Assembly (NCBI RefSeq): GCF_004795855.1
Contig: NZ_CP039252.1
Coordinates: 2,790,001 to 2,854,000, forward strand
Length of the DNA stretch: 64,000 nt
Direction: 5' to 3'
Source: Hydrogenophaga sp. PAMC20947
GTDB taxonomy: Bacteria; Pseudomonadota; Gammaproteobacteria; Burkholderiales; Burkholderiaceae_C
Numbering within the stretch: position 1 is the stretch's first letter; each line of letters begins with the position of its first letter. The notes under the pieces are model-generated. The model had not been told where the DNA came from, ran no database searches, and worked only from the letters and a program-made list of their open reading frames with translations. Positions 1 to 64,000 of the stretch are shown here, piece by piece. The translations under genes were made by a program, and so were the position numbers.

Positions 1-1
1 G

Positions 2-271
2 CAGGCCGGTCCCGCCGGCTTGCCCGCAGGAGCCATTGCCGATCAACTGGCGCTGGCGCCCTCGGGGCTCAGCTTTCATTTGAAAGAACTCACCGCCGCG
101 GGCCTCCTGATCCGCCAGCCCGACGGCCGGCAGGTGCGCTACAGCGCGGGCTATGCGGTCATGAACGACCTGATGGCGTACCTGGCATCCCACTGCTGTC
201 AGGGCGATGCCTGCGCACTCGTCAGCCGCACCGCCTGCCCGACCGACACCCTGGTGCATCCTCATGCCTGA
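2..271 (+). CDS. arsR: ArsR-family metalloregulator, 5' truncated by the window edge
   Basis: This is the C-terminal part of a winged-helix ArsR/SmtB repressor; the reading frame is open to the left edge, so the true start lies outside. The recognition-helix segment (SGLSFHLKEL) followed by a beta-wing (RQPDGRQVRYS) is typical of the family. A Cys-rich tail (CCQGDAC, then another Cys about ten residues on) follows the wing and could bind As(III), as C-terminal thiol sites do in some ArsR proteins; that is an inference. It is immediately upstream of a decayed aquaporin fragment, arsC and arsH, so it is probably the autoregulated repressor of this arsenic operon. Confidence 0.85.
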   Translation, partial: QAGPAGLPAGAIADQLALAPSGLSFHLKELTAAGLLIRQPDGRQVRYSAGYAVMNDLMAYLASHCCQGDACALVSRTACPTDTLVHPHA

Positions 272-291
272 ACAGCCCAGCCCCATGCCCG

Positions 292-487
292 GTGTCCACC
301 ACCGTGGGCGCCCACAACACGGCCAACGCATCCCCCTCGTTCGCCCACCCGCCGGTCACGACCCCCCGCAACTTGACCAGCACGTTTTTCGCCGTAGGCT
401 CCATCGGCGTGCCCGGATTCGCTGGCGAACCCCTGGCGAGCGCGGCCATTTCCCCAGGCGTGTTCCGCTGGTTCTGTGCTGGCACCC
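292..487 (+). pseudogene. Remnant of an aquaporin (AqpS-like) arsenite channel
   Basis: The gap between arsR and arsC translates to a stretch resembling the second half of MIP-family channels. SFAHPPVT sits where the family has SFANPAVT (the second NPA box), followed by an R-x-L-T-x-TF segment and a VPGF segment of the next helix. The NPA motif is lost (Asn to His, Ala to Pro) and everything upstream of it is missing. An ATG at 264, overlapping the arsR stop, is in a different frame and probably marks the old start. The order arsR-aqpS-arsC-arsH is a known arsenic operon layout (Sinorhizobium meliloti). The match is from memory of the family, so confidence is moderate. Confidence 0.55.
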
Positions 488-529
488 CGATTTCATCAAA
501 ACCCGACCCCCAACAAGAGATTTCCCACC

Positions 530-958
530 ATGTCTGATACCAGCATCACGATTTACCACAACCCCCAATGCGGCACTTCGCGCAATGTGCTCGCCATGAT
601 CCGAAACAGCGGAGCTGAGCCAACCGTCATCGAATACCTGAAGACGCCGCTGAAGGCCGAACAACTCCAAGTCCTGGTCCAACAACTCGGCATGCCTGTG
701 CGCGATCTGCTGCGCCAGAAAGGCACACCCTACGAAGAACTGGGCTTGGGTGCCGCACACTGGACCGACGCCCAGCTGATTGACCAGATCGAAGCCCACC
801 CCATCCTGATGAACCGTCCTGTGGTGGTCACGGCCAAAGGGGCCAAGCTTTGCCGCCCCTCTGAAGCGGTGCTCGACCTCCTGCCCAACGAGCTGCAAGG
901 CGGATTCACCAAAGAAGACGGTGAAGTGGTTGAGCCAGGGAAGGCGTCGAATGTCTGA
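530..958 (+). CDS. arsC: Arsenate reductase, glutaredoxin-coupled
   Basis: Cytoplasmic 142-residue ArsC that reduces arsenate to arsenite with glutathione and glutaredoxin. The active-site segment NPQCGTSR places the catalytic cysteine at residue 14, as in plasmid R773-type ArsC, and the length matches the family (about 140). The ATG at 530 was chosen because it begins the conserved beta strand (SITIYHNP) and has a purine-rich stretch upstream. The stop overlaps the start of arsH by eight bases, which implies translational coupling. It sits in an ars operon whose arsenite channel has decayed. Confidence 0.95.
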
Positions 959-1685
959 TCCGCGCCCCGCCTTGCTCGAACACTCACCGCTGGACATGGC
1001 GAATTTTCGGGCCCCTTCACCTGCGCACCTGCGCCCCGCCGCACCGTCTACCCACGCACCGCGCATCTTGCTGCTGTACGGTTCGCTGCGCGAGCGCTCT
1101 TACAGCAAATTGCTCACACTCGAAGCCGCCCGCCTGCTGCAAGCCATGGGCGCCGAGACCCGCATCTTCGACCCGGCCGGACTGCCCCAGCCCGACGCCG
1201 CGCCTGACACCCACGCCAAGGTGGCCGAGTTGCGAGCGCTCGCCGCCTGGAGCGAAGGCATGGTGTGGACCTCACCCGAGCGCCATGGCGCCATGACCGG
1301 TATTCTGAAGAGCCAGATTGACTGGATCCCGCTGAGCGTGGGTGCCGTGCGCCCCACCCAGGGCAAGACGCTGGCGGTGATGGAGGTCAGCGGTGGATCG
1401 CAATCGTTCAATGCGGTGAACCAGATGCGCATACTCGGCCGATGGATGCGCATGCTCACCATCCCCAACCAGAGCTCGGTGGCCAAGGCCTTCCTGGAAT
1501 TCGAGGAAGACGGCCGCATGAAGCCCTCGGCGTACCACGACCGGGTGGTGGACGTGATGGAAGAGCTGGTGAAATTCACCCTGCTCACGCGAGACGTGTC
1601 GCCCTATCTGGTTGACCGGTACAGCGAGCGCAAAGAAAGCGCCGCTGAATTGAGCAAACGCGTGAACCACGCGCCCAGCCGCTGA
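951..1685 (+). CDS. arsH: ArsH-type NADPH-dependent FMN reductase (organoarsenical oxidase)
   Basis: A 244-residue flavodoxin-like protein of the ArsH family. The FMN phosphate-binding loop is visible as [10 protein letters not shown] near residue 43, and the [18 protein letters not shown] segment is diagnostic of ArsH. Family members oxidise trivalent organoarsenicals and act as NADPH:FMN reductases or peroxide-generating quinone reductases. The ATG at 951 overlaps the arsC stop; an upstream in-frame start would run further into arsC. It is the last clear gene of the ars operon. Confidence 0.93.
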
Positions 1686-1752
1686 TCCATTTTTTACAAA
1701 CCAACCACCTGCACATCCCATTTTGCAAAACACGAAAACCATTCCCACCCAC

Positions 1753-2790
1753 ATGAAGGGCGTCCAGCTCACCGGCCACGGTGGCCTGGACCAGCTCGCG
1801 ATCCGCGACAACATCCCCGTGCCCACCCCAGGGCCGCGCGACGTGCTGATCCGGGTGCGCGCCGCGGGCGTGAACAACACCGATCTCAACACCCGCATCG
1901 GCTGGTACGCCAAATCCGAAGGCGACAGCAGCGACGCGGGCTGGAACGGCGAAGGCTTGAAGTTTCCACGCATCCAGGGCGCGGACGTCTGTGGCGAGGT
2001 GGTGGCCGTGGGGGCTGAAGTTGACCCTGCGCTGTTGAACAAACGGGTGCTGATCGAGCCCTGCCTTCAGGAGGCGAATGGAAAAGCTTTGGAGCAGCCC
2101 TGGTATTTCGGCTCCGAGTGCGACGGCGGTTTTGCGGAATACACGGTGGTGGCCGCGCGCCACGCCCATGCCATCAACAGCCCGCTCAGCGACGTGGAGC
2201 TGGCTTCGTTCCCCTGCTCCTACTCCACCGCTGAAAACATGCTCACCCGAGCGAACGTGGGCGCCAACGATGTGGTGCTGATCACAGGCGCTTCAGGCGG
2301 CGTGGGCTCGGCCGCGATTCAACTGGCGAAAGCCCGGGGAGCCCAGGTGATCGCCGTCACCTCGCCGACCAAAGCCGACGCCTTGCTGGCCCTCGGCGCC
2401 AGGCAAGCGCTGGACCGCAACGATGACATGGTGAAGGCGCTGGGCAAAAACAGTGTCACCGTGGTGATCGACCTCGTGGCAGGCGCCCAGTGGCCCAGCT
2501 TGCTGGACGTGCTCAAGCCTTTCGGCCGATACGCCACCGCAGGCGCCATCGCTGGCCCGATGGTCGAACTCGATGTGCGCACGCTCTACCTCAAAGACCT
2601 GAGCCTGTTCGGTTGCACGGTGCTGGGCGAGACCGTGTTCGCCAACCTGGTGCGCCGCATCGAGTCGGGCGACATCCAGCCGCTGGTGGCGCAGACGTTT
2701 CCCCTGGACCACATTCGGGAAGCGCAGACCCAGTTCGAAACGAAGGCTCACATTGGGAAGCTGGTGCTGGACATCGCCAGCCACCCCTGA
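1753..2790 (+). CDS. Medium-chain dehydrogenase, quinone-oxidoreductase-like
   Basis: A 345-residue MDR-superfamily NADPH-dependent oxidoreductase. The N-terminal GroES-like half begins MKGVQLTGHGGLD and contains the AAGVNNTDLNTR strand. The Rossmann half carries VLITGASGGVGSAAIQLAKARG, the nucleotide-binding glycine motif of zeta-crystallin/quinone reductases. Catalytic zinc ligands of alcohol dehydrogenases are not evident, which favours the zinc-independent quinone reductase branch. An in-frame TTG at 1723 is an alternative start; the ATG at 1753 fits the usual family N-terminus. The substrate is unknown. It lies 67 bases after arsH and may be co-transcribed with the ars genes. Confidence 0.8.
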   Translation: MKGVQLTGHGGLDQLAIRDNIPVPTPGPRDVLIRVRAAGVNNTDLNTRIGWYAKSEGDSSDAGWNGEGLKFPRIQGADVCGEVVAVGAEVDPALLNKRVLIEPCLQEANGKALEQPWYFGSECDGGFAEYTVVAARHAHAINSPLSDVELASFPCSYSTAENMLTRANVGANDVVLITGASGGVGSAAIQLAKARGAQVIAVTSPTKADALLALGARQALDRNDDMVKALGKNSVTVVIDLVAGAQWPSLLDVLKPFGRYATAGAIAGPMVELDVRTLYLKDLSLFGCTVLGETVFANLVRRIESGDIQPLVAQTFPLDHIREAQTQFETKAHIGKLVLDIASHP

Positions 2791-2846
2791 ATTCGCTCGG
2801 GCCACCGCAGCCGTTGGTTTCAGAGCACCATCCCCGGCAGCACAGG

Positions 2847-3623
2847 TCAACCCCCGACAAACCCCACCCAGCCCCGCGCCCGCAACTCGCACGCGGGGCA
2901 GGTGCCACATCCATAGCCCCAGGCATGGCGGTGTTCCCGGTCGCCGAGGTAGCAGGTGTGGGTGTGCTCCACGATCAAATCCACCAGCTGTTGTCCTCCG
3001 CCTTCGACGCCTGAAGCCGCGCCCACATCGTGAGCCAGCCGCCAGGTGGCGGCTTTGTCGATCCACATGAGGGGGGTGTCGATCAGGAAACGGTGGTCCA
3101 TGCCCAGCGACAGCGCGACCTGCAACGCCTTCATGGTGTCGTCGCGGCAATCAGGGTACCCGGAGAAATCCGTTTCGCACACACCGGTGATGATCACTTG
3201 AATACCGCGCCGGTAAGCCAGCGCGGCGGCGAGCGTCAAAAACAGCAGGTTGCGGCCCGGCACAAAGGTGTTGGGCAGGCCGCTTTCCTCCATGCGAAAC
3301 GCCATGTCCCGGGTGAGCGAGGTTTCGCTGACCTTGCCGAGCACGGCCAGATCCAGCACATGGTCCTCCCCCAGGCGGGTGGACCAGTCCGGGAACCGGC
3401 CTCGCAATTCACCCAGCACCTGCAGCCGAGCGGTCATCTCCACGCTGTGGCGCTGACCGTAGTCAAAGCCCAAGGTCTCTACGCGCGGATAACGCGCCAA
3501 GGCCTGAGCCAGGCATGTGGTGGAATCCTGGCCGCCCGAGAACAGCACCAGCGCACTGGTGTGGTGTGGGATGGCGGACGGGCGCAGGGGGACGGAGGAA
3601 GGGGGCGTGAGAGCGTCGGACAT
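2847..3623 (-). CDS. queC: 7-cyano-7-deazaguanine (preQ0) synthase
   Basis: QueC converts 7-carboxy-7-deazaguanine to preQ0 with ATP and ammonia in queuosine biosynthesis. The 258-residue protein has the PP-loop SGGQDSTT at residues 29-36, the DYGQRH segment, and a C-terminal zinc site formed by Cys residues in YGCGTCPAC together with an upstream Cys near HTHTC. The ATG at 3623 gives a short lead before the PP-loop strand; the longer in-frame start adds only seven residues. It stands alone next to the flagellar cluster and is convergent with the upstream oxidoreductase gene. Confidence 0.95.
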
Positions 3624-3665
3624 AGCGCGATGGTAGCGCGCCACGATGGACCTGCGCGCAGGCTC

Positions 3666-4910
3666 TCAACCGCGGTGGTGCGCGGGGATCGGTTCGACAT
3701 CTCGACTGGTGGCCAGCATGCGCAGCAATGCCCGGTTGGCCTGTTCCAGAGAGATTTCATGTTCGGCACAGAGCGCAGGCAGGTGGTGCAGGCGCTCGAT
3801 GCTGCTTTGCGCCCGGGACACTTCCAGCAGGCCGTGGTAGGGGCCGTCCTGGCGCAACAAGGCGTCCATCGTGCGCCCCGGCAGCGGGACCCGGTGCAGC
3901 ACCGGACCCAGCGGTTCATGCAGCAACCGGTCCATCTGGCTCAGCAGCGAGGTGAAGTACACCTCGGCCCGCAGGTCTTCGTCAGAGCCCGAGTCCAGCA
4001 GGTGTTGTGCCAGACGCGAGCGCAAAACCTGAGCGTAGCGCACGGGGTGCAAGGCGTTGTCGGTTTCGCTGCCGTGCAGCTGCTCACTCAGCCACTGGCC
4101 CAGCGCTGTCAAGCCCAGCATCATGATGGCGTGGCGCAACGAATCGATCTCTCGGCGCAGGCCCATGGCCGCCGAATTGACCAGCGCCAGCAACCGGTAG
4201 ACCAGCACCGGGTCTTGCCGCACGAACCGTTCCAGTTGCTCCAGCGAACAATCCTCCTGGATGGCCTTGCGGCATTGCAGGATGATGACCGCATCACAGC
4301 CCATGGGCTTGTCACGCCAGGCGTGCAGCACATCGTCTTCTGGCCAGCCCGAAACGCCCCACGCCCCCGCTGCGTCCAGGCAATGATCGGCCAGCAAGCG
4401 CCCGCCAATGCCTTCGTACAACTGACCCGCCAGCATGGGGCTGGTGCGACCGGGCACAGGCGTTCCATCGGCCGCGCACGACTGCAAAGCTTCCAGTGAT
4501 TCGGCCGCGCTGGGTTGCAAAAGGCTGCGCACGCCCAGCGGAGCAATCACTTCGCCATGCATATCGGCCAGGGGCAATCGCCGCAACAGCTGATGGCCAC
4601 CACGGACCGCCACGGCAAGCGCTGCCAAGCGGCCCGGTTCGGTGAAAGGCTCGGGGCCCAACTCAATCCAGGTATGGTGGACCGGCGGGCAGCGCGTGGC
4701 CTGCCACTGCAAATCGGGTGACTGAAAAGAAACGATCAGCAACGGTGCGCCTGCGGGCCAATCCTCTCCCAGGACCTGCATCACATGGGCGGCGTCCACC
4801 GATGCCGGCCGGGTTTCGAGCACGCCCACCCGAACGGCGGCGAGCCGGCGGCGCCGGTTCCAGACCGGCTGGTAAGCCATGGCCACACTGTCCAGTACGC
4901 TTTTGCTCAT
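3666..4910 (-). CDS. HDOD-domain signalling protein (YuxH-like, degenerate EAL half)
   Basis: A 414-residue cytoplasmic protein. Residues 1 to about 190 look like a degenerate EAL-type half: it opens with YQPVWNRRRRLAAVRVGVLE, like the start of YuxH-class proteins, but I see no EAL signature, so it is unlikely to cleave c-di-GMP. Residues about 205-400 form an HDOD domain, with the predicted helical segment around QDPVLVYRLLALVNSAA. HDOD proteins near flagellar genes have been linked to signalling and motility control, but the target here is unknown. A large inverted repeat lies between its start and flgL, so co-transcription with the flg genes is uncertain. Confidence 0.75.
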   Translation of the reverse strand: MSKSVLDSVAMAYQPVWNRRRRLAAVRVGVLETRPASVDAAHVMQVLGEDWPAGAPLLIVSFQSPDLQWQATRCPPVHHTWIELGPEPFTEPGRLAALAVAVRGGHQLLRRLPLADMHGEVIAPLGVRSLLQPSAAESLEALQSCAADGTPVPGRTSPMLAGQLYEGIGGRLLADHCLDAAGAWGVSGWPEDDVLHAWRDKPMGCDAVIILQCRKAIQEDCSLEQLERFVRQDPVLVYRLLALVNSAAMGLRREIDSLRHAIMMLGLTALGQWLSEQLHGSETDNALHPVRYAQVLRSRLAQHLLDSGSDEDLRAEVYFTSLLSQMDRLLHEPLGPVLHRVPLPGRTMDALLRQDGPYHGLLEVSRAQSSIERLHHLPALCAEHEISLEQANRALLRMLATSRDVEPIPAHHRG

Positions 4911-4917
4911 GGTTTAA

Positions 4918-4975
4918 GGCCTGTGAACACTGTTTGTTCCAAGTGCGAATGGGGTGAGAATAGTGTTCACAGGCC
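4918..4975. repeat. Large inverted repeat between flgL and the HDOD gene
   Basis: Two 16-base arms (4918-4933 and 4960-4975) are complementary with one mismatch and are separated by 26 bases. The right arm touches the flgL stop codon and the left arm ends eight bases before the HDOD start codon. The left arm overlaps a smaller GAACA-N5-TGTTC dyad at 4925-4939. There is no T-run, so it is not a canonical intrinsic terminator. It could be a processing or attenuation hairpin at the end of the flg transcript, or an operator. Confidence 0.7.
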
Positions 4976-6190
4976 CTAGCTGATGTACTGGAACAAGGAC
5001 AGGTTCTGAATCTTGGCGTAGGACTGCAAGGCGACCTCCAGGGCAGTCTGCTTGTTCTGGAAATCGGAAATGCCCTGGATCATGTCGAGATCTTCAAGGT
5101 TGGACTGCTCGGTTTTGTGCGCAACCGCGCGACCGGTGAGCAAAGCCTCGGTGGCATCAGCCCGGTTGAGCCAGGCGCCGGTCTGGCTCCGTGCCTGCGA
5201 ATTGCGATCCAGGCTGGCATCGATTTCGCCCATGGCGCGGTCGATCACATGGGTGCGCGACGCGCCATTGCCGGTTGACCGCAACGCATCAATAGCGTTC
5301 TGCATGACTTTGAAGATATCGGTTGGGGACGTGGGCGTCGCCACAGCGATGGAGTCTAAGTCTTGTGGCGCTCCACTCACCACAAGCGACATGCCATCGA
5401 ATTCAATGGCACTGCCTGCCACATAAGGCACACCGATCATGCCAGCCACCGGCGCACCAGTCGTGGTGTTGGTCACGCTGAACTGCATCACGCCACCGAC
5501 ATCGGCAAACGTTAGGTTGTAGTTTTGGCCAGTCAAGGCCGTGGGACTGGTCACTTTGCCGGAGTCGGTGCGCACACTGCCGGTGTTGCCTGCGCCCAGA
5601 TCAACAGCAAAGGTGCCATTCCCTTTGGGCACCTGCATCCAGATGGCCTCACCGTCCAGCGACTGGGGCAGCGTGTTGTTGCCAGTGGCTTCCTGCCCGC
5701 GCTGTCCATCGAAGCGCACGTCGCCGCCCCCGGAGGGACCGTACACCTCAACAAAGGGTGTCTGCGAACCACCCAGCCCGCCAAACAAGGTGCGGCCAGA
5801 AGAATCGCGCTGGTTGGCTACGCCGAGCAGGCGCTCGCGCAGGCCCTCGATCTGCAGGGCAATATCGGCCCGCTCCCGGTCACTGTAGGAGCCATTGCCC
5901 GCCGACACCAGCAGCGTACGCACATCCTGGATGAGCTCATTGGCCTCGCCCAGCGCGCTCTCGGCCTGGGTGAGGCTGGCACGCGAACTTGCCAGAGCGC
6001 GTTTGTCGGACTCCACCCGGGCATAGCGGTTTTGCACCGCCTCGGACATGACCGCCGAGACCGGATCATCGCTGGCCTTTAGCACGCGTTTACCGGTCGA
6101 GATGCGGTTTTGCTGGTCCACCAGATCCGACTGGCGCTTGCTCAGATTACCGATGGTGTTGTCATAACTGTTGGCGGTGGCGACTCTCAT
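4976..6190 (-). CDS. flgL: Hook-filament junction protein FlgL (HAP3)
   Basis: FlgL forms the second junction layer between hook and filament and is exported by the flagellar type III system. The 404-residue protein begins with the flagellin-like D0/D1 helix (NRISTGKRVLKASDDPVSA) and ends with a matching helix (NKQTALEVALQSYAKIQNL), as expected for a structure whose two termini pair. The variable middle is larger than in E. coli FlgL (about 317 residues), suggesting an extra surface domain. It follows flgK by 21 bases at the end of the flg run. Confidence 0.95.
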   Translation of the reverse strand: MRVATANSYDNTIGNLSKRQSDLVDQQNRISTGKRVLKASDDPVSAVMSEAVQNRYARVESDKRALASSRASLTQAESALGEANELIQDVRTLLVSAGNGSYSDRERADIALQIEGLRERLLGVANQRDSSGRTLFGGLGGSQTPFVEVYGPSGGGDVRFDGQRGQEATGNNTLPQSLDGEAIWMQVPKGNGTFAVDLGAGNTGSVRTDSGKVTSPTALTGQNYNLTFADVGGVMQFSVTNTTTGAPVAGMIGVPYVAGSAIEFDGMSLVVSGAPQDLDSIAVATPTSPTDIFKVMQNAIDALRSTGNGASRTHVIDRAMGEIDASLDRNSQARSQTGAWLNRADATEALLTGRAVAHKTEQSNLEDLDMIQGISDFQNKQTALEVALQSYAKIQNLSLFQYIS

Positions 6191-6211
6191 GGTGTCCTCT
6201 CATTCGCTGAA

Positions 6212-8122
6212 TCAGCGACCCACAGATTGCATCAGGGTGTCAAACGTGCTCTGGGCAATTTGCAGGAATTTGGCCGACGCCTGGTAAGCCTGCTGGTACT
6301 GCAACAACCGGGCTGCTTCCTCGTCCAGGTTGACACCAGAAACCGACGAACGCGCCGCCTCGGTATTGGACGCAACTTGCGCCGAATAGCTGGCTGAGAA
6401 TTTCGCGCTCTGCACCTGGGTACCCAGGTGCGAAAGCAAAGCGCCATAGCCATCGCTGAGCGAAACGCCATCAAAGGTGGCCAAATCGCGCAAGGCCAAT
6501 ACCGCTTCTGCATTGCCCCCGTTCTGGCTGTTTCCTCCAGCGGGCGACGCGGTCACGGTGAAGCTTTCCCCGGCCGTGGGCGAACCTCGCAGGGTCAGGC
6601 TCCAGCCGTTGAACTGCAAGGGCTGCCCGGGTGTGTAGTTGTAGCTTGAGAGCGCGGCGTTGTCGGGCGGGGGATTGCCCGGCCCGAGGCCGGTGGCTGT
6701 GAAGCTACCGTCTGCAAGGAAAGTGATCGTGACCGGATCGGTCAGGTTGGCGGAAGGCTCCACCGCGTAGAGCTTTTCAATGGTCATGCCACCGGTGTTG
6801 CCCGTGCCGGGGGTCACCATCACTGGGCTGCCCACCGCCAGTTGGTTGGGCGCTCCGATGGCGAGCTGCATGTTGCGTGCAGCCGCAGAAAAGGGACGCA
6901 CCTTGAAGCTGTCGCCCACGGCGCCGGCGCCCGAGTCGAGCTGGAAGCTCAATCCGTCAACCTCGGCCGGCAGGCTGGCAAATGACGAAGTCGTGCCATC
7001 GGACATGCGGGTCACCGTGACGCCGCTCGCCACAAAACTGACCTTGTAGTCCGAAGCCTTTAAAGCCGCCGGATCCGTCACTTCACTGTGGATTTGCGCA
7101 GTACCCGAGTTCGTGTTCGCAGGTGTTCCCACCACCGGCGCAGCAGGGACAAAGAAATTGCCACCCGCATTGCCCTGCAGATCCACGCCCAGCGTGTGCT
7201 GGGTGTTCATCTCGGTCGTGAGCGCCAGCGACATGCGCCCCAGCAGGTTTTCCATCTTGGGCAGATCGTCTTTCAGAAAGCCCATCAAGCCGCCCAGGCT
7301 GCCTCCCAGCGAAGCATGCGCCATGGTGTGCGACACCCCCCCCTGCACAAAATTGATCTGGATCTGGGCAGGGTCGGTGTTGTCGGCCACCACCTGGAGC
7401 TTGTTTGCACTCTGCCCCAGGACCAGCGGCTGGCTGCCGCCCACAAACACGCTGACACTGCCGTCGTCGGCAGACACGGTGCTGATCTGCACGTATTGGC
7501 TGAGCTCGGCAAGCGCAGCGTCGCGCTGATCGAGCAAATCGTTGGGCTGCCCCTGGTTGCCCTGGTTTTCAATCACCTTCTGGTTGAGTTTGGCGATGTC
7601 GGAAGCAAGGCGGTTGATGTTGTCAACCGAAGTTTTGGCCTGAAGGCGGCCACTGTTGACCATGGTATCGAGCTGCGTTGCCGTGTCGCGCATGCGAGCG
7701 GCCAGATCATCGCCACGCGAGATCGCCACCACACGGGCCGACAGATCAGATGGCGAGGACGCCACATCGTTCCAGGCGTTGAGCATGGAGTTGACGGCCG
7801 CTCCCAAGCCCTCTTCACCAATCGGGAACAGCGACTCCAGCTGGCTCATGCGCGTATAGCGTTCGCTGTCGGCAGCCGCCACGGAGCTGGCCACTTGGGC
7901 TTCCCGGGTCAGGTAGGCACTGTGCGAACGCGTCACACTGGACAGCTCGACGCCTTTTCCGAAATACATGCCACCCAGCGTCTGGTAGCCCGCCGACTGG
8001 GTCTGCACCGTTTGCCGAGAGTAACCCGAGGTGTTCACATTGGCAATGTTGTTGCCAATGACCTGCAAGGCCGCCAGGTTGGTGGTGAGGGCGCCGGCGC
8101 CAATGCTCAGTGAAGAGGTCAT
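6212..8122 (-). CDS. flgK: Hook-filament junction protein FlgK (HAP1)
   Basis: FlgK caps the hook and joins it to FlgL. The 636-residue protein has the rod/hook signature NNIANVNTSGYSRQ near residue 30 and a C-terminal helix LLQYQQAYQASAKFLQIAQ that pairs with the N-terminus in the filament-type core. E. coli FlgK is about 547 residues, so the central domain is enlarged. The ATG at 8122 was chosen because a GAGGAA ribosome site lies six bases upstream, rather than the ATG at 8149. It is co-directional with flgJ and flgL. Confidence 0.95.
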   Translation of the reverse strand: MTSSLSIGAGALTTNLAALQVIGNNIANVNTSGYSRQTVQTQSAGYQTLGGMYFGKGVELSSVTRSHSAYLTREAQVASSVAAADSERYTRMSQLESLFPIGEEGLGAAVNSMLNAWNDVASSPSDLSARVVAISRGDDLAARMRDTATQLDTMVNSGRLQAKTSVDNINRLASDIAKLNQKVIENQGNQGQPNDLLDQRDAALAELSQYVQISTVSADDGSVSVFVGGSQPLVLGQSANKLQVVADNTDPAQIQINFVQGGVSHTMAHASLGGSLGGLMGFLKDDLPKMENLLGRMSLALTTEMNTQHTLGVDLQGNAGGNFFVPAAPVVGTPANTNSGTAQIHSEVTDPAALKASDYKVSFVASGVTVTRMSDGTTSSFASLPAEVDGLSFQLDSGAGAVGDSFKVRPFSAAARNMQLAIGAPNQLAVGSPVMVTPGTGNTGGMTIEKLYAVEPSANLTDPVTITFLADGSFTATGLGPGNPPPDNAALSSYNYTPGQPLQFNGWSLTLRGSPTAGESFTVTASPAGGNSQNGGNAEAVLALRDLATFDGVSLSDGYGALLSHLGTQVQSAKFSASYSAQVASNTEAARSSVSGVNLDEEAARLLQYQQAYQASAKFLQIAQSTFDTLMQSVGR

Positions 8123-8260
8123 TTCAACGTTCCTCGTTTCCAGGCGCAAGCTCTCGCCGCCACAATGCCATCAACACCACCGGCAACACCTGCAAAACCG
8201 GACGCCTGCGGGTCCGTGAAGCATTGCCAAATTCAGCGTGAGAAACGGCGAAAGCGGTGC

Positions 8261-9166
8261 TCATAGCGAACTCCGTTGCAGGCTCAGGGTCGTGTTGATG
8301 GCCTGGCTGAGCTTGGCCGCATAGCGCGGATCGGTGGCGTAACCGGCCTTTTGCAACCCGGTGGTGAACCCTTGCACCGAGTCCAGCTGATCCATCACCT
8401 GGTCGTACCGCGGGCTCTTGCTGATCAGCTTCGCGTAATCGCGGAAAGCGTCTTCGTAGGAATCGTAGGCCCGGAACTTGGCCGTGGTCTTGTGGGGCGT
8501 TCCGTTGCTGTACTCGGTGGTCCGCACTTCGGCGACCTTGCCTTTCCACCCACCGGTGGCTTTGATACCGAACAGGTTGAACGATGGCGCCCCATCGGCA
8601 TGGCGGATTTCGCTCTTGCCCCAACCGGTCTCGTGGCCAGCTTGCCCAATCATGTAGCTCGCAGGAATACCCGAATCCCGCGACACCGCTTCAGCCGCCT
8701 GGCTGTGCTGGTTCACGAAACCCGCCTGACGCGAATTGCCCGAAGCGCGCGAGACGGTGCTACCGCCTGAGACCCAGGGCGCTTCTGACATCTTGGCCGA
8801 AGGGGCTTTGACCGCGTCACCCGCGTCACCCGCCTTGCCCCCTTGATCCGTGATTTGCTGGCTGAGCTGGCGCTCAATGGCGCCCGACAAGCCCCCAGGG
8901 AGGCCCGACATCTGCACCGCAAACTGCTGGTCGAGCAAATCATTGCCCAGGCTGCTGCCCTGGCCTTCCAGAATGCCCGACTTCATCGTCGCTTCGCGCA
9001 TGCTCTTGATCACTTCGCGCATGAACAAGGCTTCAAATTGCTTGGCCGCCTGTTTGAGCGCAGCCTTGCCATCGTCGCCCGATTTACTGGCCTGGTATTT
9101 CAGACCGTTCAGCGAAGAAGGATCGGCCGACAAGGCCTGCTGCATGCCCATCGAAACGGTGTTCAC
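8261..9166 (-). CDS. flgJ: FlgJ: rod-cap chaperone with peptidoglycan hydrolase domain
   Basis: FlgJ caps the growing rod and cuts peptidoglycan for its passage. In this 301-residue protein the N-terminal rod-binding part (about residues 20-100) includes FEALFMREVIKSMREA. The C-terminal glucosaminidase domain (about 150-295) includes SGIPASYMIGQAGHETGWGK, whose Glu is the likely catalytic acid. The two-domain form is typical of beta- and gamma-proteobacteria. It is separated from flgK by 138 bases without a convincing gene and from flgI by a repeat-containing gap. Confidence 0.95.
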   Translation of the reverse strand: MNTVSMGMQQALSADPSSLNGLKYQASKSGDDGKAALKQAAKQFEALFMREVIKSMREATMKSGILEGQGSSLGNDLLDQQFAVQMSGLPGGLSGAIERQLSQQITDQGGKAGDAGDAVKAPSAKMSEAPWVSGGSTVSRASGNSRQAGFVNQHSQAAEAVSRDSGIPASYMIGQAGHETGWGKSEIRHADGAPSFNLFGIKATGGWKGKVAEVRTTEYSNGTPHKTTAKFRAYDSYEDAFRDYAKLISKSPRYDQVMDQLDSVQGFTTGLQKAGYATDPRYAAKLSQAINTTLSLQRSSL

Positions 9167-9328
9167 ACCCAGGCCCTCCCGAGCGGCATGGATGCGCGAC
9201 GATTCGAAACCGCCTCAACACGCAGCATGCCCGTGATATGCCCGCCACAAGGCTGCGAATGACACAAGCTGGACTCAGAAGCAGCAACCAGACGACGTAC
9301 TTTCCGTAGCGATGTGCCGGAACCCGGA

Positions 9329-9407
9329 ATGCCGCTGGACCGGCTTTGCCGGGCTGCAGGCATTGCTGCCCCCTTGAGGGGGCGACGCGAAGCGGCGCGG
9401 GGGCGGG
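9329..9407 (+). repeat. Intergenic repeat, copy 1 (flgI-flgJ gap)
   Basis: This copy has three modules in plus-strand order: A, a CCGGCTTTGCCGG hairpin; B, a CCCCCTTGAGGGGG palindrome; C, a GCGAAGCGGCGCGGGGG tail. Module C touches the flgI stop codon, so in the sense of flgI transcription the order after the stop is C-B-A. The same modules recur in at least seven other gaps of this window. Confidence 0.85.
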
Positions 9408-10607
9408 TCATATCACCTCCAGCTCTGCATTCATGGCACCGGCGGCCTTGATGGCCTGCAGAATGGCCAGCAAATCCTGGGGCGTGGCGCCCAGGCCGTT
9501 GAGCATGCGCACGAGGTCCGACAGCTTGGGGGATGCCTCCATCTGCACCAGCGCCCCGCCTTCCTGTGTGATCTTGATATCGGTTTTTTCAGCGACCACG
9601 GTCTGGCCGCCTGACAACGGGTTGGGTTGGCTCACCACGGGTGTGGAGCTGATGCTCACCGACAGGTTGCCGTGGGCCACGGCACAAGGGCCAATGGTCA
9701 CAGCCCCGTTCATCACAATCGAGCCCGTACGGGTATTGATGATCACGCGCGCCGCGGGCACACTGGTTTCCAGCTGGATTTCTTCCACCTCGGCCAGAAA
9801 GCTCACTCGGGCGTTGGGATCGATGGGTGCGCGCAAGCGCACCAGGCGCCCGTCCATGGCATTGGCCGTGCCCTTGCCCATGCGGGTATTGATGGCTTCA
9901 GCCACCCTGCGGGCGGTTTGAAAATCGGAAGCGTTGAGGCCAAGGTCGATGGTGTCGCCCAAAGCAAATGCGGTGGGCACCGTGCGTTCCACCTGCGCGC
10001 CCGAGGGAATCCGGCCCGCGCTCAAGTGGTTGATCTGCACCTTGCTGCCGCCGCCCGAAGCGCCAGCGCCACCCACCAGCAAGTTGCCCTGGGCCAGGGC
10101 ATAGATTTCACCGTCCACCCCCTTCAACGGGGTGGTGATCAGGGTGCCACCCCGCAAGGACTTGGAGTTGCCCATGGACGACACCGTGACATCGATCATC
10201 TGCCCGGGTTGGGCAAAAGCGGGCAACTGCGCGGTGACCAGCACAGCCGCCACGTTCTTCATCTGCACCTTGGCATCGGCGGGCAGGGTCATGCCCAGTT
10301 GCTGCAGGTAGTTGCTCATGCCCTGGGAGGTGTAGGGCATCTGGGTGGTTTGGTCGCCTGTGCCATCCAGCCCAACCACCAGACCAAAGCCGGTGAGCTG
10401 GTTGGTGCGCACACCCTGAACCGCGGCCACTTCCTTGATCCGGATCGCATGGGCATCCAGCGGCCAGCCCAGCCACACCGAACCCATCAACAGCAGGGTG
10501 CTGCAGACCACCACACGGCGCATGCGCGCCAACCAACGTTCTCGCTGGCCATACAGGCGGCGAATGAACTCGGCGGTGGGGACTGGTGCGTGTTTCATGG
10601 TTTCCAT
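9408..10607 (-). CDS. flgI: Flagellar P-ring protein FlgI
   Basis: FlgI is secreted by Sec to the periplasm and forms the P ring around the rod in the peptidoglycan layer. Family hallmarks include IRIKEVAAVQGVRTNQLTG just after the leader, LVVGLDGTGD, and GATPQDLLAILQAIKAAGA near the C-terminus. The start given yields 399 residues with a long n-region. An internal ATG at 10523 would give 371 residues and a compact signal peptide ending DAHA, closer to the usual family length, so the start is uncertain. It lies 12 bases after flgH. Confidence 0.93.
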   Translation of the reverse strand: METMKHAPVPTAEFIRRLYGQRERWLARMRRVVVCSTLLLMGSVWLGWPLDAHAIRIKEVAAVQGVRTNQLTGFGLVVGLDGTGDQTTQMPYTSQGMSNYLQQLGMTLPADAKVQMKNVAAVLVTAQLPAFAQPGQMIDVTVSSMGNSKSLRGGTLITTPLKGVDGEIYALAQGNLLVGGAGASGGGSKVQINHLSAGRIPSGAQVERTVPTAFALGDTIDLGLNASDFQTARRVAEAINTRMGKGTANAMDGRLVRLRAPIDPNARVSFLAEVEEIQLETSVPAARVIINTRTGSIVMNGAVTIGPCAVAHGNLSVSISSTPVVSQPNPLSGGQTVVAEKTDIKITQEGGALVQMEASPKLSDLVRMLNGLGATPQDLLAILQAIKAAGAMNAELEVI

Positions 10608-10619
10608 GCTACGGGAGCA

Positions 10620-11327
10620 TCAGAAGGGGAAAACGCTCAAAAAGGCCCGTGACAACCAGCCAATTGAAAGCGCTTCGTCCACCGGACCTCGTCCACGCGA
10701 TTCAATTCGCGCGTTGGCGACCTGGGTGGAGGCCACCGTATTGCCGGGTTTGATGTGGCGCGGATCAACCGTGCCAGAGAAACGCAACACGTCGACGTTG
10801 TTGTTGACACCGATCTGTTTGTCTCCAGCCACCAGCAGGTGGCCGTTGGGCAGCACCTCTCGCACGGTGACGGTGATCACACCGGAAAAATCGTTGGCAT
10901 TGGTGTTGTCACCTGAGCCTGCAAAAGTGTTACTGGATTCGGCGCCCAGCGTCAGGTTGTTGATTTTGGCCAGATCGGCCGGCTTGATCAGGGGAACTGC
11001 GGTGACGGTTCCACCCACACTGCCGCTTCGATCCACATTGGAGGAGGAGGACTGGTTGGCACTCACCTTTTCGGTGATCTGGATCGTGAGGGTATCGCCG
11101 GGCCAGCGCGCGCGCGGGTCTTCAAATCCGGGTCGGTAGCTGCTGGCCTGAAACAGGCTGCCATTGGTGGGTGTACCCCAGGCTTTGGTGTGGGCGTAAT
11201 CGATGGGCTTCAAAGGCTCGAACTCCACCGGCGTGCTTTGACAAGCGCCCAGCAAGACTGCCGCCCCCAACCAGGCCAGGCGGCCCAGGTTGGCCACAAA
11301 ATACAGCACAGTTTCGCGCAAGGTCAT
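10620..11327 (-). CDS. flgH: Flagellar L-ring lipoprotein FlgH
   Basis: FlgH forms the outer-membrane L ring. The 235-residue precursor has a signal peptide ending in a lipobox (LGAC, Cys29) for lipidation, followed by conserved segments such as GSLFQ, DPRARWPGDTLTI and DPRHIKPGNTV. Length is close to E. coli FlgH (about 232). The ATG at 11327 was chosen for a normal lipoprotein signal; a GTG at 11372 overlapping the flgG stop would add 15 residues. It is translated just after flgG. Confidence 0.94.
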   Translation of the reverse strand: MTLRETVLYFVANLGRLAWLGAAVLLGACQSTPVEFEPLKPIDYAHTKAWGTPTNGSLFQASSYRPGFEDPRARWPGDTLTIQITEKVSANQSSSSNVDRSGSVGGTVTAVPLIKPADLAKINNLTLGAESSNTFAGSGDNTNANDFSGVITVTVREVLPNGHLLVAGDKQIGVNNNVDVLRFSGTVDPRHIKPGNTVASTQVANARIESRGRGPVDEALSIGWLSRAFLSVFPF

Positions 11328-11368
11328 GGCAGGCTTTCGATGCGACTCGCAATCGGTCGTCACGGTGA

Positions 11369-12151
11369 TCACAGTTGTGCCAGGCGCTGCAGCATCTGGT
11401 CGCTGGTCTGGATCGCCTTGGAGTTCATCTCGTAGGCGCGCTGGGTCTGGATCATCGTCACCAGTTCCTGCACCACGTTGACGTTGGACGTCTCGACATA
11501 ACCCTGCATGATCTGGCCCATGCCTGCGCTGCCGGGTGCGCCCGTGATCGGGTTGCCCGATGCGACGCTCTCGGCATAGAGGTTGCCGCCCAGCGGCTCA
11601 AGACCGGCCGGATTCACGAACGTGGCCAGCTCCAGAGTGCCCACCTGCTGGGGCGTGGCATTGGCGGGGAGCTTCACGGTCACCACACCGTCTTTGCCCA
11701 CCGTGATGCTCTGGGCTTCTGCGGGGATGGTGATTCCACCAGCCACAGCCAGGCCGCTGGAAGTCACCAGGCGGCCATCTGCGTCAACCTGCAGGCTGCC
11801 ATCCCGGGTATAGCCCGTGGTGCCGTCGGCCATGGAAACCTGCAGGAACCCGCTCCCGTTGACCGCGAGATCCAGCTGGTTGCCCGACTGTTGCAAGCTG
11901 CCTTGCGTGAACGAACGCGAGGTGGCCACGGTGCGCACGCCCAGACCCACCTGCAAGCCGGTGGGCAAGTTGTTTTGCTCGGTGTCGGCCGCACCCACCT
12001 GCCGCAGGTTCTGGTACATCAGGTCTTCGAACACGGCACTGGAGCGCTTGAAGCCATTCGTCGAGACGTTGGCCATGTTGTTGGAAATCACGTCCAGCTG
12101 GGTTTGCTGGGCCTGCATGCCGGTCTTGGAAATCCACAGCGAATTGATCAT
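11369..12151 (-). CDS. flgG: Distal rod protein FlgG
   Basis: FlgG builds the distal rod through the P and L rings. The 260-residue length matches the family. The N-terminal helix and motif ([18 protein letters not shown]) and the C-terminal helix ([18 protein letters not shown]) are canonical for rod/hook proteins that polymerise through their paired termini. It sits between flgF and flgH in the usual order. Confidence 0.96.
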
Positions 12152-12188
12152 GGTGTGCTCCGGGGAATGGGGTTGTCTTCAGAGGGAA

Positions 12189-12929
12189 TCAGCCGTTCAT
12201 GCTGAGCAGCTGGCTGGCGGTCTTGTCGTTGGTCTCGCCGTTTTGCAGCATGCGCATCTGCAATTCGAACTGGCGGGAGACGGCGATCATGCCGACCATC
12301 GCCTCAATGGGGTTCACGTTGCTGCCCTCCAGGGCGCCGCCCTGCACGCGGGCCTGCGCATCGCCCGGCAGGGGCTGCCCTTGAGACCCCCGAAACAGGC
12401 CATCGACGCCACGCTTGAGAGCGTTCTCTCCATCGGGCGTCACCAGCTTGAGCTTGCCCAGGCTTTGCGGTGGCGCTTCGCCCACACGAGCGTTCACCGT
12501 TCCGTCGGAGCCTATGTCGAGTTGAGCATTGTTGGGCACCACGATGGGAGCGCCCCCTTCGCTCAATACCGTGTAACCCTGCGCCGTCACCAGCGAGCCG
12601 TTGGCGTTGACTTCGAATGCACCGGCCCGTGTGTAGGCCTCAATGCCATCCAGACCCTGCACACCAAAATAGGCGTTGCCTTTGGCGGCCACGTCCAGGT
12701 TGCGCCCGGTGGGATTGATCGGGCCGGGCGCTTCCAGGTGGCCTGCCGTGGCCTCCAGCGCAAATACCCGCGTGCTCGAACCATCGCCGCGCACCGGCAC
12801 CGCCCGAAATGTCGCCAGCTCGGCCCGAAAGCCAGGCGTAGAGGCGTTGGCCAGGTTGTTGGCCAGGATCTGCTGCCGCTGCGAAGCGGCATTGGCACCG
12901 CTCATGGCGGTGTAGATCATGCGGTCCAT
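12189..12929 (-). CDS. flgF: Proximal rod protein FlgF
   Basis: FlgF is a rod subunit exported by the flagellar system. The 246-residue protein starts MDRMIYTAMSGA, then ILANNLANASTPGFRAEL (rod signature), and ends with a helix containing VSRQFELQMRMLQN. The ATG at 12929 has a GGAG-type ribosome site just upstream; longer in-frame starts run through an intergenic repeat and are rejected. It is followed by flgG after 37 bases. Confidence 0.95.
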   Translation of the reverse strand: MDRMIYTAMSGANAASQRQQILANNLANASTPGFRAELATFRAVPVRGDGSSTRVFALEATAGHLEAPGPINPTGRNLDVAAKGNAYFGVQGLDGIEAYTRAGAFEVNANGSLVTAQGYTVLSEGGAPIVVPNNAQLDIGSDGTVNARVGEAPPQSLGKLKLVTPDGENALKRGVDGLFRGSQGQPLPGDAQARVQGGALEGSNVNPIEAMVGMIAVSRQFELQMRMLQNGETNDKTASQLLSMNG

Positions 12930-12989
12930 ATCGGGCTCCGGTCGTTTTCTTGGTTTCGAAACAGCTCCGACGCATGGGCTGAAGCCCAG

Positions 12990-13062
12990 GGCGCCGTGGA
13001 ACCGGCTTTGCCGGGCCGCCAGTGCCACCCCCATTCAAAGGGTCACACACGGCTCGGCCGGG
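12990..13062 (+). repeat. Intergenic repeat, copy 2 (flgE-flgF gap), degraded
   Basis: Module A (GGAACCGGCTTTGCCGGGCC) is well preserved, while B and C have decayed to CCACCCCCATTCAAAGGGTC and a GGCTCGGCCGGG tail. It abuts the flgE stop codon with the same orientation relative to flgE as copy 1 has to flgI. Confidence 0.7.
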
Positions 13063-14277
13063 TTATCTCATGTTCAACAGCGTGCTCATGATCTGGTCTT
13101 GCGTCTTGATGGTCTGGGCGTTGGCCTGGTAGGCCCGTTGCGCCGTCATCATGTTGACCAGCTCACCGGTCAAATCGACGTTGGAGTCTTCCAGAGCGCC
13201 CGATTTCAGCGAGCCAAACTTGCCCTCGCCCGGGGCGCCCGCAATCGGCTCGCCTGATGCGGCCGTTGCGACCCAGTTGCCTCCACCTGTCGGCGAGAGG
13301 CCCTGCGCATTGCGGAAGTTGACCAGCGCAATCTGGCCGGCGGCCTGGGACTGACCATTGGAATAGCGGGCCGTGATCACGCCGTTGTCGCCAATGCCCA
13401 GGCTGGTCAGTTCACCAGGTCGGTAACCGTCCTGCGACAGATTGGACACCGCAAAATCTGCACCGAATTGGGTGATGTCATCGAAACTGATGTCGACGTT
13501 GAATACCTCAGCAGGGTCGTTGGGCGAGGCCAGCTGCAACTGGGGAATCACCGTCGCGGGATCCAGCGTGCCGTCGGCCAGGAAGTTGACGGCAAAAGGC
13601 ACCGAAGCCGCAGGATCCGCGCCGTTCACGCCCGGATAAACGTTCCACTGGTTGTTGCCAACCTTTTCAAAAACGAAGGTCACCGGCACTTCCAGGCCCT
13701 GGGCATCAAACCCGTTGAGCGAGGTGCTGTAGGTTCCAAATGGCGTGGGGGGAACCACGGCCGCGGCGATGGGTGCCCGCGCATCCAGATTGAACTCGGC
13801 GGTGATGGCGGTCGTCAGCTTCGCCGGAATGGGGCCGCCCGTCGGCAGCTTGAGTGGCTGCGACTCAAATGCGGTCCGCACACCTGCGGCATCGGTCGGA
13901 TAACCCATCAGGTTGGCACCTTCGTTGGTGATGATATTGCCAACGTTGTCCAGCTTGAACATACCCGCTCGCGAGTAGGCCATGGAACCATCGGGCATGG
14001 TCACTTCGAAAAAGCCGTTGCCGTTGATGGCCACGTCCATGTCATTTCCGGTGACCGTGATGTTGCCCTGAGTGAACATCTGTGACACCGTGGCCACGGT
14101 CACACCAATGCCCGAATTGATGCCGCCCGAAGCGTTGATCGAGCTGGCGTACAACTCAGAGAATTCAGCTCGCGACGTTTTCATACCCACGGTGTTGGCG
14201 TTGGCGATGTTGTGGCCAATCACGTCGAGGTTGCGGCTGGAGGCGTTGAGGCCAGAGAGGCCATGCTGGAAAGCCAT
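13063..14277 (-). CDS. flgE: Flagellar hook protein FlgE
   Basis: FlgE polymerises into the hook, the universal joint; its length is set by FliK. The 404-residue protein matches E. coli FlgE (about 402). It has the N-terminal signature LDVIGHNIANANTVGMKTS and a C-terminal helix MMTAQRAYQANAQTIKTQD. FlgE1-type core domains lie between. It follows flgD by 66 bases and precedes flgF, the usual order. Confidence 0.96.
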   Translation of the reverse strand: MAFQHGLSGLNASSRNLDVIGHNIANANTVGMKTSRAEFSELYASSINASGGINSGIGVTVATVSQMFTQGNITVTGNDMDVAINGNGFFEVTMPDGSMAYSRAGMFKLDNVGNIITNEGANLMGYPTDAAGVRTAFESQPLKLPTGGPIPAKLTTAITAEFNLDARAPIAAAVVPPTPFGTYSTSLNGFDAQGLEVPVTFVFEKVGNNQWNVYPGVNGADPAASVPFAVNFLADGTLDPATVIPQLQLASPNDPAEVFNVDISFDDITQFGADFAVSNLSQDGYRPGELTSLGIGDNGVITARYSNGQSQAAGQIALVNFRNAQGLSPTGGGNWVATAASGEPIAGAPGEGKFGSLKSGALEDSNVDLTGELVNMMTAQRAYQANAQTIKTQDQIMSTLLNMR

Positions 14278-14343
14278 GATGATGTCCTTTGGAGGCGGGT
14301 GATGGGGGGTCAGAAAAGAACGATGGAGCGGGTCTGCAAGGGG

Positions 14344-15000
14344 TTACATGAACGCCCTGGCCTGGTCGTAGGCGACCGAACGGCCGTTTTGCAACTGCAG
14401 CGTCATGGCGCCATTGGTCATGCCGACCGAAGCCACCTTGATGCGCGACAGCGGCGTCGCTTCGATCACCTGGGTGCCTTGAGAAGCGCGCACGGAAAAA
14501 CTGGCAATACTGGCTGGCGGAATGGCACCGGCGTTCCACTCAAAGGCATGCTGCCCAGCGCCCTGCGCGCCCATGTCCACGGTGTCAATCAGCGCGCCGT
14601 TGACGCCCACGATGTCGACATAGACCTGGCTGGCGCCCGACGGCAGCGACAAGGCGCCCTTGCCTACCGTGCCCTCAAAGCTGAGTTCTTTGCCATCGAT
14701 CAGGACTTCGCGCCCGATCAACGAAGCACCCTGCAGGGACTGTGTGGCGCTCATCTGACTGGCCATGCCCTTGAGCGTGGCGTTGAGTTCCTGGATGCCG
14801 CTGACCGTGTTGATCTGCGCCATCTGGGTCGTCATCTGCGCGTTGTCCATCGGGTTGAGCGGATCCTGGTTGTTGATCTGTGCGACGAGCAACTTGAGGA
14901 AGCGGTCTTGCGAGGCCTCAGGGTCCGTGGCGCTGTTGCTGCTCGTGGATGTGGTGGAACCCACGGTGTTACCGAGGTTGCTGAGATCAATCGGCGTCAT
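14344..15000 (-). CDS. flgD: Hook-cap (scaffolding) protein FlgD
   Basis: FlgD caps the growing hook and lets FlgE subunits assemble, then is replaced by FlgK. The 218-residue protein carries the family core (QDRFLKLLVAQINNQDPLNP at about residues 30-49, with NAQMTTQMAQ after it) and the beta-rich C-terminal part (FEWNAGAIPPASIASFSVRA). E. coli FlgD is about 231 residues. The Ser/Thr-rich stretch before the core is a disordered export segment. Confidence 0.95.
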   Translation of the reverse strand: MTPIDLSNLGNTVGSTTSTSSNSATDPEASQDRFLKLLVAQINNQDPLNPMDNAQMTTQMAQINTVSGIQELNATLKGMASQMSATQSLQGASLIGREVLIDGKELSFEGTVGKGALSLPSGASQVYVDIVGVNGALIDTVDMGAQGAGQHAFEWNAGAIPPASIASFSVRASQGTQVIEATPLSRIKVASVGMTNGAMTLQLQNGRSVAYDQARAFM

Positions 15001-15017
15001 GGTTTTTCAGTTCTCGT

Positions 15018-15422
15018 TTATTGACCCATTTGAAGGGTCTTGAGCAGCAGGGACTTGGCCGTATTCATGACCTCAACGTTGTTCTGGTACGAACGCGAAG
15101 CCGACATCATGTTGACCATTTCTTCCACCGGATTCACATTGGAATGGGTCACATATCCTTCGGCATCAGCGCTGGGGTGGTAGGGGTCGTGCACCTTGCG
15201 CCCGGGCGCTTCGCTCTCGGTGATGTTCTTCACCTTGACGCCCGCATCACCCTGCCCGCCCATGGGCACGCTCTGAAACACCACCTGTCGCGCCTTGTAG
15301 CTTTGCCCGTCAGGCCCGGCCACCGCATCGGCATTGGCCAGATTGCTGGCCACCACGTTGAGACGCTGCGACTGCGAGCTGATGGCACTGCCGGAAACCC
15401 CAAAAATGGCAAACATCGACAT
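15018..15422 (-). CDS. flgC: Proximal rod protein FlgC
   Basis: FlgC is one of three small proximal-rod proteins. The 134-residue length is normal. Signature elements are [19 protein letters not shown] near the N-terminus and [20 protein letters not shown] in the C-terminal helix. It lies between flgB and flgD; a repeat separates it from flgB. Confidence 0.96.
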
Positions 15423-15467
15423 GACTGATTCCTTTCAGAAACCGCACAGACGCAGGAGCGAGGTGCA

Positions 15468-15560
15468 TTGAACCAAGGACACCGCAGAACTGGCTTTGCC
15501 AGGCTGCAGGTGTCGCCCCCTGGAGGGGGTCGCGCGCAGCGCGGCGGGGGTGAGGCAAAG
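15468..15560 (+). repeat. Intergenic repeat, copy 3 (flgB-flgC gap)
   Basis: Module A appears as CTGGCTTTGCCAGG (compensatory changes keep the hairpin), module B as CCCCCTGGAGGGGG and module C as GCGCAGCGCGGCGGGGG. It lies about 27 bases beyond the flgB stop, with the orientation C-B-A in the sense of flgB. The compensatory changes in A suggest that the hairpin matters. Confidence 0.8.
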
Positions 15561-15586
15561 AACTGCGATGCGGGGGGTGCTCATAT

Positions 15587-15985
15587 TCACTGCCCCGTGA
15601 TCGCGCTGAGCATGGTTTTCACATGCGAGTTGATGAAACGCAGCGTGGACTCATAGCGGATGCTGTTGTCCACAAAATTGGCCCGCTCGCGGTCCAGGTC
15701 CACCGAGTTGCCATCCTGGCTGGGCTGGGTCTGCACCGTGTAGGCCATGGCGGGGTCCCGTGCATCGCGGGTGCCCAGGCGCATGTGTTGCGCGTTGGTC
15801 TGGGTCGGCGCTGTGGTGCTGGTGCCTGACACATCTTTGAGCGCCGCCGCAAAGTCGAAATCGCGAGCAATGTAGCCCGGCGTATCGGCATTGGCAATGT
15901 TGCTGGCGATCACCTGCTGACGCTGGGAACGCAGCACGAGCGAGTTGGCGTAATTGCCCAACTGGCTGGTCATTTGCTCAAGCAT
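15587..15985 (-). CDS. flgB: Proximal rod protein FlgB
   Basis: FlgB is a proximal-rod subunit and the first gene of the flgBCDEFGHIJKL run. The 132-residue protein has SNIANADTPGYIARDFDF, the rod signature. The ATG at 15985 is favoured by an AGGAG site a few bases upstream; the longer in-frame ATG at 16036 would add residues with no family resemblance. Expression is expected from a promoter in the divergent gap shared with flgA. Confidence 0.95.
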   Translation of the reverse strand: MLEQMTSQLGNYANSLVLRSQRQQVIASNIANADTPGYIARDFDFAAALKDVSGTSTTAPTQTNAQHMRLGTRDARDPAMAYTVQTQPSQDGNSVDLDRERANFVDNSIRYESTLRFINSHVKTMLSAITGQ

Positions 15986-16237
15986 CTGGCACTCCTGACT
16001 TGTTGATGGGGCGGTGCAAAACTGCGAAAAACGCATTTATCGACCGGGATGAAAGTGAGTATGGGAAAACTTGAGCCTGAGCAATGGCAGGAACAAGCGC
16101 TGCTTTTGCAGGTATTTCCCGGCTTTCCCCGTCAGCCACCCGCACTACAGTCGTTTTCAACGGGCAAGGGTCCGGGTTTCACCGCCCGCCTCTGAAACCG
16201 GCCAATCGGCCGAATCTGCTGCCCACGTCTGGAAGCC
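15986..16237. promoter_or_regulatory. Divergent control region of flgB and flgA
   Basis: This 252-base gap separates oppositely transcribed flgB and flgA, so it should carry two promoters, by analogy with FlhDC-activated flgA/flgB regions elsewhere. On the minus strand GTCGATAA near 16036-16043 resembles a sigma-28 minus-10, but no matching minus-35 lies at the right spacing. I could not identify an FlhDC box with confidence. Confidence 0.45.
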
Positions 16238-17026
16238 ATGAAACACGATCACCATCTCCGTCCAGTCCGCAGCCGCCTCCAGGCGCTGTGCTGGCCGATG
16301 CTGGCCGGCGTGTGGCTGGCCATGGCCAGTACCGCCGGCCTGGCCCAGGTGCCGTTCGCCTCGGGCGCGGCGGTCACCGCCAACGACCGCGCCCACCTCG
16401 CCCAGATGGCGCGCGACTGGATCGAGCCAGCCTTGGTCAACACCTTGTCCGAAGTTCCCGACAATGTGCTGCGCCCTGAAATTCTCATGGGATCGCTGGA
16501 CTCGCGATTGCGCCTCGCGCCTTGCGCGCGCATCGAACCCTACCTGCCCAGCGGCACCCGGCTCTGGGGCCGCAGCCGCATCGGTTTGCGATGCATCGAA
16601 GGCCAGGTGCATTGGAACGTGTTTGTGCCCGTCACCGTCAAAGCCTGGGGCCCCGCCTGGGTGCTCAAGCGCCCCGTGCCAGCCGGCACCATGCTGACTC
16701 AAGATGACGCCGACATAGCCGAAATCGACTGGGCGGAGCAGTCGTCCAACGTCCTGGCCACCCCCGACAGCTGGGTGGGACAACAGGCTGCTTTTTCCCT
16801 GGCGCCTGGTCAGGCGCTTCGCTTTAATATGGTGCGGCCCACGCCGGTCTTCACCCGTGGCTCCCAAGTTCGGGTCAAAAGCGTGGGCTCGGGCTTCCAT
16901 GTGGTGGTGAGTGGTCAGGCCATGGATGAAGGCATCGTGGGCCAGGCCGCACGGGTGAAACTCAGCAGTGGCAAAATCATCACCGGAACGGTGCGCACTG
17001 GCCAGGTCGTTGAGGTCCGGCTGTGA
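16238..17026 (+). CDS. flgA: P-ring assembly chaperone FlgA
   Basis: FlgA is a periplasmic chaperone for FlgI. The 262-residue precursor begins with a Sec signal peptide (hydrophobic residues about 18-34, likely cleavage near GLAQ). It contains the SAF-type domain in the second half, with PVPAGTMLTQDDAD and conserved C-terminal GQVVEVRL. It is transcribed away from flgB, and flgM follows after 127 bases behind its own late promoter. Confidence 0.93.
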   Translation: MKHDHHLRPVRSRLQALCWPMLAGVWLAMASTAGLAQVPFASGAAVTANDRAHLAQMARDWIEPALVNTLSEVPDNVLRPEILMGSLDSRLRLAPCARIEPYLPSGTRLWGRSRIGLRCIEGQVHWNVFVPVTVKAWGPAWVLKRPVPAGTMLTQDDADIAEIDWAEQSSNVLATPDSWVGQQAAFSLAPGQALRFNMVRPTPVFTRGSQVRVKSVGSGFHVVVSGQAMDEGIVGQAARVKLSSGKIITGTVRTGQVVEVRL

Positions 17027-17085
17027 ACGGGCGTTTATTTAGTGCATTTGCTTACTTTTTCGTGATTTACTCGTCGAAAAAGACC

Positions 17086-17113
17086 TCAAGTTCCCGTTCT
17101 TTTGAGCCGATAG
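17086..17113 (+). promoter_or_regulatory. Sigma-28 (FliA) promoter of flgM-flgN
   Basis: TCAAGTTC (17086-17093) and GCCGATAG (17106-17113) are separated by 12 bases, close to the FliA consensus TAAAGTTT-N11-GCCGATAA. It lies 40 bases before the flgM start. Just upstream, CTTTTTCG and CGAAAAAG (17055-17082) form a dyad that may help end flgA transcripts. A late promoter here lets FlgM be made in proportion to free sigma-28. Confidence 0.85.
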
Positions 17114-17153
17114 TCTTTCCACAACGCCCCTGTTTTGGGGTTTGGAGAGTGAA

Positions 17154-17516
17154 ATGAAAGTCGATTCGTCCCCTGATTCCTATATTGGATCGGTTGCCGG
17201 TGGCCCGCAAAGAGCGGCCGCACAGCCTCCTGCTGGCGCCGAATCGGCGGCGGCAGCCAGCGCTGCGGCCAAGCCGCAGGCCAGTGCAGGCGTTACCGTC
17301 ACCCTGTCGTCGTCCACCACCCAGGCGCTGTCAGGTGCAGGTGGCAGCAACAACGATGTGTTCAACGCCGACAAGGTTGAGTCCATGAAGGCTGCCATTG
17401 CCAATGGCACCTTCGAGGTCAACGCCGAAGCCATCGCCGACAAGATGCTGTCCAACGCCGCTGAAATGCTCAACAGCAGCAGTGGCGCAGGTGGCAGCGG
17501 CGGCGCCTCAAGCTGA
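17154..17516 (+). CDS. flgM: Anti-sigma-28 factor FlgM
   Basis: FlgM binds FliA until the hook-basal body is complete and is then exported. The 120-residue protein has an Ala-rich disordered N-terminal half and a C-terminal sigma-binding half (NADKVESMKAAIANGTFEV, then AIADKML). The ATG at 17154 has a GGAGAGTG ribosome site; a TTG at 17142 is less likely. It is followed by flgN after 28 bases. Confidence 0.93.
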   Translation: MKVDSSPDSYIGSVAGGPQRAAAQPPAGAESAAAASAAAKPQASAGVTVTLSSSTTQALSGAGGSNNDVFNADKVESMKAAIANGTFEVNAEAIADKMLSNAAEMLNSSSGAGGSGGASS

Positions 17517-17544
17517 TCTGCCTCATTGACAGGGTTTCTTCACC

Positions 17545-17904
17545 ATGAGCACCACCGCCCACCCCTGGACCATCGAGTTGCGCAACCGGCTGGACGCGCT
17601 GGAAGCGGCTTTGATTCGCGGTGATGCCAACGAGGTGGAGAGCGCCAGCGCCCAGGTGCAAGCGGTCTTGCAGCATGCCCCCAAAACGGCTGAATTCGGC
17701 CAGGCGGGTGGAACGCTGCGCGCGGAGATACTGGATCAGGCGCAACGTTTTGGCCAGTTGCGCCAGGCTGTGATGCGCGCCAACGGCCTCAATGAGCGCG
17801 CCTTGCTGAGCCTGTTGCCCGGCCATGCCCGGAAACCCACCTATGGGCGCCTGAACGGCGCCAAACAGGGCGGCGGGCCAAGCCAGGCCTACCTGAGCGC
17901 CTGA
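17545..17904 (+). CDS. flgN: Export chaperone FlgN for FlgK and FlgL
   Basis: FlgN is a cytoplasmic chaperone for the junction proteins. The 119-residue, mostly helical protein follows flgM and has the weakly conserved long helices of the family (ELRNRLDALEAALIRGDANE) and a C-terminal stretch ending YGRLNGAK. The assignment rests on position and helical pattern more than on sequence identity. It ends the flgMN unit. Confidence 0.85.
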   Translation: MSTTAHPWTIELRNRLDALEAALIRGDANEVESASAQVQAVLQHAPKTAEFGQAGGTLRAEILDQAQRFGQLRQAVMRANGLNERALLSLLPGHARKPTYGRLNGAKQGGGPSQAYLSA

Positions 17905-18514
17905 CCCGAACGGCAGTCCTCTATTGCTCACGCCAGTCGTCGCTGGCGGATGCATTGGCGGCCACTTCCGTCACCCCGTGGCGCGCACTGCCAACGGAAA
18001 AACACGCACACATCGCATTGTGAAATCGCGCTTGTGGCAGATTTGAGGCGGCTATTCAACCCCGAAGGGGCAGCGCTCTCGATCTGGATCACCCAATGCG
18101 CCACCAAGCCTAGGGGTTCAATCAACACGCCCAGATCTCGGCCCAATGCTGTGGCTCCAGCTGACCGGGCATTGCATCGTGATCACAGCGGTGCCAGCTC
18201 ACGGCACCTTTGCTCGCAGCGAGGCAAACCGGCGGTGGCACGGTGGGCCTGGTCGCGTGGCCCGATCCGCAGCAAGGGGCGATCTCCTCGCAAAGCAAAT
18301 TGGTGTGAACAGCCCCAGTCCGACGAGACGGCCTTGCCGTATCCGCGTTCCGACGCCGCACGGCCCTAGGGCGATCACCCAAACAACCGCACTCAGGTTG
18401 ACTTGTTCAGTGCTTCAGCGTGTGAGCCGCGCTGCTACATTGACTTTCACTCAGCAAGGCGTCGCCACAGCGCGCCTTTCGCTCACGGCTTGACGCCCTG
18501 TAGGAAGCCTCCCC
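17905..18514. other. 610-base gap without a convincing gene
   Basis: Open frames on both strands here are Arg/Pro-rich or short and look spurious. The gap separates the conserved flgMN unit from the accessory glycan cassette and must hold the cassette promoter. Two TTGACT boxes (near 18399 and 18441) could be minus-35 elements, but no good minus-10 follows either. A small CCCCGAAGGGG hairpin lies at 18060-18070. Confidence 0.5.
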
Positions 18515-20992
18515 ATGAATCAAGAAATTGGCGCTCACGAACTGGACACACTGCTGGAGCGGCTCCCGCCACAGACCAAAGTGCTTTCACTCGATTGTTT
18601 TGACACCCTCTTGTGGCGCAAGGTGGTTCGACCGACCGATGTGTTTTTCAGTCTGCAGTCTCTGGAGCCATTCCGCTCCGCTGGAATCACCGCAGCCTTG
18701 CGGGCCAAAGGTGAATCTGGTCTGCGCCGCAAGCATCTCATGCTCACCGGAACCAGCGAGGTGACGCTGGAAGAAATTCACCGGGAGCTGCTGCCTCAAG
18801 CGAACCCGCAAGGTATTGCCGAAGCGGGAGAGGTCGAAATCGCCTGCGAAATCGCACACGCTTTCATCTTTGAACCGATCGCGCAACTGATCCGACGCGC
18901 GCATGCCAAAGGGTTGCGCGTGATCGTGGTCAGCGACACCTACTTCACTGGCCGGCAACTCGGTCACATGCTTGGCACACTGATGGGAGACGCGGTCGAC
19001 GCCATTGCGCACATCTATTGCTCGTGCGACTTTGGTGCCTCCAAGACCACGGGCATCTGGAAAGAGGTGTTGCGGCGGGAAAAGGTCCAGCCCCAACAGT
19101 TGTTTCACCTGGGGGACAACCGCCAAGCCGACTTGCAAGGACCGGCACCCCATGGCATCGCCTCGGCCTGGCTCAGGCAACATCCGGAGTCGGTCACCAG
19201 TCAGCTCGACCAGCGCGCCAGCGCCGCCGTTCAGCTCATGCCTGAACTTCGCTACACCCACGCGCTGCCCAGCTACTTCCATGGCCTGCTCGCCGCCACC
19301 GACACAGAAACGCTGAGTGCGCCGCAGCAAATCGGTTACCGCTCGCTGGGCCCCATCCTCTATAGCTTTGGCCGCTTCATCGACCAGCAACTCCAGACGC
19401 TCAAGGCGGCCGGCAAGAATATCAAGATCGCATTTTTGCTGCGTGATGGCTACCTGCCCGCCAAGGCGTGCGAGATCCTGATGGGTTCCGAGGGATTGCA
19501 TCAGGTCAACCTATCGCGATTCACGGCCATCGCCTCATCGCTGCAGACAAAGGCCGACGTCGTCCGGCTGCTCACGAGCAGCCTGTCGGATAGCTCCATG
19601 CCGGCCATCGCCAAACAACTGCTGCTCCCGCCGGCCAAGGCCAAGGCGCTGCTGGACCAGGCCGGCCGTTCGGACCAGCCGGCTCAGGCCTTCGCCCGTA
19701 TGGTTTTGCGCGACGACACCTTGAAACTGGTGTTCCAGCAATCGGCCGCCTTTCGCGAGCGCATGGTCACTCACGTCAGGCAGCGCACCGGGCTGGCAAC
19801 AGGCCACACCTTGGTCCTGGTTGACCTCGGCTACAGCGGCACGGCACAAACCTTACTGGCTCCCGTGTTCAAGCAGGCTATGGATGTCGATCTTTTCGGG
19901 GTCTACCTCATTGCCAGCCGCGTCAAGGGCCAACAGACAGACCGCAAAGGATTGATCGATGCCAGTTGGGCAGACGAGCGCTTGATCCTGACCTTGACGG
20001 CGTACATCGGTCTGTTCGAGATGATGTGCACCACCCCTGAAGCCACCACCGTGGACTACACGGCGCAAGGTGCGCCCATCCGAAGCCAGTCCAATACCGC
20101 AGGCCCTCAAGCAGCGGTTGTGGCCGACATCCAGGCCGCCTGCCTGCGTTTCGTAGCCGACATGGCCCGCACACCCACACGCCATCAGGGGCGCGAAGCC
20201 CCGCTGGAACTGGCACAGCAGGCCGCGGCCGACCTCGGCCGACTGCTCTACTTTCCCAGCGAACCAGAAATCGCCTGCCTCTCTTCATTTGAGTTCGACT
20301 TCAACCTGGGCACCGACCTGTTGCTGCCCACGGCCAACCTCGAAGCCGGTATCAGCGAGTACCGCAAGGAAGGCTTCGCCCTCATGACGCAGGAACTCAA
20401 TGAGATGCGCATCAGCTACCCCATGGAGATGCGGCAAATGGACATCTCGCTGGCCACCACGCTGATATCAGCTCAGCGGTTTGGCTATAACCTTGCGCCA
20501 TCAGAAGCCAGTTTCCGGACCACGACCATTCCAACCTTGATCGCCAATCTCAACCAACACGCACTCGGCCAGACTCAGGCTACCGCCACCTTCGACGGCT
20601 ACTACCGCGTGCACCTCCCCATGAGCGCAACATTCGACCAAAGCCTGCTGCTGGGGCGGACATTCGAGTGGTTGCAGCTCGATGCGATCGAGAAACTCCC
20701 CATTGAGAAAGACAGCGGTGGGCGGCGGCAGGACATGGTGCTGGGCGAGTCGGTGATGCTCGACGGCGTCGCCGCATGCGAAGGCAACCTGATCAAATTC
20801 GACGAAGCCGGGATGATGTTTTTCCCGGCCTGCAGTTCGGAGGAGCACGGGAAATTCATGATCCGCCTGGTATTTCGGCCGGTGTTGACCCGCGCTGAAT
20901 CGACCAGTGAGCCTTCCCTCTGCGTCCAAGAAACAGCGGCTCCAGCCCAGCCTCTGAACACCACCCCACGTCCCATTGAGGAGTCTGTATGA
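18515..20992 (+). CDS. HAD-superfamily protein of the COG5610 type, surface-polysaccharide associated
   Basis: An 825-residue protein. Residues about 20-230 are a HAD hydrolase-like domain: the nucleophile loop LDCFDTLL (Asp27), VVSDTY as motif II and HLGDNRQAD as motif IV. The second Asp of DxD is replaced by Phe, as in dehalogenase-like members. The region about 300-500 contains FLLRDGYLPAKA and LVDLGYSGTAQTLLAPVF, which recur in large COG5610 proteins of polysaccharide clusters. The function of the C-terminal third is unknown. It overlaps the next gene by four bases, so the two are translationally coupled. An AGGAAG site precedes the ATG. A role in making or trimming a surface glycan is inferred. 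Confidence 0.75.
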   Translation: MNQEIGAHELDTLLERLPPQTKVLSLDCFDTLLWRKVVRPTDVFFSLQSLEPFRSAGITAALRAKGESGLRRKHLMLTGTSEVTLEEIHRELLPQANPQGIAEAGEVEIACEIAHAFIFEPIAQLIRRAHAKGLRVIVVSDTYFTGRQLGHMLGTLMGDAVDAIAHIYCSCDFGASKTTGIWKEVLRREKVQPQQLFHLGDNRQADLQGPAPHGIASAWLRQHPESVTSQLDQRASAAVQLMPELRYTHALPSYFHGLLAATDTETLSAPQQIGYRSLGPILYSFGRFIDQQLQTLKAAGKNIKIAFLLRDGYLPAKACEILMGSEGLHQVNLSRFTAIASSLQTKADVVRLLTSSLSDSSMPAIAKQLLLPPAKAKALLDQAGRSDQPAQAFARMVLRDDTLKLVFQQSAAFRERMVTHVRQRTGLATGHTLVLVDLGYSGTAQTLLAPVFKQAMDVDLFGVYLIASRVKGQQTDRKGLIDASWADERLILTLTAYIGLFEMMCTTPEATTVDYTAQGAPIRSQSNTAGPQAAVVADIQAACLRFVADMARTPTRHQGREAPLELAQQAAADLGRLLYFPSEPEIACLSSFEFDFNLGTDLLLPTANLEAGISEYRKEGFALMTQELNEMRISYPMEMRQMDISLATTLISAQRFGYNLAPSEASFRTTTIPTLIANLNQHALGQTQATATFDGYYRVHLPMSATFDQSLLLGRTFEWLQLDAIEKLPIEKDSGGRRQDMVLGESVMLDGVAACEGNLIKFDEAGMMFFPACSSEEHGKFMIRLVFRPVLTRAESTSEPSLCVQETAAPAQPLNTTPRPIEESV

Positions 20993-22290
20993 AGGTCGTT
21001 GCATTCCTGCCAGCCAAGGGCGCCAGTTCACGGATCAACAACAAAAATACCAAGTTGCTTGATGGAAAGCCCCTGTTCCTGCACACCCTGGAAAAGCTGG
21101 TGGCATGCGACTTCATCGACGAGGTGTACCTCGACACCGAGTCCGAAGAGATCATGGCTATGGCCAGCGAGGTGCATTGCAAATTCATGCGTCGCGATCC
21201 GGCTCTCGCATCCAACCAAACCGACGGCAACCGCCTGTTCATGAACGAGGTGGCCCATGCCGAAGCGGACGTCTACGTACAAATTCTAGGAACCAGCCCA
21301 TTCATAGAGGTGGAGACCTTGCGCCGTGCGGTAGACATCGTCGCCGCGCCCGGCGCCACCCACGACTCAGCGGTGCTGGTCCGCAAGGACAAGCACTACC
21401 TCTGGGCCAACGGCCGCCCTGCCTACGACGTTGAGCGCATTCCCAACAGCGTGGACCTGCCCGATGTTGTTGCCGAAACCATGGGCATGTATGTCATCAC
21501 CCGCGATGCTGCACTCAAAACCCGGCGGCGCATCGGCGACCACCCGGCCATGATCGAGGCGTCACCGCTGGAAGCCTTTGATGTGAACTGGCCCGAAGAC
21601 TTCGAGATGGCCAATCTGATTGCTGCGGGCATGCGCGAGAAAGACCGCTACCTGCTCACCAACATCAAGAATCACCTCAACAGCTGCCTGCTGTCTGACC
21701 TGCTGGACGACATGGGGTACAGCGACCAGGTCGTCCGGGGACTGGCGCCCAACATCGCCAGCGCCAAGTTCCTCGGTCGGGCCAAGACGCTGAAGCTGCG
21801 CCTGCTCGAAGAAGGAGAAGATTTCAAGGGCATTTACAACGCACTGCATTCCTATAAGGAAATCGTGCCTAACGACATCATCGTGGTGGAAAACGAGGCA
21901 GCGGACTACGCATACTTCGGCGAGCTGAACGCCAACCTTGCGATCCGCTCAGGCGCATCGGCGGTGGTCGTGGGCGGCAAGACGCGCGATTCCGTGGAGG
22001 TACAACGCATCGGACTTCCAGTGTTCGCTGCGGGGTACTCCTGCCAGGACGTTCGCAAGCGCGCCACCGTGGCCCACATGAACAAGAAAATTCAGCTCTA
22101 TGGCGTGAGCATCAGCCCGGGCGACCTGGTGTTTGGCGACGCGGAGGGCGTGGTAGTCATTCCCAATCAGATCGAAAAACAGGTGCTTGAGGAGGTGTAC
22201 CGCCGCATCTCGAACGAAAAAAGGATCCTGGTCGACATTTCATTGGGCGTGGAAGTCGACGCCCTGGTCAGCGATTACGGCTTCTTCTGA
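20989..22290 (+). CDS. Fusion: CMP-sugar cytidylyltransferase + RraA/HMG-aldolase-like domain
   Basis: A 433-residue two-domain protein. Residues 1 to about 212 resemble NeuA/KdsB-type CMP-acid-sugar synthetases: PAKGASSRINNKN at 8-20 matches the nucleotide loop, and DVNWPEDFEMANL at 198-210 matches the metal-binding end. Residues about 222-425 resemble RraA-type class II pyruvate aldolases: LLSDLLDDMG at 234-243, GELNANLAIRSGASAVVVGG at 311-330, the conserved Arg-Asp pair at 333-334, and ISPGDLVFGDAEGVVVIP at 375-392. RraA-fold aldolases cleave or form 2-keto-3-deoxy acids, and CMP-synthetases activate such acids, so the fusion may couple the two steps. The substrate is unknown. The start overlaps the upstream stop (ATGA). 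Confidence 0.8.
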   Translation: MKVVAFLPAKGASSRINNKNTKLLDGKPLFLHTLEKLVACDFIDEVYLDTESEEIMAMASEVHCKFMRRDPALASNQTDGNRLFMNEVAHAEADVYVQILGTSPFIEVETLRRAVDIVAAPGATHDSAVLVRKDKHYLWANGRPAYDVERIPNSVDLPDVVAETMGMYVITRDAALKTRRRIGDHPAMIEASPLEAFDVNWPEDFEMANLIAAGMREKDRYLLTNIKNHLNSCLLSDLLDDMGYSDQVVRGLAPNIASAKFLGRAKTLKLRLLEEGEDFKGIYNALHSYKEIVPNDIIVVENEAADYAYFGELNANLAIRSGASAVVVGGKTRDSVEVQRIGLPVFAAGYSCQDVRKRATVAHMNKKIQLYGVSISPGDLVFGDAEGVVVIPNQIEKQVLEEVYRRISNEKRILVDISLGVEVDALVSDYGFF

Positions 22291-22315
22291 ACCGCCCGTA
22301 CGCCCTTTCTCAGAC

Positions 22316-23668
22316 ATGAACAACCCGATCGAATCCAGCCACCCGCAGCCCACGGCGCAAGCGGCACTGGCCGTTCCGACCCGTGGCATCGTGCTGGCGT
22401 TGAATTTTGTGCCAGAAGCCGTGGAGCCCGGCATACATGCATTTTGGCAAAGCGTCTCAATTGTGCTGGAAGCGCAAGGGCATTCCCTCGTCATGGCCAG
22501 CACGACACCCATGGCCCCAGCGCTCAACAGCCTGCCGGTCCCCTACCTCCTGACCGATTTCACCACCCGTTATTCGGCCAGCATTGACCTGGCATCTGCA
22601 GTCCTTCCGTGTCCGTTGTTTGAGCGCAAGGTACAGGATTGGTACGGTTGCGACCAGACACTGGCCCGCACGAGCATCCAGATCGCCTCGGCATTCCTCA
22701 ACCAACTCATCACGGCCATGGGCCCCGTCGCGGTGATCGCCTGGCAATCGACCCATCCGTTGAGTCATCTGATGCTGGAAGTGGCTCGCAGCCACAGCCT
22801 CCCCACTTGGTCTGCGGAGCGCGGCTGGTTTCCGCAAACACTGATGTTCGATGTGGCGGACAACAACTACCTCTCCGAAGTGGGACGCAGCTTGGTGGCT
22901 CAAAGCCTGATCAACAGCTACTCGCCGAGTCGCGACGAACTGGACAACATGGCGCTGCGTCTCATGAACGACAAAAACGGTCGATACGCAGCCGCCCCAA
23001 CACAAAGCGGAGCTGAACTGCGTCAGCGCCTGGGTATCGCGCCAGAAGCCAAGGTGTTTGCGCTGTTTACGCATGGCGAGCCCTTCCTGTTTGCTGGCGA
23101 CGGCACCTTGGCAGAACTCCATGGCCTCAGCCGCAGCAACTACCTCAATATGTTTCAGGACATCAAGCGCTATTGCACGGAGGGTGGCCACTATCTGCTT
23201 GTTCAGGAGCACCCATTCAACCGTGACCAACCGCATGAGCTAAGTATCAATGATGAACCAGGCGTCATATCGTTGCGTGAAAACGTGCACACATTGCTCG
23301 ATGCAGCTGACCACTTCATTTTCACCCTAAGCACGGTTCAAGCCTACGCTGTAGCCTACAAAAAAAGCTTTGGACTGCTAGCCAAGAGTTTCTTGCATGT
23401 CAGCGACGGTCCTTATTACCACGGAGACTATCCAGACATCCGCGAATTTATGAATACCATCGTGAGTGGCGCTGACTGGCAGTCTCGTCAAGCAACCATC
23501 GAAAAGCGAATGGCATTCTATCTAAAGCATTTTCTTCTGGATATATCGCCTGACCAGATCAACTCCAGCGCACACCGCCTCGCAACCCTGATGAAAAACT
23601 TCGAGCGTCCTTTGCGTACAGATTTTGATGAGGCCATCAATGAATTTATTCTGACGTGGGCATCTTAA
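22316..23668 (+). CDS. KpsC/KpsS-like glycosyltransferase (probable CMP-ulosonic acid transferase)
   Basis: A 450-residue, apparently soluble protein with a GT-B-like pattern. The N-terminal half has AERGWFPQTLMFD, resembling capsule KpsC/KpsS enzymes. The C-terminal half has YLLVQEHPFNRD, then LLDAADHFIFTLSTVQAYAV, matching the region of those beta-Kdo transferases that binds the CMP-sugar. The ATG at 22316 follows the fusion gene by 25 bases. The context (an upstream CMP-synthetase domain) agrees with a CMP-activated donor. The acceptor is unknown. No other capsule export gene is in the window. Confidence in the family is moderate, lower for the exact donor. Confidence 0.65.
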   Translation: MNNPIESSHPQPTAQAALAVPTRGIVLALNFVPEAVEPGIHAFWQSVSIVLEAQGHSLVMASTTPMAPALNSLPVPYLLTDFTTRYSASIDLASAVLPCPLFERKVQDWYGCDQTLARTSIQIASAFLNQLITAMGPVAVIAWQSTHPLSHLMLEVARSHSLPTWSAERGWFPQTLMFDVADNNYLSEVGRSLVAQSLINSYSPSRDELDNMALRLMNDKNGRYAAAPTQSGAELRQRLGIAPEAKVFALFTHGEPFLFAGDGTLAELHGLSRSNYLNMFQDIKRYCTEGGHYLLVQEHPFNRDQPHELSINDEPGVISLRENVHTLLDAADHFIFTLSTVQAYAVAYKKSFGLLAKSFLHVSDGPYYHGDYPDIREFMNTIVSGADWQSRQATIEKRMAFYLKHFLLDISPDQINSSAHRLATLMKNFERPLRTDFDEAINEFILTWAS

Positions 23669-23770
23669 ATAAATATTTTCTCAATCCCGCCTTAGGCGCT
23701 GATTTTGGGTGACCGCAGACGCCTGCAGTCGCCAAACGAGCCCAAAACACCTGCACGAACTGAAACAGCA

Positions 23771-24466
23771 ATGGATGAACACACCAAGCAAGACTCCCCA
23801 GCGATAAGAGGTCTACTCAAGAGCAACGTTTGGGACCACGAAAATGCATTTTACTGGTTTAGTCATCCAACACGAATCAACAAAATGCTTGCTCACTACG
23901 AGCTATACAAAAGCATCGTCGATCTGCCGGGCGATATCTTTGAACTTGGCATATATAAAGCAGCCTCGCTAATTCGACTCGCCACATTCAGAAATCTGCT
24001 CGAAAATGACTTTTCAAGAAAAATTGTTGGGTTCGATGCCTTTGGGAAATTTCCTGTCGACAACATTACTCTTAAAATTGATCTGGATTTTATTGAAGCA
24101 TTTGAATCGACTGGTGGTGAAGGGCTTTCACTTCAAGAGGTAAAAAACATTTTCAAGGACAAGAATTTTCAGAACGTCTTACTCAATGAGGGCAATGTAT
24201 TTGAAACCTTGCCTGAGTTTCTAGAAAATTACCCGGCAACACGAATCGCTTTGTTGCATTTGGATATGGACGTAAAAGAGCCAACATTTTTTGCTCTTGA
24301 ACTTTTGTATGAACGGGTCGTGCCAGGTGGGCTGATTGTTTTGGACGACTACAACTCTGTAGCCGGAGCGACAGATGCAGTAGATGAGTTTCTAAAAAAA
24401 CATCATCTGAAAATTGAAAAAACCAGTCACTACTATGTGCCGTCGTTCATACGTAAACCGCTATAA
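23771..24466 (+). CDS. TylF/MycF-like SAM-dependent methyltransferase
   Basis: A 231-residue class I methyltransferase of the macrocin O-methyltransferase family. Visible elements are the FELGIYKAASLIRLA glycine-containing SAM strand, VGFDAFGKFP, LLHLDMDVKEPTF (metal-binding Asp region) and VVPGGLIVLDDY. Family members O-methylate sugars. The gene is clearly more AT-rich than its neighbours, as is the end of the preceding gene, suggesting acquisition from another source. The ATG at 23771 is preferred over upstream starts because residues before it look random. It probably modifies the glycan made by the cassette. Confidence 0.8.
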   Translation: MDEHTKQDSPAIRGLLKSNVWDHENAFYWFSHPTRINKMLAHYELYKSIVDLPGDIFELGIYKAASLIRLATFRNLLENDFSRKIVGFDAFGKFPVDNITLKIDLDFIEAFESTGGEGLSLQEVKNIFKDKNFQNVLLNEGNVFETLPEFLENYPATRIALLHLDMDVKEPTFFALELLYERVVPGGLIVLDDYNSVAGATDAVDEFLKKHHLKIEKTSHYYVPSFIRKPL

Positions 24467-24537
24467 ATAGCGCCAAAACTAGTTTTTGAAAATACCCCGG
24501 ACACAGCACGAATCCAAATGCTTCCAGTGGCCTCTCG

Positions 24538-25590
24538 AGATGGTCTGCGCAACATCCGCCAAGGCGTGAGTTGATGCGTTCGATTTCAGATGGCTGCGGT
24601 TGAAGGCTCGCGGGTGCCGTTTGAAGGCCGATTTAGCCCCCCGTTTTGCGACCCTCTTGCCGCAAGACGCACTCAGCCCGGATCTCCTGCAGCAATATGA
24701 GCCGCACCATCCACAGGTTTGAGAGTGCAAACAGCGTGTGCAGCTGCGCCGCGTTCTTGGCCAGCGCCCGATAGCGCGGCTTCACATGCCCGAACTGGAG
24801 CTTGATTGCTCGAAACGGGTATTCGACTTAGGCCCGGATGCGCGCCGTGGCCTGCTCCAGCTTCTCGATGATCGCGCCCATCGGCGTAGCGCTGTCCGTT
24901 ACCCGGCGCTTGACCGGGCGTCGTGACGTCGTTGACGTTGGCCGCCGTACCCACAGCCGTGTGCACCCGGCCCGAGTCCGCATCAAGCCCAATGTGCGCC
25001 TTCACCTCTGAGTGCCACTGATGGCCCTTCTTGGTCTGGAGCATCTCGGGGTTTCGCTCGCCGCTGTTGTTCTTAGTTGAAATCGGTGCGGCAATGAGCG
25101 TGGTATCGACCACCGTGCCGCTCTTCAAGAGCTACCCCGTGGCTGCCAGCATGGCGTTGATGGTGGCCTGGATCTGAAGGTCCAGGTTGTGGGTTTCGAG
25201 CAGATGGCGAAGCCGAAGGATGGTGCTCTCGTCGGGCAGGGTACTTTCACCGGCGTCCGGGACCACGAATTCACGAAGCAGCGCCATGCCGTACAACGCT
25301 TTTGCCATCGCAGGGTCCGAGAGGTTGAACCACGGCTACATGAAGTGGAAGCGTAGCATGGTCTTGACGGCAAGCGGTGGGCGCCACCCTTGGCACCGGG
25401 CGCAAGTGCGTGCGAGGTGATCCGCGAGACCCGCTCAACCGCGGGGCACAGCCAGATTCATTTCGTCGACGAGCTCCCGCTTGCGCGTTCTCTGGGTCTT
25501 GCCCTCGAATCCGCCCTCTCCCAGGCTCGATTTCTCCATGCCGTTACTGGCTCACATCGGGCGCGGGCGCCGACGTTTTGCAGACCTTCC
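24538..25590 (-). mobile_element. Degraded IS5-family insertion sequence
   Basis: Terminal inverted repeats are visible: 24538-24553 (AGATGGTCTGCGCAAC) and the complement of 25575-25590 (GGAAGGTCTGCAAAAC) agree at 12 of 16 positions. Between them lies a broken transposase on the minus strand. The size, about 1.05 kb, suits a somewhat shortened IS5 group element. No clear target duplication is visible, consistent with an old insertion. It sits between the glycan cassette and fliA. Confidence 0.75.
24633..25539 (-). pseudogene. IS5-family transposase, inactivated
   Basis: Reading from 25539, the product begins MEKSSLGEGGFEGKTQRTRK, then shifts frame near 25440. It continues MLRFHFM-stop-PWFNLSDPAM, TLPDESTILRLRHLLETHNL and GTVVDTTLIAAPISTKN, then QTKKGHQWHSEVKAHIGLD. 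It then loses a segment and shifts again to IIEKLEQATARIRA-stop-VEYPFR and ends HTLFALSNLWMVR and RQEGRKTGG. These are IS5-group DDE transposase segments. At least three in-frame stops, two frameshifts and a deletion show it is dead. Confidence 0.88.
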
Positions 25591-25827
25591 CGAGTGCTGT
25601 GCGAGGTGGGCCAAATATTCGCTGACTGCTGCTGTGCTTGACCTCACGAAGGGGTTTGGACCTCTTGTGGCGGCTTTTTTTATGCCTGTGCCTGTGCCAA
25701 CCTGCGGCCACCTCGCCGAGTTGGTCCAGCACGCCGCGCCCTATCGACTGCACGCTTCCAACGAGGATGCGCCGTTTCTATCGGCCGCTTGAGATGAACG
25801 ACTCAAGGCCGCTCATTTTCTCTCACG

Positions 25828-26550
25828 CTAATGTTCGCGCAACTTGGAACGCAAACGGGCGATGGACTGGCTGTGCAGCTGGCAGATCCGGGATTCGGTC
25901 ACGCCCAGAACGGCGGCGATTTCCTTGAGGTTCATGTCATGTTCGTAGTACATGCTCATGATTTTCTGCTCGCGGTCGGGCAAGACCTTGATGGCAGCCA
26001 CCAGGGCCGTGCGCATGCGCTGATCCTGCAGGCGCACGGAGGGCTCGGCCTCGGTGTCCCCCATGTGGCGGTCGAGAAAACTGTCCTCGTCATCGCCCTG
26101 TCCACTGATGTCTTCCAGGTACACCAGCTGGGTACCCCGGACCTTGGCCAGGAGGTGCTGGTATTCGGCCAAGCCGAGTCCCAGCTCCTGGGCAATCTCG
26201 GACTCCATGGGCACGCGGTGCAATTTTTGCTGCAGGCGGTGTACTGCCTGCTCGATATCTTTCTGGCTCTTGCGCGACCCACGCGACATCCAGTCGCCTT
26301 CCCGCAGCTCATCGATCATCGCGCCGCGGATGCGCTGGCTGGCGAAGGTCTCAAACTGCACACCCTGCGAGGGCTCGAAGCGCGAGATGGCTTCGGTCAA
26401 GCCAATCATGCCCACCTGGATCAGATCGTCCACTTCCACACTCGGGGGTAGCTTGGCAATCATGTGGTGCGCGAGACGGCGCACCAGGGGACTGTATTTT
26501 CGCAGTTGGGCGTCCCTGTTGAGGGTGCCTTTGGAGGTATACATCGTCAT
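25828..26550 (-). CDS. fliA: Flagellar sigma factor FliA (sigma-28)
   Basis: FliA directs RNA polymerase to late flagellar promoters. The 240-residue protein has region 2 (LPPSVEVDDLIQVGMIGLTE), region 3 (about RKSQKDIEQAVHRLQ) and region 4 (LPDREQKIMSMYYEHDMNLK, then LGVTESRICQLHSQ). The start at 26550 overlaps the flhG-like stop (TGATG arrangement); an ATG two codons on (26544) has better ribosome-site spacing and is an alternative. The longer open frame upstream lies inside flhG and is rejected. It is the last gene of the flhB-flhA-flhF-flhG-fliA run. Confidence 0.96.
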   Translation of the reverse strand: MTMYTSKGTLNRDAQLRKYSPLVRRLAHHMIAKLPPSVEVDDLIQVGMIGLTEAISRFEPSQGVQFETFASQRIRGAMIDELREGDWMSRGSRKSQKDIEQAVHRLQQKLHRVPMESEIAQELGLGLAEYQHLLAKVRGTQLVYLEDISGQGDDEDSFLDRHMGDTEAEPSVRLQDQRMRTALVAAIKVLPDREQKIMSMYYEHDMNLKEIAAVLGVTESRICQLHSQSIARLRSKLREH

Positions 26551-27344
26551 CAACTCCAGGTGGTTTGAGCGGTCCACGGCCGCATGCTCTGCGCCTCGGC
26601 CCATGCGTCGCGACGCTGGGTGGGCTGTGTGGGAACACCCAGTGCGGCTTCTTGCACACGCAAGCCCCAGGTGTGCAAAGGCCAGGTTGAGGCCTCCAGA
26701 TTCAGGTGGCGCCGGGCACAATCGATCACGGTCTTGACCACCTGCTGCAGCGGCAACTCAGCCAAGACATCGCTTTGCTCCAACGGTGCGAGCACGGGCG
26801 AAAACCCCGCTGCGTACAACGACTTGAGAGAAGCGTAAGCATCGATGCTGGCCTGTTTCTGGGGCAGCACCGGCACCATGACCTGGACCGGCATGCCCGC
26901 CAGGATCGACACCAGAGTCGATGCTGGGGCGTACAACAGCACCACCACCTTGGCGGCGAATGGCGCCAGCAGGCGCGACAGCGCCACCTGACCACCGGCC
27001 GCACGCGCGGTCTGCTGCAGTGCCTGCAATCCCAGCGCACCCGGCATGACGAGCCACTCCGTCCCGTCGGTGGGCCGGTCGAGCCCCGCCAGCGAAGCAT
27101 CGTTCAGCACCTGCAACAAGCCCACGTGGCTGCCTGCGGCCTGGCGCCATTCCCCCGACTCCTGGGCGCTGCCGTCCACAATGACTGGATGACACCCCAT
27201 CGAGCTCAGGTGCGAGGCCAGTGCACACAGCATTTCGTAAGCGCGTGCCGGCTGTGCCGGGCTGGCCACCGGCATCAGACGTGCCTCACTTTGCCGAGAT
27301 TCGCCGCGCAGCCCCGCTGCCTGGTTCCAGCCGACCTCAAACAC
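26550..27344 (-). CDS. Degenerate FlhG/FleN-like protein lacking the Walker A loop
   Basis: This gene is where flhG sits in many genomes, between flhF and fliA, and its GTG start overlaps the flhF stop by eight bases. The 264-residue product opens FEVGWNQAAGLRG, close to the N-terminal DQA-x-x-LR motif of FlhG that stimulates the FlhF GTPase. The ATPase P-loop (KGGVGKT in FlhG) is absent; the aligned region reads PVASPAQPARAYEML. A residual VIVDGS resembles the strand before switch I. It may be a pseudo-ATPase partner of FlhF. The family assignment rests on position, this motif and the alpha/beta pattern. Confidence 0.65.
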   Translation of the reverse strand: MFEVGWNQAAGLRGESRQSEARLMPVASPAQPARAYEMLCALASHLSSMGCHPVIVDGSAQESGEWRQAAGSHVGLLQVLNDASLAGLDRPTDGTEWLVMPGALGLQALQQTARAAGGQVALSRLLAPFAAKVVVLLYAPASTLVSILAGMPVQVMVPVLPQKQASIDAYASLKSLYAAGFSPVLAPLEQSDVLAELPLQQVVKTVIDCARRHLNLEASTWPLHTWGLRVQEAALGVPTQPTQRRDAWAEAQSMRPWTAQTTWS

Positions 27345-28845
27345 GGGCGCCTCCCAGGTTGATGCCGCGGGCTGTGGCCTGCGAATAGTAGAAACCCATG
27401 TCGGTCGACACAGGGTCGTGGGCCTTTTTGCCCTCGCTGCCCAAGGACAGGCGCACCAGGGCATGTCCGTCAGGGGCCTGCCAGTCTTCGGGCACGCGCT
27501 GGCCATTGGCCACGCCGCGCAACACCGCCTGATGGCGAATCAACGCGTCGAGTGCCGGACCCAGTTTGACCGCTTCGTCCACTTTGCTGAGCACCACGCC
27601 ATGGAGCGTGCTGGCCTTGAAGGCGTTGAACACATCGTCCAGCGTGTCGCCATGGGCGCCGGCATTGACCACCAGGGTCTTCTTGATTTTGGGCATGTCC
27701 AGCACATCGAACATGTCCTGGATGCGTTGATCGCGTTGCCCCAGGCCAGCCGTGTCCACGATGACCATGCGCTTGGTGGACAGGAGATTGAGCAGATCCT
27801 TGAGCGCGGCGCGGTCGTGGGCCAGGTGAGCGACCACGCCCAGCATGCGGCCGTAGGCCCGCAACTGTTCGTAGCCCGACACGCGGTAGGTATCCAGCGT
27901 GATCAGGCCCACACTGCCTTCACCGTAGGTCTTGACACATTGCGCTGCGAGTTTCGCCGCGGTGGTGGTTTTGCCCACACCGGTGGCGCCAATCAGAGCG
28001 ATCACGCCGCCTTCATCACACAGGCTGCCGCCCGCGGCCGGCACTTTCAGGTTGCGGATGAGCACGTCTTGCACCCAGCGCACGGCTTCGGCTGGCGATG
28101 CATCAGACGGCACACGCTCCAGCACGGCGCGCGACATGGACGGCGAATACCCCGAACGAATCATCTTCAGCATGAGCTGGGACTGGATGGGGTTCTGCTT
28201 GGACGAGCCAAGCCAGGCCAGGGTGTTGAAGCGCTCTTCGATCATGTCCTTGAGCGCGGACAGCTCCACCGCCATATTGGGACTGGCGGCCTCGGTCATG
28301 CGGGCAGGGGGAAGCGGCAGCGAATCCTCCCACGCGGGCGGCGCTGCCGATCGGGTGCGGATGGGGGCCGGGGCCGCCTCGGGCATGGCCATGGGCTCAT
28401 TCATGCGCTGAACAGGCACTTGCACGGGTGGCGCCGCGCGGCGCGGTTCAGGCGCCGTCCGGATTTCGGGCGCCAGGTCGGGCGCGATTTCATTGGAGAG
28501 CGCGGCTTTGCGTTTGCGCAGCATGCGTTCGCGCACATACTCTTGAAACGACAGCGTGCTCATGGACATGGCTTCGGTATCGCTCTCCACGGAGTCGGTC
28601 GCTACCGGGGCCCGCGCTGTGGTCCGCTCAAGGCCTTTGCCGTCGCGGGTGACGATTGAGGGCATGCGATCGTTGCGCGCCGCAGACGGTGTTGGCGGCG
28701 CCAGGCTTTCTTCGGCTGCCGCCATGACCTCAAACCCTTCGTCGGTCGCCCGGCTGGAGAGGATCACGGCGCTGTCGCCGAAGGTATTGCGGGCCTTCGA
28801 CATGGCTTCGCGGGATGTGGCGGCGATGAAACGCTGGATGTTCAT
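27337..28845 (-). CDS. flhF: SRP-type GTPase FlhF (flagellar placement)
   Basis: FlhF is a membrane-associated GTPase that sets flagellum position and number. The 502-residue protein begins MNIQRFIAATSREAMSKAR (B domain). It continues with a long disordered stretch to about residue 190, then an N domain and a G domain with G1 IGATGVGKTT, ITLDTYRVSGYEQL and VIVDTAGLGQRD. It overlaps flhA at its start by four bases and flhG at its end by eight, so all are translationally coupled. Presence of FlhF suggests polar placement. Confidence 0.95.
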   Translation of the reverse strand: MNIQRFIAATSREAMSKARNTFGDSAVILSSRATDEGFEVMAAAEESLAPPTPSAARNDRMPSIVTRDGKGLERTTARAPVATDSVESDTEAMSMSTLSFQEYVRERMLRKRKAALSNEIAPDLAPEIRTAPEPRRAAPPVQVPVQRMNEPMAMPEAAPAPIRTRSAAPPAWEDSLPLPPARMTEAASPNMAVELSALKDMIEERFNTLAWLGSSKQNPIQSQLMLKMIRSGYSPSMSRAVLERVPSDASPAEAVRWVQDVLIRNLKVPAAGGSLCDEGGVIALIGATGVGKTTTAAKLAAQCVKTYGEGSVGLITLDTYRVSGYEQLRAYGRMLGVVAHLAHDRAALKDLLNLLSTKRMVIVDTAGLGQRDQRIQDMFDVLDMPKIKKTLVVNAGAHGDTLDDVFNAFKASTLHGVVLSKVDEAVKLGPALDALIRHQAVLRGVANGQRVPEDWQAPDGHALVRLSLGSEGKKAHDPVSTDMGFYYSQATARGINLGGARV

Positions 28846-30923
28846 GATGCTAGCTCTCCAAGGATCGGGCCAATGCGGATGAGATGGGTTTCGGGAATTT
28901 CACTGTGCGCCAGCACCTGCAGGCGCGGCGCGGCCCGGCGCAACAGGCGCGCCATGGCGGTACGGATGGCATCGGGCACCAGCAAGCAGGCTGGAACGCC
29001 CTTTTCCTCTTGCTGGTTGGCGATATCGGTGGCCGACTTGCTCAGCATTTCAGCCACGCCAGGATCAAGCGCACCAGTGGCATTGGGCGAAAGCGATTGC
29101 ATCAGCAGGCGCTCAAGGCCGGGCTCGATCGCAATGACTTCCAGCTCTTTGACCGGGCCATAAATCTGCTGCACGATGGCCGGTGCCAGCGCCATGCGCA
29201 CCCGCCGGGCCAGTTCCACGGGGTCTGTGGTGGCGCTGGCGTGCTCGGCAATGGCTTCGATGATGGTGCGGATATCCCGCACGTGCACCGACTCTTCCAG
29301 CAGCAGCTGCAGCACTTTCTGGAAGATGGCGACGGAAATCATCTTGGGTACAACTTCTTCAATCAGTTTGGGGGCCAGGCGGGTCACGTGTTCAACCAGT
29401 TCCTGGGTCTCCGTCCGGCTCAGCAACTTGGCTGCCTGGACTTGCATCAAGTGTGAAAGATGGGTGGCCAGCACAGTCTCGGAATCAACCACCGTAAAAC
29501 CCGCCATTTGCGCGTTCTCTCTTTGTTTGTCTTCGATCCAGTGCGCAGGCAAACCAAAAGCGGGGTCGGTGGTGGGGGTGCCGATCAGGGGCATGTTCAC
29601 ACCGCCCGGATCGATCGCCAGGTACATGCCGGGGAACACCTCGCCCTCGCCCACCACCACACCCCGCAAGGTGATGCGGTAGCCGCTGGGCTTGAGCTCC
29701 AGGTTGTCGCGCACATGCACCGCTGGCGGCAGAAAGCCCACCTCCTGTGCAAACTTCTTGCGCACCCCTTTGATCCGGGTGAGCAAGTCGCCCTGGCGGT
29801 TTTTGTCCACCATGGCGATCAGGCGATAGCCCAGCTCCAGCCCCAGCAGGTCCACCGGCTGCAGGTCGTCCCAGGTGGCTTCTCCATCGGGATTGACGGG
29901 TGCTTGCGCTTCCACCGCGACGGGCCTGCGGGATTCCTGCAGGCGCCACCAGGCCAGCGCACCAAAAATGGCGGCAAACGACAGGAACACCACATGGGGC
30001 ATGCCGGGGACCACGCCCAGCATGAAAAGCACCGTGGCCGTGATGCCCAGCACCTTGGGTGAGGAAAACATCTGGCCCACAATCTGACCGCCCAGATCGG
30101 CGTCTTTGCCCACCCGTGACACCACCATGGCCGCGGCCACCGAGATCAACAAGGAAGGAATCTGCGCCACGAGCGCATCGCCCACCGCCAGCAAGATGTA
30201 GCTGTCAGCCGCTTCGCCGGCGCTCAAACCGTGTTGCGCCACGCCGATGATCAGGCCACCGATGATGTTGATGAACAAAATGATGATGCCGGCGATGGCG
30301 TCGCCTCGTACAAACTTTGAAGCACCGTCCATGGAGCCGAAAAACTCTGCTTCTTCGCCCACTTCCTGGCGGCGGCGCTTCGCTTCCTTTTCATCGATCA
30401 GGCCCGCGCCCAGATCGGCATCGATGGCCATCTGCTTGCCTGGCATCGCATCCAGGGTGAAGCGTGCCGACACTTCGGCGATGCGCTCCGATCCCTTGGT
30501 GATCACCACAAAGTTGATCACCACCAAAATCGCAAACACGATGAAACCCACGGCAAAGTTGCCGCCAATGAGAAAGTGGCCAAAAGCCTCGATCACCGCA
30601 CCGGCGGCACCGGGACCGGTGTGTCCCTCCATCAGCACCACCCGGGTAGACGCCACGTTGAGCGACAGGCGCAACAAGGTCGTCAGCAACAAAACCGTGG
30701 GGAAGACCGAGAAGTCCAGCGGCCGGCGCATGTAAGCCGAGACCATCATCACCATCAGAGCCAGTGCGATGTTGAGCGAGAAAAAGGTGTCCAGCAGCCA
30801 GGCCGGCAGCGGCAGCACCATCATGGACAGCACCGTGATCACCAGCAGCGGTGCCGCCAGGCCCTGTGCCCAGCCCGCGTTGTTGTCAAACCAAAGCTGG
30901 ATCTGTTTCAGTTGCGCATTCAT
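28842..30923 (-). CDS. flhA: Flagellar export gate protein FlhA
   Basis: FlhA is the major membrane export-gate subunit; its cytoplasmic ring docks chaperone-cargo complexes. The 693-residue protein has about eight N-terminal membrane helices to residue about 320. The FHIPEP-type loop is seen in EVSARFTLDAMPGKQMAIDA, and the cytoplasmic domain follows, with AHWIEDKQRENAQMAGF. The ATG at 30923 overlaps the flhB stop (ATGA); the longer open frame is rejected. Length matches E. coli FlhA (692). Confidence 0.97.
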   Translation of the reverse strand: MNAQLKQIQLWFDNNAGWAQGLAAPLLVITVLSMMVLPLPAWLLDTFFSLNIALALMVMMVSAYMRRPLDFSVFPTVLLLTTLLRLSLNVASTRVVLMEGHTGPGAAGAVIEAFGHFLIGGNFAVGFIVFAILVVINFVVITKGSERIAEVSARFTLDAMPGKQMAIDADLGAGLIDEKEAKRRRQEVGEEAEFFGSMDGASKFVRGDAIAGIIILFINIIGGLIIGVAQHGLSAGEAADSYILLAVGDALVAQIPSLLISVAAAMVVSRVGKDADLGGQIVGQMFSSPKVLGITATVLFMLGVVPGMPHVVFLSFAAIFGALAWWRLQESRRPVAVEAQAPVNPDGEATWDDLQPVDLLGLELGYRLIAMVDKNRQGDLLTRIKGVRKKFAQEVGFLPPAVHVRDNLELKPSGYRITLRGVVVGEGEVFPGMYLAIDPGGVNMPLIGTPTTDPAFGLPAHWIEDKQRENAQMAGFTVVDSETVLATHLSHLMQVQAAKLLSRTETQELVEHVTRLAPKLIEEVVPKMISVAIFQKVLQLLLEESVHVRDIRTIIEAIAEHASATTDPVELARRVRMALAPAIVQQIYGPVKELEVIAIEPGLERLLMQSLSPNATGALDPGVAEMLSKSATDIANQQEEKGVPACLLVPDAIRTAMARLLRRAAPRLQVLAHSEIPETHLIRIGPILGELAS

Positions 30924-32077
30924 GGGCGGGCCTCTGAGGCGGGGTTCTTCCAATGGGGATCCAGCTCCCGCGGCACTTCGGGCGTGGGCGCGGCTCCGGG
31001 CATGGCGCCTTTGCCGTTCATCGCGGCCTTGAGCTGGTACACATACGCCAGCACCTGTGCCACAGCGGTGTACAGGGCCGAGGGAATTTCGCCGTCGATC
31101 TCGGCGTGTGCAAAGAGAGCGCGCGCGAGCATGGGGGCCTGCAATACCGGAATCTTGTGCTCTTTGGCTACATCGCGGATCTTCATGGCGATCAAGTCGG
31201 CCCCCTTGGCGATCACCCGAGGGGCGTTCATGGTCGTGTCGTCGTACTGAAGCGCCACGGCGTAGTGGGTCGGGTTCATCACGATCAGGTCGGCGCGCGG
31301 CACGGCACCGATGCTGTTGCGCTGGGCCATTTCGCGCTGGCGTTGGCGGCGTTTTCCCTTCATCTGCGGGTCGCCCTCACTCTGTTTGTGCTCCTGCTTC
31401 ACTTCCTGCATCGACATCTTCATGCGCTCGCCATAAAGGTACTTCTGCATGGGGAAATCCACCATCGCCACCACGACGACCACCGCCATGAGTGAAGCCA
31501 CACCGAACATCAGCCACTGACCCAGCTGTCCCAGGGCGCCTTCCAGCGGCTGCATCAGCAAGGTGGCAAAAAGTGCCAGATGGGAAGACAGAAAATGCCA
31601 GCCGACCATGCCGACGATGGCGGTGAGTACCGAGAGCTTGCCGGTCTCAAACAACTGCTGCTTGGAAAACAAGCGGCCGATGCCCTTGAGGGGGCTCAAG
31701 TGCGAGAGATCTGGCGTCATGGGCTTGGTGCTCAGGGCCCAGCTGCCCGCAACAAAAGAAGTGCCCACCGCCACCGCCAGCATCAGCACGCCCAGCGGGA
31801 GGTAAATCATCAAGCCGCCGCCAAAAGCGCCGATCATGACTTCGATGACCTGGGACGGGTCCTCCAACTGCTTGTGGTCAAAGTGGAGCTGGTTTTTCAA
31901 TGCCGAGCGCAGGGCCTCAAAGCCCATGGGCATCAGCGCCACCAGCAGCGCGGCTCCGCCCCCCAACACAGCCAGGTTGGACAAATCTTTGGAGCGCGGA
32001 ATATTCCCGTCCTCGCGCGCCTTTTTCAGGCGCTGCGCGGTCGCGGGTAAATTTTTGTCCTGACTGGAAGAATCCAT
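30920..32077 (-). CDS. flhB: Export switch protein FlhB
   Basis: FlhB switches substrate specificity from hook to filament proteins after autocleavage. The 385-residue protein has four membrane segments in the first about 210 residues and the self-cleaving NPTH motif at 268-271. It starts MDSSSQDKNLPATAQRLKKA, including the conserved AT-x-x-RLKKARE segment. It is slightly longer at the C-terminus than needed for FlhB-C. It is the first gene of the flhBA run and overlaps flhA. Confidence 0.97.
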   Translation of the reverse strand: MDSSSQDKNLPATAQRLKKAREDGNIPRSKDLSNLAVLGGGAALLVALMPMGFEALRSALKNQLHFDHKQLEDPSQVIEVMIGAFGGGLMIYLPLGVLMLAVAVGTSFVAGSWALSTKPMTPDLSHLSPLKGIGRLFSKQQLFETGKLSVLTAIVGMVGWHFLSSHLALFATLLMQPLEGALGQLGQWLMFGVASLMAVVVVVAMVDFPMQKYLYGERMKMSMQEVKQEHKQSEGDPQMKGKRRQRQREMAQRNSIGAVPRADLIVMNPTHYAVALQYDDTTMNAPRVIAKGADLIAMKIRDVAKEHKIPVLQAPMLARALFAHAEIDGEIPSALYTAVAQVLAYVYQLKAAMNGKGAMPGAAPTPEVPRELDPHWKNPASEARP

Positions 32078-32185
32078 GGCTCTGCTTCACCGGGTTGATG
32101 AAACAGATTGTGGAATTCGGGTCAGAAAACTAAAGGGGAATAAGCCGCTTTGCGACCCCGCTTTTCATCGACAAGCGGTGGGGCA

Positions 32186-33292
32186 TTAGTTCGGCCTGGC
32201 CGAAAACCCGTCTGCAGCCGCTCGCATATGGCCACTCATCTGCAGGTACCTTGCGGCCTCCCCAGCCTCACCAAGACCGCCGTGAACCACCGACAGGTTG
32301 TGCGCGGCCAGGTAGCTGCCTCGCCCAAGGACGCTGCCATCTTGCTCGGCTCGCTCGCCGATCTCCAGGCAGCGCTCCCACGCGGCCTTGGCCATGGGCA
32401 ACCATTCGGCCGCGGCATCCTGCGGACAGGCAACGGCGGCATCCAGACACAGGTCGCCCACGGTAAAGAAATAGTCGGGCGAATCAGCGAGTTCGGCAAG
32501 AAAGTCACCGGCCATGGCCAAAGCTTTTTGCAGACGGCCAGATTTTCCCAGGCAATGAAGGGTGCGAACGATCAACGAGGTGCGGCTGTTGGCGATGGGC
32601 CTGGCCGCGCCCAGGCTCCTCAGGTAGAGGTTTGCGGCTTCTTCCAGCTCGCCATAGGCTTCGAAATCCTTGCCCAGTTGAAACAACAGATAGGCATCAT
32701 CGCCGCCAGCTTGCACGAGCATGGCCTGCAGCAAAGCCTGATTGCGCCCCTTCTTGGCCACCATCGCGTCGGGCTCATAGCCGTCATGGCCCACAACGAG
32801 TGCCATTCGGTGACGTGGCAAGGCCGATTCCGGCTGTTCGTGTACAGCCCCGATATACCGGACCCCGCGGGGCAGCCAGCGTGTCAACCAATCGACACCG
32901 ACACCCGGGTTCGCAGCACCTCCGCACGAACTCTCCACGCGAATGGTGCCCAATCCGGCCGTTTGGTGAACGGTCTCCCGCAGACACTCACCGCCAGAAA
33001 CAATCCACTCGTCGGCGTCCAGGATCAGATTCCAGTCCGCATTCGCGAGGACGAGGGCCTTGTTGCGGGCAAGGGCAAAACTGCCCGGCCACTCCATGTG
33101 CTGAATTTCGGCGCCACACGCTTGCGCCAGGGCGACCGTGTCGTCGCGCGAACCCGTATCGAGCACCAACATGCGATCCACATAGGGTGCCGCACTGCGG
33201 AGGCAACGCTGGATGCAACGGGCCTCGTCCCGGGCAATCATGACCAAAGCCGATGAGGTGGCTGCTGGTTTTTCGAGGCCGAAACGGACCAC
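32186..33292 (-). CDS. Family-2 glycosyltransferase with TPR-like C-terminus
   Basis: A 368-residue cytoplasmic enzyme. Residues 12 to about 190 are a GT-A domain of GT2: ALVMIARDEARCI, then VLDTGSRDDT (nucleotide binding) and LDADEW at 91-96 (DxD metal site). Residues about 230-350 are helical and TPR-like. Similar SunS-like enzymes attach sugars to proteins. It lies between flhB and cheZ, 12 bases beyond cheZ, so it is co-transcribed with motility genes; flagellin is a plausible acceptor. That role is inferred. Confidence 0.8.
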   Translation of the reverse strand: MVRFGLEKPAATSSALVMIARDEARCIQRCLRSAAPYVDRMLVLDTGSRDDTVALAQACGAEIQHMEWPGSFALARNKALVLANADWNLILDADEWIVSGGECLRETVHQTAGLGTIRVESSCGGAANPGVGVDWLTRWLPRGVRYIGAVHEQPESALPRHRMALVVGHDGYEPDAMVAKKGRNQALLQAMLVQAGGDDAYLLFQLGKDFEAYGELEEAANLYLRSLGAARPIANSRTSLIVRTLHCLGKSGRLQKALAMAGDFLAELADSPDYFFTVGDLCLDAAVACPQDAAAEWLPMAKAAWERCLEIGERAEQDGSVLGRGSYLAAHNLSVVHGGLGEAGEAARYLQMSGHMRAAADGFSARPN

Positions 33293-33303
33293 AGGAAGAT
33301 CCC

Positions 33304-33915
33304 TCAGAAGCCCAAGCTGGCCAGCAAATCATCCACAGCGGCCTGGTCATTGACCACATCGGTGCGGCCCTCGCTTTCGACCACCGGCCCTTGCAGGCCA
33401 GGCGCCAGATCGGGCACGCTCTGCACGCTGGGCGCCGATTGCAGCAACAGCTCCATCAACTGCTCTTCGATGGTGGCCGCCAACTGGACCACACGCGCGA
33501 TCACCTGGCCGGTGAGGTCGTGGAAGTCTTGCGCCATCATGATCTCCGTGAGACGCTCATCGGACTTGCGGCTGTTGTCGGCCACCTCCTGCGCCCACTC
33601 GGTGAGCTCGGGCATGGCCGCAGCCAGGCCGGGAACGCCTTTGATGGTCTGGCTGAGCAGGCCTGCCCGGTCCATCACCAGCGCTTGTTCGGCCTTGGCC
33701 GCATCGACATGGTTCAGCACCTTTTCGGCAGCCTCGCCGGTCAGACGCGCAATGTAATTCAGTCGGCTCTTGGCATCAGGCAGCTGACCCATCGTGCCCT
33801 GCAGCTTGTCTGCGTGCCCCAGCTCCTGCAGCGCATTGTGCAGTTGCCGCGTGATGCCACCCAGGCGTTGGTACATCTCTGGGTTGCCGGCTGCGTTGTT
33901 GATTTCTGTATCCAC
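33304..33915 (-). CDS. cheZ: CheY-P phosphatase CheZ
   Basis: CheZ dephosphorylates CheY-P. The 203-residue protein has the active motif QDFHDLTGQ, with catalytic Asp133 and Gln137, in a long helical hairpin. It ends with the CheY-docking peptide DDLLASLGF. The start is a GTG at 33915 with a GAGAGA site upstream; the longer frame would extend through the preceding cheY end. It follows cheY by 19 bases, a standard pair. Confidence 0.95.
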   Translation of the reverse strand: MDTEINNAAGNPEMYQRLGGITRQLHNALQELGHADKLQGTMGQLPDAKSRLNYIARLTGEAAEKVLNHVDAAKAEQALVMDRAGLLSQTIKGVPGLAAAMPELTEWAQEVADNSRKSDERLTEIMMAQDFHDLTGQVIARVVQLAATIEEQLMELLLQSAPSVQSVPDLAPGLQGPVVESEGRTDVVNDQAAVDDLLASLGF

Positions 33916-33934
33916 GGTGAGATCTCTCAACGGG

Positions 33935-34321
33935 TCAAAGACCCAGTTTTTTGAAGATATTGGCCATCTTGTCTTCCAAGGTGGCCTTCGTGAAAGGCTT
34001 GACGATGTAGCCAGCCGCTCCGCTTTGTGCCGCGAGCACAATGTCCTCCTTGCGGGCTTCGGCGGTCACCATGAGCACCGGCAGGTGCTTGAGTTTTTCG
34101 TCTTTTTTGATCTCGGCCAACAGCTGGAAGCCGTTCATGTTGGGCATGTTGATGTCCGACACCACGAAATCGAATTTGCCGTTGCGCAGCTTGTTGAGTG
34201 CAATCGCGCCATCCTCGGCCTCGTCGGCATCGGCGTGGCCGATTTCCTTGAGCAGGTTGCGCACGATGCGTCGCATGGTGGAGAAGTCGTCAACGATCAG
34301 GAATTTCATCGGTTGGCTCAT
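33935..34321 (-). CDS. cheY: Chemotaxis response regulator CheY (first copy)
   Basis: A 128-residue single receiver domain. Asp56 is the phosphoacceptor (VVSDINMP), with the acidic pair DD at 11-12, Thr86 and Lys108, all as in E. coli CheY. CheY-P binds FliM to reverse rotation. The ATG at 34321 has a GGAG site six bases upstream; an in-frame start four codons earlier is less likely. It is paired with cheZ, whereas the second cheY is paired with cheA. Confidence 0.96.
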
Positions 34322-34383
34322 GGAGGGCTCCACGAAGGAATGGTCAAAAAAATCGGGCGGGCAGTGTGATCCACCTGCCTTGT

Positions 34384-35403
34384 CTAGTGTTTCGTCACTT
34401 CTGGGGCAATCTGTAGTCTGGGAAGCGCTATCTTTCCCTCTGTCGGTGGTGTGTCCACGGGTTCGGCACCGCCGCTCTCGCTTTGCGACGCTTCGCTTGC
34501 CGGCATTTCACTTCCGTCCAGCGCTGGATCGGGTGCGCCACCCGACAACACCCGGCGTTCAGCTTCTTTGGTCAGGATCAGGATGCTGATGCGCCGATTG
34601 GTTGGCGCGCTGGGGTCTTCAGGCGTCATCGGACGGCTGGAGGCCAGGCCCTCGACCCGCAACATCTTGCTGTCGGGCAAGCCACCCACCACCAGTTCGC
34701 GCCGCGAAGCATTCGCTCGGTCTGCCGACAGTTCCCAGTTGCTGTAGCCCCGGTCGCCACTGCCGTACGGCATGGCATCGGTGTGGCCGGCCAGTGAAAT
34801 CCGGTTTTCGACATCCACCAGCGCGCCACCGATCTCGCGCAAGATATCGCGCATATAGGGCTTCACAATGGCACTGCCCGTATCAAACATGGGGCGATTC
34901 TGTGCGTCAACGAGCTGAATCTGCAGGCCTTCAGGCGTTTGCTCGAGCTTGATCTGGTCGCCGAATTCGGCCAGCGCAGGGTTGCTGGCGATCATGTCGG
35001 AGATTTTTTGTTCCAGCGCGTCGATGCGTTGAGCATCCTGGCGGGCCAGTTCGGCGCGCGCCATTTGTGCGCCAATGAGCTTGGCCGCCCGCTCTGCATC
35101 GCCGCCGTCGACCTGGCCAGCCGATCTGCTCAGGTCACGCCCGCCGCCAGGCAAGATGCTCTCGCTGTTGCCTGTGCCGTCACCACCCAGCAACGAAATT
35201 TTGACCGGTGCCGTGAAATAGCTGGCGATGCCGTTGAGATCCCCCTTTGAGGTGGAGCCCAGCAGCCACATCAACAAGAAGAACGCCATCATGGCCGTCA
35301 CGAAGTCGGCGTATGCGATCTTCCAGGCGCCGCCATGCGCCACATGCCCGCCCTTCTTGACGCGCTTGACGATGATGGGCTGTAGTTTTTTCCCATCAGC
35401 CAC
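34384..35403 (-). CDS. motB: Stator protein MotB
   Basis: MotB anchors the stator to peptidoglycan and carries the proton-binding residue. The 339-residue protein has one N-terminal membrane helix with Asp33 ([18 protein letters not shown]), the essential aspartate, and a C-terminal OmpA-like domain ([13 protein letters not shown], then [17 protein letters not shown]). It is downstream of motA, from which it is separated by 267 bases containing two facing repeat copies. The proton type (rather than sodium) is inferred from MotAB-like features. Confidence 0.96.
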
Positions 35404-35408
35404 GGTGA

Positions 35409-35492
35409 GCCCCCCCCTGCGCCGCCTGCGGCCTCACCCCCTCAAGGGGGCGGCACTTGCAGCCTGGCGAAGCCAGTTCCGCGGTGCCCTGG
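35409..35492 (-). repeat. Intergenic repeat, copy 4 (motB side)
   Basis: This reverse-oriented copy reads C (CCTGCGCCGCCTGCGGCC-like), B (CCCCCTCAAGGGGG) and A (CTGGCGAAGCCAG) on the plus strand. It abuts the motB start and faces copy 5, so the motA-motB gap holds an inverted pair. Confidence 0.8.
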
Positions 35493-35577
35493 GCCAGCGA
35501 AACAGATCTCCGGGCAGGCACGGGATATCCACTCGAAAAGACAGAGCCCACTCGGCGCGAGATACATTGGCCCAGCG

Positions 35578-35665
35578 CACCCGTGGAACCGGCTTTGCCG
35601 GGCCACAGGGTGCGCTCCCCCTCGCGAAGCAGAGGGGGGGTGACGCGAAGCGGCGCGGGGGGGTG
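35578..35665 (+). repeat. Intergenic repeat, copy 5 (motA side)
   Basis: A complete copy: GGAACCGGCTTTGCCGGGCC (A), CCCCCTCGCGAAGCAGAGGG (B, altered loop) and GACGCGAAGCGGCGCGGGGG (C). Module C lies about five bases from the motA stop codon, the same placement as at flgI. Confidence 0.85.
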
Positions 35666-35670
35666 ATCCC

Positions 35671-36531
35671 TCATTTCTGCCCCTTGACGTGACTCTCCAG
35701 CTCGGAGAACGTCGGGCGCTCGGTCGAATACAACACTTTGCGGCCGAATTCGATGGCGGTCGACGGGGCATATCCCTGCATGCTGGCCAGCAACGTGGTT
35801 TTCACGCACTGGAATTCCTTGCCGGCCTCTTCCATCTTCTGTTCCATGAGGCCGCCCAGGGGCTCCACCACGCCGTAAGCCAACAGAATGCCCAGAAACG
35901 TGCCGACCAGAGCCGAACCGATCATTCCACCCAGAATGGCCGGCGGCTGGCCCACCGAGCCCATGGTGTTGACCACGCCCAGCACGGCGGCAATGATGCC
36001 GAATGCGGGCAAGCCACCCGCCAGGCGGCCAATCGCAGCCACCGGCGCATGGGCTTCCTGGTGGTGTGTATCAATTTCGGCGTCCATCAGCGACTCGATC
36101 TCATGGGCATTGAGGTTGCCTGAAACCATCATGCGCAGGTAGTCGGTGATGAACTCGACCACATGGTGGTCGCCGGCAATGGTGGGGTATTTCTTGAAGA
36201 CAGGTGACTGTTCGGGGTTCTCCACGTCTTGCTCGATCGCCATCAGGCCTTCTTTGCGCGCCTTCTGAAGAATCTCGAACTGCAACGAGAGCAATTCCAT
36301 GTAGCGTGCCTTGGTGTACTTGGAGCCCTTAAAGGCAGCCCCCACCCCAGCCAGCGTGGATTTGATCACTTTCATCTGGTTGTTCATCAAGAAGGCGCCC
36401 ATGGCCGCCCCCAGAATGGTGATCGTCTCGAACGGCAAAGCCTTCAAGATCACGGAGATGTTGCCGCCGTGAAAGATGTACACCCCGAAGATGCAGACCA
36501 TCGAAAAGAGAAACCCGATGATGAGAAACAT
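35671..36531 (-). CDS. motA: Stator protein MotA
   Basis: MotA forms the proton channel with MotB and pushes on FliG. The 286-residue protein has the four-helix pattern with a large cytoplasmic loop. Conserved segments include AFLMNNQMKVIK, KARKEGLMAIEQDVENP and PAILGGMIGSALVGTFLGIL. E. coli MotA is about 295 residues. A strong terminator separates it from flhC, so it needs its own promoter. Confidence 0.96.
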   Translation of the reverse strand: MFLIIGFLFSMVCIFGVYIFHGGNISVILKALPFETITILGAAMGAFLMNNQMKVIKSTLAGVGAAFKGSKYTKARYMELLSLQFEILQKARKEGLMAIEQDVENPEQSPVFKKYPTIAGDHHVVEFITDYLRMMVSGNLNAHEIESLMDAEIDTHHQEAHAPVAAIGRLAGGLPAFGIIAAVLGVVNTMGSVGQPPAILGGMIGSALVGTFLGILLAYGVVEPLGGLMEQKMEEAGKEFQCVKTTLLASMQGYAPSTAIEFGRKVLYSTERPTFSELESHVKGQK

Positions 36532-36594
36532 GTTGTTGACCTCGAAAACTGAAGCGATCCCGTCACTGCCGGCATGAACGGGCAGGTGCTTTTT

Positions 36595-36602
36595 CTATCG
36601 GT
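36595..36602 (-). promoter_or_regulatory. Possible sigma-28 minus-10 of motA
   Basis: On the minus strand ACCGATAG, one base off the FliA minus-10, lies 64 bases before the motA start and downstream of the flhC terminator. No good minus-35 lies 11 bases upstream, so this is tentative; motAB are late genes in several species. Confidence 0.35.
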
Positions 36603-36637
36603 CAACTCTAGGTGTGAATGCAACAGGGCATGCACGC

Positions 36638-36666
36638 AAAAAGGGCCCTGTAGAGGGCCCTTTTTT
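36638..36666. terminator. Bidirectional intrinsic terminator after flhC
   Basis: AGGGCCCT-type arms (36642-36649 and 36654-36661) around a GTAG loop are flanked by an A-run on the left and a T-run on the right. On the minus strand this gives a GC-rich stem followed by Us, a textbook terminator for flhDC, and it would work in the opposite direction too. Confidence 0.92.
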
Positions 36667-36702
36667 CGCTTTGCCGGTTTTAGACCGGGCCAACGTCTGC
36701 GG

Positions 36703-37236
36703 TCAATGCAGACGCAAACCCGATCCACTGCCCTTGCCTGCGCGGGCAGGCGGCGCGCACAGGCCACAGGTGAAGTTGCGCGCATTCTCATAGGGCTCCG
36801 TGACAAAGCTTCCACCGCAGCAAGCGCATTTGGTCAGGGTCAGCATGCCGTTGTCGACAAACTTCACCAGACGCCAGGCCCGCGTGACAGAAAGAAGCGG
36901 ATCGATCTGGCTGGCCGTCATCTGATCGGCGTAGAGGCGGAAAGCCTTGATCACCGTGTCGATCTCTTCGAGTTCGCTGGTTTTGGACAGGTACTCATGG
37001 ATGTTCAGAAACAACGAAGCATGGATATTGGGCTGCCAGGTGAGAAACCAGTCCGTGGAGAACGGCAGCTGACCCTTGGACGGCGATTTGCCAGCCACTT
37101 CCTTGTACAGACGCAACAGACGCTCATACGACAGACTGGTCTCATACTCCAGCACCTGCAAGCGTGCACCCAGCTTGATCAGGGAGATGGCGCGCTCAAT
37201 ATCGCGTGACTCGTTGAGAATGCTTTTGGTGGCCAT
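36703..37236 (-). CDS. flhC: Flagellar master regulator subunit FlhC
   Basis: FlhC binds DNA with FlhD as FlhD4C2 and activates early flagellar genes. The 177-residue protein has the zinc cluster near its C-terminus with Cys137, Cys139 or Cys140, Cys157 and Cys160 (KCACCGG, then TCGLC). E. coli FlhC is 192 residues. It lies 44 bases downstream of flhD in the usual order. Confidence 0.97.
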   Translation of the reverse strand: MATKSILNESRDIERAISLIKLGARLQVLEYETSLSYERLLRLYKEVAGKSPSKGQLPFSTDWFLTWQPNIHASLFLNIHEYLSKTSELEEIDTVIKAFRLYADQMTASQIDPLLSVTRAWRLVKFVDNGMLTLTKCACCGGSFVTEPYENARNFTCGLCAPPARAGKGSGSGLRLH

Positions 37237-37280
37237 GGTGTCTGTCTCCTAAGGGCGTCGAAAAAAGGCAGCGCTGGAAA

Positions 37281-37616
37281 TCAGTGCGTTGCCATGGACT
37301 CGGCGTAACGGCCGGCCATCAGGATGCTGGCGTGCAGCTGCGTGGTGGTGGTGTTGTCGACCTTCTTCACGTTGTGGTTGGTCAGCAGGCTCCAGACCAA
37401 TTCGTCGTCCACCCGAAAACGGCACAACAACATGTTGCTCGAGGCGATTTTGAGCAGCTGGGCCGTGGACAACATGCCCAGCAGATCAGCGGCTTCTTCG
37501 CTCAAACCCAGACGGAACAGAGCTTCAGCGCGGTCCTTGCGGATCATGTTTTGCGCCAGCATGAGGTAGGTCAGGTTGGCTTCGCGGATTTCGACCAAGA
37601 GTTGTTCGCTGTCCAT
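37281..37616 (-). CDS. flhD: Flagellar master regulator subunit FlhD
   Basis: FlhD partners FlhC. The 111-residue all-helical protein begins MDSEQLLVEIREANLTYLML, typical of the family, and has LGMLSTAQLLKIASSN in the middle. The ATG at 37616 follows an AAGGAGA site; the longer frame extends 57 residues into the leader and does not resemble FlhD. It is the first gene of the flhDC operon, transcribed away from fliC. Confidence 0.96.
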   Translation of the reverse strand: MDSEQLLVEIREANLTYLMLAQNMIRKDRAEALFRLGLSEEAADLLGMLSTAQLLKIASSNMLLCRFRVDDELVWSLLTNHNVKKVDNTTTTQLHASILMAGRYAESMATH

Positions 37617-38503
37617 GGGGTTCTCCTTCGGGTGAATGACCCAGGTCTTCGATGTGGGCGGGTTGCTTACATCTGTTGACCTGATGTGAGTAATTGTGTC
37701 GAGCGTAAAAATTTCTTGAATCGGCGAATGGCTGTTTGACTTGTCAGGGGTCACACCTGTGCTTGTCAGGTTTTTTCCTACAACCAAAGAACTAACACCG
37801 CGCCAACCGGCCCGATCCTCCCATTGATCTCATCGAGATCTCACGCAGATCACGTCCAGGTCCGGCCTTGAACTCACCTTGAGCGGCCCTGAACCCGCCC
37901 TGCCCACGCTCGCACCTCCGAACACGCTGCGGCCGAGCGGTCGCCAAACTTCACATCGCCTGTGGCAGGCCGATACAGGTGAAACCGGATGCAGAGAAAC
38001 CCAATCAACCAGGGCTTTTGAACCCTCTACCCCAGCGTTTTCTCAGCCACCCTTCGGCGCGGCTCACAGCGCATTTCAGGGAGGCGCGGTGCCGGGCCAT
38101 GACCAAGCGCATTGGATGGAGGGTGCCCACAAGCTTCAAACCCAAGGGAGCCACGCCACTCACAAGTAGCCCGCACCGCACCGCTGGAAGGCTCGATCCC
38201 ACGACCATGCAGTTGGCCGGGCTGGGCGCAGCAAAGGCGAGAACTGGGACACACATTTCCCTCTTTTTCAAGCAAACAGATACAAGTCAACGCTAAAGAA
38301 TAGGCCGGGACCACCGAAATTGAACTCAACGGACTTCTAAAAAGGGTTCGTCGTCCGGCAAGCGAAGCGGCGAGATGGCAAAAGTGGCCCCAGGGTCCAG
38401 CCGGCTCGCCACCAGCAACCGGTCATGGCGGCTGGCAGCAATGCTGGCGTTGAGATTGGCAGCAATGCCGGATTACTTTTATTTCATTTTTTAGGAGTTA
38501 GTT
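37617..38503. promoter_or_regulatory. Divergent flhD-fliC control region (887 bases)
   Basis: No convincing gene lies here. An exact dyad GATCTC-ATC-GAGATC (37826-37840) sits about 210 bases upstream of flhD and may be an operator. GCCGATAC at 37969-37976 resembles a sigma-28 minus-10 without a good partner. Near fliC a TGGCAGCAATGC direct repeat occurs at 38433-38444 and 38457-38468 in the leader. A TAGGAG ribosome site precedes fliC. The long flhD leader would allow multi-input control, as in enteric bacteria. Confidence 0.6.
38294..38320 (+). promoter_or_regulatory. Candidate sigma-28 promoter of fliC
   Basis: TAAAGAAT (38294-38301) and ACCGAAAT (38313-38320) are spaced by exactly 11 bases, six and five of eight matches to the FliA consensus. 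The untranslated leader would be about 175 bases. It is weaker than the flgM and cheY sites. Confidence 0.5.
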
Positions 38504-39328
38504 ATGAGCTCGATCAACACCAACGTAATGTCCCTGAACGCACAGCGCAACTTGTCGGCATCGTCCGGCGCGCTGGCCACCTCCATGCAGCGCTTGTCCT
38601 CGGGCCTGCGCGTCAACAGCGCCAAGGACGACTCCGCTGGCCTGGCCATCGCAGAACGCATGAACGCCCAGGTCAAGGGCATGAACGTGGCCATCCGCAA
38701 CGCGAACGACGGTATCTCGCTGGCTCAAACCGCTGAAGGCGCGTTGGGCAAGGTGGGCGACAACCTGCAGCGCATGCGTGAATTGGCTGTGCAGTCTGCC
38801 AACGCGACCAACTCGACCTCGGACCGCACCAACCTCAACGCCGAATACACGCAGCTGTCCGCCGAGGTGACGCGTGTCCTCACCGGCACCAAGTTCAACG
38901 GCACCGACTTGTTGTCCACCGCTGCCTCCCAGTCCTTCCAGGTGGGCGCCAACAACGTGGCCACTGACAAGATCGCTGTCAACACCACCAACCTGACCAC
39001 CGGCACCGGCGTGGCGGCAGTGACAGCCGGAAACATCTCCACCGCCGCCACAGCCTTGACACAGATGGACAGCCTCGACACGGCCATCAACGAGATCACC
39101 TCGGCCCGGGCGACCTATGGTGCCGTGCAAAACCGCTTCGACTCCGTGATTGCCAACCTGCAGGTGGCCTCTGAGAACCAGGCTGCTTCGCGTGGTCGCA
39201 TCATGGACGCCGACTTCGCCACAGAAACTTCCAACCTGTCGCGAGGGCAGATTCTGCAGCAAGCCGGTACCGCCATGATCGCCCAGGCCAACCAGCTCCC
39301 CCAAGGCGTCTTGTCCCTGCTGCGTTGA
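38504..39328 (+). CDS. fliC: Flagellin (filament subunit)
   Basis: FliC polymerises into the filament. The 274-residue protein is short for a flagellin: it has the conserved N-terminal helix ([20 protein letters not shown], then [19 protein letters not shown]) and C-terminal helix ([20 protein letters not shown]) with only a small variable region between. The middle is rich in Thr and Ala, so O-glycosylation is conceivable. It is followed by two hairpins and then fliD. It is the only flagellin gene in the window. Confidence 0.97.
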
Positions 39329-39377
39329 TCACCCTTCGGGCGACCGACTCTCCACTTCGAGGGCCGGAGCCCGACAA

Positions 39378-39467
39378 ACGGAGGTTCGATTCACCTCCGT
39401 GGTCCCAGCATCCCCTCTCAAGGGGGATTCACAGAGCACATGCCATTCGCGTGTGGTCTGTGAATCC
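39378..39467. terminator. Two hairpins between fliC and fliD
   Basis: The first (39378-39400) has perfect 8-base arms (ACGGAGGT and ACCTCCGT). The second (39425-39467) has 18-base arms with two mismatches and a 7-base loop. Neither ends in a T-run, so they may be mRNA stabilisers or attenuators that set fliC above fliD rather than full terminators. Confidence 0.6.
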
Positions 39468-39599
39468 GCATTCACACTTCGACACCGCCGTCTCCTGGCA
39501 CCTGCATTCCCCGCCGGAACAGGAAACAAGCCTTCGGGTTTCCCAGCCTCACGCTGCAGCTACAGGAGACGCGAGCGGAGCAACCGACCAGGAGTTCCC

Positions 39600-41015
39600 A
39601 TGGCAACCATCTCGTCCCCAGGCATCGGCAGCGGCATCGATGTCTCGTCCATCGTCAGCCAACTGGTGGCCCTTGAGCGGGCGCCACTGACCCAGCTCCA
39701 GTCCACGGCCAGAACCACCCAGACCAAGCTCTCAACCTATGGCACGATCGCCTCGCAGGTGTCGGCACTCGGCGACGCAGCGGCCAAGCTGGGCTCCAGC
39801 TCGGGATGGAACGCGGTCAGCGCCACCTCATCCAACACCTCCGCGATCGGTGTCACGGTTTCGGCCGGCACAGCAGCCACGGCCTTGACCATGGAAGTGT
39901 CCCAATTGGCCAAGGCTCAATCGGCCGCGTCCAGCGCCGTCCCCACGGCCTCAGCCGTGGGCACAGGCAGCATGACCATCGAGCTGGGTGCCTGGAGCGG
40001 CAACAGTTTCACAGCCGGTTCGGCCACCCCGGTGAGCATCACCATCGAAGCGGGCCAAGACAGCCTCACCGAGATCGCGGCCAAGATCAACGATGCTGGC
40101 GCTGGCGTATCGGCGACGGTACTGAAAGATGCCTCGGGCGAGCGCCTGTTGTTGCGCTCAAAGGAAACAGGCGCAGAGAACGGTTTCAAAATTTCGGTGA
40201 CCGACGACGACGGCAACAACGGCGACAACATCGGTTTGTCCCGGTTGGGGTTTGACCTGGCGAGCGGCTCCGGCCTGACGCAAACCCAGTCCGGACAAAA
40301 TGCCCTTGCCACCATCAACAACGTGTCCATTTCTTCGGCGAGCAACCTGCTGAAAGACACCTTGCCCGGCATCAGCATTCAGCTCTCACAGGTGACCACG
40401 TCTCCCGTAGAGATCAACGTCACCAAAGACACGGAAACGGTCAGCGCCAACGTGCAAGCTTTTGTGAGCGCATACAACACGCTCAATGCCACGCTGGCCA
40501 GCGCAACCAAATACGACTCGTCGACTCAAACGGCAGGTACATTGCAAGGCGACTCCACGGCCACAGGCCTGCAAAATGCCTTGCGCGCCATGATGCGCTC
40601 GGTGACCGGCAGTTCGGCCTACAGCCGGCTCTCGGATGTCGGCATCGAACTCCAGTCCGATGGCAGTCTGGCAACCGACTCCACCAAGTTCTCGAGTGCC
40701 CTAAGCAATCTGGACGAACTCAAGTCGTTGTTCACCATCGCCACCGGCAGCTCAACGACACAAGGGTTTGGTTTGAAGATCAAAGAATTCGCCTCTGCCC
40801 TGATTGACACCGGCGGGCGAATCACCAACCGCACAGACGCTTTGCAAAGCGCCATCGACCGCAACACAGACGATCAGGAACGCGTAACCGACAGGGCCGC
40901 CCGTGCCGAAGTGCGGTACCTGGCGCAGTACAACGCCATGGACGCCAACGTGGCCAAGCTGAGCGCCCTCAACAGCTTCATCACCCAGCAGATCACGTTG
41001 TGGAACAACGCTTGA
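39600..41015 (+). CDS. fliD: Filament cap protein FliD (HAP2)
   Basis: FliD caps the filament tip and assists flagellin folding. The 471-residue protein starts MATISSPGIGSGIDVSSIVS, typical of FliD, with FliD_N at about 10-105 and FliD_C (FVSAYNTLNATLASATKYDS onward). E. coli FliD is 468 residues. The ATG at 39600 has an AGGAG site five bases upstream; earlier in-frame residues are leader sequence. Confidence 0.95.
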   Translation: MATISSPGIGSGIDVSSIVSQLVALERAPLTQLQSTARTTQTKLSTYGTIASQVSALGDAAAKLGSSSGWNAVSATSSNTSAIGVTVSAGTAATALTMEVSQLAKAQSAASSAVPTASAVGTGSMTIELGAWSGNSFTAGSATPVSITIEAGQDSLTEIAAKINDAGAGVSATVLKDASGERLLLRSKETGAENGFKISVTDDDGNNGDNIGLSRLGFDLASGSGLTQTQSGQNALATINNVSISSASNLLKDTLPGISIQLSQVTTSPVEINVTKDTETVSANVQAFVSAYNTLNATLASATKYDSSTQTAGTLQGDSTATGLQNALRAMMRSVTGSSAYSRLSDVGIELQSDGSLATDSTKFSSALSNLDELKSLFTIATGSSTTQGFGLKIKEFASALIDTGGRITNRTDALQSAIDRNTDDQERVTDRAARAEVRYLAQYNAMDANVAKLSALNSFITQQITLWNNA

Positions 41016-41241
41016 CCCTGCCCAGTCATGTCGCGCAACAACATCAAGTGCAGGAGCCTCCATGTTTGAAACCGCACACAGCCCAGTGACCGCCTGGAAC
41101 ACCACTTCAGGCAGCCGCTTCACGTCTGATCCTGATTCCGTTGAAACCATGAACACGGGCACCGAAATCCCTCTGCCCATGGCTACAGTCCCCGCCTTTG
41201 ATGCCGATACAAAAAGGTATCAGCCACAAGGAAGCGACACC

Positions 41242-41673
41242 ATGTTTACCTCCGTACAGTCCCGTGCCAACGCCTACCGCCGCATCGCCGCAGAGACCAG
41301 CGTGCAGGGTGCCAATCCTCACCAACTGGTGGGTTTGCTGTACGACGCACTGCTGCAATCGATTGCCGCAGCGCGCGGTGCCCTCGCACGTGGCGAGATC
41401 GATGCCAAAGGCGTTGCCATCGGCAAAGCCGTTCGCATCCTTGAAGAAGGGCTCAAGGCTGGCTTGAACCTCGATCAGGGCGGCGAGATCGCTGCCAACC
41501 TGCAGGGGTTGTACGCCTACAGCGTGATACGCCTGACCTACGCCAACCTCCGCAACGACGAAGCCGCGCTTGAGGAGGTGACGCAGCTGATCGAGCCCGT
41601 GGCCTCTGCATGGAAACAGATCAGCGGGACCGCACCCACCCCATCGTTGCCCGCCACGGGCCCTGGAGCCTGA
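41242..41673 (+). CDS. fliS: Flagellin chaperone FliS
   Basis: FliS is the export chaperone of flagellin. From the ATG at 41242 the product has 143 residues, starting MFTSVQSRANAYRRIAAET, with the family core ANPHQLVGLLYDALLQSIAA. An AAGGAAG site lies seven bases upstream. The frame is open from an ATG at 41062, which also has a strong AGGAG site, so a 203-residue form with a 60-residue extension is possible. It follows fliD and precedes fliT by two bases. Confidence 0.93.
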   Translation: MFTSVQSRANAYRRIAAETSVQGANPHQLVGLLYDALLQSIAAARGALARGEIDAKGVAIGKAVRILEEGLKAGLNLDQGGEIAANLQGLYAYSVIRLTYANLRNDEAALEEVTQLIEPVASAWKQISGTAPTPSLPATGPGA

Positions 41674-41675
41674 CC

Positions 41676-41972
41676 ATGGAGCACACACTGTTGGACTACT
41701 ACAAAGCCATTGAAAACGCGAGCCAGAAGATGCTGGACGCCGCCCGCACGAAAAACTGGGACCAGGTGGTGCACATGGAAGGGACCTGCACGTTGCTGAT
41801 CGCTCAGCTGCGAAGCAAGGCCAGGTCCAAAGCGCTGGACGCCGAAGAGCGCAAAGAAAAGACGCGCATCATGCAACGCATCCTGCGCACCGATGCCGAG
41901 ATCCGCAACCTGGCCGAACCCTGGCTCAGCGACCTCGCCTTGATGATGGACAAAACCGCGAGTATTCATTGA
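41676..41972 (+). CDS. fliT: Flagellar export chaperone FliT
   Basis: FliT-type chaperone, 98 residues, all helical (LLDYYKAIENASQKMLDAAR, then RIMQRILRTDAEIRNLAEPW). In enterics FliT escorts FliD and restrains FlhDC. The assignment comes from size, helical pattern and its place directly after fliS. It ends the fliCDST unit; a repeat begins within a few bases of the stop. Confidence 0.85.
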   Translation: MEHTLLDYYKAIENASQKMLDAARTKNWDQVVHMEGTCTLLIAQLRSKARSKALDAEERKEKTRIMQRILRTDAEIRNLAEPWLSDLALMMDKTASIH

Positions 41973-41975
41973 ACC

Positions 41976-42055
41976 ACCTCCGCGCCGCACCTGCGGCGTG
42001 CGACCCCTTCAAGGGGGCGGTGCTGGTGACCCGACAAAGCCCACTCCACGGCACC
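41976..42055 (-). repeat. Intergenic repeat, copy 6 (after fliT)
   Basis: A reverse-oriented copy: C (CCTCCGCGCCGCACCTGCGG), B (ACCCCTTCAAGGGGGCGG) and a degraded A (ACCCGACAAAGCCCACTCCA). Module C lies about four bases after the fliT stop. It faces copy 7 across the convergent fliT-fliE gap. Confidence 0.75.
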
Positions 42056-42139
42056 CGGGATAAAGCCCGCTCGCTGGAGAAATGCTGGTGAACGAATGAA
42101 GATCGAAACGGGACGGGCTTGGCCATCGAAGGGAGGCCA

Positions 42140-42222
42140 TTCCAGAACGCAGCGGAACCGGCTTCGCCGGGCCGTCAGCTTTGCCCCGTCGAGAGAGTCG
42201 TCCGAAACGCGGCAGGGGGGAG
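42140..42222 (+). repeat. Intergenic repeat, copy 7 (after fliE)
   Basis: A forward copy whose module A is CCGGCTTCGCCGG; B is GCCCCGTCGAGAGAG-like and C is GAAACGCGGCAGGGGGG. C ends two bases before the fliE stop codon, so it again follows a gene's 3' end in the order C-B-A in the sense of that gene. Confidence 0.8.
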
Positions 42223-42224
42223 CG

Positions 42225-42557
42225 TCAAACGCTCATGTTCATGATGTCGGTGTAAGCCTGAACCATGCGATTGCGCACATTGAGCGTGGTCTGGAAACCA
42301 ATCTGGGCCTTTTGCATGGCCAGCATGGTTTCTTCCAGGCTGACCTTGGGGTTGCCCAGCTGCACTTCGGTCTGCAAACGGGTCACCTCGTTCTGGGATG
42401 CGCTGACTTCCTTCAGGGCGGTCTTGAAGTTGTCGGCAAAACCACCCCCCACACCGCCGGCGCCGCCCGGGCCATTGGCGGAAGCGGGTCGCTTCATCTG
42501 CAACCCGGCCGTCGGGCTCAATGCCTGGCTGCTCAACGGCGAAATTCTTGCATCCAT
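42225..42557 (-). CDS. fliE: MS-ring/rod junction protein FliE
   Basis: FliE joins the MS ring to the rod and is one of the first exported proteins. The 110-residue protein has the conserved C-terminal helices (FADNFKTALKEVSASQNEV, then SLEETMLAMQKAQIGFQT, then RNRMVQAYTDIMNM). Its N-terminal third is Gly/Pro-rich. It is transcribed away from fliF, as in many genomes. Confidence 0.95.
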   Translation of the reverse strand: MDARISPLSSQALSPTAGLQMKRPASANGPGGAGGVGGGFADNFKTALKEVSASQNEVTRLQTEVQLGNPKVSLEETMLAMQKAQIGFQTTLNVRNRMVQAYTDIMNMSV

Positions 42558-42739
42558 GGGGGGCTCCTTGCAGATCTAAAGCTAGGCCCCCATGCTAGGG
42601 ACGCAGCGAAGGTCACGCTGTGGGAATAGAGGGTCAAAGTCCACCCTTTTCCCGGCTATGCCTGAGACGGGGGAATCGAATAATGGGTTGCACAAGGGGT
42701 TGAACCCCCACCAATGTCGTTACCTGAGCACCTCGCCCC

Positions 42740-44413
42740 ATGAGCACTTCTGTCGCTGAACTGGATATCCAGCCCCCGAAGCAAAGCGCCCTCGGCGCGG
42801 GCTTCGCTCGCATGGACAACACCCAGAAGACGCGCCTGGCCATGGGTGTCATTGCCCTGCTGGGCATTGTCATGGCCCTGTTCTTCATGGGTCGCGAGCC
42901 CGATTGGCGGGTTCTTTACGCGAACATCAACGACAAAGATGGCGGCGCCATCGTGGCGCAGCTCACCCAGATGAACGTGCCTTACAAGTACACCGAAGGC
43001 GGCCAGGCCATCATGGTGCCTTCTGACAAGGTTCACGACACACGCCTGCGCCTGGCCTCACTCGGTCTGCCCAAGGGTTCGGTCACTGGCTTCGAAATCA
43101 TGGAGTCCAACCGTTTTGGCATGACTCAATTCCAGGAACGGCTGACATTTCAACGGGGCCTGGAGGGCGAGCTCACCCGCTCCATCCAGTCGATTTCTTC
43201 GGTGCAGTCAGCGCGCATCCACCTCGCTCTGCCCAACCAGAATGGCTTCTTTCGCGAGCAACAAAAGCCCTCGGCTTCGGTCCTGCTCACGCTCTACCCC
43301 GGACGCGTCCTGGACAAGGCACAGATCGCCGGCATCGTCCATCTCGTGGCTTCGAGCGTGCCGGAATTGAATCCCAAGGCTGTGAGCATCGTCGACGATG
43401 CGGGCAGCCTGCTCTCAAACTCCTCAGACGACCAGTCGCAGGGCGCCGACAGCGAAAAGCTCAAGTACGTGCAGCAAATGGAGCAGATGTACACCCGGCG
43501 AATCCTCGACATGATCGAACCCCTGGTGGGCGTTGGCAATGTCAAGGCGCAGGTCAATGCCGATGTCGATTTCTCCTTGGTGGAACTGACCTCTGAGCAG
43601 CACCGCCCCAACCAGTCCGCCGAGACCAGCGCTGTGCGCAGCCAGCAAACAGTCGAAGATGGCACAGCCGCCGCTGCACAGCCTGCAGGCGTTCCCGGCG
43701 CCACAACCAACCAGCCGCCGGTGACAGGGACGGCCCCCATCAACGGCGGCGCCGCGCCCCTGAGCGCCGCAGGCAACGCCGACCAGTCTGCCAAGACTCG
43801 CCGCGAATCGGTCATCAACTACGAGGTGGACAAAACGGTCAAGGTGGTTCGCGAAGCAAGCGGTACCGTCAAGCGCCTGAGCGCCGCTGTGGTGGTGAAC
43901 CACCGCACCTCCACCGACAAGAGTGGCAAGGAAACGTCAACAGCCATCCCGCCCGAACAACTGGAGCAAATGACCGCCCTGGTGCGCGAAACCATCGGCT
44001 TCAGCAAAGACAGGGGCGACTCCGTCAACGTGGTCAACGCCGTGTTCAATGTCTCCAAACCCATCGCGGAGGAACCCGTCGCCTGGTGGCTTCTGCCAGA
44101 CAACCAGGAGCTCGCGCGCAGCCTTTCATGGCCCGTCGGCCTGGTGCTGATGGGGTTGGTGGTGCTGATGGGTATGGTCCGCCCCGGAATGAAGATGATG
44201 CGCACGCCCGTTGTTGAAACGCCCGTGAAACCGCAATTTGATGCCGTGCTCAACGAAATGCCAGACCGCCCTGGTTTGCCCATGCCAGAAGTGGACGTGC
44301 AAATCACCAAAGATCAGACCCGGCTGGCAGATGCCAAGCGCCTCGCGCTGGACAATCCAGCCGCCGTGGCCAACATCGTCAAGGGCTGGGTGAACGGCGA
44401 AGCCGCTACCTGA
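42740..44413 (+). CDS. fliF: MS-ring protein FliF
   Basis: FliF forms the MS ring. The 557-residue protein has an N-terminal membrane helix (about 30-50, VIALLGIVMALFFM), RBM domains (VPYKYTEGGQAIMVP, then ESNRFGMTQFQERLTFQRGL) and a C-terminal helix followed by the FliG-binding tail. E. coli FliF is 552 residues. It starts the long fliF-fliK run. Confidence 0.96.
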   Translation: MSTSVAELDIQPPKQSALGAGFARMDNTQKTRLAMGVIALLGIVMALFFMGREPDWRVLYANINDKDGGAIVAQLTQMNVPYKYTEGGQAIMVPSDKVHDTRLRLASLGLPKGSVTGFEIMESNRFGMTQFQERLTFQRGLEGELTRSIQSISSVQSARIHLALPNQNGFFREQQKPSASVLLTLYPGRVLDKAQIAGIVHLVASSVPELNPKAVSIVDDAGSLLSNSSDDQSQGADSEKLKYVQQMEQMYTRRILDMIEPLVGVGNVKAQVNADVDFSLVELTSEQHRPNQSAETSAVRSQQTVEDGTAAAAQPAGVPGATTNQPPVTGTAPINGGAAPLSAAGNADQSAKTRRESVINYEVDKTVKVVREASGTVKRLSAAVVVNHRTSTDKSGKETSTAIPPEQLEQMTALVRETIGFSKDRGDSVNVVNAVFNVSKPIAEEPVAWWLLPDNQELARSLSWPVGLVLMGLVVLMGMVRPGMKMMRTPVVETPVKPQFDAVLNEMPDRPGLPMPEVDVQITKDQTRLADAKRLALDNPAAVANIVKGWVNGEAAT

Positions 44414-44448
44414 TGCCACATCCCCACTACGCACACTGAAGCAACAGC

Positions 44449-45444
44449 ATGGAAGACCAAGGACTGCACGACGCCGCCATCTTTCTCATGTCGCTGGGCG
44501 AAGAGGAAGCGGCTGAAGTGTTCAAACACCTCAGCCCCAAGGAAGTTCAGCGGCTGGGCGAGACCATCGCCAAGACCCGCTCGGTATCCAACGAACGGGT
44601 GAGCCAGGTGATGGAAAAATTCACCAGTGCGGCCTCTTCTGAGAGCCTGCTGGTTTCCGACACCGACAACTATGTGCGCGCGGTGCTCAGACGGGCTCTG
44701 GGCGATGACAAGGCCTCGTTGCTGATCGACCGCATTTTGCAAGGCGGCGACGTCACAGGGATCGAGAGCCTAAAGTGGATGGATGCCATCTCTGTGGCCG
44801 AGTTGCTGCGCAACGAGCATCCGCAGATCATCGCTGCGATCCTGGTGCACCTGGAGTTTGACCAGACGGCTTCCATTCTCAAGAACTTCACAGAACGCAC
44901 ACGCAATGACGTGATGCTGAGGATTGCCACGCTGGAAGGCATCCAGCCCACAGCCCTCAAAGACCTCAACGAAGTGCTCTACAAGATCCTGGCCGGTGGC
45001 GACAAGGTGCGAAAGACCTCCATGGGCGGTGTCAAGGCTGCGGCCGAGATCATCAACATGATGGGCACCCAGATTGAATCCTCGGTGATCGAAACCATTC
45101 GTGAATTCGATGGCGAGCTGGCGCAGAAGATCATGGACAAGATGTTCACCTTCGAAGACCTGCTCAAGCTGGACGGGAAATCGGTGCAGATGATCCTCAA
45201 GGAAGTTTCTGGCGATGCGCTGGTGATCTCGCTCAAGGGTGCTTCGAGCGAGCTGCGAGAGCTGATCCTGGCCAACATGTCCACCCGCGCCGCCGAAGGC
45301 TTGCGCGAAGACCTGGAGTCTCGTGGACCCATCCGCCTGTCGGAAGTGGAGACACACCAAAAGGAAATCCTCAAGGTGGTTCGTCGCCTGTCCGACGAGG
45401 GCAGCATCATGATCGGTGGAGGCGAGGATGAGAGCTTTGTCTAG
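44449..45444 (+). CDS. fliG: Motor switch protein FliG
   Basis: FliG transmits torque from MotA to the rotor. The 331-residue length equals E. coli FliG. The middle EHPQIIAAILVHLE segment (about 123-136) and the C-terminal torque helix (MFTFEDLLKLDGKSVQMIL) are visible. It follows fliF by 35 bases and overlaps fliH. Confidence 0.97.
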   Translation: MEDQGLHDAAIFLMSLGEEEAAEVFKHLSPKEVQRLGETIAKTRSVSNERVSQVMEKFTSAASSESLLVSDTDNYVRAVLRRALGDDKASLLIDRILQGGDVTGIESLKWMDAISVAELLRNEHPQIIAAILVHLEFDQTASILKNFTERTRNDVMLRIATLEGIQPTALKDLNEVLYKILAGGDKVRKTSMGGVKAAAEIINMMGTQIESSVIETIREFDGELAQKIMDKMFTFEDLLKLDGKSVQMILKEVSGDALVISLKGASSELRELILANMSTRAAEGLREDLESRGPIRLSEVETHQKEILKVVRRLSDEGSIMIGGGEDESFV

Positions 45445-46129
45445 GTCCAGTGCCCACTCACGGTTCGTCCCTCGCGAGGAAATTGACGGCGTATCCGCCT
45501 GGCAGTTTTCCTCCATGGACGACGAGGAAGACAGTCCATCTGAGGCCACGGCCCCCGAAGTCGACCCCATGGACAACAGTTCGGTACAGGAAGCTCTGGA
45601 TGCGGCCTACCGGGAAGGGTATGCCACCGGCCATGAGGCGGGGACGCAAGAGACCCACGCAGCCATGGAAGCCGGGATTCGCAAGACCACGGACGAGGCT
45701 GCCGTGCGCATGGGTGAACTGTTGCACACCATGACTGATCAGCTGTTGTCCAGCGAGCAGGCCATCGCGCGGCAGATGCTGGACCTTGCCTGCGAGCTGG
45801 CCCGCCAGGTGATTCGGCAAGAGCTCAAGACCAACACCCGTCACCTGCGCGCCGTCATCGGCGAGGCCCTGGAAATGATGGTCGACGACGGCTTGCCAGC
45901 CGCCGTCCACATGAACCCGGACGATCTCGCTGCGATGAAAGAGGCTTTGCTCGAGACCCTGGGTGAAAACGCCCCCGAATTCATTGCCGACCCCACCATC
46001 TCGCCAGGGGGATGCCTCGTGAAATCGCCGAGTACAACGGTGGATGCCAGCATCGAAAAGCGCTGGTCCAGGGCCATGGGCAATCTGGGCCTGGAAGCCA
46101 GCTGGCAAACCGAGAGCGATGATGTCTGA
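45428..46129 (+). CDS. fliH: Export ATPase regulator FliH
   Basis: FliH is a stator-like dimer that restrains FliI and docks it to the export gate. The 233-residue protein has the small Gly-containing stretch [15 protein letters not shown] (repeat typical of FliH), then a coiled-coil helix and a C-terminal domain ([20 protein letters not shown]). The ATG at 45428 overlaps fliG by 17 bases; a GTG at 45416 is an alternative. Confidence 0.93.
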
Positions 46130-47546
46130 ACACACCAGTCCCTGGGGCCAATTTCTGGACGATGCACAGATCTGCGCCGAAGCCCACAACCCACTCGAGG
46201 TCAGCGGGACCTTGACCCGTCTGGCGGGTCTGGTGCTGGAGGCCGTGGGGTTGCGGGTACCGGTGGGCTCGCAGTGCCTCATCAGCAACGGCGGAAAAAC
46301 GCCTGTGCTGGCGGAGGTGGTGGGCTTCTCCAACGACCGGGCCTACCTCATGCCCGCAGGCGATACCCACGGTCTGTCCAGCGGCGCCATCGTGACCCCG
46401 CTGGCGCCCTACCGCGCCATCCCCCGTTTCGGGCAGGTCAACAAACCGCCCTCGCCCGGCGATCGGGGTGCCCTGCGCCTGCCATTGGGCAGAGGCTTGC
46501 TCGGCCGGGTGGTCGACTCCCACGGGCACCCCATGGACCACAAGGGCCCCATCGTCGACGTCGACATCGAACCGCTGGACCGCTCACCGCTCAACGCCAT
46601 GGACCGCGACCCGGTGCGCGAACCGCTGGACACCGGCGTGCGGGCCATCAACGCCCTGCTGACCGTGGGGCGCGGCCAGCGCATCGGCCTCTTTGCCGGA
46701 TCCGGGGTGGGCAAAAGTGTGTTGTTGGGCATGATGGCGCGCTACACCCGCGCCGATGTGATCGTGGTCGGCCTGATCGGTGAGCGTGGCCGTGAGGTGA
46801 AGGAATTCATTGAAGACATCCTCGGCGACGATGGACGCAAACGTTCGGTGGTGGTGGCCGCGCCGGCCGATTCCCCGCCCCTGGTCCGCATGCAGGGGGC
46901 CAGCTACGCCACCGCCATTGCCGAGAAGTTCCGCGACGAGGGTCTGCATGTTTTGCTGCTCATGGACTCGCTCACCCGCTACGCCATGGCGCAGCGCGAA
47001 ATTGCCCTGGCCATTGGCGAGCCCCCGGCTACCAAAGGTTATCCGCCCAGCTGTTTTGCAAAGCTGCCTCAGCTGGTCGAGCGCAGCGGCAACGGCTTGA
47101 ACGGCGTGGGTTCAATCACGGCGTTCTACACCGTGCTCTCGGAAGGTGACGACCAGCAAGACCCGATCGCTGACGCAGCGCGAGCCATCCTGGACGGCCA
47201 CATCGTGCTCTCGCGTGCACTGGCCGAGTCGGGCCATTACCCAGCCATTGATGTGGAGGCATCGGCTTCCCGCGTCATGCACAACGTGGCGTCGCCGCAC
47301 CACCTGGATCTGGCCCGCAAGTTCCGCGCGAACTATTCCCGCTACATGAAGAGCCGCGACCTGATCCAGCTCGGGGCCTATGCCGCAGGTAGCGATCCTG
47401 AGACCGACCGCTCTATCGTGTTGTACCCGGCTTTGCAACGCTTCCTGCTGCAGGACATGAACGAAGCAGCGACCCTGGACAGCAGCCTGAAACTGATGGC
47501 CAAAGCCCTGCAGGAAGACAAGCCTGGCCGGGGCTCTCAGCAATAA
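46122..47546 (+). CDS. fliI: Flagellum-specific export ATPase FliI
   Basis: FliI is an F1-beta-like hexameric ATPase that unloads export substrates. The 474-residue protein has Walker A GSGVGKS and Walker B-type strand [40 protein letters not shown] is a family segment. The start overlaps the fliH stop; ATGs at 46119 and 46122 are adjacent, and the second is used here. Confidence 0.97.
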
Positions 47547-47585
47547 ACGCATCCCCCCAACACAACCCCATAACGAAAGCCGGGC

Positions 47586-48056
47586 ATGAGCAACATCAAG
47601 ACACTGCAAAAAGTGGTCGAAATCGCGGAAAAGCGGCGCGACGAGGCCTTGACCGCCCTGGCCCAGGTCCAGCGGGAATGGTTGATGGCCAAGGAGCAAA
47701 TGGATCAACTCAAGGCCTATGGAAAAGAGGCAGAAGATCGCTGGGTGTTACGCAGTGGCACAGGCGTGGACGCCGCCTTGTTGCACCACCACCGGCATTT
47801 CATGCAGAAGGTGGAACACGCCATCGAATTCCAGCGCGGCGTTCTCAACCAACGCGAAGCGCTGGTTGAGCGAAACCGAAGCCATGTCTACGCGGCCGAA
47901 CGCGATGTGGCCGGTCTCAAAAAATACACCGAACGCAAGCAAGAGGCCCTGGATCTCAAGGCCATGCGACAGGAACAGAAAAGCACGGACGAAATGGCGT
48001 TGACCATCCACATGCGCCAGAGCCTGATGCGCGCGCAGCAAGGACTGCGCACATGA
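47586..48056 (+). CDS. fliJ: Flagellar export protein FliJ
   Basis: FliJ is a coiled-coil stalk that couples FliI to FlhA. The 156-residue protein is almost wholly helical and charged (LQKVVEIAEKRRDEALTALA, then QREWLMAKEQMDQLKAYGKE) with no glycine-rich loops, as expected. It overlaps fliK by four bases. Confidence 0.93.
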   Translation: MSNIKTLQKVVEIAEKRRDEALTALAQVQREWLMAKEQMDQLKAYGKEAEDRWVLRSGTGVDAALLHHHRHFMQKVEHAIEFQRGVLNQREALVERNRSHVYAAERDVAGLKKYTERKQEALDLKAMRQEQKSTDEMALTIHMRQSLMRAQQGLRT

Positions 48057-49453
48057 GCAACACAACCGCCTCCGCCGGGGCCAACCGCGCGTCGGGCAGC
48101 AACCAGGCCAGTGCAACCAAGAGCCCATCCAGCAATGCGTCACGGGCTGACAAAGCTGCCCAGACACCGACCGACATGTTCGCCAGCCTGCTCGGCTTGC
48201 TGAGCGCCACCCGAGATGCCAGGCTCAATGCCGACGGCACCGAGGCCACAGCCCTGGGTGCGGCGAATCCCGACGATGACGCCGGAAGCGGCGAAACAGC
48301 CGACCTCAGCAGCAACCCCCTGGCGGCTCTCTTGGGCTGGCCCGGTGCCCCCGTGTTGCAAGCCGACCTGCCTCGCAACGGCGAACCCCTTGGCGGTGCG
48401 GACAAACGTACCCTGGACGCCAGCGCCGGACTCGGCAATCCGTCGACCGCTTTAGGCACCGCAGCTGACAGTGCCCTGAAGACCTCGGGCGCAGGGCCAG
48501 AGGGGATAGACCTCCAGGGCATGACCTTGCTGGACCAACCCGAGGAAGCCGGTGCGGAGCTGAAGGCTTCACTGACCGCCGCCACTCAGGGCTCAGACAG
48601 CCACCGCACAACCGCAGGCAACAGCGCCCGAGCCGATGCCTCGGCCTTCGCCTCTCGTCCGGCAAACTGGCGCAGCACAACGGCACTTGCCCACAATGCC
48701 GCCAGCGCAACCAGCGCCACTCTTTCAGCCGCGCCGACCACCACGACCCAGATTCAACTGGGCCAGGCAGCCCAGGTTCGTGTGGCCGTTGACACGGCTT
48801 TGCCCGCATCGCGCAGCACCCTGAATCTGGACGAACGCTTCAGCGCCAGCAATCTGGGGGAAGGTTCGTCACCCTTGGCCGGACTCGGTACCCACGGCCA
48901 AGCCACGTCACAAGGGGGCTCTGACCAGCCGCCACCCGGCAGCGCCGCTTTCGCAGAGGCACTGACCACCGAGCGCTCGGAGAGCGGCGCAAACGATGGC
49001 GAATTCACGCTGACACCCGAGACCCCGGCTGAAGAGCCCCTTCCGGAGGAGACTGCCATGAGCCCCCACCAGTTGCGGCATGCCAGCCTGCGCATCGGAG
49101 AAGGCACCGAAGAAGCGATCGATATCCAGCTCGCACTGCGAGGCGAACAGCTCAACGTGGATTTCCGCACAGACAATTCTGAGGCCCGGGCCAGCCTGCA
49201 GCAAAACGCCAGCGGCGCGCTGGCTGATCTGCTCCAGCGCGGCGGCATTCAACTGGGGCAAGTCTCGGTTGGAGCACAGAACCAAGGCCAGGAACGGCAA
49301 GGGCAAGGGCAAGCGGGGCCCCGATCGGCGGGCGCGTCCGCCGTCGGACGAACGGGTGCATCGGGTCTGGACCGCGCCGGGGCTGGCGCCCCCGGCCCAC
49401 AGGCCCCCGCGCGTCGCAGCGATGGGAGCCGCCCACTGGATCTCTTTGTCTGA
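48053..49453 (+). CDS. fliK: Hook-length control protein FliK
   Basis: FliK measures hook length and triggers the FlhB switch. The 466-residue protein has a long low-complexity N-terminal two-thirds rich in Ala, Ser, Thr and Gly. The conserved C-terminal domain spans about residues 340-425 (IQLALRGEQLNVDFRTDNSE, then LQRGGIQLGQVSVG). The tail after it is Gln/Gly-rich. It ends the fliF-K run; 256 bases with a strong GC palindrome (GGCGCCGGCGC-type) separate it from fliL. Confidence 0.93.
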   Translation: MSNTTASAGANRASGSNQASATKSPSSNASRADKAAQTPTDMFASLLGLLSATRDARLNADGTEATALGAANPDDDAGSGETADLSSNPLAALLGWPGAPVLQADLPRNGEPLGGADKRTLDASAGLGNPSTALGTAADSALKTSGAGPEGIDLQGMTLLDQPEEAGAELKASLTAATQGSDSHRTTAGNSARADASAFASRPANWRSTTALAHNAASATSATLSAAPTTTTQIQLGQAAQVRVAVDTALPASRSTLNLDERFSASNLGEGSSPLAGLGTHGQATSQGGSDQPPPGSAAFAEALTTERSESGANDGEFTLTPETPAEEPLPEETAMSPHQLRHASLRIGEGTEEAIDIQLALRGEQLNVDFRTDNSEARASLQQNASGALADLLQRGGIQLGQVSVGAQNQGQERQGQGQAGPRSAGASAVGRTGASGLDRAGAGAPGPQAPARRSDGSRPLDLFV

Positions 49454-49709
49454 CCTGCCTTTGATCACGCCTCTTGCTCGAGGTTTGCCAGGGTGGATGC
49501 TGTAGCGCCGGCGCGGCGCCCCGGTCACACACCCGGAAAACCGCAAGACCGGCCAGACCTGTACACGGGGCATCCTGACAGAAAGCGCGGCTTTTCCAGC
49601 TCTTTTCTGCGTTAAGACGGGCACCCCGGGGCTCAATAATTCTTCCAAACCACACCGCATTCCCCGCGAGTGTGCTGCCCTGAAAAGGGCGCCTGTCTGG
49701 AGAATTTTC

Positions 49710-50282
49710 ATGTCTGCCGCTGCTGCCGCCCCCGACGCCACGTCCGAAGCCAAGCCCAAGAGCAAAAAACTGCTCTTCATCCTCATGGGTGTGGTGATTC
49801 TCGCCCTTGCCGGCGCGGGCGGAGCATTCTTCATCCTGAAGAAAAACACCACCGACCACGGCGATGGCACCGAGGAGGAGGCCTCTGTAGAACACGCAGC
49901 CCCCAAGCCCGGAACACCGCCGACCTTTCTGCCGCTGGACAGCATGGTGGTCAACCTGGCCGATCCCGGCGGCAACCGCTTTGTCCAGCTGGCCATCACC
50001 TTGCAGGTGCAAGACGCCGCCACCAGCGAGGCGATCAAGCCCTACATGCCCAGCATCCGCAACGGCATTCTGATGCTGGTCTCGCAACGCACAGCCGAAG
50101 TGATCCTCAAGCCAGAAGGCAAGGAAAAGCTGAGCCTGGACATCATCGAAGAGGTCTCAACCACCATGGGCTATGAGCTCGACGATCACGAAATCGAAGA
50201 CACGTCCAAGAAGAAGAAGCGCCGCCGCGCACCGCCCAATCCCGTGCAGGGCGTGCTGTTCTCCAGTTTCATCGTGCAATAA
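49710..50282 (+). CDS. fliL: Basal-body protein FliL
   Basis: FliL is a single-pass inner-membrane protein around the stator. The 190-residue protein has a membrane helix at about 22-44 (LFILMGVVILALAGAGGAFF) and a periplasmic domain with FLPLDSMVVNLADPGGNRFV. It is longer than E. coli FliL (154) by an Ala/Lys N-terminus and a Lys-rich insert. It starts the fliLMNOPQR run, for which a promoter must lie in 49454-49709. Confidence 0.94.
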   Translation: MSAAAAAPDATSEAKPKSKKLLFILMGVVILALAGAGGAFFILKKNTTDHGDGTEEEASVEHAAPKPGTPPTFLPLDSMVVNLADPGGNRFVQLAITLQVQDAATSEAIKPYMPSIRNGILMLVSQRTAEVILKPEGKEKLSLDIIEEVSTTMGYELDDHEIEDTSKKKKRRRAPPNPVQGVLFSSFIVQ

Positions 50283-50300
50283 GCCGACAGGACAACCACC

Positions 50301-51305
50301 ATGTCTGATTCCGCGCTGTCACAGGAAGAAATTGATGCCCTTCTAGAGGGTGTCACTGGAGAAAGCCAAAAGCTGGAGAAGGAAGAAACGCCCAAGGGCG
50401 GTGTTCGGGACTACAACCTCTCCAGCCAGGAGCGCATCGTGCGTGGGCGCATGCCCACCATGGAAATCGTCAACGAACGCTTTTCACGCAATTTGCGCCT
50501 GGGTCTTTTCAACCTCATCCGCCGCAGCCCCGAGATTGCCGTGGGCGCGGTGCAGGTTCAGAAATACAGTGCCTTCCTGCGCGACATGGTGGTTCCGACC
50601 AACATCAACATCATGGCCGTTCGGCCCTTGCGTGGCAACTGCGTGGTGGTGTGCGAACCCACCCTTCTGTTCGGCGTGATCGACAGCCTGTACGGCGGCA
50701 ATGGCAAGTTCCGCACCCGCATCGAGGGCCGCGACTTTTCACCAACCGAGCAGCGCGTGATCAACCGCCTGGTCGATGTGGTGGTCGAAGAATACAAAAA
50801 GGCCTGGCGCGGTGTGTACCCCCTGGAGCTGGTTTACCAGCGTTCGGAGATGCAACCGCAGTTTGCGGCCATCGCCACACCCAGCGAAATCGTGGTCTCC
50901 ACCAGCTTCACGCTGGAGATCGGAGAGATATCGGGTTCCCTGCACATCTGCATTCCGTACGCCACGCTGGAACCCATTCGGGACGTGCTGTATTCCAGCG
51001 CCCAGGGCGATGCGATCGAAGTCGACCGCCGCTGGATCAAGCTGCTGAGCCATGAAATTCAGGCCGCCGAGCTGACGCTGGTGGCCGAACTGGCCAAAAC
51101 CGAGGCCACTATCGAACAACTGCTGTCCATGCAGGTCGGCGATTTCCTCGAACTGGAACGGGCACCCAACCTCGAAGCCAAAGTCGAAGGTGTGCCCCTG
51201 TTTGAATGCCAGTACGGCACCCACAAGGGCAAATACGCCCTGCGCATTGACCGCAAGCTTCGCGGTCTCGAAATGAACTGGCTGGGAGACTCTCATGTCA
51301 ACTGA
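50301..51305 (+). CDS. fliM: Motor switch protein FliM
   Basis: FliM is the C-ring subunit that binds CheY-P. The 334-residue protein starts with the CheY-binding peptide LSQEEIDALLEGV and continues with the middle CheC-like domain (ERIVRGRMPTMEIVNERFSR) and C-terminal SpoA domain (VGDFLELERAPNLEAKVEG). It overlaps fliN by 11 bases. Confidence 0.97.
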   Translation: MSDSALSQEEIDALLEGVTGESQKLEKEETPKGGVRDYNLSSQERIVRGRMPTMEIVNERFSRNLRLGLFNLIRRSPEIAVGAVQVQKYSAFLRDMVVPTNINIMAVRPLRGNCVVVCEPTLLFGVIDSLYGGNGKFRTRIEGRDFSPTEQRVINRLVDVVVEEYKKAWRGVYPLELVYQRSEMQPQFAAIATPSEIVVSTSFTLEIGEISGSLHICIPYATLEPIRDVLYSSAQGDAIEVDRRWIKLLSHEIQAAELTLVAELAKTEATIEQLLSMQVGDFLELERAPNLEAKVEGVPLFECQYGTHKGKYALRIDRKLRGLEMNWLGDSHVN

Positions 51306-51747
51306 CGCATCCGACACCACCACACCATCCACCGACAGCGTCAGCGACGACTGGGCCCAGGCCCTGGGCGAGCAGGCCAGCGCCAGCAACGGTTCATCCG
51401 ATGACAGCGCACCCGAATTCGATTCGGTGACGGCGCCTGCCAACCCGAGCGCCAACAACGGCAGCGGCAGCAGTGGAGGGCCCAACGACATCCAGATGGT
51501 GCTCGACATCCCGGTGCAACTCACCGTGGAGCTCGGACGCACCAAGGTCCCGATCAAATACATCTTGCAGCTCGCCCAAGGCTCCATCGTCGAACTTGAC
51601 GCGCTGGCCGGTGAACCCATGGATGTGCTCATCAACGGCTACCTCATCGCCCAGGGCGAGGTGGTCGTGGTGAACGAAAAGTTCGGTATCCGCCTGACCG
51701 ACATCGTCACACCGTCCGAGCGCATGCGCCGGGTCTCCCGAGGCTGA
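51295..51747 (+). CDS. fliN: Motor switch protein FliN
   Basis: FliN completes the C ring. The 150-residue protein has an acidic, low-complexity N-terminal 65 residues and a SpoA domain at about 70-145 (VLDIPVQLTVELGRTKVPIK, then LAQGSIVELDALAGEP). E. coli FliN is 137 residues. A GGGAG site inside the end of fliM precedes the ATG. Confidence 0.96.
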   Translation: MSTDASDTTTPSTDSVSDDWAQALGEQASASNGSSDDSAPEFDSVTAPANPSANNGSGSSGGPNDIQMVLDIPVQLTVELGRTKVPIKYILQLAQGSIVELDALAGEPMDVLINGYLIAQGEVVVVNEKFGIRLTDIVTPSERMRRVSRG

Positions 51748-51765
51748 TCGCCGCCCCCCTACCGG

Positions 51766-52149
51766 ATGAACGCCCCCATGTTGCAAAACGCTGCTCCTGC
51801 GCTGGTGCTACTGGCCTTGATGATGCTGATCGCCTGGTTGCTCCAGCGCTACCGCCGCCACCTGCCCGGTGTGGCCACGCAGGCGGGCCCCAGCCTGAAA
51901 CTGATGGGCTCAATGGGCCTGGGACCGCAACAACGCGTGGTCACCGTTCAGGTCGGCGAAGGCGCCGACCGGGTGTGTCTGGTGCTGGGTGTCTCTCCTG
52001 GCGGCATCACCGCCTTGCACCAGATGCCGCTGCCCGACACCACCCCCACAGCCTCGGCTGTTGACCCACAGCCCGGCGCGACCGGCTTCAAGGCCCGTCT
52101 GGCCCAACTCACGCAAACCGCGTCCCAAGGCTCCCATGCGACACGCTGA
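51766..52149 (+). CDS. fliO: Flagellar assembly protein FliO
   Basis: FliO helps assemble the FliP ring. The 127-residue protein has one N-terminal membrane helix (about 10-28, LVLLALMMLIAWLLQRY) and a cytoplasmic domain with VVTVQVGEGADRVCLVLGV. Its stop overlaps the fliP start region by 14 bases. Confidence 0.9.
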   Translation: MNAPMLQNAAPALVLLALMMLIAWLLQRYRRHLPGVATQAGPSLKLMGSMGLGPQQRVVTVQVGEGADRVCLVLGVSPGGITALHQMPLPDTTPTASAVDPQPGATGFKARLAQLTQTASQGSHATR

Positions 52150-52918
52150 CTCCCACCGCAAACAGGGCATCGTCGGGCTGTTGCTGATCGGCCTGGCCTT
52201 GCTGGGCATGGCCAGCGCATGGGCGCAAACACCACCCACCGGCGGCGCCTCGTTGCCACTCGTCATCGGCCAAGGCGCCAATGGCAACAGCTACTCAGTG
52301 CCGATTCAGACCTTGCTGTTTTTCACGGCACTGTCCTTTTTGCCAGCCATGCTGCTTTTGATGACAGGCTTCACCCGCATCGTGATCGTGCTGTCGCTGC
52401 TGCGCCAGGCGCTGGGCACGCAATCGGCCCCTCCCAACCAGGTGATCGTCGGCCTTTCGCTGTTCCTCACGCTGTTTGTCATGGGTCCCACGCTGGACAA
52501 GGTGTATCAGGATGCCTACGGTCCTTACACCGCCAACGCCATCAGCTTCGAGCAAGCGCTGGAGCGCGGCCAGGCACCCATGCGGGCCTTCATGCTCAAG
52601 CAAACCCGGCAGTCCGACTTTGAGTTGTTCGCCAAACTCGCCCAGTTGCCCGCCGATGTCACCGCAGAGGACGCGCCCTTTCGCGTCATCGTGCCGGCCT
52701 TCGTGACCAGCGAGCTGAAGACCGCCTTTCAGATCGGCTTCATGATTTTCATCCCCTTTCTGGTGATTGACATGGTGGTGGCCAGCGTCCTGATGTCGCT
52801 GGGCATGATGATGTTGTCACCGGTGCTGGTGGCCCTGCCCTTCAAGCTCATGCTGTTTGTGCTGGCCGATGGCTGGAACCTGCTACTGGGTTCGCTGGCG
52901 GCATCGTTCGCGCGCTGA
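52136..52918 (+). CDS. fliP: Export gate protein FliP
   Basis: FliP forms the export gate with FliQ and FliR. The 260-residue precursor has a cleavable signal peptide (about 1-30, ending SAWA) as in E. coli, followed by hydrophobic segments and GFTRIVIVLSLLRQALGTQ. The ATG at 52136 sits inside fliO; earlier in-frame starts are fliO shadow. Confidence 0.96.
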   Translation: MRHADSHRKQGIVGLLLIGLALLGMASAWAQTPPTGGASLPLVIGQGANGNSYSVPIQTLLFFTALSFLPAMLLLMTGFTRIVIVLSLLRQALGTQSAPPNQVIVGLSLFLTLFVMGPTLDKVYQDAYGPYTANAISFEQALERGQAPMRAFMLKQTRQSDFELFAKLAQLPADVTAEDAPFRVIVPAFVTSELKTAFQIGFMIFIPFLVIDMVVASVLMSLGMMMLSPVLVALPFKLMLFVLADGWNLLLGSLAASFAR

Positions 52919-52952
52919 GCCCAAAAGAACAAGCCAGAACAAAGGACAAGCC

Positions 52953-53222
52953 ATGGATCCGCAAGCCGCTCTCACCATGGGGCAAAACGCCCTCTTTCTG
53001 ATCCTGATGGTGGCCGCGCCTGTGCTGGCCACGGTCCTGGGCGTCGGTCTGCTGGTCAGCCTGTTCCAGGCGATCACACAGATCCACGAGGCCACGTTGT
53101 CGTTTGTGCCCAAGCTCATCGCTGCCATTGCCGTGTTCGCCATCGCCGGTCCCTGGATGATGACCACACTGGTCGAGTTCATCCGCAACACGATCTTGTC
53201 CATCCCGAACTACGCGATCTAG
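52953..53222 (+). CDS. fliQ: Export gate protein FliQ
   Basis: FliQ is an 89-residue two-helix gate protein (MDPQAALTMGQNALFLILMV, then LLVSLFQAITQIHEATLSFV). It is followed by 148 bases that hold a degraded repeat before fliR, unlike the tight spacing in many operons. The ATG at 52953 follows an AAAGGA site. Confidence 0.95.
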   Translation: MDPQAALTMGQNALFLILMVAAPVLATVLGVGLLVSLFQAITQIHEATLSFVPKLIAAIAVFAIAGPWMMTTLVEFIRNTILSIPNYAI

Positions 53223-53228
53223 ATGAAG

Positions 53229-53283
53229 CCTCCCCACCGCGCTTCGCCTGTCCCGCTCGCGGGGGCAACGCTGGCCGACCTCA
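53229..53283 (-). repeat. Intergenic repeat, copy 8 (after fliQ), degraded
   Basis: CCTCCCCACCGCGCTTCGCC resembles module C in reverse, CCCGCTCGCGGG module B, and GGCAACGCTGGCC module A. It starts about six bases after the fliQ stop, in the same C-B-A order relative to the gene. Confidence 0.5.
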
Positions 53284-53370
53284 AAACCCGGGTTGGCGGT
53301 GGCCTGGACGCACGCACTTTGATCCGGCCATGCCCCGTCAAAGGCAACAAACACGGGGCACAGCGCTGAC

Positions 53371-54135
53371 ATGCCGACCTTCACCGAAGCCGACATCATG
53401 GCGCTGGTGTCGCCCGTGTTCTGGCCCTTCCTGCGCATTCTTGCCGTGTTCTCCAGCGCGCCGATCTTCTCCGCACGCTCGGTTCCCGTTCGCACGCGGG
53501 TCGCATTGGCGATGCTGATCGCCATCTGCGCACAAGCCGGCTTGCAGGATCAGGTTGTGGTCAGCCTGACCGATCCACAAGCCCTGACCACGGTCTTCCA
53601 GCAAGTGGTCGTGGGCATCGCGATCGGCCTGGCGGTGCGCATCGTTTTCGCTTCCGTTGAACTGGCCGGTGAAGTGATCGGCTTGCAGATGGGCCTGAAC
53701 TATGCGGGCTTCTTCGACCCGTCGACCAACTCACAGACCAGTGCAGTCGGACGCTTCTTCGGCAACACGACCATGTTGCTGTTTGTCGTTCTCAACGGCC
53801 ACCTGATGGTGCTGCAAGCCGTCGTGGCCAGTTTCGATACGTTCCCCGTGGGAGGCGCTGCGCTGGAGTCCATCAACCGCATGCGGCTGCACGAACTGGG
53901 CGCCGTGGTGTTCCGCTACGGCCTGTGGATCGCGTTGCCCATGATCGGCACACTGTTGTTCATCAACATCGTGCTGGGCTTCATCTCCCGCATCGCGCCA
54001 CAGATGAACGCCTTTGCTATCGGGTTCCCCCTCACCCTCACCGCGGGCATGGTCGGCATCGCCATGACCCTGCCCATGCTGGACGGTCCGGTGATTGCTT
54101 TGCTCAAGCTGGCCACCGAAATGTTCACCGGCTGA
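53371..54135 (+). CDS. fliR: Export gate protein FliR
   Basis: FliR is a membrane export-gate subunit. The 254-residue protein has about six hydrophobic helices and typical segments RILAVFSSAPIFSARSVPVR and LQMGLNYAGFFDPSTNSQTS. E. coli FliR is 261 residues. It ends the fliL-R run and is convergent with the lipoprotein gene. Confidence 0.96.
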   Translation: MPTFTEADIMALVSPVFWPFLRILAVFSSAPIFSARSVPVRTRVALAMLIAICAQAGLQDQVVVSLTDPQALTTVFQQVVVGIAIGLAVRIVFASVELAGEVIGLQMGLNYAGFFDPSTNSQTSAVGRFFGNTTMLLFVVLNGHLMVLQAVVASFDTFPVGGAALESINRMRLHELGAVVFRYGLWIALPMIGTLLFINIVLGFISRIAPQMNAFAIGFPLTLTAGMVGIAMTLPMLDGPVIALLKLATEMFTG

Positions 54136-54161
54136 GGCCCCCAGGCAGGCCGTGCCGGACT

Positions 54162-54599
54162 TCAATCCCAATGGAGATCGCGCAGCTTCCAGTCATCGCC
54201 TTCACGGCGCCAGCGCAAGGTCACCGTGTAAGGCGCCAGACGCTCGGGGATCAGACCCTGCGCCCCTGTGACCAGCACCTGGGCCTCGGTCAGGCCCAAC
54301 GTGCCACCTTCTCCGTCTTCCAGACGGCTGCGGCTCGACACCGCGACGATGCGCACCTGGGCATAGCGCAAAAACATCAACATCATGGTCTTGCGAGCCC
54401 AGTCGGCGTCCAGTTCGTCCTGCGCACGAAACCGCTCATCGAGCTGTCGCATCACATCCGACGTGCTCCTGGCTTCCAGTGCCTCCTGGAGCGACACCAC
54501 AGCCAATTCCAGCTTGGCCAAAGGCGTCTCGGGTGCGCTGCAACCCGGTAACAGCCAGGCTGCGGCGAGCAGCAGGAAACGCCGGGAAACCACGGTCAC
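54162..54599 (-). CDS. Small predicted lipoprotein, function unknown
   Basis: A 145-residue protein with a short signal peptide ending in a lipobox (LPGC, Cys20), so it is probably anchored in a membrane. The rest is alpha/beta with KLELAVVSLQEALEARSTSD and a C-terminal YTVTLRWRREGDDWKLRDLH segment that resembles NTF2-like or DUF4440-type folds; no catalytic motif is visible. The GTG start overlaps the stop of the response-regulator gene (GTGA), so it is the last gene of a three-gene operon. Confidence 0.75.
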   Translation of the reverse strand: MTVVSRRFLLLAAAWLLPGCSAPETPLAKLELAVVSLQEALEARSTSDVMRQLDERFRAQDELDADWARKTMMLMFLRYAQVRIVAVSSRSRLEDGEGGTLGLTEAQVLVTGAQGLIPERLAPYTVTLRWRREGDDWKLRDLHWD

Positions 54600-55225
54600 A
54601 CCAGGCTGTTGCGAATCGCGTACACCGTGAGCTCGGCGTTGTTGCTCAGGTGCAGCTTCTCCAGCACCCGTGCCCGGTACACGCTCACCGTCTTGGGGCT
54701 GAGCATCAGTTCCTCGGCAATTTCCGAGAGCTTGCGGCCCGATGCGATCTTCTGCAAGGTCTGCAGTTCGCGCTCGGACAAACTGGCATGCAGCTCTGCG
54801 CTCTCAGGGGCATTCAGGTTGTCGACCAGCATCTGCGCGACTTCAGCGGTCACATACTTTCGACCTTGCATCACCGTGCGGATCGCCGTCACCAGTTCCG
54901 CGGGATCACCCGCCTTGTTCAGGTAACCGGTCGCCCCGGCGCGCAGGCAACGGATAGCGTACTGGTCCTCCGGGTACATCGACACCACCAGCGTCTTGAC
55001 GCTCGACCCTTCTTCCTTCAAAGCTGCCAGCACCTCCAGACCACCCCGCCCCGGCATGTTCAGATCGAGCACCAGCACATCACAGGCATGGTTTCGCAAT
55101 TGCTCTCGCAGCTCGGGATAACTACCGGCCTCACCCACCACCTGAACATCCACCGCTTCGGAAATGGTGTCGCGGATTCCCCGCCGCACCATCGCGTGGT
55201 CATCACACAAAATCACTTTGATCAT
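54596..55225 (-). CDS. NarL/FixJ-type response regulator
   Basis: A 209-residue transcription factor: receiver domain 1-120 with phosphoacceptor Asp54 (LVLDLNMPGRGG) and a C-terminal LuxR-type HTH (LSERELQTLQKIASGRKLSE, then LSPKTVSVYRARVLEKL). The ATG at 55225 has a GGAGAG site and overlaps the kinase gene by 23 bases. The target genes are unknown. Placement between fliR and the che operon suggests motility or surface control. Confidence 0.93.
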   Translation of the reverse strand: MIKVILCDDHAMVRRGIRDTISEAVDVQVVGEAGSYPELREQLRNHACDVLVLDLNMPGRGGLEVLAALKEEGSSVKTLVVSMYPEDQYAIRCLRAGATGYLNKAGDPAELVTAIRTVMQGRKYVTAEVAQMLVDNLNAPESAELHASLSERELQTLQKIASGRKLSEIAEELMLSPKTVSVYRARVLEKLHLSNNAELTVYAIRNSLV

Positions 55226-56342
55226 CAGCAAGCTCTCCAGTGGCAAGGGCAATATCGTCCGCTCCCGGACGCAAGGGCACCGAAAGAATGATAGATGTGC
55301 CGCCAGACGTGGTGCTGACATCCAGCCAGCCCCCCACCTTGGCCGCACGCTCTCGCAGGCCCAGCAGCCCAAATGAATGGGACTTGAGCATCGCATCAGG
55401 CGCCATGCCGGGGCCGTTGTCGGAGACCTCCAGCGTCAACACACCTTCACGGTCGCTCAGATCGATCTCGATAGCCGTGGCCTGTGGCGCGTGTTTGGAC
55501 ACATTGGTGAGCGCTTCCTGTGCGCTGCGGTAGGCCACCAGCTGCACTTCGCGGCTGACTTCCAGCTGTTCTGACGATCGTCGCACATGCGTCCGGACAC
55601 CTGTGCGCCGCTCGAAACCCGATGCCAGCCAGACCACGGCAGCCACCAGACCCTGGTCCAGAATGGGTGGTCGCAGGTTCATCATGATGCGTTGGCTTGC
55701 GCCCAGCGCGTGTTGCAACATCTCCATCGCGCTGTCGAGGTGTTTGCGCATCGCCTCGTCTTCGGCGCGTCGCAACACCCAGGCCAGATCCAGCTTCACC
55801 GCGGCGAGCGAGCCCCCGATATCGTCGTGAATCTCGCGCGCAATGTCGGCACGCTCCTGCTCGATGCTGGTCTGCAAATGCTCGGCCAGTTCGGCCAGAC
55901 GCTGGCGGGACTCGGCCAGTTTGGCATCGGATCTGGTTTTGGCGCGGCGCGTCTGGCCCAGCACCAGCGCCCGCTCGATCACATGCGACAGACGCGGCAT
56001 GCTGTCTTTGAGCAAGTAGTCGCTGACGCCCCGGTACATGGCTTCCACAGCGGCAGCCTCGCCGATGGCGCCTGAGAGGATCACAAACGGAATATCCGTC
56101 CCCGATGCCTTGACATGCTCCCAGGCGTCCAGTCCTGAAAACCCGGGCAGGTGGTAATCGGCCACCACCACATCGTATTGGCCGGAAGCCAGCTCACGCT
56201 GGAACTCGGGCATCGTATCCACCAGCGTCAGTTCGTGGTGCATGCCGCTGCGCTGCAACGCGAATTTCACCAGCGTGTGGTCCACACGGGAATCTTCGAG
56301 GTGCAGGATACGAACCAGGGGTTTTTCGGGGGTATCGGTCAT
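55203..56342 (-). CDS. Hybrid-type sensor kinase: receiver + HisKA_3 + HATPase
   Basis: A 379-residue soluble kinase. Residues 8-125 are a receiver domain (VVVADYHLPGFSG, Asp62). Residues about 160-230 are a HisKA_3 dimerisation domain with His172 (ADIAREIHDDIGGSLAAVKL). Residues 265-360 are a HATPase (DNGPGMAP, then FGLLGLRERAAKVGG). There is no membrane segment or input domain other than the receiver, so it is itself phosphorylated, that is, a cytoplasmic relay. It is transcribed away from the CheZ-like gene. Confidence 0.93.
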   Translation of the reverse strand: MTDTPEKPLVRILHLEDSRVDHTLVKFALQRSGMHHELTLVDTMPEFQRELASGQYDVVVADYHLPGFSGLDAWEHVKASGTDIPFVILSGAIGEAAAVEAMYRGVSDYLLKDSMPRLSHVIERALVLGQTRRAKTRSDAKLAESRQRLAELAEHLQTSIEQERADIAREIHDDIGGSLAAVKLDLAWVLRRAEDEAMRKHLDSAMEMLQHALGASQRIMMNLRPPILDQGLVAAVVWLASGFERRTGVRTHVRRSSEQLEVSREVQLVAYRSAQEALTNVSKHAPQATAIEIDLSDREGVLTLEVSDNGPGMAPDAMLKSHSFGLLGLRERAAKVGGWLDVSTTSGGTSIILSVPLRPGADDIALATGELADDQSDFV

Positions 56343-56406
56343 GCCGCTGGCAGGTGGAGTTGAAAGAAAAAAACAAGGACACGAAATGGCGCTGAATTCG
56401 CGACGT

Positions 56407-56418
56407 TATCGGCCGATA
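56407..56418. promoter_or_regulatory. Perfect palindrome TATCGGCCGATA between divergent genes
   Basis: This 12-base perfect palindrome lies in the 130-base gap between the kinase and the CheZ-like gene. Each half reads GCCGATA, the sigma-28 minus-10 core, so in principle it could serve both directions, but neither side has a good minus-35 11 bases upstream. It could be an operator instead. Confidence 0.4.
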
Positions 56419-56472
56419 CATCCAGGCACAGGTAGTCAAAAATTGTACTGCCCGCTTGATGAGACCCCATCT

Positions 56473-56943
56473 ATGACGCTTCACACCGATGTACCCAGAT
56501 CAGCATCCCGGATGCCCACACATGATTTACCGACACTATCACTGTCGGTGCATCTGGTAGCAGACCTCCAGGATGCCTTGATGATGGCCATGACCGACCT
56601 GCAGCGCCTGGAGGGACTGCTGGATCATGCCACCAGCAATCTGCTCGAACGCTTTGGCTCGGCCAATCTGGCGCTGGCCCAGCTGACCGATACAGACCCC
56701 CAGCGCCTGCTCCCCATTCGAGACCACCTGCACAAGGCGGTGACAGAACTGCAGTTCCACGACATGTCCACCCAGCTCATCGTGCACACCGGCAAAGTTC
56801 TTCAAGCCTGCGCCTGGAAGCTGGCGGACAGCGCCATGGAACCGGATGAAGACGAGATCCCCATGGAGCTTGACCCGATGCCTGATCGGCCAAGCCCTGT
56901 CACGCAGAGCGAGATGGATGCGGGCTCCATCGACCTGTTCTAA
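56473..56943 (+). CDS. CheZ-like protein upstream of cheY-cheA
   Basis: A 156-residue helical cytoplasmic protein. Residues 93-103 read LQFHDMSTQLI, which keeps the CheZ-type D-x3-Q active spacing (Asp97, Gln101) inside a helix, next to a Phe-His pair as in QDFHDLTGQ of the classical CheZ here. It lacks a CheY-docking tail like DDLLASLGF and instead ends GSIDLF, a tail shared with CheD. A phosphatase role for CheY-P is a reasonable inference. It is followed after seven bases by the sigma-28 site of cheY. Confidence 0.6.
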   Translation: MTLHTDVPRSASRMPTHDLPTLSLSVHLVADLQDALMMAMTDLQRLEGLLDHATSNLLERFGSANLALAQLTDTDPQRLLPIRDHLHKAVTELQFHDMSTQLIVHTGKVLQACAWKLADSAMEPDEDEIPMELDPMPDRPSPVTQSEMDAGSIDLF

Positions 56944-56950
56944 GCCCCAT

Positions 56951-56977
56951 TCAAGACTGGCCAAATCTGGCCGATAG
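56951..56977 (+). promoter_or_regulatory. Sigma-28 promoter of the cheY-cheA operon
   Basis: TCAAGACT (56951-56958) and GCCGATAG (56970-56977) are spaced by exactly 11 bases, a close match to the FliA consensus. It lies 23 bases before the cheY start and makes cheY-cheA-cheR-cheD-cheB a class III operon. Confidence 0.88.
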
Positions 56978-57000
56978 AAACATGACTTTCGGAGTACCTC

Positions 57001-57363
57001 ATGCAATCGATTCTCGCCGTTGACGACTCGGCCTCCATGCGAAAAATGGTGGCATTTACCCTGACTGGGGCTGGCTATCACGTGGTGGAGGCTGTAGATG
57101 GTCAGGACGCCTACGAAAAGGCACAGCACCATGCGATCGATCTGGTGTTGACCGATCAAAACATGCCGCGGCTCGATGGCCTGGGTCTTACACGCAAGCT
57201 GCGCGAGAACCCCAAATTCAAAACCACGCCCATCCTGATCCTGACCACAGAGTCCAGCGACCAGATGAAGCAGGAGGGGCGCAGCGCAGGCGCCACCGGT
57301 TGGCTGGTCAAACCCTTTGATCCGGGTCGCCTCATCGAAGTCATCCAAAAAGTCATCCGCTGA
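57001..57363 (+). CDS. cheY: Chemotaxis response regulator CheY (second copy)
   Basis: A 120-residue single receiver domain with Asp52 (LVLTDQNMPRLDG), Thr82 and Lys104, and the Asp pair at 8-9. It is clearly different from the cheZ-linked CheY and is the one linked to cheA. It may serve the motor or act as a phosphate sink; sequence alone does not tell which. It is the first gene of the che operon. Confidence 0.94.
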   Translation: MQSILAVDDSASMRKMVAFTLTGAGYHVVEAVDGQDAYEKAQHHAIDLVLTDQNMPRLDGLGLTRKLRENPKFKTTPILILTTESSDQMKQEGRSAGATGWLVKPFDPGRLIEVIQKVIR

Positions 57364-57397
57364 GCCTGACCAGGCACGCCCGAATCCAGGAGCCCAC

Positions 57398-59575
57398 ATG
57401 GCTGAAATGATGAACGAAAGCCCGTCTTCCAGCGGCAATTTTGACCTGACCCAGTTCTACGAGATCTTCTTTGAAGAGGCCGGAGAAAACCTGGACCAGA
57501 TGGAGCAGATGCTGCTTCAACTGGATCTGGAAAATGCCGACGACGAGGAATTGAACGCCATCTTCCGGTGCGCGCACTCCATCAAGGGAGGTGCGGCCAC
57601 CTTTGGCTTTGCTGATGTGGCCGAACTCACGCACCAGATGGAGTCTTTGCTCGACAAGCTGCGCCGCCACGAGCTGAAGCCCACGGCCCCCATGGTCGAC
57701 GTGTTGCTGGAGTCTTCAGACGCCTTGCGCTCCCTGTTGGCGCGCCACCAGGGCAAGTCGATCGATCCGCCTGCTACCGCAAGTCTGGTCCAGCGCATCA
57801 GTGATCTGGCCCAAGGCCAGGTGCCGGTGCCTGTTTCGACCGCAGCACCTGTCTCCGTCGCAGCACCGTCCGTCACCGCACCGGCCCCAGCGCTGGCACC
57901 GATCCCCGAGACGCCCAAGGCCGCACATCCGGTGGCCAGCGGCGTGCGTGTGCTTGAAATCCACGTGGGTCCCATGGACGACCCGGCAGAAGCCGACAGC
58001 ATCGCCGAGCTTTTTCGCGACATCACAGGTCTGGGCACTATCGAGGCCTTGCCTTGCGACCAGAGCACCAAGCGTGTTTACCGGGCACACACCACCGCCA
58101 CCGACACGGACCTGATGGATCTCTTCACGTTCCATGTCAGCAAGGAGCACATTCGCATCGACGAAATCGTCTCGGGCTCCGGTGTGGAAACAGCCGCTGC
58201 GCCCGAGGCCGCCGAAACGATCGCCGCGCCTGCCGCGGCAGCGGCAGACACCTCCAGCAAGGATTTTGGATTCTTTGACGATGCACCCGGCGCACCCGCC
58301 CCGGCGGCCACTGCAGCGGCTGCGAGCATCGGTGAAGCCACCCCAGCACTCGCCGCACCCCCACCCGCAGCTAAAACGGAAACCAAGTCCGCCAGCAGCG
58401 CGACCCAGATGGAGTCAAGCACCTTGCGCGTGTCCGTCAGCAAGGTTGATCAGCTGATCAACCTGGTGGGCGAACTCGTCATCACACAAGCCATGCTGGC
58501 CCAAAAGAGCCGTGAACTCGATACCGCGGTGAACCAGCCCTTGCTCGCGGGCCTGGCCGATCTCGACCGCAACACCCGCGACCTGCAAGAAGCGGTGATG
58601 TCGATCCGCATGATCCCCATGTCGGTGGTGTTCAACCGCTTCCCCCGCATGCTGCGCGACCTGGCCAGCAAGCTCGGCAAGAAGGTGGAGCTCGTCACCC
58701 ACGGCGAAGCCACTGAACTCGACAAGGGCCTGGTGGAAAAGATCACCGATCCTTTGACCCACCTGATCCGCAACAGCTGCGACCATGGCCTGGAGTTGCC
58801 CGAAGAGCGGCGTGCCAAAGGCAAACCCGATCAAGGCACCATCACCCTGTCGGCCAGTCACCAGGGTGGCTCGATCCTGATCGAGGTGCGCGACGACGGC
58901 AAAGGCTTGTCCCGCGACCGACTGTTGACCAAAGCCCGTGAGAAGGGAATCGATGCCCCCGACACGATGAGCGACAACGAGGTCTGGAATCTGATCATGG
59001 CGCCGGGCTTCTCCACCGCCGAGGTGGTCACCGACGTCTCTGGGCGTGGCGTGGGCATGGACGTGGTCAAGAAAAACATTGCATCGCTGGGTGGCACCGT
59101 CGAAATCGACTCGGCCGAAGGCTACGGCATGAGCGTCAAAGTGCGCTTGCCCCTGACCTTGGCCATCATGGACGGCATGAGCGTTCGTGTGAGCGACGAG
59201 GTGTACATCCTGCCCCTGGCCTCCGTGATCGAGTCGTTTCAGATCAAGCCCTCAGACATCAACACTGTGGCTCAGGGCGCCCAATTGGTGAAGGTACGGG
59301 ATGAGTACATGCCCGTGATCGAGCTCGAACGGGTGTTCAACGTGCCGCGCTTTGAATTCAACGCCACCAGCCCCATCATGGTTGTCGTTGAGTCCGATGG
59401 CGCGCGCGTAGCGCTCATGGTCGACGAATTGCTTGGCCAGCAACAGGTGGTGATCAAGAACCTGGAGTCCAACTACCGCCGTGTGCCCAACATCTCGGGC
59501 GCCACCATCCTCGGCGACGGCAAGGTCGCATTGATCCTCGATACCTCAGGTCTGGTTCGTCGTTCGCGTCATTGA
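57398..59575 (+). CDS. cheA: Chemotaxis histidine kinase CheA
   Basis: CheA autophosphorylates and passes phosphate to CheY and CheB. The 725-residue protein has P1 with His60 (CAHSIKGGAATFGF), an Ala/Pro-rich linker, a P2-like domain (about 190-255), a second Ala-rich linker, P3 (RVSVSKVDQLINLVGELVIT), P4 (IRNSCDHGLE, then VGMDVVKKNI) and P5. It has an AGGAG site. No cheW follows, which is unusual. Confidence 0.96.
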   Translation: MAEMMNESPSSSGNFDLTQFYEIFFEEAGENLDQMEQMLLQLDLENADDEELNAIFRCAHSIKGGAATFGFADVAELTHQMESLLDKLRRHELKPTAPMVDVLLESSDALRSLLARHQGKSIDPPATASLVQRISDLAQGQVPVPVSTAAPVSVAAPSVTAPAPALAPIPETPKAAHPVASGVRVLEIHVGPMDDPAEADSIAELFRDITGLGTIEALPCDQSTKRVYRAHTTATDTDLMDLFTFHVSKEHIRIDEIVSGSGVETAAAPEAAETIAAPAAAAADTSSKDFGFFDDAPGAPAPAATAAAASIGEATPALAAPPPAAKTETKSASSATQMESSTLRVSVSKVDQLINLVGELVITQAMLAQKSRELDTAVNQPLLAGLADLDRNTRDLQEAVMSIRMIPMSVVFNRFPRMLRDLASKLGKKVELVTHGEATELDKGLVEKITDPLTHLIRNSCDHGLELPEERRAKGKPDQGTITLSASHQGGSILIEVRDDGKGLSRDRLLTKAREKGIDAPDTMSDNEVWNLIMAPGFSTAEVVTDVSGRGVGMDVVKKNIASLGGTVEIDSAEGYGMSVKVRLPLTLAIMDGMSVRVSDEVYILPLASVIESFQIKPSDINTVAQGAQLVKVRDEYMPVIELERVFNVPRFEFNATSPIMVVVESDGARVALMVDELLGQQQVVIKNLESNYRRVPNISGATILGDGKVALILDTSGLVRRSRH

Positions 59576-59615
59576 GACGCGCGACACCACCTACCCCACC
59601 CCACCCGAGGTCTTC

Positions 59616-60500
59616 ATGTTGCTATCCACCCGCAGCGCCGAGCGCGCTGCCCCAACGCGATTCGAAGAACCCTCTTCTGAAGGCGGGCCATTGGCCCAGG
59701 GGCGCGAGTTCCTGTGGTCCGATGCCGACTTCAAGCGGATCAAGGCGCTGATTTACCAGAAGGCCGGCATCAGTCTGCACGAAGGCAAACACGCCATGGT
59801 CTACAGCCGGGTCTCCAGGCGCCTGCGCGATACGGGGCACACCAGTTTCAAAAGCTATCTGGACTGGCTGGAGCAGCACGACGGCGCCGAGTGGCAAGAC
59901 TTCATCAACGCACTAACCACCAACCTCACCGCGTTCTTTCGCGAACAACACCATTTCACCGAGCTCGACGCACTCTTGCGCAGTGAGCGCAGCAAAAATT
60001 GGCGCATCTGGTGCTCTGCGGCCTCCACCGGTGAAGAGCCCTACTCCATCGCCATGACGGCCACCGAGGCGCTGGGCCCACAAGGCCAGTTTCACCTCGA
60101 CAACAGCGACATCGACACACAGGTGCTGTCCAAAGCGGCCCGTGGTGTCTACAAGGCCGACGGGATCAAAGGCCTCAGCCCCGAGCGCTTGCAGCGCTTC
60201 TTCATGCGCGGCAAAGACAGCAATGCCGGCCTCATCCGGGTCAAGCCCGAGCTGCAAAAAAACATGGCCTTTCAAACGGTCAACCTGATCCAGGATCTGC
60301 CGTTCCGGGATCCTTTTGATGTGGTTTTTTGCCGCAACGTCATGATCTACTTCGATGCGCCCACACAGCGCCAGGTGCTCGAGCGCATCCACCGCGTGAT
60401 GAAGCCCGGCGGCATGCTGTTTGTCGGACACGCCGAAAACTTCAGCGATGCGCGCAGCCTGTTTGCGCTGCGCGGAAAGACAGTCTATGAACGCGTTTGA
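59616..60500 (+). CDS. cheR: Chemoreceptor methyltransferase CheR
   Basis: CheR methylates chemoreceptor glutamates using S-adenosylmethionine. The 294-residue protein has the N-terminal helical domain (about 30-100, IKALIYQKAGISL) and the SAM domain (WCSAASTGEEPYSIAM, then VFCRNVMIYFD). It has no pentapeptide or TPR tail. Its stop overlaps cheD by 14 bases. Confidence 0.96.
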   Translation: MLLSTRSAERAAPTRFEEPSSEGGPLAQGREFLWSDADFKRIKALIYQKAGISLHEGKHAMVYSRVSRRLRDTGHTSFKSYLDWLEQHDGAEWQDFINALTTNLTAFFREQHHFTELDALLRSERSKNWRIWCSAASTGEEPYSIAMTATEALGPQGQFHLDNSDIDTQVLSKAARGVYKADGIKGLSPERLQRFFMRGKDSNAGLIRVKPELQKNMAFQTVNLIQDLPFRDPFDVVFCRNVMIYFDAPTQRQVLERIHRVMKPGGMLFVGHAENFSDARSLFALRGKTVYERV

Positions 60501-61173
60501 TCAAACGGCTTTCAAGTCGCGGATGAGCAGCCCCCAGGTCACAAGCGCAACAGGTGAGCGCTCCCGAGTGGACGCGCTCAAAGCACGGGCGCCCAAGCCC
60601 GGCGAAGCCTCGTTTTTCTACCGCGACCACCATTTCAACCAGGACGCCGTCAAGGTACTGCCCGGCGAGTACTACGTGACCACCGACGACATGCAAGTCA
60701 TGACCGTGCTGGGCTCCTGCATTGCCGCCTGCATCTGGGACCCCAGGGTTCGCGTGGGCGGCATGAACCACTTCATGTTGCCCGACGGAGGTGGAGATAC
60801 TTCCGGGCGCTATGGTTCATACGCCATGGAGTTGCTGATCAACGAGATGATGAAGCTGGGCGCTCGACGCGAGACCATGCAGGCCAAAGTCTTCGGCGGC
60901 GGCCAGGTCATGCACAGCTTCACCACCATGAATGTGGGGGAGCGCAACACCCAGTTTGTGCTGGACTACCTCCAGACCGAGCGCATCGCCGTCATCTCCA
61001 AGGATGTGCTCGACATCCATCCTCGCAAGGTGTGCTACTTCCCCTCCACGGGCAAAGCCATGGTCAAGCGCCTGGCACACTCCCACCCGGAAACCCTTGA
61101 AACCCAGGCGCGCAAGGGCAGCGCGGCCACGGTGGCCAAAGTCACCTCGGGTGGCTCGGTGGATCTGTTCTGA
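60487..61173 (+). CDS. cheD: Chemoreceptor glutamine deamidase CheD
   Basis: CheD deamidates glutamines of chemoreceptors. The 228-residue protein has catalytic Cys78 (VLGSCIAACI) and His95 (GGMNHFMLPD), and the family segment AKVFGGGQVMHSFT. The C-terminus extends past the core and ends GSVDLF, like the CheZ-like protein of the same locus. The start at 60487 overlaps cheR; an ATG at 60523 is an alternative. Confidence 0.95.
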   Translation: MNAFDQTAFKSRMSSPQVTSATGERSRVDALKARAPKPGEASFFYRDHHFNQDAVKVLPGEYYVTTDDMQVMTVLGSCIAACIWDPRVRVGGMNHFMLPDGGGDTSGRYGSYAMELLINEMMKLGARRETMQAKVFGGGQVMHSFTTMNVGERNTQFVLDYLQTERIAVISKDVLDIHPRKVCYFPSTGKAMVKRLAHSHPETLETQARKGSAATVAKVTSGGSVDLF

Positions 61174-61292
61174 AATTCGTTCGTGGTGCGCCAGAAAACG
61201 TCCTGTGCCTCTGCCACGCGGGACATCCAGAAAAGGCGTCCACGCCAGGCATGTTGAATGCGCCAAAGCGCTGAATGTTCGAAGGGATTGCA

Positions 61293-62387
61293 ATGACAAA
61301 AAAAATCTCGGTGGTGGTGGTGGATGATTCGGCGCTGGTGCGCAGTCTGCTCACTGAAATCATCAACCGCCAACACGACATGGTCTGCGTGGGTGCAGCG
61401 GCCGACCCCTTGATCGCGCGCGAAATGATCCGGGAACTCAATCCCGACGTGATCACACTCGACGTGGAAATGCCCCGCATGGACGGCCTGGAGTTCCTTT
61501 CGCGCCTGATGCGCCTGCGGCCCATGCCGGTGGTGATGGTCTCCACCTTGACCGAACAGGGGGCGGACATCACCTTGCGTGCGCTGGAAATGGGCGCTGT
61601 GGACTATGTGGCCAAACCCCGAATTGGTGTGAGCAATGGCCTGCAAGAGCTCGCAGGCGACATCGTTGACAAGATCCGGGTGGCTTCCTGTGCCCAGGTG
61701 CGCCGGCTCGCCCCAGCGCCAGCCGCTGCAGCGGCAGGTTCACCCGCCACGCCATCACAACCCGCCCGTGCGCCCTTGCCGCGTTTGTCCACGGAAAAAA
61801 TCATTTGCATCGGTTCCTCAACCGGCGGCACCGAGGCCATCCGCGAAGTGTTGACGCCCATGCCCGCCGACGCGCCGGCCATCGTCATCACCCAGCACAT
61901 GCCGCCCGGCTTCACCACCAGTTTCGCCGCACGCCTCAACACGCTGTGCCGCATCCAGGTTTCCGAAGCCCAGCAAGGTCAACGCATCTTGCCGGGCCAT
62001 GCCTACATCGCACCCGGCGGGCACCACCTGCGCATCGACCGCAGTGGATCCAACTATGTCGCCGTGATCGAAGACACCGAGCCCGTGAACCGGCACCGCC
62101 CCTCTGTTGAGGTGCTGTTCAAGTCTGCAGCCCATGTCCTGGGGCCCAATGCGATTGGCATCATGCTCACCGGCATGGGCGGCGACGGTGCGCAGGCCAT
62201 GCGTGAAATGAAAGATGCCGGCAGCTACAACTACGTGCAAGACGAAGCCTCTTGCGTCGTCTTCGGCATGCCCCGCATGGCCATCCAGGCGGGCGCTGCC
62301 CACGAAATCCTGCCCCTCACCCAGATCGCAAACGCCGTTCTCAACCGCCTGGCCAGTTCGCCAGCAGGCGTACGCCACCGCATTTGA
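61293..62387 (+). CDS. cheB: Chemoreceptor methylesterase CheB
   Basis: CheB demethylates receptors when phosphorylated. The 364-residue protein has an N-terminal receiver (Asp57, [12 protein letters not shown]) and a C-terminal methylesterase with Ser in GSSTGG, His in ITQHMPPG and Asp in GMGGDG. The linker is Ala/Pro-rich. The ATG at 61293 has an AAGGG site. It ends the che operon. Confidence 0.97.
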
Positions 62388-62542
62388 AGGGGCCTCCTGG
62401 CGTGACGCCGCAACCTTCGGCCGTCGGGGCTGCGACCCACGTTCGCCGTGAAGGTCTCTGAAAATTGTGGGGGCTCAGAGCGCCTTGGCATCCTCTGAAA
62501 CAAACCTGCACCGGAACCAGGCGACCGGACCGCCGCAACCGA

Positions 62543-63217
62543 TCACACCGTCTGATTCAGGCGGGTCCCGGTCTCAATAGCACCCCAGACGCTGGCGCCC
62601 TGGTCGTTGTAAGTGACCGGCTCGCTGGCGATGCGGTCTGCGAGCGGCGCGGGGGCATCTGCCGCTGGTTGGGGCGTTTGCGATCGGGTGACCACAGGCG
62701 CCCCCTCAGCGGTCACAGCCCGGGATGATCCCGGGAGCGCAACAGCTGCGTCCAGGCTCGCTCCTTGAGACACGTTCCCCACGCCCGCATCGCGTCCCAG
62801 AATCGCATCCACCACCGCCGCACTGGCTTTCCACACGGTGGACAACACCTCTTGCAGCTGCGGTTGCTGTGCGGCCTTTTCTTCGGCCTGCACCTGCGCC
62901 TCTCGAGCCTGCTTTTGAGCCAGCGCCGCATCAGCCACCGAGCTTGTTTCACCTCGCTGACCCCCTTCGGGCTGCTCCCGCGGCAGTATGGGTGCAGCCA
63001 TGGCTTGCGGCATGACCTTGTCTGTGGACGCACGTCTGTCCTGGGGGGTGTCTGGCGCGGTGCCAGCTCGGCCTTCGCGCCCGGATCCGAAGCCAGACGC
63101 CTGATCGCGGGTTTGGCTCTGCACGGGCGCAACAGCACCCACCGGCGTGACAGGCGACACCGCGGGCGAAGGAGACAAAGGCCAATGAACCGGCTGACTG
63201 GTTGTAACGCTCAACAT
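62543..63217 (-). CDS. Unknown protein under a sigma-28 promoter
   Basis: A 224-residue protein I do not recognise. It is low in complexity: Pro/Ser/Thr/Val-rich at the start, Ala/Gln-rich in the middle (residues about 90-120 could form a helix), then a more ordered VLSTVWKASAAVVDAILGRD segment, and a C-terminal part with PVTYNDQGASVWG. There is no signal peptide or membrane helix. The composition resembles exported FliK- or FlaG-like flagellar proteins, but that is only a resemblance. It has an AAGGGG ribosome site and a near-perfect FliA promoter. It stands alone after cheB, on the opposite strand. Confidence 0.75.
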   Translation of the reverse strand: MLSVTTSQPVHWPLSPSPAVSPVTPVGAVAPVQSQTRDQASGFGSGREGRAGTAPDTPQDRRASTDKVMPQAMAAPILPREQPEGGQRGETSSVADAALAQKQAREAQVQAEEKAAQQPQLQEVLSTVWKASAAVVDAILGRDAGVGNVSQGASLDAAVALPGSSRAVTAEGAPVVTRSQTPQPAADAPAPLADRIASEPVTYNDQGASVWGAIETGTRLNQTV

Positions 63218-63274
63218 GACAAACCCCTTAAAACGGGAGCAACGGAAGCTGACATCTCCGCTGTTCTAAAGGAT

Positions 63275-63301
63275 TGATCGGCCTTTGAAGCCCAGACTTG
63301 A
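63275..63301 (-). promoter_or_regulatory. Sigma-28 promoter of the unknown gene
   Basis: On the minus strand TCAAGTCT (63301-63294) and GCCGATCA (63282-63275) are spaced by exactly 11 bases. This matches the cheY site at least as well as the flgM site does. It lies 58 bases before the start codon of the unknown gene. Confidence 0.85.
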
Positions 63302-63401
63302 GGGGTTTTTACCCCCCAATTCTGAAAATCATTCAAAAAGCACCGTATCGGCGCCATCGGAAACACCAGGCCCGCTCACTGAAGGCGGTCTGGAAGTCAC
63401 C

Positions 63402-63866
63402 TCACTCGCTCTCGCCTTCGTCAGTGGTGTCTTCGTCATCGGGCACCCTCACGAGGGTCACGGGCACCGGCGAGTGCTGCACCATGGCCTGCGACACGGC
63501 GCCCATCACCGCCGCCCGCAAGCCGCCGCCGCGCGTGCTCATGATCACGGCTTCACACCCGTGGCGCTCAATGATGTCCACCAGCACATGCGCCGGGTCC
63601 CCACTGCCCACTTCTTGCTCTACCGGCACACCCGCAGCCTTCAGGCGCTGCACCGCACTGCGCATCAGGTCGTTCCCAGCACCGGTGCTGACTTCTTGCA
63701 GCACCGCTGGATCGTGGGCGACCACCATCTCATACAGGTTGGCGCCTTCTTGCACATTGGCGACCAGAAAGCGGGCCTTGAGCCCAGCCTCCACTAGGCG
63801 CACCGCGTGCTGCACGGCCAGCAAGGCCTGCTCGGAGCCATCAACGGGAATGAGAATTTTGATCAT
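63402..63866 (-). CDS. Universal stress protein (UspA family)
   Basis: A 154-residue cytoplasmic Usp-fold protein: MIKILIPVDGSEQALLAVQH at the start, and an ATP-binding-like loop ending STRGGGLRAAVMGAVSQ, which is altered from the GSxG pattern (Ala for Ser), so nucleotide binding may be weak. It ends with an acidic tail. Family members help in stress survival and adhesion or motility. It is unrelated to the che operon by strand. Confidence 0.93.
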   Translation of the reverse strand: MIKILIPVDGSEQALLAVQHAVRLVEAGLKARFLVANVQEGANLYEMVVAHDPAVLQEVSTGAGNDLMRSAVQRLKAAGVPVEQEVGSGDPAHVLVDIIERHGCEAVIMSTRGGGLRAAVMGAVSQAMVQHSPVPVTLVRVPDDEDTTDEGESE

Positions 63867-64000
63867 GGTTTTGTTTTCCTTGTTCTGATTGGTCTGATTT
63901 ATGGGGCAACAGTGGCACCTGTGAGCACCCAGATCCTGGCATCAACGATGCTCATGGGTTGGGTCGTTCATTGAGTACACACCAGTAAAGCTCAATCTGG
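63867..64000. other. Window end, no gene seen
   Basis: 134 bases upstream of the universal stress gene; this should contain its promoter. I see no gene or repeat here. Confidence 0.4.

Follow-up and report, generated by a model that had tools for sequence, protein, structure and literature searches.

A CMP-acidic-sugar synthetase fused to an RraA-like domain as a candidate enzyme of a Kdo branch pathway in Hydrogenophaga sp. PAMC20947 and other bacteria

In the window (the whole 64,000 nt stretch of DNA analyzed), a single gene joins a CMP-acidic-sugar synthetase to an RraA-like domain, raising the question of which acid the protein activates and what its second half does to that acid. No description of such a pairing was found in the literature searched, in agreement with a preliminary description of the locus, which knew of no pathway built this way. 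At a probability of roughly one half, we propose that the fusion acts in a Kdo branch pathway serving surface glycans, as a bifunctional enzyme whose RraA half would alter Kdo and whose other half would add CMP.

The two halves of the fusion

The fusion (nt. 20989–22290, + strand, ATG start, 433 a.a.) was delineated by ORF calling, Pfam, homologues, and AlphaFold2 modelling. Its N half (~residues 1–215; nt. 20989–21633, + strand) is a NeuA-type cytidylyltransferase in which Arg15, Lys19, and Asp198 are conserved, and its C half (~residues 222–418; nt. 21652–22242, + strand) displays an RraA/HMG-CHA aldolase fold. Both Pfam domains scored well above their curated cut-offs, with CTP_transf_3 on residues 5–120 (E 5.1e-20) and RraA-like (PF03737) on residues 233–390 (E 4.9e-27), the latter inside the region (residues 222–425) where the preliminary description had placed it. 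The RraA-like match spans profile positions 2–152 of 152, indicating that the C half is complete, as it had appeared from the sequence alone. The AlphaFold2 model (mean pLDDT 93.7, pTM 0.88) resembles CMP-sugar synthetases in the N half and RraA and HMG/CHA aldolase structures in the C half, so the C-terminal fold is the one that had been anticipated.

Among the matches listed (120 of 1296), 120/120 carry both domains at full length, and 77 fusion loci, whose neighbors were examined, were found in named genome records of many phyla, including Gram-positives. These full-length two-domain homologues and the 77 loci exclude a chance ORF or an assembly join, and the ORF call, Pfam, and homologues together bear out the earlier claim of one 433-a.a. 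two-part protein. The homologues listed are labelled in public records as 'RraA family protein' or 'cytidylyltransferase domain-containing protein'. The fusion was absent from the plasmid collection searched (E limit 1e-30), as was any relative of a stand-alone Lactococcus RraA (P0148; E limit 1e-20), the neighborhood of which found no match in the order of G016 (two genomes).

The CTP_transf_3 domain and NeuA-type fold define the N half as NeuA/PseF-type. The fusion reached neither the KdsB equivalog (TIGR00466; 33.4 vs. a cut-off of 155.2 bits) nor the PseF equivalog (TIGR03584; 57.8 vs. 205.7 bits), with the higher score to PseF, and the top structural match was nominally PpNeuA (CMP-Kdn synthetase, 9T4Z), tied with a NeuA. 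By sequence and by structure, the N half matches NeuA-type synthetases best, PpNeuA included, although the NeuA-type chains matched carry no RraA domain; KdsB and KpsU differ from the fusion in that the latter falls far under the KdsB cut-off, is NeuA-type in sequence, and has an extra second domain. Given the failed KdsB equivalog and the better scores of PseF and NeuA-type structures, an ulosonic acid other than Kdo is possible.

In the C half, alignment with the Pseudomonas putida HMG/CHA aldolase (3NOJ) pairs Arg333-Asp334 (nt. 21985–21990, + strand), already picked out in the preliminary description, with the catalytic Arg123 and the metal ligand Asp124, and Glu312 (nt. 21922–21924, + strand) with Asp102. 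The class II HMG/CHA aldolase motif is D-X20-R-D, with the Asp 21 positions before the Arg; the fusion retains the Arg and Asp of this class and has Glu312 where the motif puts Asp (across the 77 loci, this position is E in 48, D in 27, and N in 2). Glu410 (nt. 22216–22218, + strand) is a candidate equivalent of the metal ligand Glu199, based on alignments to 3k4i and 5ir2, the 3noj alignment being two residues out of register around it. Arg333, Asp334, and the candidate Glu410 were each unvaried in 120/120 among the matches listed and in 76/76 loci covering the site, such that the putative metal and Arg-Asp residues have not been lost. In the HMG/CHA aldolase, Arg123 stabilizes the enolate and Asp124 binds the metal, according to PMC5065237. 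The PF03737 domain and fold place the C half in the RraA-like/class II pyruvate aldolase superfamily, with the equivalogs of neither the LigK HMG/CHA aldolase (TIGR02798; 56.4 vs. 304.5 bits) nor the RNase E regulator RraA (PRK09372; 43 vs. 136 bits) being reached. Identity to the class II pyruvate aldolases 3NOJ, 3K4I, and 5X15 is 20–24%, and the fusion is set apart from them by Glu for Asp102, a fused partner, and a biosynthetic setting.

Neighboring genes in the window

The island containing the fusion lies in a flagellar cluster, between flgM (nt. 17145–17513) and a sigma factor gene (nt. 25831–26721), and is edged by a transposase remnant (nt. 24676–25373, − strand), of which nt. 24676–25128 match DDE_Tnp_1 (E 2e-06) and nt. 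25128–25373 gave no Pfam match. The stop of the preceding gene (nt. 18515–20992, + strand) overlaps the start of the fusion. This gene encodes an 825-a.a. HAD phosphatase and phosphoribosyltransferase, predicted by profile search to be a PRPP-dependent ribofuranosyltransferase, with its family profile (A4, seven sequences) matching Bcs3 (E 1.3e-39) and the ribofuranosyl transferase 7SHG (E 5.2e-35). An HAD/PRT protein at another fusion locus (L015) is 1216 a.a. long and has a long N-terminal extension. In the Luteimonas locus L006, a 1161-a.a. ORF considered as a ribosyltransferase-glycosyltransferase fusion was rejected as a frame artefact, since tblastn matches fell in two frames and phmmer with the ORF was empty; the genes there are separate.

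Downstream of the fusion lie a 450-a.a. GT-B glycosyltransferase (nt. 22316–23668, + strand), predicted to be a beta-Kdo-type transferase, and a TylF-type O-methyltransferase (nt. 23771–24466, + strand; PF05711, E 3.3e-20), genes of the latter type occurring in 6/77 fusion loci. The predicted fold of the 450-a.a. protein was nearest to the beta-Kdo transferases KpsC and WbbB by VIA-align and to other GT-B enzymes by Foldseek E-value, and its sequence profile matched no solved structure (best E 0.53), solved Kdo transferases included. A QXXXD nucleophile motif is described for the retaining beta-Kdo transferases KpsC, WbbB, and KrkA in PMC12887879; the 450-a.a. protein has an invariant Asp179, with Thr rather than Gln four residues earlier in the window protein.

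The same paper describes KrkA of E. coli K13, a GT140 Kdo transferase and ribofuranosyltransferase in one protein, as joining both activities to make a Ribf-Kdo polymer from plain Kdo. From its sequence, the 825-a.a. protein appears to combine the PRPP-dependent phosphoribosyltransferase and HAD phosphatase expected of a KrkA-like Ribf-Kdo system, and the window likewise pairs a predicted HAD/PRT ribofuranosyltransferase with a predicted Kdo-type glycosyltransferase fold. As KrkA joins both, we count this predicted pair in favor of Kdo. The window differs from KrkA in having separate genes, the fusion, and a methyltransferase, and in that no solved Kdo transferase is matched by sequence.

KdsA and the identity of the sugar

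In several lineages, the fusion is embedded among Kdo synthesis genes, in the order KdsD-KdsA-fusion-KdsC in Mucilaginibacter (L018 and L020), fusion-KdsD-KdsA-KdsC in Paenibacillus (L023), and KdsD-fusion-KdsA in Agathobacter (L034) and a Lachnospiraceae genome (L036), and the operonic KdsA copies tested exceed the Kdo-8-P synthase equivalog cut-off. Neighbor counts rest on tblastn with queries drawn from the same 77 loci, as a crude ORF caller chose wrong frames in GC-rich loci. Up to 10 kb on each side, KdsA lies near the fusion in 17/77 loci of several phyla (60/77 have none) and KdsA or KdsD in 24/77 (53/77 have neither), with six related Photobacterium loci (L016, L017, L019, L022, L024, and L038) inflating the KdsD and GT2 counts. 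None of the nine neighbor families sought was found in 27 MAG loci labelled alphaproteobacterial, Proteobacteria, 'Marinimicrobia', or unclassified (L039–L043, L045–L048, L050–L057, L059–L061, L064, L066, L067, L074–L076, and L078).

Genome-wide KdsA and KdsB presence was searched in 47 genomes, from 47/77 loci and the window's genome as submitted (11 and G000, then 36) with L012 left out; the 30 loci omitted include many close kin of those submitted. KdsA matched in 46/47 fusion genomes, 45 of them above the cut-off and including the window's own, in which KdsA (C1:351016) is distant from the fusion (C1:2810989). G774 alone gave no match, G762 has a copy cut by a contig end (272.6 bits, below the cut-off), and the KdsA stretch of G779 contains one in-frame stop. 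Gram-negatives have KdsA regardless, needing it for LPS, so its co-occurrence with the fusion says little there. Among Gram-positives, KdsA matched in 8/8 fusion genomes (in one case through a copy truncated at a contig end) and was rare in the sampled background of Bacilli (3/299) and Clostridia (3/291; 6/590 together). With two center genomes removed from the background, Fisher's test gave p 1.3e-15 (8/8 vs. 4/588), or p 6.5e-14 with 7/7 fusion genomes, values that serve as a guide only, given that differently drawn samples are compared and kinship is ignored.

From the operons and the 46/47 co-occurrence, we take the sugar of the fusion to be, most likely, Kdo or a KdsA-made derivative of it. 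In Agathobacter and Paenibacillus, which have KdsA and no KdsB above the cut-off, the fusion is the best CTP_transf_3 protein of the genome and hence the best candidate for Kdo activation; Cohnella also has KdsA and no such KdsB, but there another CTP_transf_3-like ORF beats the fusion with the KdsB model (37.5 vs. 27.1 bits). Activation of Kdo or of a near derivative by the N half is a reading in which we place considerable confidence, and the RraA half is probably a working enzyme on that same acid. Against the Kdo reading stand the 53 loci with neither KdsA nor KdsD nearby, the distance of KdsA from the fusion in the window's genome, the Cohnella scores, and the Foldseek ranking of the 450-a.a. 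protein; moreover, no known polysaccharide was tied to a fusion strain.

What the RraA half may contribute

In the pathway we propose, KdsD, KdsA, and KdsC would supply free Kdo, as the operons and co-occurrence suggest. The RraA half, with a putative metal-dependent site of the pyruvate-enolate type, would take hold of open-chain Kdo at its 2-keto-3-deoxy end and modify the sugar, the most plausible route being retro-aldol cleavage between C3 and C4 followed by re-addition that inverts C4. The NeuA-type half, the fold and residues of which were observed, would then join the altered sugar to CMP from CTP. In the window, the 450-a.a. beta-Kdo-transferase-like enzyme may use the activated sugar, with the 825-a.a. 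PRT/HAD enzyme adding ribofuranose and the TylF enzyme a methyl group. We regard a product other than plain CMP-Kdo as an even call, and C4 epimerization in particular as a doubtful guess. No 4-epi-Kdo or Kdo-aldolase step in biosynthesis appeared in the titles and abstract openings of the literature searched; PMC11641403, which mentions rraA and Kdo, was dropped as a precedent, as rraA/menA merely border the cluster in the part consulted.

The foremost alternative, less probable but a serious contender, is that the fusion makes plain CMP-Kdo, with the RraA half serving either as a catalytic safeguard or valve, splitting surplus or incorrect Kdo into pyruvate and D-arabinose, or as an oligomer scaffold. 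The KdsA/KdsD neighbors and the Kdo-transferase-like partner require nothing more, and KdsB above the cut-off is missing from nine fusion genomes that have KdsA, in eight of which these searches gave no full-length KdsB-like match. However, the four sampled Gram-positives with KdsA and no full fusion have a stand-alone cytidylyltransferase adjoining KdsA or sharing its cluster. Moreover, tblastn with four stand-alone KdsB-like queries across all 77 loci found KdsB in the fusion's cluster in two, L015 (above the curated cut-off) and L009 (132.6 vs. 155.2 bits), suggesting that the fusion adds something beyond KdsB and that its product may not be plain CMP-Kdo. The CMP-Kdo synthetase is duplicated in E. 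coli capsule loci (KpsU) without a new sugar, so this coexistence could be redundancy. A mere scaffold would not need the unvarying active-site Arg, Asp, and Glu.

The preliminary description suggested that the RraA half itself could combine pyruvate with an aldehyde into an ulosonic acid for the N half to activate, with no KdsA- or NeuB-type synthase. The RraA fold, the conserved Arg-Asp, and the many loci without nearby KdsA fit this, and CTP-driven activation could pull an unfavorable aldol addition. We nevertheless consider it improbable, as KdsA is near the fusion in several phyla and accompanies it in almost every fusion genome examined, including all eight Gram-positive ones, where it is otherwise rare; the RraA half more likely acts after KdsA and KdsC. 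What stands of that idea is the linkage, in one protein, of a CMP-ulosonic-acid-type synthetase and a class II pyruvate-aldolase fold that keeps its Arg-Asp pair, the RraA half as maker of the acid and the dispensability of KdsA being given up. Sialic-type acids are made by NeuB-type synthases. A nine-carbon substrate (Kdn-, Neu-, or Pse-like) destined for the glycans of flagellin or of the cell surface, with the KdsA neighbors serving other genes, is the least probable reading: the nominal CMP-Kdn synthetase match, the flagellar setting, and a weak PseD match of an MptE-like gene at L033 (24.1 vs. 670 bits) are set against the operonic KdsA scores, a weak match of the MptE-like neighbor at L021 to the Kdo transferase WaaZ (22.8 vs. 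200 bits), and no NeuB-type gene among the 20 annotated neighbor-cluster representatives, as judged by annotation rather than a dedicated NeuB search.

Taken at its broadest, the proposed Kdo branch would be a widespread and undescribed pathway, in which the RraA half makes a new octulosonic acid from Kdo (e.g., its C4 epimer) and the same protein adds CMP. Its hosts would include proteobacteria, Bacteroidota, Bacillota, and perhaps an archaeon, the sugar being built into their capsules, flagellin, or cell-wall glycans, beside ribofuranose in certain of them; we offer this only tentatively. If true, a large unrecognized family would consist of Kdo-branch enzymes, Kdo-type sugars would occur in Gram-positives not usually credited with them, KdsA outside LPS would be linked to other surface glycans, and the RraA fold would gain a biosynthetic role. 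It would also point to strains whose glycans deserve solving, and the puzzle of RraA-like proteins without a known partner would become a direct enzyme test. Some microbes may carry an altered surface Kdo that has so far not been looked for.

Two-domain architecture and active-site residues

The fusion (20989-22290, + strand) is a 433-aa protein joining a NeuA-type CMP-acidic-sugar synthetase half to an RraA-like half, and appears in public records as 'RraA family protein', 'cytidyltransferase', or 'cytidylyltransferase domain-containing protein'. A protein search returned 1296 homologues from 8000 scored candidates, and both domains are present at full length in all 120 homologues among the matches listed (from Vibrio, Photobacterium, Pseudoalteromonas, Caballeronia, Rubrivivax, and others), bearing out the preliminary description of the two domains as joined in one protein. 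A genome scan returned 77 fusion loci, including eight in Bacillota and others in Bacteroidota, Desulfobacterota, Bdellovibrionota, Planctomycetota, and one Methanomassiliicoccales draft. Across 60 members, mean pairwise identities for the two halves are 57% and 51%, with a correlation of 0.83. The fusion is a long-standing two-domain family rather than a recent accident.

When aligned with the Pseudomonas putida HMG/CHA aldolase (3NOJ), Arg333-Asp334 of the fusion lie opposite Arg123-Asp124, and Glu312 opposite Asp102. Published work on that aldolase assigns stabilisation of the pyruvate enolate to Arg123 and metal binding to Asp124 and Glu199 (PMC5065237). Arg333, Asp334, and Glu410 are invariant in all 120 homologues among the matches listed and in 76/76 loci covering the site, so the Arg-Asp pair noted earlier at 333-334 holds in these sequences wherever it is covered; position 312 is Glu in 48, Asp in 27, and Asn in 2 of the 77 loci. 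In the N-terminal half, Arg15 and Lys19 are invariant in 75/75 covering loci and Asp198 in 77/77. Both halves look like functional enzymes. The existence of stand-alone relatives of the RraA half, such as a 219-aa Lactococcus protein (P0148, 55% identity), suggests that this half can work as an independent enzyme; many other matches to the RraA half sit on short contigs, where they could be truncated fusions. The stand-alone proteins P0148, P0149, P0152, and P0153 (one from Lactococcus) share 50-55% identity with the C-terminal half.

Kdo genes and the cytidylyltransferase slot

Clustering of neighbour genes, combined with domain searches, defined three recurrent partners: KdsD, an arabinose-5-phosphate isomerase (over the cut-off of the KpsF/GutQ subfamily model); KdsA, a Kdo-8-phosphate synthase (equivalog cut-off exceeded); and KdsC, a YrbI-family Kdo-8-phosphate phosphatase, which passed the subfamily model and failed the KdsC equivalog. 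By tblastn, KdsD lies near the fusion in 19/77 loci, KdsA in 17/77, one or other in 24/77, both in 12/77, and KdsC in 7/77. The gene order is KdsD-KdsA-fusion-KdsC in Mucilaginibacter (L018, L020), and fusion-KdsD-KdsA-KdsC in Paenibacillus (L023); Agathobacter (L034) and a Lachnospiraceae genome (L036) share the order KdsD-fusion-KdsA. These neighbours name the putative sugar of the fusion as Kdo-type.

Genome-wide, KdsA exceeds its cut-off in 12/12 and 33/35 fusion genomes of two sets, and of the remaining two, one has a KdsA copy cut by a contig end and the other is a MAG without a match; together with the neighbouring copies, this speaks against the earlier supposition that no KdsA-type synthase is involved. 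In Gram-negative fusion genomes, KdsA is expected from LPS. In Gram-positive fusion genomes it is not expected by default: KdsA exceeds the cut-off in 3/299 sampled genomes of the Paenibacillus class and 3/291 of the Agathobacter class, each count including the centre genome picked for its fusion, and the full-length fusion occurs in 1/299 and 1/291, each being that centre genome. All eight Gram-positive fusion genomes tested have a KdsA match (a cut copy only in G762; one in-frame stop in G779).

The four other KdsA-positive genomes in these Bacilli and Clostridia samples, without the full fusion, have a stand-alone cytidylyltransferase beside KdsA or within the same cluster, so the fusion fills the KdsB slot. 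Among 47 fusion genomes searched, KdsB over cut-off was absent from nine that are KdsA-positive, namely Cohnella, Paenibacillus, Agathobacter, Solidesulfovibrio (whose KdsB, fused to a KdsC-like domain, scores below the threshold), an archaeal draft, and MAGs of Acetatifactor, Anaerotruncus, and two others (L029, L070), absence from MAGs being weak evidence. In Agathobacter and Paenibacillus, the fusion ranks first among the CTP_transf_3 proteins found; in Cohnella, the KdsB model scores another ORF above it.

Product and role of the RraA half

KdsB exceeds the cut-off in 38/47 fusion genomes and its gene lies within the fusion's own cluster in 2/77 loci, so the product of the fusion may differ from plain CMP-Kdo. 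The first is a Desulfobacteraceae capsule cluster (L015), with KdsB at 217.9 bits (over cut-off), KdsD, KdsA, the fusion, an ABC transporter, a Poly_export protein, two Capsule_synth (KpsC/KpsS-type) proteins, and a 1216-aa protein whose HAD/PRT portion matches Bcs3 (E 3.7e-18). In Solidesulfovibrio (L009), KdsD, the fusion, a 137-aa ORF, KdsA, and KdsB-KdsC-like follow in succession on one strand, the KdsB domain scoring 132.6 bits, under the cut-off; this KdsB and KdsC-like HAD domain form a single 436-aa protein (L009:12714-14024). Simple redundancy of the fusion and KdsB is possible, a parallel being the KdsB and KpsU of E. coli. The simplest reading is a single Kdo pool with two exits, KdsB leading to CMP-Kdo and the fusion to another product.

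As a 2-keto-3-deoxy-4-hydroxy acid, Kdo belongs to the class of compounds that an HMG/CHA-type active site can enolise and cleave. Given the presence of KdsA, the RraA half is unlikely to be the only maker of the acid. We put at about one half the probability that it changes Kdo ahead of activation. Within that broader claim, inversion at C4 is our favoured specific chemistry, although a tentative one at clearly lower odds: retro-aldol cleavage of Kdo would be followed by re-addition on the opposite face, as class II aldolase-family epimerases elsewhere invert their substrates. Possible alternatives to such a change are that the RraA half cleaves surplus Kdo or acts as a scaffold.

Genomic settings and place in the Kdo pathway

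The fusion is rare within the bacterial family of Hydrogenophaga: of 150 genomes sampled, two carry it, that of the window and another with 47% identity, and it was absent from the one same-genus genome among those listed. Given this rarity, the gene is part of an accessory island in this genome. Beside a transposase remnant at the island edge lies a stretch (23500-24499), over the methyltransferase gene (23771-24466, +), with a GC content of 43%, compared with ~60% on either flank of the island; this region is possibly a recent acquisition. Upstream, within a flagellar gene cluster, an 825-aa HAD phosphatase-phosphoribosyltransferase (18515-20992, +) is a predicted polysaccharide ribofuranosyltransferase. 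Downstream, a 450-aa protein (22316-23668, +) without a Pfam match has a predicted fold nearest the KpsC/WbbB beta-Kdo transferases by VIA-align; Asp179 is invariant, the QXXXD motif is absent at that place, and the protein possibly represents a new glycosyltransferase family.

Other settings were also observed. In a more distant clade (~45% identity; L042, L043, and related MAG loci), a second nucleotidyltransferase and a protein weakly resembling TagF come after the fusion, all lying between housekeeping genes (M1 peptidase, dihydrouridine synthase), with neither KdsA nor KdsD near the fusion. Stutzerimonas stutzeri (L010, L079) appears to be a different surface-polymer setting: in L010, the one locus where neighbours were read, the fusion adjoins a CTP_transf_like protein, a DegT aminotransferase, a TagF-like protein, and an ATP-grasp enzyme, with ligase and zipA genes next. 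In the Methanomassiliicoccales archaeon RumEn M2 (L081), KdsA, KdsD, a KdsC-like gene, HAD/PRT, and the fusion are clustered, the fusion match spanning residues 1-432 and the ORF call only 183 aa; the contig is labelled archaeal and may be contamination, since archaea would be an unexpected place for Kdo genes.

Among the matches listed from the literature searched (mostly open papers) on RraA with cytidylyltransferase, Kdo, or capsule, on octulosonic epimers and Kdo aldolases, and on Gram-positive KdsA and CMP-Kdo, none was seen to describe the fusion, in keeping with the preliminary remark that no described pathway of this build was known. The fusion would combine known folds and a known pathway in one bifunctional enzyme that we have not found described, and the pathway step it carries is probably an undescribed one.
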